A stretch of DNA of 64,000 nt from Fistulifera solaris (lineage: Eukaryota; Bacillariophyta; Bacillariophyceae; Naviculales; Stauroneidaceae), in assembly GCA_030295235.1 (NCBI GenBank), contig AP026135.1, forward strand, positions 854,001 through 918,000, read 5' to 3'. This document shows, one piece after another, positions 1 to 64,000 of the stretch. Made by a program: the position numbers and the translations under genes. The number at the start of each line of letters is the position of its first letter. Positions within the stretch are counted from its first letter, which is position 1. Below the pieces are notes generated by a model, which worked only from the letters and a program-made list of their open reading frames with translations, was not told where the DNA came from and ran no database searches.

Positions 1-3000
1 AAATTGATCGGAGTGTGTCGCCGACTAAATTGCGGCGGAATACTTCCAAGTCCACGACGTAAAGGGCGGAAATATGGTATGGCTTTCCGCGCAAGTGGTT
101 CTTCCAGAAGCCCTCCCTCCAAAACTGGTATCCCAAGGTCTCCTTTCGTGAGGAACAGAAAGGGGTATAACCATACGGAGCTCCTTTGAGGTCCATATCC
201 CACAACTCCTTGAGGTCACCTCGGACAACTTGATCCGCGTCAACGTATATGATCTTCTTCACACTTTGGGGGAAAAGAACGTCAAGGAAAAGGATTTTAT
301 ACCCCCAAATTATACGTTGCTTTTCCGATTGACTTCGAAGCCATTGTGGCCATTTGTACGTGACAAACTCCACTTCGCATCCGATGTTACGTGCCATGGC
401 TTGCGCAGACTGCTTGAATGTTGGTGAGAGAAAATTTTCAAACAACCAGAATTTCACTTTTGAAGTTGTCCGCTTGGTGACAGAAAGCATCATAATTTTC
501 AAAAAGCGTTCGTAAAGGTGACCTGTTGCGAGTGAAAAGACGTGAATTGTATCATCAGCTTCAACTACACCATTCTCTTCGCTGTGAAAAAGACTAGTAG
601 ATTCAGCGAAACCAGACTTTCGCTGCAGCACTAGAAGTTCACCGCGGTTACTAAAGTCTTGGACAATGATTGGCATTCTGACCTCTTTTGGTATGTTGTT
701 CGGATCCACGACCAAACGACCTCCGCGTGCACTACCATCAACCATATCAAACATTGTGGCTCCTTTTGACCCTTCGGCTATGGCTAGCTCCCATATTCCT
801 GGGCTCGCTCTCAGCTGCCAATAACCAACAGTCTTCATAACTACAGTGTCAGAATAATTCATTTCTGCGCGATTTGTTGGGATAAATTGATTAGATGATG
901 ACTCCGCAATCGACCCATCCATGTCCACTTCCACAAGAGGTTGCTTAATTTGTACGCCTACTTCAGTGTCCCTATTTAGAGTCAAATGCAACCCATTCGG
1001 TGGTGTACCCTTTGTTTCGAAACACTGGCCAAAAACAAGTAAGCTTTTGAGTTCATACACAACTTTGGTGCTACCCTTTCCATTCAAAAGAGGACCATCT
1101 CCACACCTCGTTTTTGTATCACAGAGCAAATTATCTGTATCTTGCAAGGCCCAACTCTGCTGCACATCCCAGGGCTCCGGCACATCCATTCGGACAGTCA
1201 ACGTATGGCATTCCGGTAAGTTCGAAAAGCTGGCAACTGGGCTTTCAAAGTTAAAAAATGACCTATGATCGGCAACGAATCTGTAATAGCTCGTAAGTGG
1301 AATTTTCGATTCGTTATCTAAAACAGATTTCGGCAGCAATACAAGGTCGATTGCAAATTGGAGGTGATCCCGGGCTATCAGGAGAATCGAAGAAAGTCGC
1401 TGGGCGGCTTCAGACAACGGATCGAGAACAGCTCCGAGATGAACCTGCAATTAAATAAGATTAGCAAACGTAGAGTCAACAACCAATCTCGCAGACAAAC
1501 ATACCTTCAGAGCTTCTCGATTTTCATTAGGTCCATTATTCCACGACAACGATAGTTTTCTTAAGTCTTCCTTGCTCCTTACGTCTAAATCGCTTATGAT
1601 ATCCCTCAATCGAGTCCGAGAGCTTGCCTCGGCATGTTCAGAGACCAATGCGACGACACGAGCAACACTTAAAAAGTATTGTGGTGATTCGACTGGAAAA
1701 TACGGGCTTAAGATGCGTGTAACTGCTCTCGAACTTGCCATCTGCACCGACAAAAGCATTTCCACATCAGAAAGCGTTACGAGCTCGTCGTCTAATAAGA
1801 AAGTACGCCCGTTTCCGACAATCAAATTGTTTGCTGATGTTTTGCGCTGTAGATACTTCTGCGAAGAGCAAAGGCCATCATTTGATAGCATTTTCCCACG
1901 GGCCTCTGGACTAAGGTCTACTAGTTTGTCAAGAAGCTGTTTTGTGGTGAGCGACTTGTACTTGGGGTCTAGGATCGTTTCCAATGCATCAGATTCCACG
2001 AAAGAGGCTTGTGCGAAAATTGAACAAATAGCGGTTGAGGCCGCTTTTATGTTACTTGGAAGAATTCGATACGCGACGCGTTCGTTTTTGTCCGGTAGTG
2101 ATTTCATGACCGACAAAAAGGCAGCGGCATGGGCCATTCCTAACTCAGTGCTGAAGTCAAAAATACCATCAATGACAAACTTGGTAGCATTCACTCGATC
2201 CGCTTCATCCTTGGTCATTTTGTTCGGGCTGCACAATGCCTCCTCCCCAAATGAATCGTTAAGATTCAAAAATTTGGGTATGGGGCCGGAGCTTTGATCG
2301 ATGAGTAGAGGATGAATCTTAGCATAAACATTGTCTCCCTCGAGTAAATAAGCATAGACAGACTTTGGTGAAGTATCTGTGATTTTTCCTTGCGAAATAA
2401 GAGATAACATATGGTTTTGTTCCTCGCCGAAAAGTCGATTGATACTTTCATCAGCCATATTAACAGGCAACGGTCGTCCATTGACAAAACCCATTCCTGG
2501 TTTTAGGCCGCGCTGAACAGCAAATTTAATCGAATGACCGTATGCTATGACATCGTCATTCTTGTCGCCGGCTTTCATGCTTGTCGTGGCGTCCGAAACG
2601 GCTTCTTCCGCTGGCTTCAAGTTAAGACTCTGGTAAAGCTTCCCATGGAAATCTAGTAATTGGCCTATCGACACAGATTCGTTGTTGGATCGAGCATCTC
2701 TGAGGAATGACATGATGTATTCAATGTATGAGAATATCCCTCCAGGGTAGGCACGCAAGTCTCGAATGGCAGTAAGTAATAAGTGATGCACAGTTTGAGT
2801 CGTGGCTGTTGCCTTCGAAATATCCGGTTCCGACTTCGTATCAAAGATGCTAGGGATGGGACATGGTTCGCTTGTTGTAGTGCCTTGTTTGCTCAGAAAA
2901 GTCGAGCACTCCTGAAAGTGTTTCGTGTCTACGAGTAACAAACCGATTCGAACAGGATATGCGGCTTGCATGAGCTGGAGACCGAGATTCAAAGCAACAT

Positions 3001-4603
3001 TTTCTGGATCTTCAATGGGATCCATCACGGCAAGTAGTGTGAACAAATTTCTTCTCACCGAAGGTGGCCCTCCGTATTCCATATTCATCCTCATGTGATG
3101 CAGCGAAGTAGGCCATCGCGAATACAAACTATCTTTCTCAACATCATTCAGATAGATCACAGCATTCTTCCAGCCACGAGCGACATCGATCCGAAGTGTC
3201 TTCGATTTGGCATCTTTCTTATCTCCCGCACTACCCTCAAGAAATCGTTTGCCGTTCATCCATGCCGCTTGAACATCATGAAGTGCAGCTTGAGGAAGAT
3301 CCTTCAACATTTCTGCTATTTCATCCAAATTCCTTTGTTCTTTTTGTATGACGTTGAGTATATCAAACAAATTGAAGGACGCCATGTCAATCGGCAATGG
3401 CTTTCCGTTTATGTACAGTAGCCCTGGTCGGAGCGCTCCGCTTTCCTCGAGCACCTCTACGGCTTTCCGAAGATTATCAGGAACCTCCAAGTGAACTAAT
3501 GATGAGGCCATACTCGGTAAATTCTGTGATATCTGCTGCAAAGTAACAAGTGGGTCGGTGGCCGAATTCAGAATAGCTGTCGTTGCTTGCAGGGGTAACT
3601 GTCGCCGGCGCCACACCGGAGGAATGAGAGAAGAGTGAAGATTTTGATTATGGTGGGCTGACCAGAGCTTACGAACTAATGCTTTGTCTTTATCAAGACC
3701 CAGGGCTGTCAAATTGACTCCGGAAAGAAATTCTGGAGGGACATCCAGGTCATCTTTGGTTAGGTCGACCATGATCTCGTTATCAGAATGGAACAAATCG
3801 TTACCTTGGTCGTCAAATACCTTGTACTCCACGTTTCGAATATCCAACCATACACCATACCCTTGCAGCGGGAGACCCGTTGCGTTACTTTTGTTTCGTT
3901 CTTCGTAATCAACAGCACCCATGTGACGCACTACAAAAGGAATCTTTAAGTTTCTCAACAGGCGGTAGGTTGCTGCGAAAAGTGGCGTCCCCATATTCCC
4001 GTAAAGTATCACATATGCATTCTCGCCAGAAGCCGGTATTATTGTTTCTTTCGGAATCGTTTTCACCGCAGTTTGAGGCTTTGTGACAAGGAAGGAACTG
4101 AGTGTGTCGACTGCGACAATCTCTCCGTCTACCACAGCGAAAGCATCTGATGGATGCAAAAACAAGTGGTGCGATTGTTGCTGCTGCAATGTCTCTCGTG
4201 CTAATCCTCTATAGAGTTCACAGTGCGGACTCTGCGCTCGCAATGCGAGAGAAAGCTGTAAGAGCTGTTTTGCTGCTCCCATCAAAGGAGTGACCTTCAT
4301 CACCAGCTCCGCAGCTATTGCGTCACTCATCACTCGATCCAAATTTTCCTCCACCAGGCGATCAAGAAATTCGACTCCTTTTTCTTCCCGATTGTGATAC
4401 ACAAAAGCTTCACAGAAAACATTGTGCGGAGTGGAAGGCCAATGATTGGCGACGACAGATGTCTCCAACTCTCGATTCACCAGCGGGGATACCATTGTAT
4501 GGAGCTCATCATTTCCTTCTACGACCCAGACTACGATCAGTAGCAAGGGACAGAGCAATAAATTGGAAAAGATGATCGAATGCTTTGCCATGGGTGATTT
4601 CAT
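1..4603 (-). CDS. UGGT: UDP-glucose:glycoprotein glucosyltransferase (3' end outside window)
   Basis: This is the ER folding sensor that re-glucosylates misfolded N-glycoproteins for the calnexin cycle. The first exon gives about 1030 residues: a signal peptide (hydrophobic run after MAKHS) and the long thioredoxin-like sensor region. An intron with donor GTATG at 1504 and acceptor TTGCAG ending at 1445 (60 bp, phase 0) joins it to a second exon that runs off the window. That exon carries the start of the GT24 catalytic domain (DDTIHVFSLATGHLYERFLK), the metal-binding YVDADQ near 232-250, and the family block PYGYTPF followed by FWKNHLRGKPYHISALYVVD. I chose the Met before KSPMAKHS; the next Met at 4591 is equally good, and the frame stays open upstream to 4687. 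The length fits the family (about 1500 residues). The ER-retention tail lies beyond the edge. Confidence 0.95.
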
Positions 4604-5329
4604 TTTGTGCTTGATGCAATAAGGCGATTGAATCTCAAGTTGAAAAAAAGTCGCCGGCCTTTGTGTTTCAAAAGACGAGCTGGTCACGGAAATGCGTCAC
4701 TGCAGCAAACAAAGGGGTAGACAGGTCTCCAACTTCCAACTTCCAGTTGTTTAAAATTGCTGAGTTAGCGCACGATAAAATGACTCCTTCGTCAATAGAT
4801 TGATGGAGTTAGTCCGTAGAAACAAAACGGAATAACAAAACAACAACCGCATACGTCGAGTAGCAGCGATACGACACTGTAGACAGAAACGTAAAGTTCG
4901 AATGGTAGTACCGGTACGCCATTTCAAACAAATGAATGCATTTCAGGAAATTGAAACTATGGAAGCGACGTGAATTATTCTTGTATCTCTAGAGAATAAT
5001 GACACTACCAGGAAGGGAGTATACTTATTCTTTGTTTTGGTCATGTTTAATCACCGGAAACTCCTGCTGCAACTTGCTCAACCAGTCTTGCAAAAAAGAC
5101 TCTCTAAAGTGTCGCCCGTATTTAGCCGAGACTGGATATCAGGTTTGAGTCATGAATGGTGGGCGTGTTTCGCGCGCTAATATTAGGATTCTAGACGAGT
5201 ACTATTTTGAACTATAGATTCACATATGCAATTAGCTAATCTGTAAAAACGCAAAGCGTAGCTCGACGCCTACACATTTGGATCAATGGCTGATCTTGCT
5301 TCCGAGTAGCGTGTCTCCTTACGCCGCAG
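4604..5329. other. Intergenic, presumed UGGT promoter
   Basis: About 725 bp lie between the UGGT start and the end of the next minus-strand gene. I see no convincing ORF, repeat or RNA gene here. The half next to UGGT presumably holds its promoter. Confidence 0.5.
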
Positions 5330-6800
5330 TCAAAGAGGTACGACTTCGCTTGCAATCATCTCCCGTCTGGGCATTGCTAACTTTGCCATACTTTGAGTTA
5401 CGTGTATTGCAGCTTCCTTCGGTAGATTTGTGAGCAACGTCTTGGCTTTCGCTAAATCCATTGGATAGACAGCTACTTCCTGTAGTATTCTTTCGACTCC
5501 TTCGTCGCCTAGAAATGAATAGAAGTACGCAGTCAGCGGCGAATGGCGTACGTCGAAGGAGCATTCACTTCGTCTACCAAAAGCCAGAATCTCGTAGACG
5601 TCGGAATCACACTTTTCGTTCGGTTCCTTCTTAGGTTCTGGAAGCCAGTTTTCCAAACGATTGCTACTCTGCTGTTGGGACGGAAGATCTCCCATAAAGA
5701 CACTGACAGGTGCATCGCCACCGGTGAGCTCTGCGATTGCCGCCAGGACAGAAAGAGACAGTAATTTGGCGCCAACATATTTCCTTCCTACATCTAAATT
5801 GCGTTTGGCATTCGAAATGAGTCGATCCAATTCTTCATCAGACGGAACGCCCCTGAACTGGCTGAAAATCACGTTGGGCTTCAAAAAGCCGAAGAATCCA
5901 TACATTTTAAAAAAGCCCAAATTGAAACTCCTTGACGGTATACAGGAACTGATGGCGAAGCGCTTCGTTCGACTCCGGAAGCAAACTCCAGGTATTGTCG
6001 AGAAACCACAACTGATCGTCCGATCCAAAATTGCCGACGTCTTCGTTCGCCAAGTCTGCGGCACGCTGCACACAAAGAACGCACTGCTCCACGGTAAAAT
6101 TGAGCTTAAATTTGTGTGTTGTCGTCAACATTCGATGGTATAAACGATCCAGTGGTGATCCCAGCAATGGGTCTGAGGGACGGAATGGAATCGTCGATTC
6201 GATGCAACAGGCAATCGCTGCCAACTCTTCTTTAGCCAACGCGAAAGAGAGTTCTCTCACAGCAATTACCGCCGATAGAAATTCGTTAAGTCCTGTCATT
6301 GGTGTCAGCCCGTCACCTGGCTTTCGCCCAAAGATATCAATCACTATAGCTAGAACTTCATCCTTCTCGGAACCAGCATCGGGGCTAATCCTTAGTGTCG
6401 TTTGTCCATTCGCTTCCTTTTCTATGAGAAGAACTCCGTGCAGCTTTTCGCTTTGGATTTTCGAAAGCCCTCCGTCGATATTATAGTAGACGCAATCATG
6501 AAACAAAGCCGCCAATATCGTAATAGGATCAACAAGATGTTTGGAGACATCGAAGACATGCTGCACGGAATGATAATCGCGGCTGCTGATCGACATGCTT
6601 TCATGAATAAGGGTAGACATGGACTCAATTTTCGTCATGACATCATCTGATAAAGGATCAACGCCCAATTCTCTCAAACAGCGCTCCATGCGCTTCACTA
6701 AGCGACTGATGTAGGGGCTTGCGGCATCGTCTTTCCCATAGTCAATACACGGTCGCTTCGTTGCTGGTCCGATGGGACTGCCGCGCTTCGTCAACGACAT
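5330..6800 (-). CDS. HD-domain metal-dependent phosphohydrolase-like protein, frame break near 5910
   Basis: The protein has an HD-superfamily signature: YHSVQH at residues 76-81, LAALFHD ending at the HD pair (101-102), and a later NTWSLLPESNEALR block. HD proteins bind a metal and hydrolyse phosphate esters; the substrate is unknown. The first frame ends at TAA directly after a run of six T (A6 on the plus strand, 5909-5914). The reading continues without a gap in the +1 frame with KMYGFFGFLKPNVIF and QFRGVPSDEELDRLI down to 5330. The whole span is 1471 nt, one over a multiple of three, as one extra T would give. A GTATAC...TTTTCAG intron of 82 bp would also restore frame, but it would remove residues that look conserved on both sides. 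Confidence 0.75.
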
Positions 6801-7305
6801 TTTCTTCGAGTCGTTACGTTAGTTGAGTTATCTGTTTGGTAAACGATGAAGTGCAGCAGACGTCTGCGGATTGTGGACCCAAATGACGAAGGATTGTCGG
6901 AATTTTCCGGCATCGTTTTCTTGACATCTTGTCGCAAGATTTTTTCACGGCAAAATAATGAAGGTCTAGAAAGCCGTCTACACAAAAGCTTATACTCAAT
7001 CAGTTTAAGTACCGCATTCACTAATACTTTACGCGAAACGCGAATACCGAAAAGGCCCAATCAACAATCCTCTCGTCCCTCGCAGTTCTACGTCGCTTCC
7101 GGGGTCTGTGCAGTTTTCTGTTTTCTAACTTACCAGTACCTTAGCCTTAACCGGAATGAATAGCTGACTGTCAAACTGTCAAACACGGGATGTAATCAAC
7201 CCTCCCTAATTGCGCGTCTTTTGTTCTGAAAACAGGCTTTACATTCTAGCTTTCAAATAAGAAAATCTTTTAGAAAGCGATGAACCCAATGCTTCAGCTG
7301 ATTGG
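6801..7305. other. Intergenic
   Basis: About 500 bp separate the HD gene start from the fibrillin gene's stop. ORFs here are short and low in complexity. I see no RNA gene or repeat. Confidence 0.4.
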
Positions 7306-8265
7306 TTAACGAGTGCCTTCCATCATTGTTGGGTCATCCTCTTCAATCCCACCCGTCGAAACAGCAGCTAGTAACGCTGAGGGCCAGCATAAAAGCATAC
7401 CAAGTATACTCAAGATTCGTAGGATTCCGGCGCACTGCCAAATCCCAATCAAACTTGCCAGACCAAAGCTTCCAAAGAATGACACGAGTTGTCTTTTCCC
7501 CACAGGTTTATGTGCCACCAGACTTTTCCACTCATCCGCCACGGGATCAGTAGACCGCACAAAGACAAATCGTGAGCCCTTCGAACCTTTTCCAATTCTC
7601 ACACGATTGTCACAAAAAGTGGTATCCAAAAAGACACTCGAGGTCGGTCCCAAGGACAGACTCAACAAGACTTTGTTCTGGCGTGTACAAAGGACGACAC
7701 GCGGTGGATCAAAATCCGCACGCACCGTTAGCGGTGACAAACCATCCGGTGTATTGCGGACCGCCGACACTCGATCACGATCCAGCGAGCTGAGACGAAA
7801 GGCATCACCTCGCAGAATGACATAAATCCTCCAACAAAGTACTCTTACAATGATCATATTCACCGCTTGAGCGACGGAGTTTTGTACTTTTTTCGGTATT
7901 AAATGTTGCCATTGGCTTTCGATCACGAAGGGCCCTCGATTCCATTTTCCTCCCACGGGTCTCTCATTGGGTGCATTGGGCAATGTGAAGGAGACATTGT
8001 AATTTCCCAACAGCGGTGTGAACAAAGATTCGTTATTCTCCGAGTCAGATCCAGGACAGTTCGATGCACTGAGTTCCTCTATTGTTTGACGAATGGAAGT
8101 TTCGTCGCTATTGTGTTGCACCAATTCCAAGAGCCGATCGACTTTGTCGGTTACGGAAGAATAAAGAGGCTTTACGATCCTCCTCAGTGACGGGCACGGC
8201 GATATCAGACTATCCGCACGAATCAGCAGAATCAGCGCTAGCAAAGAATGTAAGCTTCTCGCCAT
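7306..8265 (-). CDS. Plastid lipid-associated protein (PAP/fibrillin family)
   Basis: PAP/fibrillins coat plastoglobules and thylakoid lipids in plastids. The sequence shows the family's start (a helix around DRLLELVQHN, then ESLFTPLLGNYNVSFT) and its C-terminal signature DTTFCDNRVRIGKGSKGSRF. The N-terminus is a signal peptide (MARSLHSLLALILLIRADS), consistent with import into a secondary plastid, though the cleavage site lacks the usual Phe. Two hydrophobic segments follow the PAP domain near the C-terminus, which is unusual for fibrillins and suggests membrane anchoring. The Met at 8283 is an alternative start. An uncharged family assignment is safe; the exact subfamily is not resolved. 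Confidence 0.8.
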   Translation of the reverse strand: MARSLHSLLALILLIRADSLISPCPSLRRIVKPLYSSVTDKVDRLLELVQHNSDETSIRQTIEELSASNCPGSDSENNESLFTPLLGNYNVSFTLPNAPNERPVGGKWNRGPFVIESQWQHLIPKKVQNSVAQAVNMIIVRVLCWRIYVILRGDAFRLSSLDRDRVSAVRNTPDGLSPLTVRADFDPPRVVLCTRQNKVLLSLSLGPTSSVFLDTTFCDNRVRIGKGSKGSRFVFVRSTDPVADEWKSLVAHKPVGKRQLVSFFGSFGLASLIGIWQCAGILRILSILGMLLCWPSALLAAVSTGGIEEDDPTMMEGTR

Positions 8266-8611
8266 GTTATTTTTTCCAAGCAATAGGTTACCAGTGAAAC
8301 TCTACTAGGTTGTATTTTATTTCAACAACAAAAAAGATCAATGCTTTTTTGGGCGTTGTCTTTATCTTTTCGATACATTGTCAACTGAAAACCGCGGCAC
8401 TCACAAATAGTCGGAGCGATGCCAACACAATCTTCGTATACGACAATTTGTCGGTTGGTGAGGAAAGTATGACGTGTGAAGTGGGGTCTTTTCTCTCGAT
8501 GCTCGATCGCGAGAAAGATTGCACGACATTCGTCTTTACTGCAAGGTTAGTTTCAAGACGAAAGCCACTATAAAAGCATCATTGACTTTCCTAAAGTCTT
8601 TCAATTGCCGA

Positions 8612-9868
8612 ATGATGAAGCAAATTAAGCTGATGCTGACGCCACAACCTGGGGCGAAACCCGAATACATTGACGACATTCGGTTAGTCGATGATAGCCC
8701 TGCTCTTCTCGCGATATGGCAAAACAATTTACCATCGGATCAAATCACAATCGAAGCGTACTCCAAAGATTCATGGGCATGGAAACCTGGGAGTGACTGG
8801 GCTACTTTGACAGTTGAATCCAGTACCGGCCGCAATAAATTACCAGGATTTTGTGACTATTTAAAGCAACGGCAAAAGTCGGCCGTTGCTCGGTTTCCTC
8901 CGACGGGTATTTTCGTCATCTCCTACATTCAACCAAAAAGTACACCCGACGCCTTTCGCATGCAATGTCGGATCGCTATCGACATGTCGAGAATACCCAA
9001 TTGTAATTTGAAGCCGCTTACCGTACCCAAAGCCGCAATCAAGCCGCCATCGACGAGTGTGGGTCGACCACGCCAAGGAGGAGGCTTGTTAGCGAAATTA
9101 GTGGGAGCGCAGGAGAGAACCAATTATCATTTTGCCATGGCCTCGTCGAAAAAGAAACCTGACGCTGCGCCGGTCAATGCTGCTGTTGAAGGAGTATCGA
9201 CCAAAAGTAGTGTTACCAAACGAACCGCGGCCGAAGTATTTTCCGCGTTCCGACAATCGATGCAAGACAAAATGCTTGATTTTGATTTGGATGAAAGTGA
9301 AGAAGTGTTGCATGTTCAAGTCTCACTGGCCGAACATGTCGCGGGCCTGTCGGATGAAGACAAAGGACGTGTGACGATGGAAGTTTTGAAATACATGGTT
9401 TACGAAGCTGCGGAAGAAGTGAATGACGAATGGATTGCACACAAGGAGCCTTCGGAATTCATGGATGAGGTGACGATAGCGATTTACAAGGAAGGAGCTG
9501 CGCCCGATAATGTTTTAGAAGAAGTGAATAAAGGTGAACTTCCCGATGAAGTACGAGGCCAGCAACGCGCTATTCAAGAAGAGCGCAATCGGCAGGTAAA
9601 CAAAGCCGAAAATCGAACTTCTCAACTCGTGGAAGCCGATGCTCACCGTCAATTAGACGACGAAGATGAGGGAGGATCTTGCCGTCTTGAACACGAGCAA
9701 ACGAGATCGACGGACAATCGAAGATTACGAAAGAGAGAAGAAGCGATCACGAGGTTCGTGATAGACTATAAGAGTAATACTACCCACAATAATAGTAAAA
9801 ATGAAAAAAGCTATCTGCTAATATTGTCAACGACTCTCGCGATTTCATTCCGCAATACCTCGGCTTGA
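8612..9868 (+). CDS. Unrecognised acidic protein
   Basis: An open frame of about 418 codons from the first Met of MMKQIKLML. The N-terminal half (residues 1-190) has a mixed alpha/beta look with the GIFVISYIQP stretch, a basic patch and a glycine run (RPRQGGGLLAKLVG). The C-terminal half is acidic and helical (AEVFSAFRQSMQDKMLDFDL, then many Glu/Lys). I recognise no family. The frame is open further upstream to 8519, and an overlapping frame at 8310-8573 could supply a first exon, but no donor/acceptor pair I tried keeps frame. The last 40 codons are low-quality and overlap the 3' end of the convergent gene. Confidence 0.5.
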   Translation: MMKQIKLMLTPQPGAKPEYIDDIRLVDDSPALLAIWQNNLPSDQITIEAYSKDSWAWKPGSDWATLTVESSTGRNKLPGFCDYLKQRQKSAVARFPPTGIFVISYIQPKSTPDAFRMQCRIAIDMSRIPNCNLKPLTVPKAAIKPPSTSVGRPRQGGGLLAKLVGAQERTNYHFAMASSKKKPDAAPVNAAVEGVSTKSSVTKRTAAEVFSAFRQSMQDKMLDFDLDESEEVLHVQVSLAEHVAGLSDEDKGRVTMEVLKYMVYEAAEEVNDEWIAHKEPSEFMDEVTIAIYKEGAAPDNVLEEVNKGELPDEVRGQQRAIQEERNRQVNKAENRTSQLVEADAHRQLDDEDEGGSCRLEHEQTRSTDNRRLRKREEAITRFVIDYKSNTTHNNSKNEKSYLLILSTTLAISFRNTSA

Positions 9869-10587
9869 TCGGGATCCCCGACGGCAAATGCATACTCTTG
9901 GCAACAGTCAGTAAAGATGTCTAATTTTCCCACAGCTCCCTGTCCCAGCTGAAATACAACATTGTCCAGGTGTGTTTGCATGGCTGACAAATCACTAGAA
10001 ATTCTATGTGAACCGTTTTCTGATTGATCGCTGCTCCCCAAACCCAACTTACAAGCCAATGCGACCCATGTAGGACTCTCGAATAACCAAACTGGATGGA
10101 GTGAAGGTGATGACACATAAGTCTCCTCCTCTGCTGGCAATCGGCAGGGGAAAACGCCTCTCAATAAGCTGTCGCGTCCCTCCTGAACATTGCGATACAT
10201 CCGCACCTCCAATGATGCGGTGTGTTCGACACACCAACATTCCAACAAAAGCCACGCCAGCGCAGCAATCGCTTCATGGATGCTTTTGGCGATGATCGAC
10301 AAAGGACCCAATTGATTCTTTCCCGGAACCATCAAATGAACATGGTAACTCGAACGGAGTGTCTTTTGACACTGTTCCATTGCTTCACGACCACCGAAAC
10401 AACGATGTTGTCGTCCCAGAGGCTCTGTAACTTGATACTCCTGGACTGGAAGTTCGATCAAGCACGTGCATTCTTTCAAAGGCGGCGTGGCATCCGGATG
10501 TCGCCGCTTCGGGGGAGGACGATACGGTCGGCCACCATGACTGCGTCTCCCCACTCCAGCGCGTGCGGAAGTGCCATAACTGTACAT
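9811..10587 (-). CDS. Unrecognised protein
   Basis: An open frame of 258 residues starting at MYSYGTSARAG, with a basic proline-rich N-terminus (RPYRPPPKRRHPD). After it come ECTCLIELPVQEYQVTEP and SSYHVHLMVPGKNQLGPLSI, a pattern like a small RNA-binding or KH-like fold, though I cannot place it in a family. The C-terminal third is helical. The gene is convergent with the acidic protein to its left and divergent from the membrane protein at 11065, with which it would share a promoter region containing paired palindromes. Confidence 0.6.
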   Translation of the reverse strand: MYSYGTSARAGVGRRSHGGRPYRPPPKRRHPDATPPLKECTCLIELPVQEYQVTEPLGRQHRCFGGREAMEQCQKTLRSSYHVHLMVPGKNQLGPLSIIAKSIHEAIAALAWLLLECWCVEHTASLEVRMYRNVQEGRDSLLRGVFPCRLPAEEETYVSSPSLHPVWLFESPTWVALACKLGLGSSDQSENGSHRISSDLSAMQTHLDNVVFQLGQGAVGKLDIFTDCCQEYAFAVGDPDQAEVLRNEIARVVDNISR

Positions 10588-10836
10588 GTTATTGTTGCTT
10601 TTCAAGGAAATCAATGAAGTGAATCGAATCTAGTTGCATCGCATGAGACAAGGGCCAAACCCGGAACACGATCGACTGCGTCCTCTCTAGGTGTCCTCGC
10701 AGACACAATGTATCACGCAAGCAAATATATAGTTATCAAGAATGTATAAAGTCACGTGGAATAATTGCCTTGGCAATACAAGCCATTGAAGATGAAAAGA
10801 AAAAATAATAATGGTTGTGTGTGGTATTTTCACGTC

Positions 10837-10853
10837 CCCAGAAAATCTGGGGG
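10837..10853. promoter_or_regulatory. Palindrome CCCCAGA-AAA-TCTGGGG
   Basis: A perfect 7-bp inverted repeat around AAA in the divergent region between two genes. A second copy with a 6-bp arm lies 33 bp downstream. The pair looks like binding sites for a dimeric factor; this is inference. Confidence 0.4.
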
Positions 10854-10870
10854 TGTGCTGCTTTTAAGTT

Positions 10871-10885
10871 CCCAGAAAATCTGGG
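10871..10885. promoter_or_regulatory. Second palindrome CCCAGA-AAA-TCTGGG
   Basis: Same core and the same AAA centre as the copy at 10837. The centres are 33 bp apart, close to three helical turns, so both would face the same side of the DNA. Confidence 0.4.
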
Positions 10886-10924
10886 CATGTTGTGCTACGG
10901 TAATTTTAAGTGTCTCGTATACCA

Positions 10925-10975
10925 GTACAGGGGTACAAATACGGTACTTCCGTTACACACACTTGTACAGGGGTA
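10925..10975. repeat. Two copies of GTACAGGGGTA, 40 bp apart
   Basis: Exact 11-bp direct repeats at 10925-10935 and 10965-10975, about 90-140 bp before the downstream start codon. They are possible promoter elements of the membrane protein gene. Confidence 0.35.
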
Positions 10976-11064
10976 GAAAAAGAGACCGGAGTGCAAGTAC
11001 TTTGTTTGCCCGTCCTCATTTGAAAAAATGATGTGCCAGAGTCCTTGTTCGAACTTGACAAACA

Positions 11065-12403
11065 ATGAGCTATGAAGAAGTGAAGGATGTCGAAAGGGCG
11101 CTCCAGTGGACGCCGGACGATACGGTCATGGCCGTCGCGCGACAGCGTTACCCCGTCGTTGACTCGGATATCGAGGCATTGTTTCTCGGACGCCTCGATG
11201 ATACTATTGATCACTTTCGCTTAGAAATCAAGCTTCCTCGAGTACATATTGGCAAGTTGGCCCAAAGCAGTGACACTCGGACCCGTTGGGCGGATGTTCT
11301 GAATTCCTTAAAGCTACCGACGTCTGCACTGGTCGTCACAGCATCTGCCTCCATCGTTTCCATTTTGAGCCACCATCCACTCGGAAAGGTCCTTCTTCCG
11401 TACTTTTCTTGTATTTTAATTTTTTTGTCGTCTGCTCCTTCCATACGAAAACGATTGCTGGCAAAATCATCGTGGTTGTTGGCACAATTCGATTCGGTAC
11501 AGAATCAGGTCGAAACCACTATGGATGAAATTGCCTCTCGAGGACTCCAACTCTTGCACACGACCGAATTAACCATGAATCAAGCTTTGGCTCCCATTAA
11601 CGTCAAGCTAGTAGCCATTACACGTGTCGAGTCCATGTTGAAAACAATCAAACCGGATATTGATATACCAGGTAAACACGAGCCTACGAGTTTGCCACGA
11701 AGTAATGTACGACTCCGACTCACCCATTTTTCTCTCGTGTAGATCCATCCGACGTCAAGCGATCGTTTGACGGATTGAAAGAGAAGTTGCAAGGTGGTTT
11801 TTCGAGTGCGCGGGGTTTAATTCATGTTCGTCGGAGTTTACCGTCTCCCTTCCAGTCTCCAGAACAGTTTGAATGGTACATTGTGATTCCGTATTTAGTG
11901 GCAATGCTGATGGTCCAGCTCGTCCTTGTTTACATATCTCAGACAAAAGAAGAACCTCTCGAAAAAACAACATGAACCAAGACGAGGTAGACAGGGAGTG
12001 GCATTTGCTTTGGATTGCTGTCCAAACCTACATCACGGCCGTCATCCAAATTCTTCTGGCCTTTCTGCTGACACTGACGCATAGTTTGGTTTTCTTCTTG
12101 AACAAGGAGATTGGCGTATTTGAAGCTAACATCAATACAGAGCTCCGAAGAACAGTTGGTGGTGTTTTTGAGGACATCTTTCGCAGCGGATTCAAACTAG
12201 TCAAGTCCAAATTTCTGGATCTTCTAAAGAAAGTGAACCAGCTAGAGGCGCCCATCGAAAAACTGAAAGCAAAGTTCCCGGACGTGCTGGAGAATCCCGA
12301 GTTTTCAGAACTAGCTAGTTTGGTCAAGGATGATTTGGCAGGTAAAGTGCAAAAGAAACGAGAAAACATTCTTACTCATTGGAGTAAGATTTTTGGTAAT
12401 TGA
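11065..12403 (+). CDS. Multi-pass membrane protein of unknown family, one intron and a frame break
   Basis: Exon 1 (11065-11671) and exon 2 (from 11743) are joined by a 71-bp intron (GTAAAC...GTGTAG). Exon 1 encodes a soluble start, two adjacent hydrophobic segments around VVTASASIVSILS and YFSCILIFLSS, then an amphipathic helix. Exon 2 adds a segment around IPYLVAMLMVQLVLVYI. The frame then stops at TGA (11973-11975), but the next frame continues at once with two more hydrophobic stretches (VQTYITAVIQILLAFLL, LVFFLN) and a long helical tail to 12403. The switch lies in a six-A run (11962-11967). The exons total 1268 nt, one short of a multiple of three. An ATGA overlap, with a second ORF starting inside the stop codon, is the alternative. 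No family recognised. Confidence 0.6.
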
Positions 12404-13159
12404 TAAATTCATAGAACATAGATTCAAAGCATGAAGCTGTTGCTTGTACTTAGAGACCTTCGTTTACGACTGATGGATGCTGTAGGCTATGCTCGTCATT
12501 TGGTAGAGAATCTATTTAGTTTATACTCCTGTAGCCCCAGACAAGGGGTGTCTTCTTTGAATACCGGTTGACAACATTCGACAGGACAGTCACGTGTCAC
12601 ACTCTAGTTTCGGATTTCGGTCCTTTTGCACTTGCAAACGAAGAAGTGGATCACGGATCGACGCTCAACGAAAATTCCAAAGATCTTGGACGCACACGAA
12701 GGCATTTCACGAAGATACACATTCACTTCTTTTGCTACAGTTATTCAATACGACATACGTGTCTACAGAAAAGCCTAATCAGTGCGACATCGGGTCGTCC
12801 ACCAATCGGACAAAAAGAACATGGCGAACCGAATTCTGCGGTGCACTTGCATGAAATGGGAAAAGTTCCGGAAAAATAGTTGCCGCCGATGAGAGATGCG
12901 AATACGATGATTCATGTCCGCGTTTCTACGCGGTACTCAGTATGTTTCTACGTAATCGGGTACGGTGAAACGTGGTCGGCTTCTCCTCTCCTCCCCCTTC
13001 CAAGAAAAAAAAAACAGTCTCGGACTTGCCGATTTCGACAGGTGAGCCCTCACATCATCACGAAACGTCGAAGATCGGTGGCTCAATTAACAAAGGGACA
13101 CTTTCATTAATCGGATAGCGTTGTTTGTAACCGGGAGTTCTTTATTCGCTTGATCTGCT
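12404..13159. other. Intergenic
   Basis: About 750 bp between two plus-strand genes. The two ORFs in it are low in complexity and have no recognisable motif. I see no repeat or RNA gene. Confidence 0.4.
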
Positions 13160-14152
13160 ATGCTTCGAAATGTCATCCTCAAGGCTCCTCTCAACTTGGT
13201 GGGCCTGCAATCCTCACTATTTCTCCATTCGGGCGCATCGGTGAATGTGGTCTCGGCCTTACAACGAGCATGCTACTCGACATCTCCCAATGGTAACACA
13301 ACTCCACGATCTTCATGGGTAGGCAAAGGTGACCGAAAACGAGGTGTATGCAACTCTCGTCCGGCACGGCGGCATGTTGTGAATGGACGACACATTCCCC
13401 TTCATGTCAATGATTTGCACAAAGCGAACGAAGGCGGACGCTCCTACGAGAAAAAGAAGAAATACGATTCTGATTTGATCGTCGTACTAGACATGGACGA
13501 ATGTCTAATTCATGCGCAGTTTTTATCATCCCCTGCTCACGCTCGAGTATATGCACACCAACTACAACAACAACGTCGACAACAATCTCGGACGAATTCT
13601 ACTGTGTCTTGTCCGGGTGCCGTGGATTCTTTCCGTGTGACACTTCCGGATGGTGATTTAGTGCATGTTAACGTGCGACCTGGTCTCTTTGAATTCCTCG
13701 AGGCCGTCACTGATCGCTACGAAACGCACATTTTCACCGCCGCACTTCCCATCTACGCCGATCGCGTCATTGATCGGCTCGACCCGGATGGTACACGTAT
13801 CACGGGTCGGTGGTTCCGTGACTCATGCACCTACGATCCCCTGGTGGGACGTGGCGGCGGAGGCGGGGCTTACGTGAAGAATTTGGAAAAACTACCCTTT
13901 GATGACTTGTCGAGAGTCGTTTTGGTCGACAATAACCCGCTATCTTTTCTTTCCCATCCCGAAAATGGTATTTTGGTGAACAGTTTTTACACCGACCCGG
14001 AGGATGACGCTCTTCCGCAAGTTCTTGATCTCTTGAATGAGATTGACGAATATCCGGATGTCCGACCAATTTTAGCACCGCGCTTCGGACTCGAGGAGAG
14101 CCTACAACAGTATCTGTCATCGGAAAAGAGTCGAGCATTTAAGTGTGCTTGA
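13160..14152 (+). CDS. FCP1/SCP (CTD-phosphatase-like) protein with a mitochondrial leader
   Basis: A HAD-superfamily phosphatase of the FCP/SCP/NIF type. VLDMDECLIH (residues 109-118) supplies the catalytic DxD pair. It is followed by VNVRPGLFEFLE, the HIFTAALPIYAD segment and the acidic motif VVLVDNNPLSF, all in family order. The first 45 residues are basic, Ser-rich and lack acidic residues (MLRNVILKAPLNL, RACYSTSP), a typical mitochondrial presequence. This combination recalls Tim50, an FCP-like subunit of the TIM23 import machinery, but Tim50 usually has a membrane segment and a degenerate active site; here no clear TM is seen and DxD is intact. It may therefore be an active mitochondrial phosphatase. 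A glycine run (GRGGGGGAY) is inserted before the last motif. Confidence 0.85.
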   Translation: MLRNVILKAPLNLVGLQSSLFLHSGASVNVVSALQRACYSTSPNGNTTPRSSWVGKGDRKRGVCNSRPARRHVVNGRHIPLHVNDLHKANEGGRSYEKKKKYDSDLIVVLDMDECLIHAQFLSSPAHARVYAHQLQQQRRQQSRTNSTVSCPGAVDSFRVTLPDGDLVHVNVRPGLFEFLEAVTDRYETHIFTAALPIYADRVIDRLDPDGTRITGRWFRDSCTYDPLVGRGGGGGAYVKNLEKLPFDDLSRVVLVDNNPLSFLSHPENGILVNSFYTDPEDDALPQVLDLLNEIDEYPDVRPILAPRFGLEESLQQYLSSEKSRAFKCA

Positions 14153-15112
14153 GCTGCCGTGACATTGTACATGATGCATCCTTTTATTACCGATCCTTGC
14201 CTTTTAATCACTCGCTCTTTATACTTCTAACCGCTTACATAATCATGTTTTTCATCAAACTATTGCGATTATAGAAATTGTCGATGCCATGAATCAAATG
14301 CAGTGTCACACGGCCAACAGGCAGCATCCATTCATTGTAATAGGCAACTGGTTGTTTATTGTAAATGATTCAAAACCTAGTCGGAGTGGACTATACGTAG
14401 TACAAGCAAAGCAGCTCAGTCGTAATGTAAAATGGAGGGGACCATTCGCCACACTAGGGCCTCTTGCGCCACAACTGCTTTCGAGCCTGACTCATACAAG
14501 TCTTTGTGAAATTGATAAACTAATAACACTTTTAAAAGCTTATCAGTTATCAGCAGTTCTTAGCACCGTTTGAATGCACGTCTTGGTACAAAGTATTTAC
14601 GAAGAAAATTCGTTGTTCCAAATCACTATAGACCCAAGTGTCTGCGACGTTTCACCACGACTACATTTCAGTCATGAATTATGATGTTGCCGATCCCGAC
14701 ATCTATTCATTCTTCGTTTCTTTGCAACATTGATAAGCAGTACTTGTTTATCACACGATGCGATCAACATCAGCAGCAGTTGTAATGCACGCCTTTCTCA
14801 CCAAGAAGAAATAAATGTGAGAACATCGTTGACTTTTTCCGGGACTGGCTCTATTTGATGAATACAGAAAGATTTCTGCCTTTTACATTCCACTCCACAG
14901 TAAATGTTGACAGACGACATACGGTGACGTCTTGCGTCTTTCCTTCCATCATTCGTTTTTTCCTGTTCGCGCGTTTTCTCGAAACTCTCGAAACCTCTTG
15001 GTCGCGAGATGGGGCTGGAACGAAGAACGTGCCATTTTCATTCGTTGGCGTAAAGTTCGAAGCAGAAGAATCGAAAGACACCAACCACACACACCTTATT
15101 TTATAATACAAA
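14153..15112. other. Intergenic, holds a dispersed repeat
   Basis: About 960 bp before the GTP cyclohydrolase gene. The middle part is a copy of the repeat family described separately; the rest shows nothing clear. Confidence 0.5.
14573..14791 (+). repeat. Dispersed repeat, single copy
   Basis: A 219-bp stretch that begins and ends with AATGCACG. It is clearly related to the 217-bp tandem unit at the right edge of the window: both share CACTATAGACCCAAGTGTC, GCGACGTTTCACCACGACT, TTTCAGTCATGAAT and GATAAGCAGTACTTG in the same order. It has no coding potential. Confidence 0.8.
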
Positions 15113-16012
15113 ATGGCGGATTTATTGAAAGAAGCGGCCAAGGTTATCGCCGAACCACAGCAGCAGGAAGATCTGACAATCGTGTCAGATTCGATCATCC
15201 CTTCGGACCCTGACATGACGTGTCGACGATCGGAAGGACAAGTTTGCATTTGTGATGCATGCGAAGCGACGCGAACGAGAATTATACATCGCATGAACAA
15301 AAAGAAAAGAGCAAAGGCAGTCAATGACGTGAAAGATGAGACATCTCTCGCGGTAGCCCCCGACCCTGCCGTTCAGGGCGAATCTCGTCTTGCGAAGAAA
15401 CGAAAGGAACCCGAGGAAGAGAAGGATGATGAAGCAGAACGTCTGTTAAAGATGACAGATGCTTGTAGAACAATACTACGATGCATCGGAGAGGATGAAA
15501 CTAGAGAAGGTCTTCTGAAGACTCCTCAACGATGGGCCAAGGCATTGATGTGTATGTGTTCCGGATACGGCATGGAGGCACAGGACGTCACGAATAACGC
15601 TGTATTCTCCGAAAATCACGACGAAATGGTGGTTGTTCGTGATATTGATATACATTCGTTGTGTGAGCACCACATGTTGCCATTCACAGGACGTGTGTCC
15701 ATTGGTTATATTCCCAACGGAAAAATATTGGGACTCAGTAAGCTAGCGCGTATCGCGGAGTTGTACGCCCGCAGATTACAAGTTCAGGAACGCTTGACTC
15801 GCCAGATTGCGGATGCTATTGTAGAAACGGTAGAGCCCCTGGGAGTGGCTGTTGTCGTGGAATGCACACATTTCTGCATGGTCATGCGGGGTGTTCAAAA
15901 AGTCGGCGCCGTCACCACCACATCGTCGGTCCGGGGTTGCTTTGAAAACAACGCCAAAACACGCGCCGAATTTTTCAGTATCATACAAGGGAATCGCATG
16001 AAAATGTGCTGA
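15113..16012 (+). CDS. folE: GTP cyclohydrolase I
   Basis: Converts GTP to dihydroneopterin triphosphate, the first step to folate and tetrahydrobiopterin. The C-terminal 200 residues match the family throughout: [18 protein letters not shown], the zinc and active-site segment [18 protein letters not shown], then [20 protein letters not shown] and the second zinc cysteine in [10 protein letters not shown]. The [14 protein letters not shown] block and a FFSIIQ end complete it. All catalytic Cys/His residues are present. The first 95 residues are an unrelated extension with a [12 protein letters not shown] cysteine cluster and a Lys/Glu-rich stretch. No organelle leader is evident, so it is probably cytosolic. 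No intron. Confidence 0.97.
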
Positions 16013-16382
16013 ATGACATATTTTGGCTTGTTAAAAGTCATTCATCGAAATCTACCTCTCAAATAGAAAGTAAAGTAACAACAACATAAGGCTGCATATT
16101 GTGTCTTTATTTAGGAGTGAGAAGTTGTACTCATTATTGCGAGCTAAGCGATGCAAGCTATCACAAAGAAGACCTGCATTTGCAGTGTGGCGAAATCAGT
16201 CAGTTAAAGCACAATTTTAATGTTTCACCACCCTCAGATGTACGAAGGTATAGCAGATAGGATGCTTACGATGCTCTTTTGATGTGCAACGAAGGGCGAC
16301 AAAATATCGGGCTATCCATATAGTTTACTTCATGTAATGATCAACATAAATAAGATTTGTGAGAACATGAAAAGCTATCAGT
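16013..16382. other. Intergenic between convergent genes
   Basis: 370 bp of 3' flanking DNA of GTP cyclohydrolase and of the exon-repeat gene. No structure seen. Confidence 0.4.
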
Positions 16383-17691
16383 TTAGTCTGTTCCCAAGAG
16401 CGTTTCTTCGATTTCCAAAAATCGTTGATCATGCTCGGGATCTCGACCGCGCGCCCAGCCTTCATTGGTTAGTTTCTTTGTTACTTCTTCAAAGCAACAA
16501 ACTGTGAGATAATTGAAATTCCATGAGGATTCGATTTGACACTTTGATACTCACTACGCTTCAAGGGTTTTAGGTGCAATGGATCTTCACGTTCTAGTTT
16601 TCTCACTTGTTCTTTCACCGGATCTGTGACATGTTCCTTGACCGGTTCAATGATGTTCTTCTTAACGGGATCTGTGATATGCTCCTGAATGGGATCTTTG
16701 CGACCCAGTCCAAAAGGATGCTTAAAGAATCTCATCACAGCCGAATCTCGTTTCAGGGGAGAAGTTCCGTGATGACTCGTATCTTCGATGTCAAGCAGAA
16801 AAAAAAATTTAACCGTGAGGCCAAGCGAACGACAGAGTATATATAATAAAAGGGCCTTTTCAAAACTCACAATCATGACGATTCAATAGATCCACATTCA
16901 ACGGGTCATCGTGCTCAAGCTTTCTCAAGTCATCGTCAGAGGGGTGTTCAATACTTCTCTTGACAGGATCTATGATATTCCTTTTGGCAGGATCTGTTAT
17001 GTGCTCCTTAACAGGGTCACCGTGGCCAAATCCATATGGCACTTTAGAGGATCTTGATGTAGCTTCTTCTTCCATGGGGTGCATACCGTATTGAGCAGAA
17101 CCTAATAGCGAGAGAGGCAAGTTCAGATAGGTGGTTGAAACGTGAGTACTACAGCAATAGTCACTGATAAGGCCGTCGACCTTTACTTACTTCTGTGAAC
17201 GGATTTGAGATGTAGTGGATCCTCCTTCTCAAGCTTTTTGATCCCCTTCTTTACAGGTTCTTTGATGTGTTTCCGAAAGGGTTCCTGAATATGTTCTTTG
17301 ACGGGATCTTTATAACCCAAACCGAAAGGATGCTTCAAGAACTTGACCAAAGCAGATTCTTCAGTTGGTAATGACCCTTCTTTGGCGCGGCCTTTTCAAG
17401 CGAAAATCAAGAAAGGAATAGTTTCAAAGCCATTGTCAGATTGAAAAAGGGAATATCGGAGAAGCGCATGATTTCTTACTCACTTCGGTTCAGCGTTTGG
17501 AGGTACAAAGGATCGTTTCTTCCACTATACGGTTGGCGTTTCTGTAGGTCTGGGTTTGTGGGGTTGTGAATACCCAAACCAAAGGGGTGTTTCAAAAATC
17601 TCATGAGAGGTGACTCTTGCATTGGCAGCGAAGCTTCTTGCCGAGCACAAGCTCCAATAGCAAGCATTGGTATCAATTGAATCACACGCAT
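16383..17691 (-). CDS. Secreted protein made of tandemly duplicated exons
   Basis: I reconstruct five exons: 17691-17484, 17391-17191, 17101-16871, 16782-16555 and 16501-16383. All introns are GT-AG (92, 89, 88 and 53 bp), the donors being GTGAGT or GTAAGT. The coding length is 987 nt, exactly 328 residues plus stop. Exon 1 gives a signal peptide (MRVIQLIPMLAIGACA) and a first, shortened module. Exons 2-4 (201, 231, 228 nt) are all phase 1-1 and each encode one module: an S/E-rich start, RFLKHPFGLG or a variant, DPVKEHITDP-type proline/lysine repeats, then KLEREDPLHL and an Arg-Ser end. Exon 5 encodes a different tail, FEEVTKKLTNEGWARGRDP. I know no family with this module. Every internal exon could be skipped without losing frame. 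Confidence 0.8.
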
Positions 17692-18115
17692 ACTTTTTGA
17701 ATTGCTGGCTTAGCGATTTATTTCTTCTGGTCGATAATTTTTGTCATTGAACGTCTTCAATTTATGCTTGCAGAATGGAACTTTGAGCAGAAAGCTCTTT
17801 TCCTCTTTCGCCTTCGAATGGGAACACCAATCATGGTCACCTGTTCTCAATTGCCTTCGCGCAAGGACACGCGAGTCCGATGCGAACGCCAAATTCAAAT
17901 CGAATTCCGATAAGGACGAGCAACAAAACGACCATAAGACTGTCGATATGCATGCCAACAAGTTCTTTTGCCGTATCTTTCGAGCTTTGCTTCGCCGGTG
18001 ACAAGTTTAAGTTAAGCCGATAATAGTAATGAAATTTTCAGACACATCTAGAAACGGAAAATGTACAGCCGATCTCGTTGCCAAATGTTGCGTCTGTTCT
18101 ATATCAATTTCCTTT
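17692..18115. other. Intergenic
   Basis: 424 bp between the exon-repeat gene start and the stop of the ferredoxin-like gene, presumably the promoter of the former. It holds an 83-codon minus-strand ORF with a hydrophobic start, which I could not support. Confidence 0.4.
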
Positions 18116-19115
18116 CTAACGTGTCCACTGAGCAGCCTTGATAGGAGGAAAGGTTTCGACCGTAATGTCATCGTACGCAAATGTGACACAGGAAAGTCGA
18201 TAACTATCGGGATTTTCGCGCAGAGTGGAAGCTTCATCCATGGATTTTCGGTTGGTTCCTAAACTTCCTTTCGTAATATTCACAATGCAAGTTCCACAGA
18301 GCTGCTTGCCTTTACAGTTGGTCCATCGCGTCACGCTTTGGTAAACATTAATGCCATTATCGACCAACAGTTCCCGAACGTTTACTCCTGGTTTCGCTGT
18401 CAAAGTAACGACAGCTTCTTCTTGTGAGCCTTTGTTCTGGATCACCGTCACGGTGATTTGTTCGGATTCACCTTGGATTGAATTACCATTCGCACAGATC
18501 GCTTTCAATTCTTGTTTAGTACCACGAAAGAAAACGAAATCGATCTCGCGCACCGACTTGTCCAGTTCAACAAACGTATTCATGACCAAATCAAACGGAG
18601 CGCCGATCAAGGGAATGGGCACTCCTCCCACGGGCGTCAATTCACACAATTGATCTCCTTTTGCACTTCTCCCGAAAAGGCGGCGTCTCCGGCCGGATCC
18701 ATGTCTCGCACATACACGAATGAGAAACTGAGATCGGTGCCCCAATCAATGCCTAGAGTGAATCCGAACAGTAGAACCATTAATGAGAATATGTTTAAAT
18801 TCCTTCTCTATTCGATGCAAATGAGAATCGGATGCAGTTTTTTCACTTACCAGGAGCGCGACTGAGCCGCACCTTGTACAAACGTGGATCCAAGGAAAGA
18901 TCTATACCTTTGTCTGCATCATTGGCTTTACTGCTATCATTTTCGTCACTGGAGAGGTATACTCTTTTGCTAGCAAAATTGCGGAACGGCAATCCTCGTC
19001 GTTGAAGCGCGTGAAGAGGCACGATGGAAAACGACCAAACGTGATGAAGAAAGAACGCGACAACGAGAAAGGCGAGCTTTCTCTCTGCAGTTGACGATGA
19101 CGAGAAAGAAAGCAT
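18116..19115 (-). CDS. Plastid-directed 2Fe-2S ferredoxin-domain protein, frame break near 18660
   Basis: Exon 1 (19115-18851) carries a signal peptide ending HHVWSFSIVP (Phe at the cleavage point, as in diatom plastid leaders) and a transit-like basic stretch. A 98-bp intron (GTAAGT...CTCTAG) leads to exon 2. There GIDWGTDLSFSFVYVRDM and GDQLCELTPVGG look like a PDZ-like fold, followed by FDLVMNTFVELDKSVREIDF. The C-terminal domain is a 2Fe-2S fold: NVRELLVDNGINVYQ, cysteines CKGKQLCGTC and a later RLSC. The frame changes between VQK and GDQLC at a four-T run on the plus strand (18659-18662). The exons total 902 nt, one short of a multiple of three. It likely acts in electron transfer in the plastid; the partner is unknown. 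Confidence 0.75.
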
Positions 19116-19650
19116 AATTATACTATTAATGAGATCAAAATGCTTGTCGAATTATCCGACGATTAATGTGCTTTGTTGTTGTCTTCCGCATCAGTCCAGT
19201 TACATTTTCATGGGCTATACCCATGCCCAGGTGGCCAGGGGCAAATTTGAGTCCAAGAGCACGGTTTGTTCACAGTGATTTAAAAGTAGGAGAAAAGTCG
19301 GACTGCTTCCATTGTGTACGTTGTTTTGGAGCGGTACTCATCTTTTGCTTCCTGTCGCAGTGTTTCTGTAAAATATCGCCTGCACGACCACGACCTCTTT
19401 CACAGGTTCGTGATTTTGTAACACGAAAACTACCTCTCGGGACTCAAGTACTACGTAACTTCCTGTCCATGCGGACTACGAGAGAGATCCTAAATAATTG
19501 TGGATGGTGGTGTCCATCAACGAAAAACGCCCTCTCATTCTCAAATACCTGGTATGATTCAATTCACTTGTTCATTCATTCATTCATTCAATCAATACTT
19601 TCCACAACAAAAGAACAAGAAAAACTGTTTTTGTTAAGCTCACAAGCGAA
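19116..19650. other. Divergent promoter region
   Basis: 535 bp between two divergent genes. It contains a short (CATT)n stretch near 19573. An ORF crosses it but lacks motifs and ends inside ARV1, so I treat the region as regulatory. Confidence 0.45.
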
Positions 19651-20541
19651 ATGTCTGAATCTCCTGCTTTAGCGCACCGCTACCAATGCATCTACTGCGC
19701 TACTCCGTGCAATGCTCTCTATCGCGTGTACGGCGTCTCGGCTGCCAAAACCATCAGATTGAGTCGCTGTACGCATTGTCAACGCGATGTCGATCCCTAT
19801 TGTGAAAGAGAACTCATGTTGGTGATTTTGGATTGTTTGTTGTTCCGCGAAGAAGCCTACCGTCATTTCTTCTTTCATCGCTATCGCGATTTACAACTGG
19901 ATACACGGGAATCCAAAATACTAGTGTTACTGGCCAGTAGTTGCTTGCGGGCTTATGTGATTTCGGTTGCGAAACATGGAGTTTTCGAAGAAAAGGTCGC
20001 GCGCTGGATTATTTACTTTCTCCGACAAACAATCCTTTCCGGTATTGTTTATGGGATGCAATCACAATGCATCTTTGGGGGCATATTGACTCTCGCCAAA
20101 GGAACCAATGAATTCTCTCCGTTATTGGAATCTTGCAGCAGGGAAGGTGCAACAAACGAACTGTTTACACAAATTGGTTTATCCTTATTGTTGCCCACGG
20201 CGTGCCATGTTGCCACTATTTTTGTACAAATTTGGGAAGATAGTGATACCGTTCGCCTGATGGGATCCTGCTTGATACTGGCATATCAATGGTTTGCTTT
20301 GAATACAATTTTGCGTGGAAATTTGGGTGTTTCATCATGTTCGCAAACTTTGATTGTGACGATCGTCTTTGTGATATCCCTCCTCGTGCGGGATGTCGCG
20401 CTCGAACTCATTCGACTTTCATGGAGTGAACGACCGTCTACGATCTGTGCTGGGATGGAACTCAAAATCGTGAATCTGTGGTTGTGGTTACCATTCCTGG
20501 CGTCGAAGGAGCTACAGGTCCCTCACCTATGTCTCTCGTGA
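19651..20541 (+). CDS. ARV1: ARV1-like ER sterol/lipid homeostasis protein
   Basis: ARV1 proteins sit in the ER membrane and support sterol trafficking and GPI-anchor synthesis. The N-terminus is the family's ARV homology domain: a zinc ribbon YQCIYCATPCNALYRVY and LSRCTHCQRDVDPYCERE, then LVILDCLLFREEAYRHFFF. After it come several hydrophobic segments (LVLLASSCLRAYVI, IGLSLLLPTACHVATIF, LIVTIVFVISLLV, IVNLWLWLPFLAS), as expected for a four-pass protein. The length of 296 residues is typical. No intron; start at the first Met, directly before the domain. Confidence 0.9.
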   Translation: MSESPALAHRYQCIYCATPCNALYRVYGVSAAKTIRLSRCTHCQRDVDPYCERELMLVILDCLLFREEAYRHFFFHRYRDLQLDTRESKILVLLASSCLRAYVISVAKHGVFEEKVARWIIYFLRQTILSGIVYGMQSQCIFGGILTLAKGTNEFSPLLESCSREGATNELFTQIGLSLLLPTACHVATIFVQIWEDSDTVRLMGSCLILAYQWFALNTILRGNLGVSSCSQTLIVTIVFVISLLVRDVALELIRLSWSERPSTICAGMELKIVNLWLWLPFLASKELQVPHLCLS

Positions 20542-20790
20542 CTCAGATCATTGTATGATGATTCGTGTTTGCTGCATGCTGTCGCATGGGTGACGCACTC
20601 CATACACCAAGAGTACATGACGTAGGTGTGCAGCCTCATTTGCGTTTTCTCGTTTACTCTTCCATCGAGGCAGAGTCAGCAATGAGCAACAGCGATGAGC
20701 GATGAGTGAATTATTGCTCCTCATCTCTTCTGATAATAAAAGGGAAACAGAAAAGTGAAGCAGCACTCTTGCTCTCTGTTCGGCGGAAAC
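20542..20790. other. Short intergenic, signal peptidase promoter
   Basis: About 250 bp between two plus-strand genes. It contains GCAATGAGCAACAGCGATGAGCG-type short direct repeats of GCGATGAG. Nothing else seen. Confidence 0.35.
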
Positions 20791-22521
20791 ATGAAGCGTT
20801 CTTGTCTTCTGATCAGCTGCTGGACTATCATTTCCTGTAGAGGCTTTTCGCCGCGCACGTTTTCCTCTTCATTGTCGTCGTCAGTGCAAAGAAGTTTATC
20901 CTTTTCGTCATTTGAGCTTGCCGAAACTTCTTTAAAGTCACTACCACCACTGGCTCAATGTAATACAACCATACAATTACCGTCCTATCCGGATCTCATG
21001 ACACTTTCATCGGGCGAATGCTTTACAAGTGACCCTATTTCCGTGGCGACCGAAAATGGCACATCGTATGATTTTTGCATCAAATTCTATCCACGAGGCG
21101 GTGGACATCCATCGTCCCATTCGGTGCTTTCTACAAAACCAAAAGGTGGCTTTGGTATGTCGTATCGTGTCCTCCCGATGTTTGGGCCACCACCCGACGA
21201 GAAAGTAGGAGTTTACTTGCAATTTTTGCCACGCAGCAAATCGGATACCGTCGATGCTACCTTTGCTCTTCGAATGAAAGGTCAGCCACGCAAAGGGCCG
21301 AAATTTGATGTCGAATGGCGGGCGGGGATGCGCTTTGTTCCTTTAGAGGAAACATAATTAGCCGAAGGAAGGGCGAATGACTTCGGTGCTCATTTGATGC
21401 AAACGCATTTGTTGGCGGATTTTGTAGGCTACGATGACTCAAACAACAAACCTACGCCCGTTTATCTATCTCTGGAAATCGCCATTCACGGTAAACCTTT
21501 GCCGGTTAATGAAAATGGAGGGACGGCGGATTCCCGTCGAGAACAACCCACGACGTCACTTTGGGGACGAGCTTGGCGAGATCTTCGTGAATCGTCCGAC
21601 TCGTCGGTCGCGTATCATGATTTCGAACAAGTGCGTGTCGGTCGTATTGTGGTACCGATTCTACGGAATTTAGCGGAACGACCGGCCATGTTTCGTCAGG
21701 GGACCTATCCCGGTGTCGAGTATCGAATATTGCGAATCATAGACCCAGAGACAGGAGCCGATCTGTTCTACAGTCGTCCCGGAGTCGATTACGAACTCAA
21801 GCCAATCTACCCTCTCGTACAACAACTGGAGCGGTTGTGGCCTGTTCGAGTGAATGAAAAAGATATACCGAGACTCTACACACCAGCCATGTACAACGGC
21901 CTATCGGCCATTGGATCGTTGTTCACAGCTGTTATGGGCCTGCTTGCTGCATTTCTCGTTTCTCAAGCGATTTCCATTTTTGTGATTCCAAGTCGCTCTA
22001 TGGAGCCGACACTGCAAGTAGGAGATGTGTTGCTTGTGGACAAGCTGACACCAAGATTGACTAATAAATTGAATCTGAACAAATACAGTGAATGGGTTGG
22101 ATACATCGTTCTATTTCGTCCTACGGAAAGCTTACAGGATATTGTGTTACAATCGGGTGGAAGAAAATTGACGGACCGCGAGTTATTTGTCAAACGAGTG
22201 GCCGCAGGACCCGGTTCAACATTGAAAATTACGGATGCGTCGGGAGCCGTGGAAATCGACGGACGAAAGCCATTGGAACGAAGGGACTTTTGCGGAGAAG
22301 AACCTACTCGATTAATTGAGAAATTTCTTCGTCAGGGTGACGAATTTCAAGTCGGTCCCAAGCAAGTCGCGGTTTTGGGAGATTGCAGCTCGGTGAGTAT
22401 TGATTCGCGCGTTTGGGGTCCTTTACCGACCGACAACATTGTAGGTCGACCTCTTTTGAGAGTCTGGCCACTCTCTCGAGTTGGTCAGGTTCACTCGCTG
22501 GTAACAGATTGGAGTGAATGA
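20791..22521 (+). CDS. Plastid type I signal peptidase with N-terminal extension, in-frame TAA
   Basis: The leader MKRSCLLISCWTIISCRGFSP has a signal peptide with Phe after the cut site, followed by a Ser-rich transit stretch, so import into the plastid is likely. The C-terminal part is a serine/lysine type I signal peptidase: IPSRSMEPTLQVGDVLLVDK (Ser nucleophile), KRVAAGPGSTLKI (Lys base) and GDCSSVSIDSRVWGPL. A TM segment (AVMGLLAAFLVSQAISIFVI) precedes the active site. Such enzymes remove thylakoid lumen targeting signals. About 370 residues precede the TM, an extension I do not recognise. One TAA (21355-21357) interrupts the frame, and the protein continues in the same frame with EGRANDFGAHLMQTHLLADF. 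An 81-bp GTCAGC...AATTAG intron (21282-21362) would remove it in frame. Confidence 0.8.
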
Positions 22522-22687
22522 AACATGCTATAATCCCATTTTACATAAAAGACTTTATTTTTTTGGCATATTGATTTGTTTCCTTGGAAAAGTGCTTTCC
22601 AAGCTAGGAACCATTTTTCAAATTTATCAGTGTACATAGCTGTTTGCAAAATTGTTTTGTAGGTCCGTTTTGTTGTGTTTTTTTTTA

Positions 22688-24133
22688 TTATTCACCATCT
22701 TCATCATCATCATCATCATTATCGTCGTCCTCCAAGGCACTGCGATCCAACCACAACCGTTCATCATCATTCAAAGCATTCTCACACAATGGAACTTGCG
22801 TTTCATCCGGAATCGTCCGATGCAACCACTTTCGGAATTCCACAAAGGTCTGATCGACACGTCCCCGTTTGGTCGACAACCAATCAAAATGAGGATCCGA
22901 CGGTTTCTTCAATTGTTGTCCTTCCTCTCCGCCATTCCAATGCATCCGCGCCGTGGAATCCAAATGCGGATAATGCAACAAGAACGTATTGAGTTGCCAA
23001 AACGTGTACCCCATTCTCCGCAATTGCATCATCCACGTCATTTTGTTTTTCCCGTACCCCGAAAAGACTTCTTGAAAGGGTGGCAAATCTTGACAATACC
23101 GAAAGATTAAATAGGGTTCAAAGCGATTCGATAAGACACACTCGAGTGGCAACAAGGTATCGGAGGCCTGGGTCAACCAATCGCGGTACCGCGTACTCCC
23201 GTGTCCACCGGGATTGGTCGGATCAAACGGATCTGCTTTCCCTTGCATCAACATGTGCATTAATTCTTCGCGTGTTTGCGCCATGAGAGGTATGTTGCGT
23301 TCTTGACAATCCCGCCATTCTTCACATTGTCGAAACATTTGAAAAGCCGGCATAAGTAGTGCTGTTTTAGTACTGGACAAGAGAAAGGCACGATGTCGTT
23401 GCAACGAGTCGTACAAATCGGTGGCTGTCCAAAAATCAATGTCCACGTACACGACATGGGTGGTTTGGACGGCCCGCAAGGCTGTATTCCGCAACACATT
23501 GACGGGATATTCTTCTTCCGAGTATCCCGAAACCAATTGTAAAGTTAAGCGTGATGAATTGGCACAATGGATTTGGTCTTGAATTTGCAAAAGAGGCAAT
23601 TGAGTATAGATGGCAATGGAAATGGGTCCCGGCCATCGTTGACAATGATATTGTAACATCCACAATCGATCTTCGGAAGTTTGTGTGACGAGTGTAAAGT
23701 CGACTTGTTCTTTGTGTATAAGTGGTATACAGGCAGGAGCGTGTTTGGAATGCCATTGGAATGTGGGAGGAGAAGTGTTGCTTATTGTTGTTGTTGTTGT
23801 TGTGGTGGTGGTAGGCCAGTAACGAACGGCGCAATAGGAAATAGCAAACGAAGCCAAGAATATTCCACACGTCAACGAAAGAATCATCACCACTATTTTC
23901 TTCCGCCTTCGTTTGTAATGAATAGTATTCTTGGGAGATGTTTTCGCCGCATGTAAGGGAGTCTGTCGTCGTCGTCGTGGTCGTGGTCGACCGACGAGAC
24001 TTTCGGGAGTGTCGGCAGCATCGTCCGAACCCGATGGCAGTGTTTTGAGTTTTCGGGGACTGCTTTCTTCTTGTAAACTCAATATAATTTCATCGACAGA
24101 TCGGGATCGTGGAACAACATTGCGGCGATTCAT
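22688..24133 (-). CDS. Type II membrane glycosyltransferase, GT49 (LARGE/B4GAT1-like)
   Basis: Golgi glycosyltransferases of this family add glucuronic acid or similar sugars. A basic cytosolic tail (RPRPRRRRQ, YKRRRKK) precedes one TM at residues 80-103, a Thr-rich stem and the catalytic domain. GT49 signatures are YPVNVLRNTALRAVQTTHVV, the metal-binding YVDIDF near residue 230, and the C-terminal block FEPYLIFRYCQDLPPFQEVF with SGYGKNKMTWMMQLRRMGY. The tail is a long Asp/Glu run. The frame is complete and without introns. The gene is convergent with the signal peptidase gene. The acceptor substrate in diatoms is unknown; cell-wall or secreted glycoproteins are plausible. Confidence 0.88.
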   Translation of the reverse strand: MNRRNVVPRSRSVDEIILSLQEESSPRKLKTLPSGSDDAADTPESLVGRPRPRRRRQTPLHAAKTSPKNTIHYKRRRKKIVVMILSLTCGIFLASFAISYCAVRYWPTTTTTTTTTISNTSPPTFQWHSKHAPACIPLIHKEQVDFTLVTQTSEDRLWMLQYHCQRWPGPISIAIYTQLPLLQIQDQIHCANSSRLTLQLVSGYSEEEYPVNVLRNTALRAVQTTHVVYVDIDFWTATDLYDSLQRHRAFLLSSTKTALLMPAFQMFRQCEEWRDCQERNIPLMAQTREELMHMLMQGKADPFDPTNPGGHGSTRYRDWLTQASDTLLPLECVLSNRFEPYLIFRYCQDLPPFQEVFSGYGKNKMTWMMQLRRMGYTFWQLNTFLLHYPHLDSTARMHWNGGEEGQQLKKPSDPHFDWLSTKRGRVDQTFVEFRKWLHRTIPDETQVPLCENALNDDERLWLDRSALEDDDNDDDDDEDGE

Positions 24134-24180
24134 GACTGTGTTTGGTTGTTTGGTGAATAGTCTTTGTTGTAGATAGAAGA

Positions 24181-24235
24181 GGAAGGAAGGAAGGAAGGAA
24201 GGAAGGAAGGAAGGAAGGAAGGAAGGAAGGAAGGA
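24181..24235. repeat. (GGAA)n microsatellite
   Basis: About 13 uninterrupted copies of GGAA, starting some 50 bp upstream of the GT49 start codon. Length variation could affect that promoter. Confidence 0.9.
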
Positions 24236-24417
24236 ATAAAAAGCGTAAACACATAGCCACTAAAACAAAAAAGCGTTTGGTTTGGTTTGTTTTTGTCGTT
24301 CGTGGTTGTATGTCGCGAAACACTGGGAAGGTGGGAAGTATGGTTCTGACTTTTGACGACGACTCCTCACCTTTCCGTGTACCCTCAATTATTTGTAGTT
24401 TGTAGTCAGACATTACT

Positions 24418-25200
24418 TTTTTTTTTTTTTTTTTTTTTTTCAGAGGACATAATTTTTCACATATATATTTTATTCCTAATTTTTTAATCGTCAGAATCTA
24501 ATCTTGACATTCGACTGAATTTTCCACTTTTCATTCACATATATTTCAGTCTGACACTTCTCTGAGTAAACTTTGGTTCTAACTCCCTAGCCTTAGTGCG
24601 CTAGTAGAGGGCCAGTCCCGAGCCCGTTTCCCAATGAGGGGGATTCCGTTTTGGCATTCCTTCTCTTGGATTTCGCGAGAAGCATACTAACTGACCTGAC
24701 CAGGGAAAGACTCATGCGCGCCCGGATGAAGCCACAGATCTCGGAGTATGGCTTGTTCCACTTCCGCTGAAGTTTTCTTGCAAGCTGTCTCGATGCTGAA
24801 ATAGCCTGTTGTCCCATCATTCCGTCAATGGAAAAGACCAGGGGAGTGAAGTCTCGTCTGCGTTCGTGGCAAGGGGGTCCGTACATGCTACGCTTTTCAC
24901 GCTCTTGAGAAGCCAGAACCTTAATCGGGTCACGGTTTCTGTATGACGGTGCGTCGGTATCAGTAACTCGGACATCGAAAATGGTCGTTCGTCTCTCATT
25001 CCAAAAAGCCATAGGCCGAAACATCTCCCTCGAAGCTCTTGAACCTGTGTACTGTTGTTGCTGTTGCCAAATGTGTGAATGGTAGGCTCATCAGCGAACA
25101 GATTTGGGTCCAAAGGCTTGCGTGCAAAGAGACATGAATTCCGCTTTCAGATCGTCGTGTCTCTGGATCAACGGTCGGCATTTTTGTCTCATGACTACTC
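24418..25200 (-). mobile_element. 5'-truncated LINE (non-LTR retrotransposon) remnant
   Basis: The minus-strand frame 25024-24593 encodes the C-terminal end of a reverse-transcriptase polyprotein seen in algal LINEs: ERRTTIFDVRVTDTDAPSYR, CHERRRDFTPLVFSIDGMMG, then KPYSEICGFIRARMSLSLVR. Upstream pieces (FADEPTIHTFGNS and others) continue in other frames up to about 25200, so the copy is broken and 5'-truncated. About 150 bp after the stop, a run of more than 20 T on the plus strand (24418-24440) is the poly(A) tail in the element's orientation. I found no clear target-site duplication. The family name is not determined. Confidence 0.8.
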
Positions 25201-25736
25201 ATGACGACTCACGACTTGAAGCGACAGCTGCGGTCTGTCCTTAAGTCCGGATAAACGGATGCGAACAAACAAAGACGCGTCAAAACAAGTCAAATAAAAT
25301 AATAATGACCGTCGCAACCATTGTACTATAGCCGATTGTACTGTAGCCGATGTGACCTGAATCTTCCGATGCTACATTTTGTACGCAGTACTTGTACGCA
25401 GCAAGACGACCTCTCTTGGATCGGAGTGTCGGGGCTGACGTTGTATGGTATCAAATGTACCAGCGAGCATGCGCCCGTGGATTGGGGGACTTCGCAATCC
25501 TCTCTCAATCCCTCCCTGGTTCCACCGCGATGCGACGGGCCAGCAACGAAAAACTACACAACATTTGCCATCGTCGTGGCTGGATGGATGAAACGAAACA
25601 TTCCATACTTGTACCAGTTACATACAGAGTCATAAGATAGGCACGGCCTATTCCGTCTCTTCTTCTTCACAACAACATCAACAAACAAGTGATAATAATT
25701 CGATTACTACTACTACTATTACTACTAATACAAAGT
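25201..25736. other. Intergenic
   Basis: About 535 bp between the LINE and the next gene. ORFs on both strands lack motifs. A GCCGATTGTACTGTAGCCGAT-like short direct repeat lies near 25330. Confidence 0.4.
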
Positions 25737-29847
<4,111 letters not shown>

Positions 29848-29930
29848 AGCGAGAAACACAACGATGAGAGTTCTAGTAAATCAAAGATATTTCGTTAATT
29901 GAAACTTATAAATTCTCACTTATCCAAACG

Positions 29931-30815
29931 TCACTTAGCAAAATGCTTGCGCATACAATTAGAACTCGGCGAATGCTGAACGGCGCTCCGCAGCTCCAAG
30001 GGGCACTGGGAAGAGCCACGATAGGAAGCATCCTTTCTCCTTTTCTGGAACTTCAAGGTTCGCTTACGAAGCATTTCCCACTCTGTCGGGATTTCAATTC
30101 CGTCTTGGTACTCAGCTTGTTGAATGATTGTTTTCAATACGCGAATGATAAGATCCGATTCGAAGAGCGCAATGTCATCATCGCCGTCGCCGAACTTCGT
30201 TTTGACATAGAAGCAGAAGCACGGATTCATTTTAATCGCCATGTCGATGAATTCAAGAATTTCCATGTCTTCCAACTCACGATAACCGGCTTTCCCGTTG
30301 TACGATACCCGAAACCAGACCGTATCTCCCGACAGGTGCTCTCGATCGTAGACCTCAATGGTCCAAGAATACTTGCGATAATCTGCGATGGCAATCGGAT
30401 AGTCTTTGAGATCCCACACTTCTTCCTCCCATTCTTCTCCTGTCACCACAGACACGTCGGATGAGACGGTGCTGGAGTCGTCATGAGACAGAATCAACTC
30501 GAAAGACGGCGTTTCCTCGGGTTGATGGGGAACAATGGGGATCAAACGACGCATCGGGTGCATATGCTCTTTCAAGTCGGCATCATCACTGGTTGCCTTT
30601 GGCTTGTCTTCACTGTCGGAAGAAGTATTCAGCATTATCTGTTCGGCCATGTCCTTCCGAACGAGAGCTTTGGCTTGCTCCTGCAACAAGAGGGCCTTGC
30701 GAGACGACCCGATCTTCTCCGTCATATCATCATGAAAGTTGAAGACTGGCATGAAGCGAACAAGCTTTGGTTTGGGAAGCAATCGGAGGTCGGATACCTG
30801 CATTTGAGTGCTCAT
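29931..30815 (-). CDS. Unrecognised protein
   Basis: An intact 294-residue frame. The N-terminus (VRFMPVFNFHDDMTEKIGSS) leads to a helical stretch and an acidic middle (DDSSTVSSDVSVVTGEEWEE). The C-terminal half looks folded: DYPIAIADYRKYSWTIEVYD, WFRVSYNGKAGYRELEDMEI and CFCFYVKTKFGDGDDDIALF. It ends in a basic tail. I do not recognise the family. It is convergent with the polyQ gene (84 bp apart) and divergent from the oxygenase-like gene. Confidence 0.65.
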   Translation of the reverse strand: MSTQMQVSDLRLLPKPKLVRFMPVFNFHDDMTEKIGSSRKALLLQEQAKALVRKDMAEQIMLNTSSDSEDKPKATSDDADLKEHMHPMRRLIPIVPHQPEETPSFELILSHDDSSTVSSDVSVVTGEEWEEEVWDLKDYPIAIADYRKYSWTIEVYDREHLSGDTVWFRVSYNGKAGYRELEDMEILEFIDMAIKMNPCFCFYVKTKFGDGDDDIALFESDLIIRVLKTIIQQAEYQDGIEIPTEWEMLRKRTLKFQKRRKDASYRGSSQCPLELRSAVQHSPSSNCMRKHFAK

Positions 30816-31283
30816 GGTGATGTCTTGATGGGTCTGCTTTGACTAACTAGCTTTTATGTCGAGTGAGTATACTCGATTGATTTTTGTGAGACAAACTCAT
30901 CGCACTCCCTTCCGAACACACGACCCAACAAATTGTAAACTGGATCCGTTTTCAATATAAAAACCGCATCGTTCGTTACTTTTTGAAAGACCCGTTTGCG
31001 ATTTGCTTCTTCGTTGCAACAAAACTTGGAAACGGAAACTGCGAGCGGTTTTCTTCGTTTCAAAATTGAGTCTTGCTTCGAAAGCAACATCCGGGTACTC
31101 ACTGTGTCGATCAATTTCCTTACGAGAGTTACGTGAAAGCTACGTTCCAGGTAGACTTTAGAGCGCGTGATGACCATGAAAATAATACTACGTAATGATT
31201 ATTTCAAGTCCTATCGCAAAACATGGCCGATGGCATCACGCCCTATTTCGTTGTCATGAGCTTCAGAGAGCTAGTAGAAAATC
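30816..31283. other. Divergent intergenic region
   Basis: About 470 bp between divergent genes. A 107-codon minus-strand ORF crosses it without recognisable motifs. A short frame from 31223 (MADGITPYFVVMSFRELVEN) might be the true N-terminus of the next gene. Confidence 0.4.
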
Positions 31284-32567
31284 ATGCCAAGTCATACTCC
31301 TTTGAGACGAAACGTGGAAGGATGCGATTGGGAGGCCACAAATTGTCAATTTGTGCTGTGGGACGATGGACACATTCCCGTCCATGTACGTCGACACGAG
31401 GACTTCCAACCAACCCTTCTTGTGCGTGACCCTACTTATCATCAACAGCATCAAAGCGAAGTTTATACAATTGATGACTCGGTTCATGAATCATTGGTCG
31501 ACGCAATCTACGAATACACAGTACAACAATCAACTCCTTGGGGTGCATACGTTCGGATCCACCAAATTCAAGAAGAATGGAACCGACACGGAGTGTCTTA
31601 CGCTCTTCCCGCATCGTCTTCGGTTTTAAATAGTAAGGAAAGACCTTTGAAAGAAGAAGACATTGTCGTCAAGGTAGCTGCTGCTTATTTTCATCGCGTC
31701 TTACAAGTCTTTCAAGACGAGAAAGACCATTCTGCTTCCAATGTCATGAAAGATGCTCATGGAATAGCGATATGGGGTCTAGCAGCGAAAGAGGGATCTC
31801 AGGTCACGTATCATTTAGATTATGCGGAGCAACTTCGGTATCAATTCAATGTCATAGTTCCACCGATTTACGCCGGAACTCTTCAATGCAGTAAGATGGC
31901 CAACATGGTTGGAGGTTGCTACTGTGTTCACACGGCGGGCCTCCAACATTACGAGAAATACGGCTTCAAGGGCAAGAAATGTGGAAATGGGAACGTTACA
32001 GAAATGCTGAAAGACGAGTATTCGGAAGGTCGATGGTTGACGATTCCGTACCGCTACAATCGAATGATCGTACAAAGGGGACATTTGCCACACCTGAGCA
32101 CTCCCATTGAATCGCTACCGCTTGGACAGCAGCGTGTCATTGTGGGCTTTAACGTGTTCCGACACGACGTGGGACCCTTTGTCGAACGAGCACCGGAACA
32201 TTCTTCGGCATTTCGTCGTAGAATAGCGTTACAAGGTATTTTGGAACGAAACATTGCTGGTCAAGCATTGTCGCTGGATTCGGTCCGCAGTAATCCCGCG
32301 CTGGCTAAACTCTTGGTGCAAGCGAAACGCCTCAAGATCAAGAATGAGCTACTGCTTCAACAAAAGATATTAGACGAGCGTGTCGATTTCATTCTGAAAA
32401 AGAGAGCCCACAATGTGTGGGTGATCTCATCAAAGGTCTTGCACGGCAAGACGGAGAATGGCCGAATGCTGACGATGTCCACGTTCACATCCATCGTCGA
32501 TGTAAAGAAGGACGATGGATGTCAATTTTACAAAGCGAAAATGAACCCATGCAGCAAAAACTCATGA
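31284..32567 (+). CDS. 2-oxoglutarate/Fe(II) oxygenase-like protein
   Basis: The central part has the layout of a 2OG-Fe(II) oxygenase: TYHLDYAE gives HxD (residues 177-179), a downstream His lies in QRGHLPHLS (267 or 270), and an Arg follows in QQRVIVGFNVF (284). The VIVPPIYAGTLQ strand and a Cys-rich loop sit between. This family hydroxylates or demethylates protein, lipid or small-molecule substrates; which one is unknown. Both ends are uncertain. A frame starting at 31223 overlaps the N-terminus. Near 32415 a different frame (GDLIKGLARQDGEWPNADDV, ending at 32617) looks more protein-like than the annotated tail, so there may be a small indel at the TGTGTGGG stretch. Confidence 0.55.
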   Translation: MPSHTPLRRNVEGCDWEATNCQFVLWDDGHIPVHVRRHEDFQPTLLVRDPTYHQQHQSEVYTIDDSVHESLVDAIYEYTVQQSTPWGAYVRIHQIQEEWNRHGVSYALPASSSVLNSKERPLKEEDIVVKVAAAYFHRVLQVFQDEKDHSASNVMKDAHGIAIWGLAAKEGSQVTYHLDYAEQLRYQFNVIVPPIYAGTLQCSKMANMVGGCYCVHTAGLQHYEKYGFKGKKCGNGNVTEMLKDEYSEGRWLTIPYRYNRMIVQRGHLPHLSTPIESLPLGQQRVIVGFNVFRHDVGPFVERAPEHSSAFRRRIALQGILERNIAGQALSLDSVRSNPALAKLLVQAKRLKIKNELLLQQKILDERVDFILKKRAHNVWVISSKVLHGKTENGRMLTMSTFTSIVDVKKDDGCQFYKAKMNPCSKNS

Positions 32568-32779
32568 CAACTATGGCATGGATATCCTTATCTGAGCCGA
32601 ATAATGAAAGTTTATAAACATGACAGGTAAAACTTTTACTTAGCTCCGGACTCTTGGACTCCATCTTTACATTTCTTTGAAACAAATTACAATTTTTGGC
32701 AACAAGCCCATACGTCAGAAAAATGATCCAAAGTAACTCCGGCCGGATAAAACAGTATCCGTTTCTCCATCTTCGTTCT

Positions 32780-33340
32780 TTATTTCGGCTGACAAACTAT
32801 TCCTTCGTCGTTCCACAATCGCATGATCGTTCGTCGGATCCCATTTTGAACTTTCCGGCTTGCAAAAGGTGGTCGTTTCTTTTGAAAATACAAGACGGGC
32901 CGCGTACATGTTTGCGGATCACAATCTTTCGTTTGCGTGGCTCCGCAGTACTCACAATCTTTGGGCGTCATGTAAACACCAGGTATCGCCGGAGGGTCCT
33001 CCTCCGCCGTACACTGTTCTTGAAAAAACGACAGAAAGTCCAGCGGCCTTCGACAATGCTGCAAAAAAAGAGAGAAAGAGAGAGAGAGTTATGAAAGGGT
33101 AAGAGTTGTCCTTTCGACTTTTCAAAAGTACACAGCAACTACGAAACGTACGGTTAACATTTCCAATTGCTGTTCGAGTCCTACCGTGTTGCAAGCCGGA
33201 AGACACGACGCTTCTTGGTCCCTGGGCATGAAACCCTGACAAGTACTGTCCATGAATCTCATAATAAAATCATCCCCGTCCAAGTCGAAAAAATCGTCGC
33301 GTTTGGAATCATCGTACGTGTCGAAGGAAGTGTTCGGCAT
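32780..33340 (-). CDS. Small cysteine-rich protein, two exons
   Basis: Exon 1 (33340-33185) and exon 2 (33058-32780) are joined by a 126-bp intron (GTAGGA donor; a long CT-rich tract, then TTTTTTTGCAG). The total is 435 nt, giving 144 residues. Exon 1 is acidic (DDFFDLDGDDFIMRFMDS) with two Cys. Exon 2 contains CRRPLDFLSFFQEQC and a cluster CEYCGATQTKDCDPQTC that could bind zinc. No signal peptide or TM segment is seen. I do not recognise the family. The exact phase-0 join and the textbook acceptor make the gene model credible. Confidence 0.65.
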
Positions 33341-34086
33341 ATTTTGTTTTTATATACAATTGGTTCCATAAAATGCAACTACCGAAATTTATCATGGATT
33401 GTATGTGCAAACGAATGAGCAGATAATTTGGATTGTCGTGTTGTATTCTCGTAAGTAACGGGAGACAGCAATATTGTTATCTCGTCAGAAGGATCAAAGC
33501 ATAGGAGGCAGCCGGGGCGGTGGGAGCTGGGAGCATGAAAAGGGACTTACCTGGTAGCGTCGTTGACGTTGATGATCATCATGCGGATGAATTTATTTTG
33601 CGACTACCAGGTACCTGGTACCAGGTACAATTGACGACTATGAAAACAAGTGGAGATGCAGACGCTCGAATTATCGCCGCAATGTGTCTTTTTCCTAGTC
33701 TGAAACCTCTTCTATACCTGTTCGGATACCGAAACGACTTCGAATTGGGGCAATCAGTCCCGGTAATCGTCGATCTTTTAGTCACGATCCTGAACGAGGA
33801 AAGAGTCTGTCCGTCTGTATACCTACGACTTTGATTCATTCTCTGTACGACATTTAGTACCGTTTTCATTTTTGCTACATTACAACGTATTTAACAAATT
33901 CTCAACACGAAAATATTTAACTACTTGTACTAATCCGTCGAATTCTGCAAGGGGATTGACCAATGGCACCAGTTAAGGTAAAATTTCGAATTTTGCCTTT
34001 TCTCGTCGAACAACTAGCATTTATTATTTCTTCTAACTGACAAACATGAAGAGCCATTACAACAATGTTTAACGCTTCATAAAGCA
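33341..34086. other. Intergenic with palindromes
   Basis: About 745 bp between divergent genes. A 104-codon ORF here has no motif. The notable element is the TACCAGGTA palindrome cluster, listed separately. Confidence 0.45.
33548..33627. promoter_or_regulatory. Cluster of TACC(T/A)GGTA palindromic elements
   Basis: TACCTGGTA at 33548-33556, then two overlapping perfect 16-bp palindromes: TACCAGGTACCTGGTA (33605-33620) and TACCTGGTACCAGGTA (33612-33627). They could be sites for a dimeric regulator or form a cruciform. Confidence 0.4.
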
Positions 34087-34815
34087 ATGAGCACATCATC
34101 TGTTCACATACACAAGCGATCGACACGGGAACGAAGTTGGATCGAGCGAGCCATTATTCTTTTCTTTCATTTTCATCCTCATTTTGCCGACCAACAACTC
34201 AACGTCACGAGCGGAGTATTCGATATTAAAGCGAAAACAATCTACCACTGGTTTCATTACAAAGAAGTTATAAACAAATGGAAGGACATTGTACTCGGAT
34301 TGACGGTCCAGATGGTGTTAGAAGCTTTGCCCAAGCGAAAGGATCGAGAAATGTACGCAACCCGATTTACCGCAGCCGAGCTCGTGCAAAGTATACCCGC
34401 AGCCTGTTTGCCCTCCGCTCCGATTCTTTCGGACGCAAAAGATCCTGGCTCCCGTGGGAGCAACAAGCTCACATCAGAAACAACGAGCGTTAGCACAGGC
34501 CAGCAAAGACGAATATGTGTATCTGAAAAACAGCAAAAGCGTGTCCATACCACGAAACACCGAGTCACCAAATTCGCTGTCGAAGAACGTTGGTTGATCG
34601 AGCAGATCCTTAATGCCAAGGAACGACGCACTTTTTATACAATGAACGAGTTGCGGAACATGGTGCGTCATCAATTCACGCAGGGCAAGTTGTACGAATG
34701 TCACATCCGCGATCTGGAGAGTGGCGCGAAAGATTCGAAAGGATTAAATCAATGGCTCCGTCGGACTCTACAACAAGTGAATTATACGCCCAAGAAGCAA
34801 CCGAGCATTTTGTAG
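34087..34815 (+). CDS. Unrecognised basic protein, possibly DNA-binding
   Basis: An intact 242-residue frame. The first 80 residues include RSWIERAIILFFHFHPHFAD and KAKTIYHWFHYKEVINKWKD, which looks like a helix-turn-helix arrangement of the transposase/homeodomain-like kind. The middle is low in complexity. The C-terminal part (RWLIEQILNAKERRTFYTMN, LNQWLRRTLQQVNYTPKK) is helical and basic. No catalytic motif is seen. It may be a domesticated DNA-binding domain, but this is inference. Confidence 0.5.
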   Translation: MSTSSVHIHKRSTRERSWIERAIILFFHFHPHFADQQLNVTSGVFDIKAKTIYHWFHYKEVINKWKDIVLGLTVQMVLEALPKRKDREMYATRFTAAELVQSIPAACLPSAPILSDAKDPGSRGSNKLTSETTSVSTGQQRRICVSEKQQKRVHTTKHRVTKFAVEERWLIEQILNAKERRTFYTMNELRNMVRHQFTQGKLYECHIRDLESGAKDSKGLNQWLRRTLQQVNYTPKKQPSIL

Positions 34816-34881
34816 AGATCGCGTTTCATTGTAGCTATACCAATAGCTTAGAGAAAGTAAATGACTAGTGATTACTTTGCT

Positions 34882-37607
34882 CTAGTGGAAAGTTCTGCGA
34901 CGGTAAAAGAGAACATAGGCTGCTGGAGTAACGATCGCGTCGTTGGCATTCGGGACAGGTCGGACACTGGAATCGTCAAAGAGACACCAGTCATCTGAAA
35001 TTCCAGTTCGTTCGTTCCACGATCGAGCAAACGCCGTATAGTGGCCGGCGCCCAGTCGTCCGTAATGATTGGTCACCGCAAACAAATCGTATATTGCTGG
35101 AACATAGTTGTGCGTAAAGCTGTCCTTCTTGGACGCGCAGTGCCGACTCATGTCGAGTGACGCCAGCGGGAAGTCTACAAAGGTATCCAGCTTGTCGCGG
35201 CGGAGGATATTCTTGAATTCGAAACGCTTCAAGTGAACTATTAGTACGTTCGGGAGGCGCCAGAGTTCCATGGTTTTCATGGCTTGCACATGCTCTTTAC
35301 AACTCGAACAATACCATTTGTTGTTTTCATCCAGTCGTTCCGGTGTCGTGAAGGCGTCAAAGCACTGATCGAGTGTCACGCCAACTTTGGGGGCCGCCAT
35401 TTTACGCCGGGACGCTTCGACCCAACTTGGATGATCGTCGAACATAGCAAAGCGATCACGATCTATCTGGCCCGGATAAACCGTAGACCAGTCCAAGGAC
35501 AAGAAAACGTACGGCTCAGATGCAATGTGCCCGAGTATATTCACCAGTTTTTCTTCCGAGTCTGATGGAACATATGGAGAGAGTTGCTCATTGTCGGACG
35601 GGAAAAGACATAGACTTCTCCCTCTCCCATCATGTAAGCGGATTTTTAACAAGTTTCGTTGATCATTGTTTTCTCCGTTGTCGTTAGAAACAAGGTGCGC
35701 CACTTTACTCCATATATACTCGTGGACCTCTTTGCACGTTGCCTGAACCGTACAGGTTGTCAAGAAGGGGATTCCAAGAGGCTCTGCCTTCACGTCGCTA
35801 TCCGAAAACTCTAAATCAGCGCCTTCCACCACGACATGGCTAGCAACTATCTGTAAGACTGCCCCAGCGTGCTCAACTTCATAGGCAACGATGAAATCAT
35901 CAGAACGTATATCCGACACAGGGTTAAAAATCTTGGGGCGTCCGACAATGACATGATTCATGACTTCACACATGATTAGCTTTTCTGCTGCGAGCCCTGA
36001 GAGTTCAGCCAAAATTGCGCGTAGATCTGCAAGAGTTGCATTGCGCCGAATGTCGACGCTATAACGCGTTGGATTTTTTCCGCTACCAGCAGGGTATACC
36101 CAAATGGAAACAGGTATGATAGCATTCTTCGCTTGCGGTATTTCCAAACTCACGTGGTTAAATGCATCGAACGACAATGAGACGCGATTGCAGTCAGGAC
36201 AGACGCACGTGCTTTTGAACTGTCCATAAAATGTATCCATAACCAAGCTGTCGTTTCTCCGGCAATGAGCTTCCCAAGCTCGTGCAGCTGCAATATTCAT
36301 ATCTTGACCATCCGTCACATCCGGCATTTCCACGTAAGGTGCTTTTCGAATGCGGTTCAGATCTTCGTGCAGTCCGTCAAGAAAATAAGCTAAAAATTCT
36401 TGGGAGTCGTGCTGAATATATCCAGCAAAACGTGGGGCGAACAGTCCAATCGCACGTTTCAGAGCGCTTGGGCTCGTTGATGATTTTCGATTCGCATTCC
36501 ACCACATATCCTTTAACACTACCGCATAGGCGTCCGCCAGCCTTCCGCCGGTACCAAGAGGATTGTCTGGATTCAAATCGAGTTTGTAGGCCCCTGACAA
36601 AAAGTGTCTTGTCAAAGGAACCGTGTGACTTAGCGCTTGCAAGGCCGAATTCATGAAGCAAGTATTTCCTAAATTGTTGAGTCCCACACGACAGGCTCCG
36701 TCGTGGTATGCAATCGCTTGTAAGTCACCGGGCTGCTTCTTGCACTCGAGTTTATGGAACGGCCAATGACTTTCTTGGCAGGAACGATTGCAGTACCGCG
36801 CTCGAAGGCACCTCTGACACCGAGATGTTGCTCTACAAGCCCCGCACGCAGAACACGGTGACGGTTCATCCGGGCTATTTTGTTTATCGGTCGTTGCATC
36901 CTTACCGCCATTCATGAATAACTCCAAGTCCCCTGGTGTGAAATACAATGGCAGAACCAGGTTGCCTGTCGGTGTGTTGACGACACGTCGACAAATAGGC
37001 GAAGACAATTCGCCATACCATGTACGAAGAGCGGAATACACTTCACGTGGAATAGCTTCAGAGTGATAGCCTCGGACCATATTTGGCTTCAAAACGGGTG
37101 ACAACGATAACGATGACACAAATTCAGTTTCGTCTTTGATCAAATTCTCCTTGTCGTTATCGGTTGATTCCACGGTGGCTACATGTTCTTTGTAAGGCTT
37201 GTACCAATCCGCAAAGAATGCGTCGCGAGTATTGGTACCTATTTTTCCGGGAGTTCCAGAATGAGTCTTGAATTATCTATGGGTCCCGGCGGAACGTGCT
37301 CGTCATCATCCTCGTCCATACTATCATCATCGCTGTCCTCATCTCGTGGGTCGAGCGGACATGCCGCCGGTAGTAGCGACTGGATGTCACAACTGGATGG
37401 CGTCGGCAAGTTCTTTTGCGGCACCAATCCCACGTATCGACACCAGTTGTACCACCAGTCCCAGTCCAACAAGAAAAATGCTTCTCCTTCCAACGCAATG
37501 TCGGTCGAGTCGTTGTGATCCGCCGAAGCAAGACACGTACGGCGATTCGTCAGTAGCAACAGCACCGTTGAACGCTGTTCCGCCGGTGTTGGATGCTGTA
37601 TACCCAC
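34882..37607 (-). CDS. Ubiquitin-specific protease with split DUSP and MYND finger
   Basis: A cysteine deubiquitinase of the USP family (C19). The N-terminus from 37607 carries the start of a DUSP domain (EAFFLLDWDWWYNWCRYVGL, PGPIDNSRLI), with an acidic insert. The domain ends after IPREVYSALRTWYG. A MYND zinc finger follows (CSACGACRATSRC...CNRSCQ...HKLEC), then the Cys box GLNNLGNTCFMNSALQ, QHDSQEFLAYFLDGL, a CVCPDC zinc pair and the His box GRLGAGHYTAFARSW. All catalytic residues are present. The DUSP frame stops at TAG after ELPEK, and the next frame continues IGTNTRDAFFADWYKPYKEH. The change lies at a five-T run (37242-37246), and the span is one base short of a multiple of three. The start overlaps the TPR gene and is uncertain. 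Confidence 0.85.
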
Positions 37608-38523
37608 GGCTCCTTTTGTCGATATTCATGAATTGTTTTTGCAGTCTTGCCTTCAATTGTGCAATGGATTTCTTCATGCCAGCGTCGGTGGGCTGTGGAT
37701 TATTTTCAAATATTTGAATACATTCTTGTAAATCGTTTTGCCCCAATATCAAGATCTCGGTCGCTAGTTGATATCGTAGTTGCTTTTCACGTTGCTCCAT
37801 TTGTTGTTGCGTTGTTGTTTCTATTGTAGAAGCTTCCGATTGAATTGTATTTATTATCGACGCCCCATTGGTTTTCGACAAATCCACCTCTTTATCGAGA
37901 CTCATTGTAGCAGAAACAGAAGTTGCATCTAGGCTTGGTTCCGAGTGATTTCGATCCGAGTGATGCGTTCCATTGGTAGAAGTGTCGCTCACGGAAGATG
38001 GTTTCCCATTCACTGCGGCCGAATTGTCGCCCCCTACTAGGGATGGTTTCACCACGGCGGCAATCATTTGCCGCGCTCGTCCTTCCCGAGCCAGTGCACG
38101 TCGGTAATAGATTTTCGCAGACCCTGGATTTCGTAATGCCGCCGTACAATCCCTCTCGGCTTCTTCAAATCGTTCCAACTTTAAGAACATGAAGGCTCGA
38201 TTCGAATAAAGAGCATTTTGCAATTCGATGTGTTGCGGTTGCAACGAATGGTTGATGTTGTCGAAACACGCCAATCCTTTAGCGTATGCTTCCAGTGCTT
38301 TTAAATATTCTGTTTGCTGCACGTAAGCGTTACCGGCTTGTTTGTGTGTTTGTGCCTCTTGTTCCCAAACAGGGTTGTTGGCAGCCAACGGCGGCGTCGG
38401 ATGGTCATCGGATTTGTGGGGCGGCGCCTTGTGTGTGCCTTTTTTTGCTGCGGTTGCTTTTTTTCTTTTTGTATCCCATCTTCTTGCCGAATTGAGTAAA
38501 CGCTGATCTTTCCAGTCAGTCAA
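37387..38523 (-). CDS. Tetratricopeptide-repeat protein
   Basis: TPR repeats lie at about residues 55-160 (AQTHKQAGNAYVQQTEYLKA, NALYSNRAFMFLKLERFEEA, YYRRALAREG), of the kind found in Hsp70/Hsp90 co-chaperones. A low-complexity Ser/Thr stretch and a helix with QLRYQLATEILILG follow. The frame opens without an ATG before residue 111, so an upstream exon is likely. A candidate is MSYHQWIDWMAERMIINFT ending at a GTAAGC donor near 38597, but the join I tried to the TAG at about 38532 creates TGA. The last 70 codons overlap the DUSP start of the deubiquitinase in another frame, so the 3' end is also uncertain. Fusion of the two genes is possible. Confidence 0.65.
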   Translation of the reverse strand: MTDWKDQRLLNSARRWDTKRKKATAAKKGTHKAPPHKSDDHPTPPLAANNPVWEQEAQTHKQAGNAYVQQTEYLKALEAYAKGLACFDNINHSLQPQHIELQNALYSNRAFMFLKLERFEEAERDCTAALRNPGSAKIYYRRALAREGRARQMIAAVVKPSLVGGDNSAAVNGKPSSVSDTSTNGTHHSDRNHSEPSLDATSVSATMSLDKEVDLSKTNGASIINTIQSEASTIETTTQQQMEQREKQLRYQLATEILILGQNDLQECIQIFENNPQPTDAGMKKSIAQLKARLQKQFMNIDKRSRGYTASNTGGTAFNGAVATDESPYVSCFGGSQRLDRHCVGRRSIFLVGLGLVVQLVSIRGIGAAKELADAIQL

Positions 38524-39144
38524 TCCGAATCTATGATATTATATTTTGGTTGCATTATTTATTATTTAGTCTAGGATGACAATTGATAATGGCTTACCAG
38601 GTAAAGTTGATGATCATTCGTTCCGCCATCCAATCAATCCATTGGTGGTACGACATCATCTGCCGCTCACCCTGCTCCGGCTCCCTCATGAGTCTATAAA
38701 ATAAGTCCGTTCGAGCAAGAGAGGAAAAAAGTAGATAGAATATTACAAGCAAAGTCACTTCAAAAGAGTAACAAGAGGGTGTTTCATCGCAAATGCAAGA
38801 TAAATCATATAGAGTCAATTATTTGCAAATAACAAACAAGAAACGAAATAACTCATGACTCAAAATCAGTCGTGGCAAAAGCTCGCCTTCATTTTGGGGT
38901 TATAGTAAATGAAATACTGGTACATGTACAATGGGCCTAAAAATACACGTTTGCTAACCTTACCAGTAACCTTATTGCCCTTCATGTCGATGAAACGCGC
39001 AACGCAGTCTTCAAGTTTTGCACAGTACTTGTAGTTCATCTTTTGCTTTTGATCTTGATGGAAAAGCGCGGTAGCTGCTGTGATTCGAATGAAGTTTTTG
39101 AAGGGAGACTTCCGTTAGGTCTCCAACCAGGGTGAACCTCTTCC
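38524..39144. other. Intergenic between TPR gene and transposon
   Basis: It holds the candidate first exon of the TPR gene (about 38598-38670, minus strand). The rest, up to the transposon end, shows no coding signal. Confidence 0.4.
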
Positions 39145-39166
39145 GATAGCTCTCCCGTTAGGAGAG
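39104..39166. repeat. Two hairpins sharing the loop core CGTTA
   Basis: GGAGAC (39104-39109) pairs with GTCTCC (39119-39124), and CTCTCC (39150-39155) pairs with GGAGAG (39161-39166). Both loops contain CGTTAG. They sit at the left end of the transposon. Confidence 0.5.
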
Positions 39167-39297
39167 ACGTTAACTGACTACATTCAACTTTACAGTAGAG
39201 TACGCGCCATTGGATGTGGTACTAATTACTTAAAGGCCTTCCATCCATCATTAGTTCTACTTAGGTCACGCACAATAACCGCACAATCGTTCGCGTT

Positions 39298-41300
39298 GTG
39301 CGTTTGTTCCGTTCCGACTGCCGACAAGATGATCAGAACGCTGCATTCCTTATTGTCATAGTTGCCCTTCCGTTCCTACTGTTGCTCTTTTACAACATTA
39401 ACATGTCGATCATTGAAACGAAGGGCGGCGATCATTCGTCACGATTATGCAAAAATATGGGGCACTTCCTCCAACCGGTCCGTATGATTTTGAAAAGTTT
39501 CTCTATGACAAACCGATCCCTGAGGATGATCAGGAGCTTCTCCGCAGCATCGCTTTTGTGTAATGCGATCGAAAGCTCTTACGAGATGTCAGCAAGCACG
39601 GAGAAAGCCCTTGCTACGTGTGCACTTGCTGCAAAACGTTCTCACTTAAGTTCAAGGAAGAAAACGGCGAACTTCGATTGCTACGACCATCCTAGTACTA
39701 ACTTCAGGCACAGTTTGTTTTGCACTCCAACAAACGACCTCCCAAAGGACTGCCGCAGAAAATCAATGATAGTGCAGAACATTCCTGCTGTTCAAGACTT
39801 CTTCAAAACATGCTTCCAGGCACCAAACTTCGACAGTCATGCTACTCGCAAGAATCTCAACGCCGTCCTCAGGAAAGAGGGTTTCGACATCGAAGTTGGC
39901 CCGACAATGCATTCAAATCTCAAGAAACACTTCCGTGAGGTCTACCGAAAGGATTTGTTGATGTACAATGAGCTGTTGGCCCAGTATCTTCGGAAATATG
40001 TCGAGCTAAATCCAAATGCCTCCGTCAATTTAGAAACTGACCAGAACTCATGCTTTTTCGGTCAACTGTGTTCATTGAGAATGCCGCGCACTTCTTTAGA
40101 AATGCCTGCATTCCTGCAATCTTTTAGACGGAACACACATCCGTATACCCGAACACGATGGAATTGGAGTCCCGATCATAGGGGTCGATGGAAATGGAAG
40201 TAACATTCCACTTGGTTTTGGGTTGATTCCCTCGGAAAACAAGCAAGGGATGATATATATCCTTCTCATGATGTATCAAGCTGGGTTCAATTTCGAAGAG
40301 TTTCCAGTATTCACTGACCGAGGACACATTCTCGCCGCTGTCCGAGCGTTGGCAGAACATTATGGACTGGTTGTTTCCGTGAAGTATTGCTTGATTCATA
40401 TTCTTCAAACATTTACCATCTATTCAATATCAATCAACGATCGCTGAGAGGGCAGAGCGGTCGCTTGGTTTATGCGAGATGCAAAGCTCCAGATGTTAAC
40501 GCCTTCTTGGATGCTGCGAAGAAGCTTGTCAAAGCGCTTCCACAAATTGAAGAAAACGAAACTCTTAGTACCGGTGCGCTAATTGTTATCTATGTTCTTG
40601 GGACAATTCATCCTACTCATTGGACTGTGTTTGGAAATACACCGAGTCAACATGAATCTATGTGGGAGCCCCTATATTTTACCTATCTAGCTGAAGTGAA
40701 TGGCTTCACAGAGATAAGTGGAGACGTCGGCGAATGGAGGTGGTTGCTCAACGATCACGTGCCAGTTGGAAACAAGTTCCCTTTATATGGTTTCTGTTCA
40801 ACAAATCATGTCGAATCGGCCCAGCAGTGGCTTCTACATCATGAAGTGAGGACTAATACCCCTCCACTAGCCATTTCTAACTTTTTGATGGCGGCTGCCG
40901 AATCTCTTCGACAATTTCGAGATGAAATAACAACCAAATCTGCTAGGTTCCTCACCATATACTTTCGAAGCTTGCAAGATACAGGCAATGAAGATCTAGA
41001 TTTTGTAATAGAGGATGCTGAAGGATGCCCGATGGCAGTTTGAAATTCAAATTGTACGCTGAAAAGCACAAGAAGACGGAGTATGTTACTTATGAACCCA
41101 CGAGCACTCCGTCCCTGTACTGCTCCTGCAGTAGAACAGCGATGCGGGAAATCTACTGCGGCCACATCAACCTTGTTTCACGTGACAAGATCCTCAACTT
41201 GGCCCTCAATCCCACCCTCTGTGTTTTCGCAATTCTACGAAGAGTTTGGAAAAGTTCCGACAAGTGGTGATCGTCAGCTTCCTTACAGAGTTTCTTAACA
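39298..41300 (+). pseudogene. MULE transposase with SWIM zinc finger, broken
   Basis: The core matches the MULE DDE domain. LDGTHIRIPEHDGIG holds the first Asp, then IIGVDGNGSNIPLGFGLIPS and ENKQGM, then FPVFTDRGHILAAVRALAEH with the second Asp and KYCLIHIL. A later frame has WWEP/TNHVESAQQWLL-type segments (GFCSTNHVESAQQWL). The SWIM finger YCSCSRTAMREIYCGHI (CxC...CxH) is in yet another frame. The N-terminal region also switches frame (DYDFEKFLYDKPIPEDDQEL lies outside the longest ORF). At least four breaks separate these blocks. An intact transposase would be about 600-700 residues. Confidence 0.8.
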
Positions 41301-41624
41301 ACTATCCGCTGACTTGACGTCCCGGGATTTGGGGATATCAAGCTTGCTTATCAATCAGAAAACATTTATCCATCACCAACTTACACTGACAAGCTTAACT
41401 CGGGGAACAGAATAATCAGTAATGGTGAACCGGGACCACGTAAGTCAAAGAAAAGAAGCAATCGGCGCTGGAATCAGCACGAATGACAAAGGAGTATGAG
41501 CCAAGTTCAAAGAACAAGCTCAGTCGAAATAACGATGCAATAGCAGAAGCGATTGCCGCCGATGGTCTGTTTGATTTTGGGACCAAACCAAAGGCGGAAC
41601 ACATGCAACAGCTAGAATCAACTC

Positions 41625-42665
41625 TTGGACCTTAAACGTAGAGACGGCAAGCCCTTACCTCGGCACTGCTTTCACTGCAGATCACCGAATCACACAATTC
41701 GACAGTGTCTGGACTACCTCAAAGATGATCGAAGGTACATGGATCCTGCATTACTTGAAACTGGCGCAATTCTGGTCAACCATTTCCCAACATGCGTCAT
41801 TGACATGGATGCAGGAATTACTTCTGAAGATTTGGACAACGATGATACCTCCGGAGGACATGGCCTTCACAATATTGACAAGATTGGCTTAGTAGAAGAC
41901 TCTGATGCAGCCAATGCCATTGTCCAGTCACGGATTTTAAAGCTTACTGGAGAAGACGCTGCAGAAATTCACGCTGAAGACGACAACGAAAATAACTATC
42001 TTCTGGATATGGACCTTGCTCCGTCAGGTAGTAACCGAGATATTGTAGTAATTATTCGTGACAAGGATTACACGGAAAGAAGAAGTCACGAACAAGAATT
42101 GACCATGGTTGATGATGTCGAGGTAGGCATCCATGACGATTCCCGTCTGAACAGTGCACACTCGGGTCATCTGTCGACAATTCTAGAGGATGAAGATGTG
42201 GAACCAAGCACCGCACATAATGCTTTTGCCTCAAGTCCCGCAACAACAGAATATTCAGTAAATGAAATGCCAACAACTAGAACAAAGAGGAGATCCAAAC
42301 AAGTAACGAATTTAAAAGCGCAGAAGGCAAGTCCATCTACCGCAAAGTCATCGATATTGAAGACAGCGACCGCATCCAGACCGAATTTGAAACCACCGCC
42401 GACCACAACAGCTTGTGCTTCCAGTCCAGCAACAACAGATTTTTCATTAGTCAAAATGGCAACGAGAAAGAGGAAACGGCCGAAACAGCCACCAAATCAA
42501 AAAGCTGAAGGAACAAGTCCCGCCACAACTGATTCGTCAATCTTTGAGAGGCCGACCATGAAGAGTCAAAATCTGAAGCCACCACCTGATATCAGAGCTC
42601 ATGCCTTGACTATCGAGTCTTCAATGAATGAGAATACAACACAAAAAGGAAAAGATCGAAACTGA
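41625..42665 (+). CDS. CCHC zinc-knuckle ORF with basic repeats (inside the MULE)
   Basis: RHCFHCRSPNHTIRQC is a CX2CX4HX4C zinc knuckle, which often binds nucleic acid; it may once have been the C-terminus of the transposase. An acidic linker follows, then degenerate repeats built on S-P-A-T (ASSPATTEYSVNEM, ASSPATTDFSLVKM, GTSPATTDSSIFER) with Lys/Arg-rich spacers. No Met-independent evidence fixes the start. The repeat region continues beyond this ORF in another frame. Confidence 0.55.
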   Translation: MDLKRRDGKPLPRHCFHCRSPNHTIRQCLDYLKDDRRYMDPALLETGAILVNHFPTCVIDMDAGITSEDLDNDDTSGGHGLHNIDKIGLVEDSDAANAIVQSRILKLTGEDAAEIHAEDDNENNYLLDMDLAPSGSNRDIVVIIRDKDYTERRSHEQELTMVDDVEVGIHDDSRLNSAHSGHLSTILEDEDVEPSTAHNAFASSPATTEYSVNEMPTTRTKRRSKQVTNLKAQKASPSTAKSSILKTATASRPNLKPPPTTTACASSPATTDFSLVKMATRKRKRPKQPPNQKAEGTSPATTDSSIFERPTMKSQNLKPPPDIRAHALTIESSMNENTTQKGKDRN

Positions 42666-43175
42666 CAGCAAATTCCAGAGCCAAAGGCCCGACTCATGCC
42701 CGTAAAAGAAGTTGAAACCGCCACCGATTGCAGAAGCAAAAGCAGGAAGTCCCGCCACAGCAGTTTCTTCCATAGTTGAGATGCCAACTATGAAGAGGGG
42801 TAATCTGAGAGCACTGCCAAGATCTCATTCAAACAGTCCAACAACCGAAGTATCACGATTCCTGAAGATATGATTATAAAGATACCGAAGACAGAACCCA
42901 CTAATGCAAGTCCCGCCACGTCTGCTAGTGACGATTCATCACATGTATTTAAAAGGCGATTAGACATCCAAAAGAAGAATGCAAGTCCCGCCAAATCCGG
43001 TAATCTCAGTGACGATTCGTCGCATTTCCTGAAAATGCCGCTAGATCTGCGAAGAAAGAACTTGGCACAAAATGAAGCGCTCTCAAGTTCATTTTCAGTG
43101 GGTATTCCGAAAACCAGAAGAACTCGTAGAGCTATAACAAGTCCCGCTACTGCCACTAGTGGGACCTCATCACAA
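42228..43175 (+). repeat. Degenerate minisatellite encoding SPAT units
   Basis: About nine units, each starting near AGTCCCGCCA or AGTCCCGCAA (also AGTCCCGCTA), roughly 75-130 bp apart. Later units encode SSHFLKMPLDLRRK-like segments (SSHVFKRRLDIQKK, SSQFLRTPFDLRRK). The spacing is irregular and the frame is not kept throughout. Confidence 0.65.
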
Positions 43176-43445
43176 TTCTTGAGAACACCCTTCGACCTGA
43201 GACGTAAGATTGTAGATCCCAGAAATGAAAATCAATTTTCATTACGTCGACAACAAGTAAGGCAAATTGGAGTAGCCCCTTTGCAACCCCCAGTCATTAC
43301 TGATGAACCATCAAAGATCGTATCCTATTTTTACGACACAGCTTATCCATTTGTGGGAACCATTGAGCAATTAAATTGTTTGGTTCAAGAACACGAGTTT
43401 GATATTCCAGAATCATTTCACGGAAAACGGAAACAAATGATTTAA
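42870..43445 (+). pseudogene. Continuation of the basic repeat protein (inside the MULE)
   Basis: A 191-codon frame with three more SPAT-type units and a non-repeated end (PSKIVSYFYDTAYPFVGTIE). It lies in a different frame from the CCHC ORF, with stops between them. It probably links the repeat region to the protease part. No separate function can be assigned. Confidence 0.45.
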
Positions 43446-43792
43446 CGATGAAAAGAAGGGCTTCAACCCGAAAACGCAAGGGCGCAAACCAGCGAGGACT
43501 TGTGAGTGAGAACAATATTGCAATCCACGTGCGCTGAATACTCTTGCAGAGACAGCAAAAGGAAAGAAGTGGAATAGAATCATTTATCACTGTAGGGACA
43601 AGAAAGAATGGAAACGATCTGATTTACAACAAAGAAGATGCCAGGGGATCTCTTCGGTCACTCCTTTTGCAATCCAGTGCAAAGGGGCGCTGATAAAGGT
43701 CGCGAGTCGTCACGACCTGAAGAGGGAAAGAAGCATCATATCAAGGTGCTAGTGGTGCCACGGCATCCATAACCAGTGAATGCCTTGAAATT

Positions 43793-44450
43793 ATGAACTC
43801 GCAATGTTATTTCAATGACGCGATTGTGAACAGTTTCCTTGAAAGCATAACAAGCAAGACCGTAACGGATGAGGGAGTTATTGCACACCCGTCGTATGTC
43901 ATGAGTAATCTGTGGGATTCCGCCAACCAAAATATTAAGAGAGAGGGTAGACTGCAGCTTAGTTCAGCGTTTGTGGCATTGAATTCTATGACAAAATCGA
44001 ACAATTTGGGCATTCATTTATTCCCTATGTGCAAGGAGAGGCACTGGTGGTTGATGGTGGTTGATGCCGATAATCGAGTTATTTATTCGCTCGACTCCCT
44101 CGAAGATCCGGACGATCACTACTCTAATGCTGTCTGGCTTTCAGGTTTATTTAAATTCGCGTGCGGTGAGGCAGCAATTAGAATGCGCGTCAACAAGCGA
44201 GCAGCAGGAATCAACATTACCCGATTTAGCTCCGTGGGAATACCAAGAAATGCGTCTTCCCAATAAACTATTGCAACATGATGGCCATAGTTGCGGACCA
44301 TATGTATGTTTTTATGCGGCGACAATTCTGAAACATGGTCGACGTGCCCTCAATGAGAGGACATGGTTCCTTGACTCTATTTCGGAGATTGGAGTCGGAG
44401 ATGATCTCCGACCTTTTGTATTTGATGTTATGTTTCAATTGGCTGAATGA
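43793..44450 (+). pseudogene. C48 (Ulp1/SENP-like) cysteine protease of the MULE, broken once
   Basis: Shows the Ulp1 order: an N-terminal helix-strand block (CYFNDAIVNSFLESI), the catalytic His in CKERHWWLMVVD, the Asp in YSLDSLEDPD, and the Gln/Cys pair in LLQHDGHSCGPYVCFYAA. Ulp1 proteases cleave SUMO-like tags; transposon-borne copies are of unknown function. The His/Asp part and the Cys part are in different frames, changing near 44220. All four active-site residues are still recognisable, so decay looks recent. Confidence 0.8.
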
Positions 44451-44604
44451 CACGTATAGAGTAATGTGTGATATTAATCAACCAAGTCTAGTTTGAAACT
44501 GAAATTGTGGAGACCTGGATTTGTAATTAGTATTTACTACGTCAGTTAAGTTCTTCGAGCTATCAGCCTTGAATCGGTGGATGAGGTCACAAGAATAGGC
44601 TGAA

Positions 44605-46417
44605 ATGGATTTTCTTTCATTGGCAAGAGTCGCGCTCGGCTCTTTGCCATCAGGACAGTCCAGACGTAGGCGGTTTTCTTTATTGTCCACAATTGGAGCC
44701 GTCGAGCGCATGCAGGATCTGTACCAAATGTTGCAAGATGATCCACGCATCGATAGTTCATCGTTTCGTTGTTTGTTACAGGCGTACAGTCGGTTTCAAC
44801 CGAATCATTGGCGACTGGAAGCGTGTTTGGATTGATATGGAACGATTTGTCAGTGTATTCTTATTAGCATCTGGGTGATTCAATGGCCAATCACTCCGGA
44901 CTGCATCTTCATCAGGGCGTTGCATGATGTTAGCTTTATCGAGCGAACGACGTTGCAATGAATAGACATTCTGGCAATCCGTTAATGATGGAGAATGGAA
45001 CCGACGATCATCAATGGGCGCGATGATCTCTACTGGATGAACGAAGGTTGAATCGATAATGACAGCTTTTAACGTCTCTCCTACGACGGGAGATGGACGA
45101 TATCCGGAAAAGCTACATACACACTATTATGAGCCATTTGCGAAGACCTAAACGGAATCTCATACGCATTTAATCCATTAAGCTTGGAATTGGCAATCAC
45201 ATGGAAGTGCGAAGATGGTATCTGTAGCGCAAGACATTTCTGTTCAGGAAATCATGGATCACTTGCTAGAAGAAAAGCGCGCATGATCCCAATCTAGAGC
45301 CAGGGCTTGCACATTACACGTCGTTAATTGGGTCACACGGCTGGAGTAGACGAGATTCCGAATCACAAAAACGTGTTTTCAAGGCCATCAACGATTTAGT
45401 AAAATCAGGTTTAACACTTGATATGCAGGCGTATCAAGCATGCTTTAACGGTTTGACCAGAACCCAGTGCACAGATGGTGCTACGGTTGCGCAACAATTA
45501 CTGAGCCAAAGCATCAAACAAGGCTTACAACCGGATGCAAGATGCTTTCAGGCCGTACTAAGGGCATGGGCTGAAAGCAAGGATCCGCAGGCATTCAATA
45601 ACTGCGAAAAATTGATCTTGGAACTGGAATCATCCTATCTAGCATCTGGGAAGCAATCTTCGTTTCGCCCAAATTCACATTGTTATGTAAGCATGATCAT
45701 GGCGACTATGTATACGGCTGGAAACTGCGGACCGACTGCTGAATCCGTTTTAAATAAAATGCATAGTGCAGCGAAACAGAATATGGCAGATGAACCCGAC
45801 AAAGCCGTTTACTCTTCCGTTATGAAAGCTTACGCTAACGATGGGTCGGCTACGGACGTTGAAAGGATATACGAAAGGATGAAGAAAGCCTTCGCCGATG
45901 GAAATTACAAAGCCGCTCCAGATAATAGAAGTTGTACGATCCTATTGCATGCCTGGGCCAAAAGTGAAGACCCAAATAAGGCATTTCGGACGAGGCAACT
46001 GTTGGTTGACATGTTTAAGGCATACGAAAGTGGGAACGTGGACATGATGCCCAATATCCAATGTTACAACGCAACTCTAAATTCCTGTGCATTCTCTGAT
46101 TCGAAAAACGAGGAACAGAACACGGAGATTGTTCGTCTTGCCGTCGAAACCATCACTGATATGGAAGAGTATCACGGGGAGATTACTGAATATGCTTTTT
46201 GTCAAATATTTCATATCCTCGGCCGTTTTGTCGCTGATAAGACTGACCGACTGGACCTTACGGCCACTTTTTCCAGAAATGCTGTCAAGCTGGTTACGTG
46301 AGCGAACACGTCATGCGAGTTATTAAATCTCGCATTCCAGAGTTTTACAGCAAGCTTCCAGGAGATAACATAGCGAGGCTTCCGTCGCAGTGGACGCGCC
46401 GAGTGGTCTCGCAGTGA
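44605..46417 (+). pseudogene. Pentatricopeptide-repeat (PPR) protein gene, broken
   Basis: Clear PPR helices run from about 45290 to 46300 (QPDARCFQAVLRAWAESKDP, DKAVYSSVMKAYANDGSATD, PDNRSCTILLHAWAKSEDPN, NIQCYNATLNSC). PPR proteins bind organelle RNAs. An N-terminal piece (44605-44835, AVERMQDLYQMLQDD) is separated by about 450 bp with many stops. Upstream of 45423 the frame holds HDPNLEPGLAHYTSL, preceded by LLEEKRA in another frame. The C-terminus changes frame near 46290 into YVSEHVMRVIKSRIPEFYSK and ends at 46417. At least three breaks suggest a pseudogene, perhaps linked to the adjacent transposon, though some could be sequence errors. Confidence 0.7.
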
Positions 46418-46483
46418 TCCTGATTGAAAATTTTTAAGGGCACATTTTCTAATAACAAAAAGATAACGCATTTTCTATCCGCA

Positions 46484-48435
46484 CTACCTGCCTAATGAAT
46501 CTATTACGCTCCGATTTCTGACAAATTTCAAAATGCGGTCTTCGTTTGACTTGACGCTGATGAGTTTCGAAACCTGGACAGCTGTCATGGAAGTGACATC
46601 CTCGCCGTCGACTGATATTAGACGATCGCCGACAACTACTTTATCAGCTAGCACAGACTCCGGTTTGATTGCATGCACAATTGGCACGCCACCGTTGGGT
46701 GTGTCAATAACCATGCCCAACTTTCCAGGAGGCACGTGTACTTCAAACTTTTGTCTTCTGGAGGCTGATCGTCTTCATATTGCTGTTCAAAAGACGCATC
46801 ATCCGCAAACACACGTGGGAACGTCGCTGTTGTTTTCCCACTAGGTCCCGAATCCACGGATAGTAGACGTTCCCGCGCTTGTCCCATAAGATACTCCTTC
46901 GCGTAGTCGTAATCATCCGCTACGCTCGCTGTTCGTTCGTCACGATCGACAACGTCCATCGCCATCACACCCGTGAACACTGGATCGCCCAGCGTGCTGA
47001 CATCGTCTTGTCGGTCCACAACAATTTCGGTCTGAATACGATTGGGTGCCTCACTTCCTGTCAAAGCAGTCTCTGTATACACTTGCTTGCTCGGTGGATC
47101 TTGGTATTGTTGGCTGCGGCGCGAAAGAAAAAAGGCCGCTAAAGCGAGTCCCACGACACCACCAACAATGCCACCAAAAATAATTCCCAAATTTTTGCTT
47201 TTGGTCGGTTCGACTGCTTCTTCTTCTGGTTTTTCACCATCTACTAATAGACTTACCGATTCTAGTGTTGAAAACTCAGTATTCTTTTCTTTCAATCGAG
47301 CAATATACGAATTTCTTTCCTCATCGCTGTTGAAAGCTTCCTCGACCAATAACGCGGGATCGAACGGATCATTCTGTGAAGAATCTTGATACTCGATCAA
47401 AATCGACAAGGCCACTTGCAATGGTGCGACACTTTGTAACTGGCGTCGGTCACTTTCGACCACCTCCTGATTATTGATGGTCGTTTCTACAGTAAAATTG
47501 GCAATTTGGTAGCCATTCGATTCGGTTGTTTGTTCGATATGCGCTGCCGTGGCCGACTCAAAGTCAATGGCGGCACGACCCCGTAACAAACCATTCATCG
47601 ATTCCAACAACATGATGACATTGACAATTTCGGACGACAATGGCACCGAGGAGGGACGTGCTACCGTGGGCCGCATCGAGGGAGGTGTGGCCGATGGTAC
47701 GATGGAAGGTCGTTCCGTGGGAATGTTGGGCAACAAAGTTGGCAACGGTAGCGCGGTCGGCGACGGAGTTTCCGCCGCCCCGAAGGTTCACTCGTCATCA
47801 GTGGCGTTGTAGGTGATTGGGTCGTTTCGAGGAATGTGGGCAAATGGGAAGGGAGGATGGACGGGGCATCCGAAGGCCGGGGAGTCGGTTTTCTCGTCGG
47901 TTTGGGGGTAGGTTCAAAGGTTGGGACAATGCTCGGTATTTCCGAGGGAGCTCGTGACGGCCAAGGCGTGGGACTCGGTGTTGGTGATTTCGTTCGAGGA
48001 AAGGTTGGCCGAGGCGTGGGAGGTTTAACTGGCGCCGTCACTGGCTGTGTGACTGGCTGCGATACCGGCTCCGCAACTGGTCGTACCACTGGAGCGGCAA
48101 TCGGTTGTGACGCGACCGGCCCTAGCGAAGTGGGCGTAACGACAGGTGAAGGAATAATCACGATACTGGGAGTTGAGGGGAATGTTATTGTCGCTAAAGA
48201 AATCGAATGTGAGAAGATTATCGTTGTTTTGCATGAATTTCACTTGCTGAATTTTTGATTACTTACGTTGTTGTCCTTGTACTGGAACGGGAAAGCAAGC
48301 AGCTATTACTAGTAGAACAATCCAACAGCACCATTGATTGGGAGATAAAAGAGAAGTCGCGTGTAAATGGTCGACAGCATGATCAGTATTGCTTTCCCTT
48401 CCAAGCCTTATCCGTCGATTGGTTGACGACTTCAT
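46484..48435 (-). CDS. Surface protein: signal peptide, PTPS-rich stem, TM and cytosolic PDZ
   Basis: Exon 1 (48435-48267) starts at MKSSTNRRIRL and ends in a signal/anchor segment (CCWIVLLVIAACFPVPVQG). A 73-bp intron (GTAAGT...TTCTTTAG) leads to exon 2. The extracellular part has PTPSPTP / PTPKPTRKPTPRP repeats as in diatom adhesive or wall-associated proteins. A conserved-looking domain (LESMNGLLRGRAAIDFESAT) follows, then a TM (LGIIFGGIVGGVVGLALAAF). The cytosolic tail ends in a PDZ domain (KLGMVIDTPNGGVPIVHAIK, GDRLISVDGEDVTSM). The frame changes twice, at C4 (47778-47781) and T4 (46749-46752). The exons sum to 1879 nt, two short of a multiple of three, matching two missing bases. Confidence 0.7.
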
Positions 48436-49143
48436 ATTGATAATATTATTTTTTGTGACAAGCGGAAGAGCAATAGGTTGTATCAACAAGGATTGAAGTA
48501 GTTTGTGGTGGTTTGTGGGGGATGAGCGTTCGTTGTACTCCGAGTAATTCAGTAAAACCCAAAACAAGAGAAGCGAAGGCAAAATTCAATCAATGCAAGG
48601 CTCTCTCTCTCTCTCTCGCAATAATCACTTTTTCCCCTTTCCTTAAAAAAAACAACAGAAGCGCGGATCGTTTCCTTTACTCGTGGTGAGGAGGAAGACA
48701 ATAATATATAAGACAAGTTCAAGTTCATCTAGGAGAGAGACAAACAACGTCGTGCGCTGTTGTACAGTACTTTTGTTGCAGTTGGCATGAGGTTGACTTT
48801 CAACGGAAACGAAACAACGTCCGGCCACGAACGTTCGGTGCTGTGCGCGCAAGTAGAATATGTAATGAAGCCTGCCGGCGCTGCTTTGAAATTAATGGAT
48901 AGCAAACGGGACTGATTACACTTCAGCAGGAAACGTGATTTCGAGAGGTCGTCATCCAGTCCTGCACGAACCAACGATACAACAGTGTACCACTGTATAC
49001 TGTACGTAGTACGATCGATCTTGCCAGCAGGTTGACGCATTCAAGAGAATATTATTATTTCTCGCCTTACGCCTCACACTTCCACCCTTCATTCATTCCT
49101 CCTCCAGGGGAGAAGCAATTCACATCATGCACCTCTTTCTAAA
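48436..49143. other. Divergent intergenic region with (CT)n
   Basis: About 700 bp between divergent genes. A (CT)n tract lies at about 48600-48618. ORFs here are not supported. Confidence 0.5.
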
Positions 49144-50085
49144 ATGACTTTCATCCTTTTGACGCTCGACAAAGATCGACACGGTATTTGGGTCACTCGA
49201 TTGGCGGAATGTTTGCAGCAACACGGGGCTATCGTTCAAATTTTGTCGATGGAAGAAATCCTGCACGGAACAACGACCGATCAAATTCGGAAACAACAAT
49301 GGAAAGGAATCATCAATCGCGTCTCGGATGCGGCGGATCCGATTTCATTCAAAAGTGTTGTAGCATTCCTGCAGGCAGCACGGGTAATGGATATTGCGGT
49401 TTGGAATGGACCCGATGCTTATTCATTGTGTGGAAATAAATGGTGTCATCATATTTTGTTTCAACAAGCGGGTCTGGTCGCTCCGACCACGATGGTGACT
49501 CTTCGCAACAATCCACTTTCAGAAGATAGTACGACAGCCTTTTCGGAGAATGGACCTTTTTTGGCAAAACCCAACGCCGGTGGGTTCGGAGTAGGAGTGC
49601 AGCTCGTCGATCGTCTGGAACAAAATGATATATCATCGTCCAGCGATAATGTCACGCTGCTGCAGCAATACTTTCCTACCGACCGCATTTATCGCGTTTG
49701 GTTTATGAGAGGACGTGTTCAGTGTGGAATGGTTCGTTCCGTCCGTGGGGAATCCGATTTCACCGCCGGTTGTACTGGACACGTGTGCACGAAACGACCC
49801 GCACAAAATGAAGCATTTCTGGTCCCAAATGACATCCAACAGGAAATTGAAGGTTTGTGCCGATTGGTACCCGATGCTCATGCTGGAAGTGTGGAGTTTC
49901 TGTACGATGAAAAGGGTCGTCGTCTCTATTTCGACTTCAATTTGCTATCCACACTCCCTTTTCCAGAAACAATACACAATTCCGCTCTTGCGTGGGGAGC
50001 GGATTACGACCCTTGGAAGCAACAAGCCAGTGAAATGATGAAGTTCTTTGGTGATCATCTGTCATCCAATCCACTAAACTTATAA
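49144..50085 (+). CDS. ATP-grasp protein (RimK-like)
   Basis: RimK-type ATP-grasp enzymes join a carboxylate to an amine using ATP. The N-terminal domain (TFILLTLDKDRHGIWVTRLA) is followed by WNGPDAYSLCGNKWCHHILF, the linker typical before the ATP-grasp fold. GPFLAKPNAGGFGVGVQLV is the ATP-binding loop. LLQQYFPTDRIYRVWFMRG and SVEFLYDEKGRRLYFDFNLL provide the late metal-binding acidic and Asn residues. The length of 313 residues is standard. No leader is seen, so it is likely cytosolic. The substrate cannot be told from sequence. No intron. Confidence 0.8.
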   Translation: MTFILLTLDKDRHGIWVTRLAECLQQHGAIVQILSMEEILHGTTTDQIRKQQWKGIINRVSDAADPISFKSVVAFLQAARVMDIAVWNGPDAYSLCGNKWCHHILFQQAGLVAPTTMVTLRNNPLSEDSTTAFSENGPFLAKPNAGGFGVGVQLVDRLEQNDISSSSDNVTLLQQYFPTDRIYRVWFMRGRVQCGMVRSVRGESDFTAGCTGHVCTKRPAQNEAFLVPNDIQQEIEGLCRLVPDAHAGSVEFLYDEKGRRLYFDFNLLSTLPFPETIHNSALAWGADYDPWKQQASEMMKFFGDHLSSNPLNL

Positions 50086-50572
50086 CTGCTCGAACTTCGA
50101 AAGCTGCTTCCAGTTGCGTCACCATTCGTGGTTTTCTCCATATCGCCAACAGAAGCAGGGTGGTACAAGTTCAAGTTTCTCAGTAAGCGAGAGCTCAACT
50201 GTATTATTTGTAATTTTTTTGGAAAATTAAAAGAGACGAGTTTGATGTGCCTAGTTGCTCCACTCGGAAGGATTGTAGAATTTACTGTAGACGAGACAAC
50301 TCGCTAGTTGCCATAATAACCAACCGCACCGGTACTGAATTATCGTAGTATGAAATACAAAAGTCACTTCAGCCTTCCGTTGGCATTGCCACGCCAGCGT
50401 CGCTGCTCCCTTTGCTTTTTTTTCCATCGGAATCACTTGAATAGCAACAACAAGCGGATTGTGCATTAGATTGACAGCCAGATACATCACACCTAACAAT
50501 TTGGTGAATAAAACATAGAAGTTTGTTGAAACGGTCATAATATAGACGATTTCGCGCTGAAAGAGTCTTGCC
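50086..50572. other. Intergenic
   Basis: About 490 bp. A 107-codon minus-strand ORF that reaches the next start codon is not supported by any motif. Otherwise nothing is seen. Confidence 0.4.
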
Positions 50573-51470
50573 ATGGCATACGAAAATGAAGAAGTTCGTG
50601 TGTGTAAAGTGTACGACCGGGACGATGTGTTTACGTTGCTAGTACAGATTGTTCTTGCTCTGTTTGCTCTCGGGTCGCTCTATTTCAAGCGGCTACAGGA
50701 GGTTCCTCGTCGAACGTTTCAAACATGGTTTCTCGATGTTTCAAAACAAGGCATTGGGGCTTGTTACGCGCACGTTTTGAACATGGTACGTTCTCTGTTT
50801 TTCTCAATCCTTAATTTCAAGTTTTTGGCTACAGTTGCTCATGAGTTTAATTCAACAATAGATGATCGCGGCGGTTATCTCGCAAAATATAAGAGGCGAA
50901 TCTGTTTTAGAGGATCAGTGTGCTTGGTATGGAATGTCGTACATAATTGATACGTCGCTGGGTTTGATTATTGCTATTGTGTTCCTTCAAATGCTCGACA
51001 GGATTGCGAACGATCGTCAATGGAGAGCTTTGATGCAGTCGGGTGTTTACAGTGGGGCGGATGCTTTCCCTCATTGGGTAGCTCAGGTTGGTGCTTGGAT
51101 GGTAATCCTTACCGTCACGAAATTCATGATATACATTTTTATGTGGGTCTTTTCAAGCCCGCTAGCCTATATTGGAGGACTCTTGTTTGCGCCCATACAG
51201 GGCAATATTCGGTTTGAGCTCGTTTTCGTTATGATTCTTTTCCCAGGCGTCTTGAATGTGATTTACTTCTGGATTGCGGATGGCTTTTTGAAAGCCAAGA
51301 AAGAACATGCGGCCGCTCACGAGACAGATGGATTGGAAGATAAACGAGTGGCTTTAGTAGAGAGGGAGACTCAACAAGAAATGGTGACACCATATGCTGC
51401 AGCACCGTGGAGCTCGCTGGCGACAAATGCTGATAAAAATGATCACGAAACGGCCACTGCGTCGGTCTGA
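50573..51470 (+). CDS. STIMATE (TMEM110)-like ER membrane protein
   Basis: STIMATE regulates store-operated calcium entry at ER-plasma membrane contacts in animals. Exons 50573-50785 and 50862-51470 (phase 0, 76-bp GTACGT...CAATAG intron) give 273 residues. Family blocks are RRTFQTWFLDVSKQGIGACYAHVLNM and, after the join, CAWYGMSYIIDTSLGLIIAIV. Four hydrophobic segments are visible: LLVQIVLALFALGSL, SLGLIIAIVFLQML, VILTVTKFMIYIFMW and VFVMILFPGVLNVIYFWI. The cytosolic tail is charged. The function in a diatom is unknown; the family is found in many protists and plants. Confidence 0.82.
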
Positions 51471-51759
51471 AGAGTCTTCTTGTATCCCTGTTTATAATAC
51501 GATAACAAACATCGATAAAACATGTTTTCCCCTTTTGAACTTTTGGTCTGAGAAGAATTCATAGGGCTCACTCAATTGCTATGACGGAATTGATTGAAAG
51601 ATTAGAACGAACCAAAATCTAGTTCAGGCCAAAGTCAAGGACATTTCTGCGTAAACACAATTGAACACTCCGTCGTGCATACCCGAGCACTGCCAAAATT
51701 GAAGAAACTAAACCATCCAGTTAAGTTGCGATATGATATTGATCTTATAGACAAATGCA
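51471..51759. other. Intergenic
   Basis: About 290 bp of 3' flank between STIMATE and the tandem duplication. No feature seen. Confidence 0.4.
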
Positions 51760-52261
51760 AAGCAACACTAAACTATTTTCTTTCGCCCCAAGGTGATTTC
51801 GATGTTTTACCGGGACTGCATTTCAGTCATGGGTCGAAAAACGAGCCAGACTGCTGCCATATCTTTGTTTCATTCGACACGCTTGTTAGGCTTCACTTGT
51901 TTACTATGATGAAACTACAAGTTGTCTACCTTGAAATGCATTTGCAATGTATGTGACGATCATGAACGTCGAAATTTTCTTGGAAACCATTGTAACCCGT
52001 TTGGAAACTTAAGCAACACTAAACTATTTTCTTTCGCCCCAAGGTGATTTCGATGTTTTACCGGGACTGCATTTCAGTCATGGGTCGAAAAACGAGCCAG
52101 ACTGCTGCCATATCTTTGTTTCATTCGACACGCTTGTTAGGCTTCACTTGTTTACTATGATGAAACTACAAGTTGTCTACCTTGAAATGCATTTGCAATG
52201 TATGTGACGATCATGAACGTCGAAATTTTCTTGGAAACCATTGTAACCCGTTTGGAAACTT
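51760..52261 (+). repeat. Tandem duplication, 2 x 251 bp
   Basis: Copies 51760-52010 and 52011-52261, by eye identical over the full length. The unit contains ACTGCATTTCAGTCATG, which links it to the dispersed family at 14.6 and 63.2 kb. Identity suggests a very recent duplication or an assembly duplication. Confidence 0.9.
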
Positions 52262-52420
52262 GTACTATCGACTTTACCACGATTGCATTTCAGTCATGAA
52301 TCAAAATTCTTTGCTATCTAATCTTCGTTCTTTCGACAAGCTTGCTAAGCTATATATATCGCCAACACGATGCAATTACTTTGAGCCGCATTTGAGATAC
52401 ATGCTCATCGACTACCAGTA
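52262..52420 (+). repeat. Diverged third unit of the same repeat family
   Basis: Begins with TTTACCACGATTGCATTTCA and GTCATGAATCAAAAT, intermediate between the 251-bp unit and the 217-bp units near the right edge. It also shares TTCGTTCTTTCGACAAGCTT-like and AACACGATGCAAT segments. Confidence 0.65.
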
Positions 52421-52498
52421 ATGATGCAAGAGGATCAGCTCGAATGGACTTCATGCAGACCCAACACGATTGTCTAAGTATATTTTGAAAAACTTCCG

Positions 52499-53347
52499 TT
52501 GAGCAATGCCGTTGTGTTTTACAATGCCCTGATCCCTGATCTTTCTACTTTGTATGAAGCCCTGCTAAACTTGAACGCAAGATGCGCGACAAACGAAACA
52601 CCTTTGAGCACGACGAATTCATTGATCAACCTTCAACCATTTTTTGACCAGCATCGAAGCCTAATTCTTTTAACCATGAAACCAGCCAACAATTTGCTCT
52701 CAAGATACACAGCCTACATGGCAAATCGTTTTTGCGGTGGCTCGTCGCGCAAATTGATCGCTGCTTGGTGGTAGGTGTATGGCCTCTATTTGACCTTATT
52801 TCATCTTAATGTACAATATTTCTCAATCAGTTTCTGTCGTCTTATCTTGCACAGGTACTCGATCTTAGCGTTGACAGCAGCATTGTCGATTTCTTCACTT
52901 ACAATTCAAGGAAGACGCCCTTTTGCGGAATGCTTCGCCTCCGTTTGAGTGCCTTACTCCTTTGCGTTCTCAGTGTCGGCGGAACAATGATTATGCGCAA
53001 ATTCCACAATTCCTTGGCGGTAGGCTTCTTTTTAGGAGGTGTTGTTGCAAGTAGTCAGCTATTTTTCATGCTCTTCTTGTTTTTTATGGGTTATGGGAAA
53101 GATCTAAGAAATCACGGAATGTCCGCCAAAGCGGGAGACCATCATGTCCTTCTTTTCCTTGGTGCAATCGATACTGCTGGGATCGTTTGCGGCAATCCTA
53201 GCGGCTCATCGTTCTGAGATTCTAGACAAGCCGGGGAATGCTGTCATGGAAATGATGGATGAAATGCATGGCATCAGTAGCAACCAAACAACCGACACAG
53301 CGGGTGTCGACGGTCCATCGTACGAAGCGCCTTCGGTGAGAGCATGA
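52499..53347 (+). CDS. Possible small membrane protein, model unresolved
   Basis: Three overlapping frames look partly coding. The first ends in YMANRFCGGSSRKLIAAWW at a GTAGGT donor (52771). An acceptor TTGCACAG near 52855 gives WYSILALTAALSISSLTIQG in frame, then a stop. A second frame from 52930 has LSALLLCVLSVGGTMIMRKF and two hydrophobic segments ending GYGKDLRNHGMSAKAGDHH. A third frame (53144-53347) has SLVQSILLGSFAAILAAHRS and a soluble tail. They may be one small multi-pass membrane protein with frame errors or unseen introns. No family assigned. Confidence 0.4.
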
Positions 53348-53514
53348 GTTCCTTTTTTCTTTCATGTTCGCGTAAATGATGTTTTGTGAGTGTATTTTTA
53401 ATAGTTATTTCCATTTTCATTCTATCTTCCGACGACGGAATATAATGCTTGACAAGCAAATAATAACATAGCAAACAAGCACAAAAAGAAGAGATTGGTA
53501 GTACATTGAAATTC

Positions 53515-55270
53515 CTATCGTTTTACAAGCAGGGCACCACCCTGTCCATTCTTATCTTTACCACGAAAAACGCGGTACCCTTGCTCCAACAACCATTGTA
53601 ATACTGCCGACTCCAATGCACCGCCGCCCTTTTGATGCGTTCGGCTACCCACATGGTGTCCCGTACCTGTCACAATCCAAACTTGTTCCACCATCTCGAG
53701 ACGCTGTGGTAAAACTGTCTCGAGAACTGTAGCAAAAGTTTTGAGCGATTGAAAGTGCAAGTCAATGACACTTTCATCATGATAGGTTGCTGCCATGACG
53801 TGATAGTATCGTTGTAATGGATCTTCAATGTAAAAATGCGGCAGCGTCTCTGTTCTCATGGGGATTCCACAAGTCTTGGGGAATCCGGATCGTTGGAACC
53901 GCGGTCGGCGGGCTCAATGTTGCAGCAATGTTCCTTGCGCCGCTTGGGGCTGCAAAGGACGACGAGCTACTGTAGCCTCTATAAGCGATGCTGGCAAAAG
54001 AACCGGGCGGGGATGAAATTGCATACGATTCTTGGAACTGAGTTGGTGCTGCCCAAGATGAAGCAGTGCCACGGTATGCTTGCACATCCGATTGATAATA
54101 TAAACCGTCATTATAAGCGGTAACTGCTTCTGGTCGATGTGTTTCATGGAACCCGTGGAGAAAGCGACATGTTTCTCCCTTTCCACAACGACCCCGGATC
54201 CAGAAAATGCATGTATGACTGGCAATATTATGTGAGAACTGACAATCGCTACGGTAGCAACCGGACTGTAAAAGATGGCGACAAATGGGAGGAGCGGTCA
54301 TGGCCGCATTGACGACGTATTGCGCGGTACCAATATCAGCTTGTGCCAGAACAGCGGCTTCGTACGCTGCTTCGTGTGACAAGTCAACATTCATGGAGAG
54401 CAACATACTTGCAGTGCTTTCGTACTGTTCTGGTTCAATAAAAGGATCCGGGACAGATACATTTGCGTTCTCTGTTGCAAAAGCAGCAGTTTCATCGATG
54501 CTGGATTGCCGCGATCGGGAAGGACGAAAAAGAGCAGCGGCGAGATCCGACGCAGGGTGACTTTTCCTGGTTCCACCTCGACTTTTCGAATCTAAAGCAG
54601 GAAAATCTTCTCCATCATGATCCACTGGGCTAGTTATGACCTCTTCCTGAACACTACACAATATGCTTTTGCCTTCTATTCCGTCTTCGTCCAGCAAATG
54701 AGGCGGCAGAAGACTATCGGCTCGATTTGGAGATATCAGATTAGTTGGTCGCTTTCTCCCTGTTTTTGTAGCCTTGACGGCAGACAGGGAAGGAAATTCT
54801 TCCTCGTCGTCGGGCGAGATTACAATGCTATCAAAGTGAAACGATGGCTGTGGTTGGGCGTGCACTGAAGATAAGACGTTGTGATACAGTCCTCCCACCA
54901 CTGAGTTTTGTGTTTCCGGAACAGGAACCTGATTTTTCAGCACGGAAATCGAAATCTCCTCCAATGCATCCTTCACTTCATTTTCTGAGGTAAACCCGCA
55001 ATATTCCTGAAGTAACTCTATCAGACCTTCACAGTCGGCGAATTGAGATAAGTCTCCCGAACAATCACGAAGAACTGAAGCAACATACGGCCCCAAGCTA
55101 TCATCAGGAAGCGCCTGCCCTCGTTCCAAAGCATGTTTCTCCAGTACCTGCTGCGCATAAGCATCGATCAAATCCGGACTAGCGTCCACCATGGTGGGTT
55201 CATCTTTCGAGAAAACGGCGTTTCCATCGAGAGACCAGGCGGAAGAAGAAGCTGCCCTAGCGGTCTTCAT
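53515..55270 (-). CDS. CCCH zinc-finger and Smr-domain RNA-binding protein, frame break near 53834
   Basis: From MKTARAASSSAW. It has a helical N-terminal domain, two EFPSL-type motifs (DEEEFPSLSA, DGEDFPALDS) near residues 157 and 222, two CCCH fingers (CRHLLQSGCYRSDCQFSH; CIFWIRGRCGKGETCRFLH), and a C-terminal Smr domain (VIDLHFQSLKTFATVLETVL, WIVTGTGHHVGSRTHQKGGG). Smr domains cut or bind RNA; plant and animal relatives act in mRNA turnover. The frame changes at five A on the plus strand (53832-53836). Read through, the junction is DAAAF then YIEDPLQRYYHV. The span is 1756 nt, one over a multiple of three, matching one extra base. The alternative upstream start (TTG) is less likely. Confidence 0.82.
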
Positions 55271-55977
55271 TTTCTCAATAAATACGTGATTACAGTCCTG
55301 AGCCAAGACCTCGAATAGCTCTTAAAACATTACAAAAAGAAGGAGTTTCTCGCACCCGCAGTCGTGCTTTGAATGGAAATATTTAACTACAGTCCTACTT
55401 CTCACGTGCTGGTTCCTCAAGGCAGTTACTTTCCAAAACCAATTGATGATAACGTTGATCTAATTTGTATGTATATTTGTAAAAGGTTTGTTCATCAGCG
55501 ACGTTATACAAGTATAGACGTAATGAAAGAGCGGGGAAAGGTTGAAGTACGCGCATCACGTGTTTATTGAAAACAGCACAACACGCTTTGAGTGGGAAAA
55601 AGATACACGACCTGTGTGTCTTAGGGTGACTAAACTATTCTGTGAGACATACAGCAAAACTAGGTCTTTCAACTTCGAAAACGACATAAAGTACTCTTTC
55701 AATCTTGCCTAATTAATCAGCGTTTCAATTTAGCACCTATGACTGAAAAACCCAGTCATGAAAAAAGGTCTCTTACATTTTTATAGACACTCGTATACTT
55801 CTAATTAGTGTCAATCCGTGTTACTGGCACAGCGGCTACCGGTAAGTATTTTTTCTCGTAGCACGAGGTGCGATGCGGGTTGACCTTTTATTATTGTCAA
55901 TCTATTTGCATGTGACCTCCATCTGGCCTTTAACATTACGGAATATTATATCTTTAATTCTGTCCAAAATAAGGTTG
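55271..55977. other. Divergent intergenic region
   Basis: About 700 bp. It contains one short hairpin (ATGACTG at 55739-55745 with CAGTCAT at 55753-55759) whose arms resemble the core of the dispersed repeats. Otherwise nothing clear. Confidence 0.4.
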
Positions 55978-57282
55978 ATGAACGACAAATTAAGCAAACT
56001 GAAATCTGCTTTCAAGGAGCGAGATCCTCGTTACCTTGCCCTTTGTCATGTAGTCATTCTTATTCTCTGGGTGTTGGTGCTCGCTTCCCTCAAATGTGAT
56101 TCCGACATCGGAGTTCCGGATGACATTGTATTAACACCATGGTATCAGTTACAAGACTATACTGACAAGTACGATCAGCTAGTGCGACTCAATACGGAAC
56201 ACGAAAAAGCACTTGTCAAACTGCAATCGCTTCAGAATCGTTTCAATGCCGTGTCTAAAACTATCGAAAAAATCCTAGTCGAATACGAGGACCACTCCCT
56301 GTGGGATCAACAAAAGCTGTTGTTTACGCAAGGGACGGAAGCATCCTTTCATGCACCAACGAAACTGCGTCAACTTCTCGAAAAAGAGAATCTCGAAGAT
56401 GCATATCCACTCGAAAATTCTCTTCGCCCAGCATTCCGTGAAGCGGCAGCCGATTTGCAGCAGAATATGGAGCGAGGTATGGGTAACATCGATTGGAAAG
56501 GACTACGATCGGAGTTTCAGTCATTTGCTATTCCCGAGCGGCCTCTAGTGGAAGTGCTACCCAGGAGCTGCGACACAGTTGACGACGGAGAAATAGATGA
56601 CGCAAGCCCGACCGAAGACGACATGAATGAAAAGATTCAGATTATTCGAGACTTGGCTACAAGACGCCGGCAAGTGCTTCAAAGTCGAGGTCGTACTGCG
56701 TTGCAGCTGCCGTTTTCATTTGAAAAGACGGTTGAACGTCAAGTGGCGAAAAGAAAACTGATGCTGACCGAACTTGAAGCGAGTCGCTTAGCTATTGCAA
56801 AAGAACGAAGCACACTGAAGAGCGATGCAAACATGGAGGAAGGGACTATGGAGCAATGCATAAAGTCACAGGACGTGCTTCCTTGGCTAGAAGACGGTCT
56901 TCAAGCCTATTTTCGAGGTCGTGACCCTAGGCAAGCGGTCTTACGCAGAGTGATTGAAGCACATCCAAGCGTTGATGGATCTAGGGCTCTGATCGAATTG
57001 CCATCCTCTTCCGACAACTCCAGAGCAGAACGAGCAGCGCCGAAAAATTTAAGGCAGTTCTTGGATAGCCCGTTAGTTCTGGAGTCGGCCAGGAGTATCA
57101 ATATGATTGTCGATTCTATTGGAGGATATAGCGATTGGTTTGACAACTATATTGACGGGCTGGGGGTCGACGATGTTGGTAAAGTTGTCATCAACGCGCT
57201 GATGCAAAGAGCAGGTAGCATAAATCTACCTCCCATGCCTGAATTTATCGACAAATATCGTAGGCAATCTACTTTCCGCTAA
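55978..57282 (+). CDS. Membrane-anchored coiled-coil protein, unknown
   Basis: From MNDKLSKLKSAFKER: a short basic start, one TM (HVVILILWVLVLASL), then a soluble, mostly helical region of about 380 residues. A coiled coil runs through RLNTEHEKALVKLQSLQNRF, and later ATRRRQVLQSRGRTALQL and KRKLMLTELEASRLAIAKER are helical. The C-terminus (FLDSPLVLESARSINMIVDS, LPPMPEFIDKYRRQ) may be folded. The layout resembles type II membrane proteins or SUN-like tethers, but no SUN signature is seen. The frame is open upstream to 55873 with a hydrophobic start, so a longer form with a second TM is possible. Confidence 0.65.
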   Translation: MNDKLSKLKSAFKERDPRYLALCHVVILILWVLVLASLKCDSDIGVPDDIVLTPWYQLQDYTDKYDQLVRLNTEHEKALVKLQSLQNRFNAVSKTIEKILVEYEDHSLWDQQKLLFTQGTEASFHAPTKLRQLLEKENLEDAYPLENSLRPAFREAAADLQQNMERGMGNIDWKGLRSEFQSFAIPERPLVEVLPRSCDTVDDGEIDDASPTEDDMNEKIQIIRDLATRRRQVLQSRGRTALQLPFSFEKTVERQVAKRKLMLTELEASRLAIAKERSTLKSDANMEEGTMEQCIKSQDVLPWLEDGLQAYFRGRDPRQAVLRRVIEAHPSVDGSRALIELPSSSDNSRAERAAPKNLRQFLDSPLVLESARSINMIVDSIGGYSDWFDNYIDGLGVDDVGKVVINALMQRAGSINLPPMPEFIDKYRRQSTFR

Positions 57283-57568
57283 TAATAATTACAACAAAGC
57301 CTGGTACGCCCACCGTATCGAGCTGTCTTCGGTAAAGACGGCGTTATAAAAGTAGGCAATTAACTACGATACCCCTGATAGTCCCACAGCTATTTCAGCG
57401 GTAGATCTTGTAGGGAGTACATTAGGTAATCATTTTCACGAGCAAGGCATTGATTACGATAAACGGTCTATCGATGCCGCCTTCTCAACTTCCCCCTAGA
57501 GCATCTAAGGATTAGTATATCTATGCAAAAACCATACACTATTTAGACAGACGCACGTGATTAGAAAA
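57283..57568. other. Intergenic between convergent genes
   Basis: 286 bp of shared 3' flank. Nothing seen. Confidence 0.4.
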
Positions 57569-60336
57569 CTAGAAGATGACAGCAGACTCGTGGGCTGATT
57601 GCAAATTCGAGTTGCTCTTGGTGGCAATAGCTCGCTTCAAGGTCGACATGAAATAATCCTTGGTAGGGCGGTGGCGTCGTTGGCGCGTCTTACTCTCTAT
57701 GCGTCTACTGAACTCTTTGAGTAAAATTGAATGCACCTGGCCGTCAATCAAATGGCGTTCCTCTGCCCAATCGAGGAGTTGTGACATTTCAGTTTCGACA
57801 CCACCATCGTCTACCGAGCGATGCAACATCGCTGCAGATTCTTTTATTCGGCGAATTTTGAGTATACACTGAGGTTGTTTCCACGGCTCTCCGTCCACTT
57901 GGACAGCAACTTTTTTCTTGATCATAATTGTAGCTTCTCGACATTGACATAAACGCTGTGCATTGCCGAGGCCCACTTTGATTTGACCGAGATGAAATGC
58001 TCCACGAATCGAAACGATTTCAAGAAGTCCATCTTGACAACTACTCGGACGATCACAAGCCGTTACGCGCTCAACGCGTTCTTCATCGGTAATGCTGAGC
58101 TGAGTGTCGTCAATACTTTCAAACGAATTCGTCCGTTTCAAAAGGGGGCGGGAAAACTCAATCAAGCTCATACTTCTTTTAGGCATTCTTCGTTGCACCA
58201 ACCTTGAACGTGTGCTCCGGTCTTCAATCTTAGTACCCGTTGACCAAAGAGGGACTCCCCCGGCGTACGAGTCGATATTCAAAAGGATAATGCCCTGTGA
58301 GTCATGCGGTATGGGGATTTCGACTCCATCAGCTATCAGCCTAATCTCTTTTCGAATATTAAGACTCGATGCCTTGATTATATCCTCCGCCCCGAAGACT
58401 CCGTACCAGGCCTTGTTTAAGATCCGAGAAAAGAACCAGTCAGGACGCGTCTCACGGAGATAATGAACTTGTAAAGCAGCTTGTGCATCAGCACCAACGC
58501 CCAGGTAATTAGTAAAATTCTTGACCTCGCTGACTTTCTTCTTCTTTGTTCCGGTTATAGAGACTTCCCACCTGTCAAGCATGGAAATGTAACTCTCCGA
58601 AATTTGGTTTAAAATACCAAGCAACGACTCGTTGTTATAACCGCCACCCCAACCATGGAAACGGGCCAAGTCGTTCCCCGTCCCGAGCGGAAGTATGGCA
58701 ATAGGCGGCCACTTGCGCTTCAGTTTCATCTTCTCAAGTGTACCAATAATCCAACTTACGGTCCCATCACCTCCACAGACAAGAATACGCAAGCGCGTTA
58801 ACACACAAAACGATTCGAGAACCACATCGGGACTTCCATCAGCGAGATCCCACACTTGTATTGGATTCAATAGCCGTCGCAATTGAGTAATAAGTAAGTG
58901 GCCCTGCTGTGGACCTGATCGAGAGTTCACAAAAACCAACAAGGGCGTACATCGAGACTCGGGTAGCATCTCATCAGCTAATATGTATCCATTTTTGTCC
59001 GGTAACGCAACTTCAACCATGAGCTTGTCGAGAGAATCTTGCGAGTTTGCCGTCTCAAAGAAACAGTTTGTAGGTGATGCGGCCGGCGACTGTAGTTGAT
59101 ACTTTCTTTCTGGTGTAGCAGGGCAGCCTGTCTCATCGTCGTCTGCGGTAACGGATGTTGCGGATGAAACGGTTCCTTTTCGCAAGCGTCCTACTGAATC
59201 ACGTGACAGCACTAGATCTGCATCACTTGTTGTTTTCAGACCATCACCCGGGGATTTCAATTCGGCAATAACGTGCTCCTCAGGCAAATTGCTTGGGCCT
59301 TCAATTTCGTCTTCTTTCAGAGCGACACAATCATCTTTTTCACCAATCGGACTTGACAAAAATCCTTCCTCTTTTTTCTCCTCCTCTGCCTCCACAAGCA
59401 CACTATCGGACAGTGTTCGTGGCACTTCCGGTCTTGTAGAAGACGGAATTTCATGAGTGTTGTCGTCTTCATCATCTTCAAGGTCCTCAATTTGTCGTTC
59501 TTCGCCCTGTCGCACGGGCTCGTTGCTGGATTGCCTATGCCGTCGAATGCCTTGTAACCAACAAATCAAAGTCCACCCAGCATGCGCATAATCAAAGCTG
59601 ATGATGGATCTCAAAAACCATAACACGTAGCGAATATAAGTCTGTATTCGCCGCGCCGGATTATCATCATCGTCACTGCTTGGCGGTGACTTTTGTTTGT
59701 CATCTCCATTCGTGACAACGTTTTTGTTGGACGAAGTTGAGCCGCGAGGACTCGACGACAAGATGGTGGTAACACCAGCCGATGATAGTCTGATTGCGCT
59801 ATTTTGTTCTCCCATGCTTGTTCAAAACGCTCTTCGTCCGTGAGAGTGATTTCATCTACCCGAATATCGGAGAGTTTCGATTCACTGTCGCTGTTGTGCA
59901 CCGAATCCTGATAATGGAATAGTCGATCTGGGAAAATCGCCGGCGAAAAATTATCCCTCCGCGAAGCGGTTCCTGTAAGACTGGAATGCATGGAGGAAGA
60001 CGATTTGACCGCAACCAGCGATCTCGAATCCTCCTCCTTCGATCGACGTGGGGCTAACACAAAGACCGCCACCATGACTAAGGAAAGATACAACGCCAGA
60101 CATAATAAATCCCGTTCCATACGACTCGGATCTTCCCAATATTCAAAAACTATTGGAAACAGGAACTGCATGATTCGGTGCAACTGCATGCGCAAAGTTT
60201 GAATGTCTTCCACAATTCCACTCCACACCGTTTGTGCGGCGGTTTCGACTAAATGCTCTACCGCTTCGATCAATTCTTCGTCGGCATAGATTTCTTCCTC
60301 AGTCCTGTATTCGAAATTATCCACGAAGGAACTCAT
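57569..60336 (-). CDS. Diacylglycerol kinase with N-terminal membrane segments, frame break near 59812
   Basis: Phosphorylates diacylglycerol to phosphatidic acid. The catalytic domain shows LLVFVNSRSGPQQG, the ATP loop CGGDGTVSWIIG and PPIAILPLGTGNDLARFHGW. The accessory domain has NYLGVGADAQAALQVHYLRE and DGLLEIVSIRGAFHLGQIKV. No C1 or EF-hand motif is visible. The N-terminal 240 residues lie in another frame: MSSFVDNFEYRTEEEIYADE, a membrane segment LLCLALYLSLVMVAVFVLAP, and an acidic stretch ending EERFEQAW. The main frame then starts GEQNSAIRLSS. The switch lies at CCC (59811-59813), and the span of 2768 nt is one short of a multiple of three. A second hydrophobic segment (YIRYVLWFLRSIISF) follows. 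Two separate genes are the alternative. Confidence 0.82.
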
Positions 60337-60908
60337 GATGCCATGGCAAGAATATCGAAAGGAAGAAAGAATCGATGGGAACGCAATTTTTCGCCAGCGC
60401 TATGCTTCGTATTGCCGATGACGCTTCGGGATACGAATTTCTCGGGTTCCTATATCGTTTGCACCTCTCTGTAGGTTGATTCGTTAAAGAAGACTATTTT
60501 AAATGATTTTTTTTTGCATGAAGTAATATCAATGAACAATATTTTTTATCGTCTTTTCGTATTCTCGCAAACAAGAGAGACGCCACAGACTGCAACACGA
60601 ACAAAAACCGCTTCGATCCGAAAGCTTTGGCAGTGTTTCGTGTCCAACTCTGAGACTCCGAGTACCGGAAACTTGATACAGAACTGTACCGGTGTAATAC
60701 GCACGACTACTTTCCAGCGGACAGTGCATACCAAGGAGCGAAAAAGAGAAAAAGGAATTTGGAATTTGAATTTTCCGTAGATCTTCGAGAACCAATCATT
60801 CGCCCTCGATCGAACACAAGCTGGTTGTTGTTTTTCTTATTCTGTGAGAAGCCTTTGTCGTTGGAATGAACCCCTTTCTATACTGCTTTGATAACAACCT
60901 CCTTTCTT
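60337..60908. other. Divergent promoter region
   Basis: About 570 bp between two divergent genes. It contains an eight-T run near 60509 and short ORFs without motifs. Confidence 0.45.
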
Positions 60909-62325
60909 ATGAACGAATCAATTACGAATGAAGTGGAAGAGGACGGCGGTATTCTCACGACACAGACGTTTGCTTCGTTAGGACTTTGCAATACGTTGAG
61001 CCAAGCATGTGAACGACTGAATTGGAAAACCGCCACCAAGATTCAAGCTGCCGTCTTACCGGAAGCATTACAAGGACGTGATATTATTGGTGAGTCATTA
61101 TAATTCTAGGTCGACACTACTACTCTGCTTCGATTGTCTCTAACAAATGTGTCTTCGACAAAAAGGTCTGGCCGAAACCGGATCGGGGAAAACGGCTGCT
61201 TTTTGTTTGCCCATTTTGCAAGGATTGCTCGAAAAACAAGTTGGTCGTCGCGTTTCTGCTGTCATCTTGACTCCCACCCGCGAACTCGCCTTTCAAATAC
61301 ATCAAGTCGTCCAAGCGGTAGGACAAGCAATACAGGCCACTTCTCTCTGTGTGGTCGGAGGTGTCGATCGAACGTCACAAGCCATAGCACTGGCGAAACA
61401 TCCTCACATTGTAATTGCAACACCCGGTCGTTTATTGGATCATTTGAAAGATACCAAAGGATTCCATTTGCGCCATGTACAATATTTGGTGTTGGATGAG
61501 GCGGACCGCATGTTGTCCATGGACTTTGAGCAAGAATTACACCAAATTTTAGATGAGGTGCCATCCGAGCGTCAAACCATGTTGTTTTCCGCGACCATGA
61601 CATCGCAAGTACAAAAGCTTCAGCGCGCTTCGCTTACAGATCCTGTCCGATTGCAAGTGAGTAGCAGCAAATTTCAAACCCCGCAACATTTGCTTCAGCA
61701 TTATTTGTTTATTCCCGCAAAATACAAGGACGTTTATTTGACGTACATTGTCAACGAATTGGCTGGTAAATCGATACTGGTTTTTTGCGCTACTTGTCAG
61801 AATGTTCAGCGGTTGACACTGATGTTACGCAACCTGGGATTTCCAGCCGTGAGTTTGCACGGACAAATGACCCAAAACAAGCGGTTGGCCGCCTTGCAGA
61901 AATTTGCGTCGCAACAACGCACCATCATGTTGTGCACGGATGTCGCCAGTCGTGGTTTAGATTTGCCATCGGTGGACACTGTGTTCAATTTTGATTTGCC
62001 CGGTCACGGGAAAGAATACATTCACCGCGTGGGACGTACCGCACGAGCTGGAAAAGCGGGACAAGCGATATCGATGGTCACCCAATACGATGTGGAAGTG
62101 TTTCAACGACTGGAATCTTTATTGGGGACTAAGCTGCCTGCCTATCCTATTGCTAGTGAAGAAACAGTGCTGGTGTTGTTAGAACGAGTCTCCGAAGCCC
62201 AGCGCTTGGCTACTCGCGAATTGAAGGAGCAGCTGGCAGCTCAGAAAGATGGAAGACACCGCAAGAAGAGGCGCGGGGAAGATGACGACGAGAAAGGTTT
62301 GGAAGGAATGTTGGAAAAGAATTGA
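60909..62325 (+). CDS. DEAD-box RNA helicase, DDX47/Rrp3-like
   Basis: A nucleolar ATP-dependent RNA helicase family acting in 18S rRNA maturation. Exons 60909-61089 and 61166-62325 join across a 76-bp GTGAGT...AAAAAG intron, giving 446 residues. All motifs are present: the Q motif TFASLGLCNTLSQACERLNW with TKIQAAVLPE, Walker A ETGSGKT, PTRELAFQ, ATPGRLLDHL, VLDEADRML, SAT in LFSATMTSQVQKL, CTDVASRGLDLPSVDTVFNF and HRVGRTARAGKAG. The basic tail KKRRGED resembles Rrp3. The intron splits the Walker A neighbourhood (phase 1, GG/T). I use the first ATG; a TTG lies upstream in frame. Confidence 0.93.
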
Positions 62326-62464
62326 AACGAGGATATGCGGCTGCTGGTGGCAAGAACAAGCGACGAAGATAGGGATACAAGTTAGTCTTGTTAGTTTTAA
62401 TAATCAAAAGATAAGATGATGTAGGATGATTTTTCACGTATGGATACCTGTTAGATTCTTTTCC

Positions 62465-62968
62465 TTAAATCACCAATGTCGAAATAGCATTTCGTATTGT
62501 GGAGTTGTTGGAATCGGAGGTGGTCGGTGCTTTCTCTTGCATTTCCCGAGCATCGAGTAGTAATTGTTGCAACGAATCATCGAGCGGCTTACTTGGTTCC
62601 ACGACTGAATTGGTTGTGGTAGCTTTTGTGGTGAGAGTATTGTACGAAGTAGCCGAAGGTGTCGAGGATGCATTCGACGTGGTTCCGCGAACAAGGTCTC
62701 TAACGTCCGTGACTTTGAGTGAGACACCAGTGTCTTCAAGGCGCGGTTCGAAGTCAACATTCAAATTACTCTTCGTTTGCGGCACTTCAGGTGTGTTTCC
62801 TTCGACAGGAGACTTTCGTCGTACACGGCGTTTGCGATTGTCACTGGTTTCGGCCGTCAAGTGGGATGGACCGGAAAACCGGGATGTTGCTGGGTGCACT
62901 ACAAAAGCACTTCCGGTGCCCCAACAACAGTAGCCACTTATCACCAGCAGAAGTAAATGCTTCATCAT
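62465..62968 (-). CDS. Small plastid-directed protein of unknown function
   Basis: MKHLLLLVISGYCCWGTGSAFVV is a signal peptide ending at the GSAF motif typical of diatom plastid preproteins, followed by a Ser/Thr/Arg-rich transit stretch (RKRRVRRKSP). The remaining 110 residues are hydrophilic and Ser/Thr-rich with a possible helix (DDSLQQLLLDAREMQEK) near the end. No domain is recognised. One of two adjacent Met codons is the start. It is convergent with the helicase gene. Confidence 0.7.
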   Translation of the reverse strand: MMKHLLLLVISGYCCWGTGSAFVVHPATSRFSGPSHLTAETSDNRKRRVRRKSPVEGNTPEVPQTKSNLNVDFEPRLEDTGVSLKVTDVRDLVRGTTSNASSTPSATSYNTLTTKATTTNSVVEPSKPLDDSLQQLLLDAREMQEKAPTTSDSNNSTIRNAISTLVI

Positions 62969-63173
62969 TGTATGTTGCACGTAAATGATCAATGACAATC
63001 AGTACGCAGTAATATGTAATATAGATTAACTCTTCTTGTCGGAAAAGTCGATGATGGTTATGTTGAAGTGCGTCCGAAAGGAGTGTACAATTTCCGTTTG
63101 GTGTCCTCAATACAATCTCTAGTAAGGTTATAGATAACGATTGTACCCAAGATCTTGCCGAGGAGCGAGGAGT
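62969..63173. other. Upstream flank of the small plastid gene
   Basis: About 200 bp before the tandem repeats. No motif seen. Confidence 0.35.
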
Positions 63174-63795
63174 CATGATGTTTTCCGAGCCCGACATCTA
63201 TTCAATCTTCGTTCCTTTGCAAGATTGATAAGCAGTACTTGGTTATAACACGATGCGATCAACATCAGTAGCAGCTGTAATGCACGTCTTGGTATTTACG
63301 AAGAAAATACTTGTGGAATTTCGTTGTTTGAAATCACTATAGACCCAAGTGTCAGCGACGTTTCACCACGACTGCGTTTCAGTCATGAATCATGATGTTT
63401 TCCGAGCCCGACATCTATTCAATCTTCGTTCCTTTGCAAGATTGATAAGCAGTACTTGGTTATAACACGATGCGATCAACATCAGTAGCAGCTGTAATGC
63501 ACGTCTTGGTATTTACGAAGAAAATACTTGTGGAATTTCGTTGTTTGAAATCACTATAGACCCAAGTGTCAGCGACGTTTCACCACGACTGCGTTTCAGT
63601 CATGAATCATGATGTTTTCCGAGCCCGACATCTATTCAATCTTCGTTCCTTTGCAAGATTGATAAGCAGTACTTGTTTATAACACGATGCGATCAACATC
63701 AGTAGCAGCTGTAATGCACGTCTTGGTATTTGCGAAGAAAATACTTGTGGAATTTCGTTGTTTGAAATCACTATGGACCCAAGTGAAATTTCTGT
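63174..63795 (+). repeat. Tandem array of 217-bp units (about 2.8 copies)
   Basis: Units start at 63174, 63391 and 63608, each with CATGATGTTTTCCGAGCCCG. The first two are nearly identical; the third is identical for about 170 bp with a few changes and then diverges at CCCAAGTGAAATTTC. Each contains the hairpin GACTG-CGTTT-CAGTC. The same family occurs at 14.6 kb and, diverged, at 52 kb. Confidence 0.92.
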
Positions 63796-64000
63796 CGTGA
63801 ATCATGAAGCGTCTCGACTTGATTCCAGTCATGAGCCCTAATCCTTTTAAGCCAGATGTTATTCTCGCTCCGTTCATAATGCTAGGTTGGTGAGCCGTTA
63901 ATAACCTTCTTACCATTCATATATCGTTAGTTATATTTGCAATGCACACCGCGAATCATTACGTTGGGAATCCTTGCGAAATCATCGTTTTGGGTAGTCA
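63796..64000. other. Right edge of the window
   Basis: Decayed repeat-like sequence (TTCCAGTCATGAGCCCTAAT, CATTCATATATCGTTAG). No gene seen. Confidence 0.35.

Follow-up and report, generated by a model that had tools for sequence, protein, structure and literature searches.

A Mutator-like transposon with terminal inverted repeats and a Ulp1-type protease domain in a diatom genome

The 64,000-nucleotide stretch of DNA analysed here (the window) carries transposase motifs and, downstream of them, a protease domain of the Ulp1 (C48) type, and the question raised by this locus is whether the two belong to a single mobile element and, if they do, what the protease may contribute to it. Transposons of this composition are known: Mutator-like elements (MULEs) with a Ulp1 domain are in print for Arabidopsis, melon, rice, maize, grapevine, hydra and lancelet in the relevant sections of three papers (PMC2528002, PMC2836005, PMC13317346). 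In the full-text literature, with Repbase and subscription papers outside its scope, no report of a diatom Mutator-like element with Ulp1 was found. The host in the present case is a diatom or a close relative, because matches to silicon transporters (PF03842) are abundant in the genome (23 matches, the best at E 3.5e-222; of 14 control genomes, one also matched, below the cut-off). The proposal of the initial annotation, a diatom MULE that carries a Ulp1-type C48 domain, is supported.

Structure of the window copy

The window contains one copy of the MULE on the plus strand. It starts at 39103 with a terminal inverted repeat (TIR) and reaches, through a scrambled right end, to approximately 45161, which corrects the ends first given for it (39145 and 44564). 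The motifs listed at that stage, namely the DDE, SWIM and CCHC motifs and the His, Asp, Gln and Cys of the C48 protease, were all recovered on the plus strand, with uneven strength of match (Table 1).

Table 1. Features of the window copy, in window coordinates
Feature	Position	Strand	Basis
Left TIR, 130 bp, GGGAGACTTCCG...	39103..39232	+	identical in copies L011-L029 and L037-L040
N-terminal part of transposase, several frames in window copy	39447..40120	+	CxxC...HxxxC pattern
DDE catalytic core	40121..40833	+	Pfam MULE under cut-off; identity to family L036; motifs
DDE residues: D, D, CxxH, E	40127-40129, 40316-40318, 40388-40399, 40813-40815	+	motif positions
LLDGTHIRIP; FTDRGH; E-motif NHVESAQQWL	40121-40150; 40310-40327; 40804-40833	+	motif positions
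SWIM-type motif CxC-x9-CxH (CSC-x9-CGH)	41121..41165	+	motif; equal spacing in family L036
CCHC zinc-knuckle motif	41667..41708	+	motif; Pfam zf-CCHC under cut-off
Ser/Pro/Thr- and Lys-rich linker, repeated SPAT... units	41750..43445	+	open frames in single copies
Ulp1/C48 protease domain	43721..44447	+	Pfam C48 (copy L029), SENP1/Ulp1 profile matches
Protease residues: His, Asp, Gln, Cys	44042-44044, 44093-44095, 44274-44276, 44292-44294	+	motif positions
3' subterminal region, interleaved with extra bases in window copy	44544..44971	+	alignment
Right TIR region, its element bases broken up by interleaved extra bases	44972..45161	+	alignment score

The reading frames of the window copy are broken several times: the E of the DDE triad lies in a different frame from the two D residues, and a further break separates Asp from Gln in the protease. 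The linker is open in single copies of the family (358 aa in L012, 330 aa in L028). Short direct repeats occur in the 3' subterminal region of copy L011.

A DDE core, a 9-bp target duplication and long TIRs were all found, which places the element in the MULE superfamily. Its DDE piece scored below the 27.6-bit cut-off of the Pfam MULE family (PF10551; E=2.9e-4, 21.6 bits); the corresponding piece of a second family in the same genome (L036, described below) was also under the cut-off when scanned alone (E=1.9e-5, 25.5 bits) and reached 27.8 bits with its neighbours in frame in the genome search. In the N-terminal part, a Cys/His pattern (CxxC...HxxxC) is common to both families, and it is read as a putative zinc finger by motif only, since none of the N-terminal pieces tried scored above the cut-off of any Pfam family. 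The candidate SWIM and CCHC sites are likewise called as motifs only: the former, with equal spacing in the window family and L036 (CCC-x9-CAH), had no Pfam match, and the latter scored under the cut-off against Pfam zf-CCHC (E=0.32) and was not seen in the listed frames of L036. NCBIfam gave no match above any cut-off, a search of solved structures with the single L036 transposase sequence was empty, and no relative of the window DDE piece, the window protease piece or alignment A1 was found among viral contigs.

At the right end, ~210 extra bases are interleaved with element bases over 44544-45161. Alignment of window positions 44705-45400 with the right end of the element nevertheless scored 129, against a maximum of 39 in 200 shuffles. 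This braided stretch would represent two different molecules merged into one consensus during assembly. Its part 44605-44832 had no Pfam match, so an origin of the extra bases in the PPR gene next to the element, on an empty allele, is unproven. No exact 9-mer that would mark a target duplication of the window copy was found at 45101-45260. On the homeologous contig C15, the flanks of the element align at 84% and 90%, and the own-genome DNA search gave no element match; it does not offer a clean empty site, because a 2.3-kb gap lies between its aligned flanks.

Copies, ends and target duplications

Searching the 51.7-Mb, 61-contig assembly, in which the window is C16:854001-918000, at the DNA level, with copy counts that are lower bounds, revealed at least 21 near-full-length places including the window (98-99% identity), at least three internally deleted copies lacking query positions 409-3054, and one diverged relic (C13:533469-534991). 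The 20 near-full-length copies besides the window (L011-L029 and L040) measure 5846-5873 bp. Alignment of the copies, suggested earlier as a means of fixing ends and target duplications, showed a 130-bp TIR identical at both ends in all 23 copies other than the window copy and a 9-bp target duplication in 22 of them when up to two extra bases were allowed (17/23 exact at the ends), against none among 506 mismatched left/right flank pairs used as a control. The remaining case, L024, is a full copy without a target duplication. The duplications of L016 and L017 sit in simple repeats and are little informative.

Because it combines TIRs, a DDE core and 9-bp duplications, the element is a TIR-type MULE that transposes by cut-and-paste. 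The protease region accompanies it throughout: it is kept in 24 of 24 copies, the window copy and the three deleted ones included. Had the 23 other copies consistently lacked it, as the initial annotation allowed for, the association would have been doubtful; every one of them retains it.

L037-L039, the three deleted copies, are 3197-3210 bp long; their TIRs are complete, each has a target duplication of its own, and all have one common junction, which drops the transposase and keeps the protease. Most simply, the deletion arose once and then moved in trans, since the deleted copies have separate target duplications. In all three, the junction joins the N-terminal start to the linker in frame, with later frame breaks persisting. 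The in-frame junction fits one long frame in the intact element, with a chance expectation of one in three.

Frame breaks and the age of the burst

Frame breaks interrupt the coding region in every one of the 19 full copies listed (L011-L029), and variation was analysed in these same copies. Variable sites were strongly associated with CpG: of the 95 indel sites, 81 lay no more than 4 bp from a CpG present in at least one copy (random mean ~37), as did 114 of the 118 substitution columns (random mean ~43). With CpG required in most copies, the counts were 79/95 (random 36) and 114/118 (random 40, maximum 56 in 100 draws), and 87 of the 118 substitution columns were still near CpG when the variable column itself was ignored (random 31, maximum 49 in 100 draws). 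The four-gamete test was failed by 1241 of 2278 indel pairs and by 483 of 903 substitution pairs.

The simplest reading is that most frame breaks are technical, being uncorrected long-read base-calling errors at CpG in near-identical repeats; the CpG sites at the error positions would then probably be methylated. The TIR holds six CpG, yet it is invariant among the copies. Given that the frame breaks and the variation look technical and CpG-linked, near-complete identity of the copies and a recent burst are probable. The opposite reading, in which the frameshifts are true decay, all copies are dead and the family was moved by a source outside the assembly, is consistent with the lack of a complete frame in any copy seen, with the 14 of 95 indel sites away from CpG and with the 37 gap-holding columns among the 3168 that lie more than 5 bp from any CpG. 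We consider it improbable, since the excess of both kinds of variable site near CpG is well above random, more than half of the variable-site pairs conflict with any single tree, and only two of the same 3168 columns vary by substitution alone. As an origin of the frame breaks, decay is accordingly rejected for the most part.

Related families in the same genome

A second family (L036) was found once (C2:964591-969020, 4430 bp). The 263-bp TIRs that bound it are 99% alike and do not clearly resemble the TIR of the first family; no target duplication was seen. Its order is that of the window family, with an N-terminal region, the DDE core, the SWIM motif and a C48 domain with His, Asp, Gln and Cys, and the DDE pieces of the two families share 40% identity over 94 aa. 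A third family, on contig C46 and known from match coordinates only, has DDE matches at 572741-573165 (48% identity) and C48 matches on the same strand at 575240-575690 (36-38%). Two diverged MULE families, with DDE-piece identity of 39-48%, therefore pair DDE and C48 in the same manner as the window family. MULE-like frames without a detected C48 domain occur on contigs C38 and C39 (899 and 750 aa open, 25-30% identity). Since L036 and the C46 family are paired and the C38 and C39 frames have no detected C48, the pairing appears, as judged from sequence comparison, to predate the split of the three families and to be absent from some MULE-like genes of the genome.

Chance adjacency, that is, a MULE lying beside an unrelated protease gene or relic, could not have been excluded from the window copy alone, with its broken frames. 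It is rejected, its probability being practically nil, because two diverged families pair transposase and C48 likewise; moreover, TIRs enclose the protease in all 20 other near-full-length copies, in the three deletion copies found and in L036.

The protease domain

A C48 domain with four catalytic residues lies downstream of the transposase on the same strand. The two protease pieces of the window copy scored below the Pfam C48 cut-off of 20.7 bits (E=9.4e-4 and 0.021; 19.5 and 15.1 bits), whereas copy L029, in which the protease is open from before His to the end, scored above it (E=4.3e-8, 33.7 bits). A profile built from seven transposon-type pieces (window family, L036 and the C18 relic) and searched against the PDB matched SENP1 (5.5e-7) and yeast Ulp1 (6.1e-6), with no viral protease among 19 profile matches at E 1; with a single sequence as query, solved structures were matched weakly (SENP2, E=0.014). 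The ordered His, Asp, Gln and Cys, together with the family score, place the domain in the C48 (Ulp1/SENP) family.

The initial annotation had also considered that the protease might have a separate host locus. In the genome search, no host C48 gene matched the element protease at E 0.01, and the sole solitary relative found, on contig C18, is 35% identical and has Phe in place of the catalytic Cys. When 11 protein pieces were compared, the transposon proteases matched one another (E=4.6e-14 between those of L029 and L036), while the strongest match of L029 to a host piece, one from C21, was at 0.002. The host C48 genes themselves occur in homeologous pairs, C40/C41 at 75% identity (protein) and C34/C35 at 90% over one exon; in having homeologous contigs, the genome is like that of Fistulifera solaris.

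Comparison with known elements

The Kaonashi elements of Arabidopsis (KI-MULE, KIU) likewise combine a MULE transposase with a C48/ULP domain in many copies; however, they are non-TIR elements with ULP in reverse orientation to mudrA, as described in the section on them in PMC2528002, whereas here the TIRs are 130 bp long and the protease is on the same strand. Membership of KI-MULE is rejected on the basis of the TIRs in 23 other copies and the location of both domains on the plus strand, and the suggestion that the element is a diatom branch of KI-MULE is not supported. The ULP-containing MULEs of melon, rice and grapevine, taken here to be the CUMULEs of the initial annotation, are unlike the present element in having plant hosts. 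In melon and rice, ULP may be direct or reverse, and in melon it occurs in TIR-MULEs, according to the part of PMC2528002 that deals with them. Mutator elements of hydra and lancelet, compared by description only, carry a Ulp1 domain outside plants and differ in having animal hosts (PMC2836005, in its passage on these elements).

Among diatom elements, the MULE-Diatoms (group 37 of a 2019 Mutator survey) are likewise of diatom host, are of the SWIM type, for which the present element has a candidate motif, and have TIRs of similar length (123-124 versus 130 bp); in contrast, their entry in PMC6446971, compared by description, gives no further motif and states 'No TSD and not indicated'. The main text of that survey contains no occurrence of Ulp1, ULP, protease or C48 (PMC6446971). 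CryptonS and CryptonF of stramenopiles, some of which have a C48 peptidase and which are described for oomycetes in the relevant section of PMC3212892, are tyrosine-recombinase elements rather than DDE elements (PMC3212892). The element adds a new branch to the known MULE-plus-Ulp1 design and extends this partnership to a diatom genome, which holds three such families; that it is the first in diatoms is not claimed.

Functional interpretation

We consider it very probable that the element is a recently active TIR-MULE that makes a transposase-protease protein or transcript, the protease of which removes a SUMO or SUMO-like tag and thereby aids expression or integration. Under this model, transposase, knuckle, linker and protease would be made as one protein, or at least one transcript; the transposase would cut at the TIRs with a 9-bp stagger; and the protease would take such a tag off the transposase, or off chromatin or repair proteins of the host close to the element, a removal that would help expression or integration. 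The predicted target of the protease is unproven. A related suggestion has been made in the Ginger paper, where Ulp1 and OTU domains are proposed to assist transposition, one example being the regulation of DNA repair via ubiquitin and SUMO (PMC2836005).

The main alternative function, which we regard as possible and clearly the weaker, is that C48 is the element's own processing protease, cutting a transposase-linker-protease polyprotein, with SUMO irrelevant. Adenain-type relatives process viral proteins, and such a role would suit the location of all parts on one strand, the separation of the domains by a long repetitive linker, and the three deletion copies, in which N-terminal region, junction and linker are in frame as one long frame predicts. 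The best structural matches, however, are the SUMO proteases SENP1 and Ulp1, with viral proteases absent from the profile matches; an in-frame junction is expected by chance in a third of cases, and no cleavage motif was recognised. The removal of SUMO in the vicinity of the element is tentatively favoured over self-processing. Less probable still is that the protease was captured and is carried along as a passenger that plays no part in transposition, in the style of Pack-MULEs: MULEs often capture pieces of host genes, as reported in parts of PMC2528002 and PMC13317346, and the solitary C18 relative has lost its catalytic Cys. Against this stand the occurrence of the same pair in three families whose DDE pieces are only 39-48% identical, the retention of the catalytic residues in both families read, where a passenger would be expected to decay, and the deleted copies, which lost the transposase and kept the protease.

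Relative to SUMO removal that aids expression or integration, a more specific role is doubtful, namely that the protease is a selfish helper that frees silencing factors at the element of SUMO, as a diatom counterpart of plant VANC/KIU, with the deleted copies, in which it is joined in frame to the N-terminal start, as amplified helper-only elements. VANC and KIU are anti-silencing proteins of plants. The partnership is a further hint that the repeated occurrence of SUMO-type proteases in transposons reflects a benefit to the transposon, and a recent, near-identical burst in a single-celled alga is a place for testing the role of the protease, in which the protease-only derivatives constitute a natural deletion experiment.

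Flanks of the window copy

The left flank of the window copy of the MULE element (window 38634-38914 and 39032-39102) belongs to a dispersed repeat family with matches on several contigs, at 69-74% over longer stretches and 83-91% over short ones, and this repeat stops at the MULE insertion point. Pfam scanning of a 57-aa minus-strand frame from the repeat returned no match. At the right end, ~210 extra bases are mixed among element bases across window 44544-45161. In our reading, the assembly has braided two molecules together here, which may be the allele with the insertion and the empty one; ORF predictions within this interval are not reliable.

Related loci and subterminal repeats

Two MULE-like transposase matches lie inside long open frames, at which protease searches of the genome yielded no C48 match. 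These loci perhaps form a homeologous pair, and their frames possibly represent a domesticated transposase gene. The solitary protease relative L035 retains His and Asp and carries Phe at the catalytic Cys position; DDE searches of the genome gave no match near it. A host Ulp1-like gene piece (L033) occurs at C35:614193 and again, with equal score, at 615231; the two occurrences, 1038 bp apart, are a local tandem duplication, either real or an assembly artefact. The diverged relic L041, without a match in genome searches for either the protease or the DDE domain, is perhaps an older relative. In the full copy L011, short direct repeats occupy the 3' subterminal region close to the right TIR and are possible transposase-binding sites.

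Coordinates of related loci (contigs of genome G000) and of direct repeats in L011
Feature	Location	Detail
MULE-like transposase match	C38:603784-604629	inside 899-aa open frame
MULE-like transposase match	C39:614555-615403	inside 750-aa open frame
L035, solitary relative of the transposon protease	C18:126750-127181	35% identical
L041, diverged relic	C13:533469-534991	stretches 85-91% alike to element ends
GGTCACGTAGGCTGG, direct repeat	L011 element 5485-5630	2x
GAGCGGTCGC, direct repeat	L011 element 5485-5630	2x, 1x more at 1355
TTTCTTTAT, direct repeat	L011 element 5485-5630	3x
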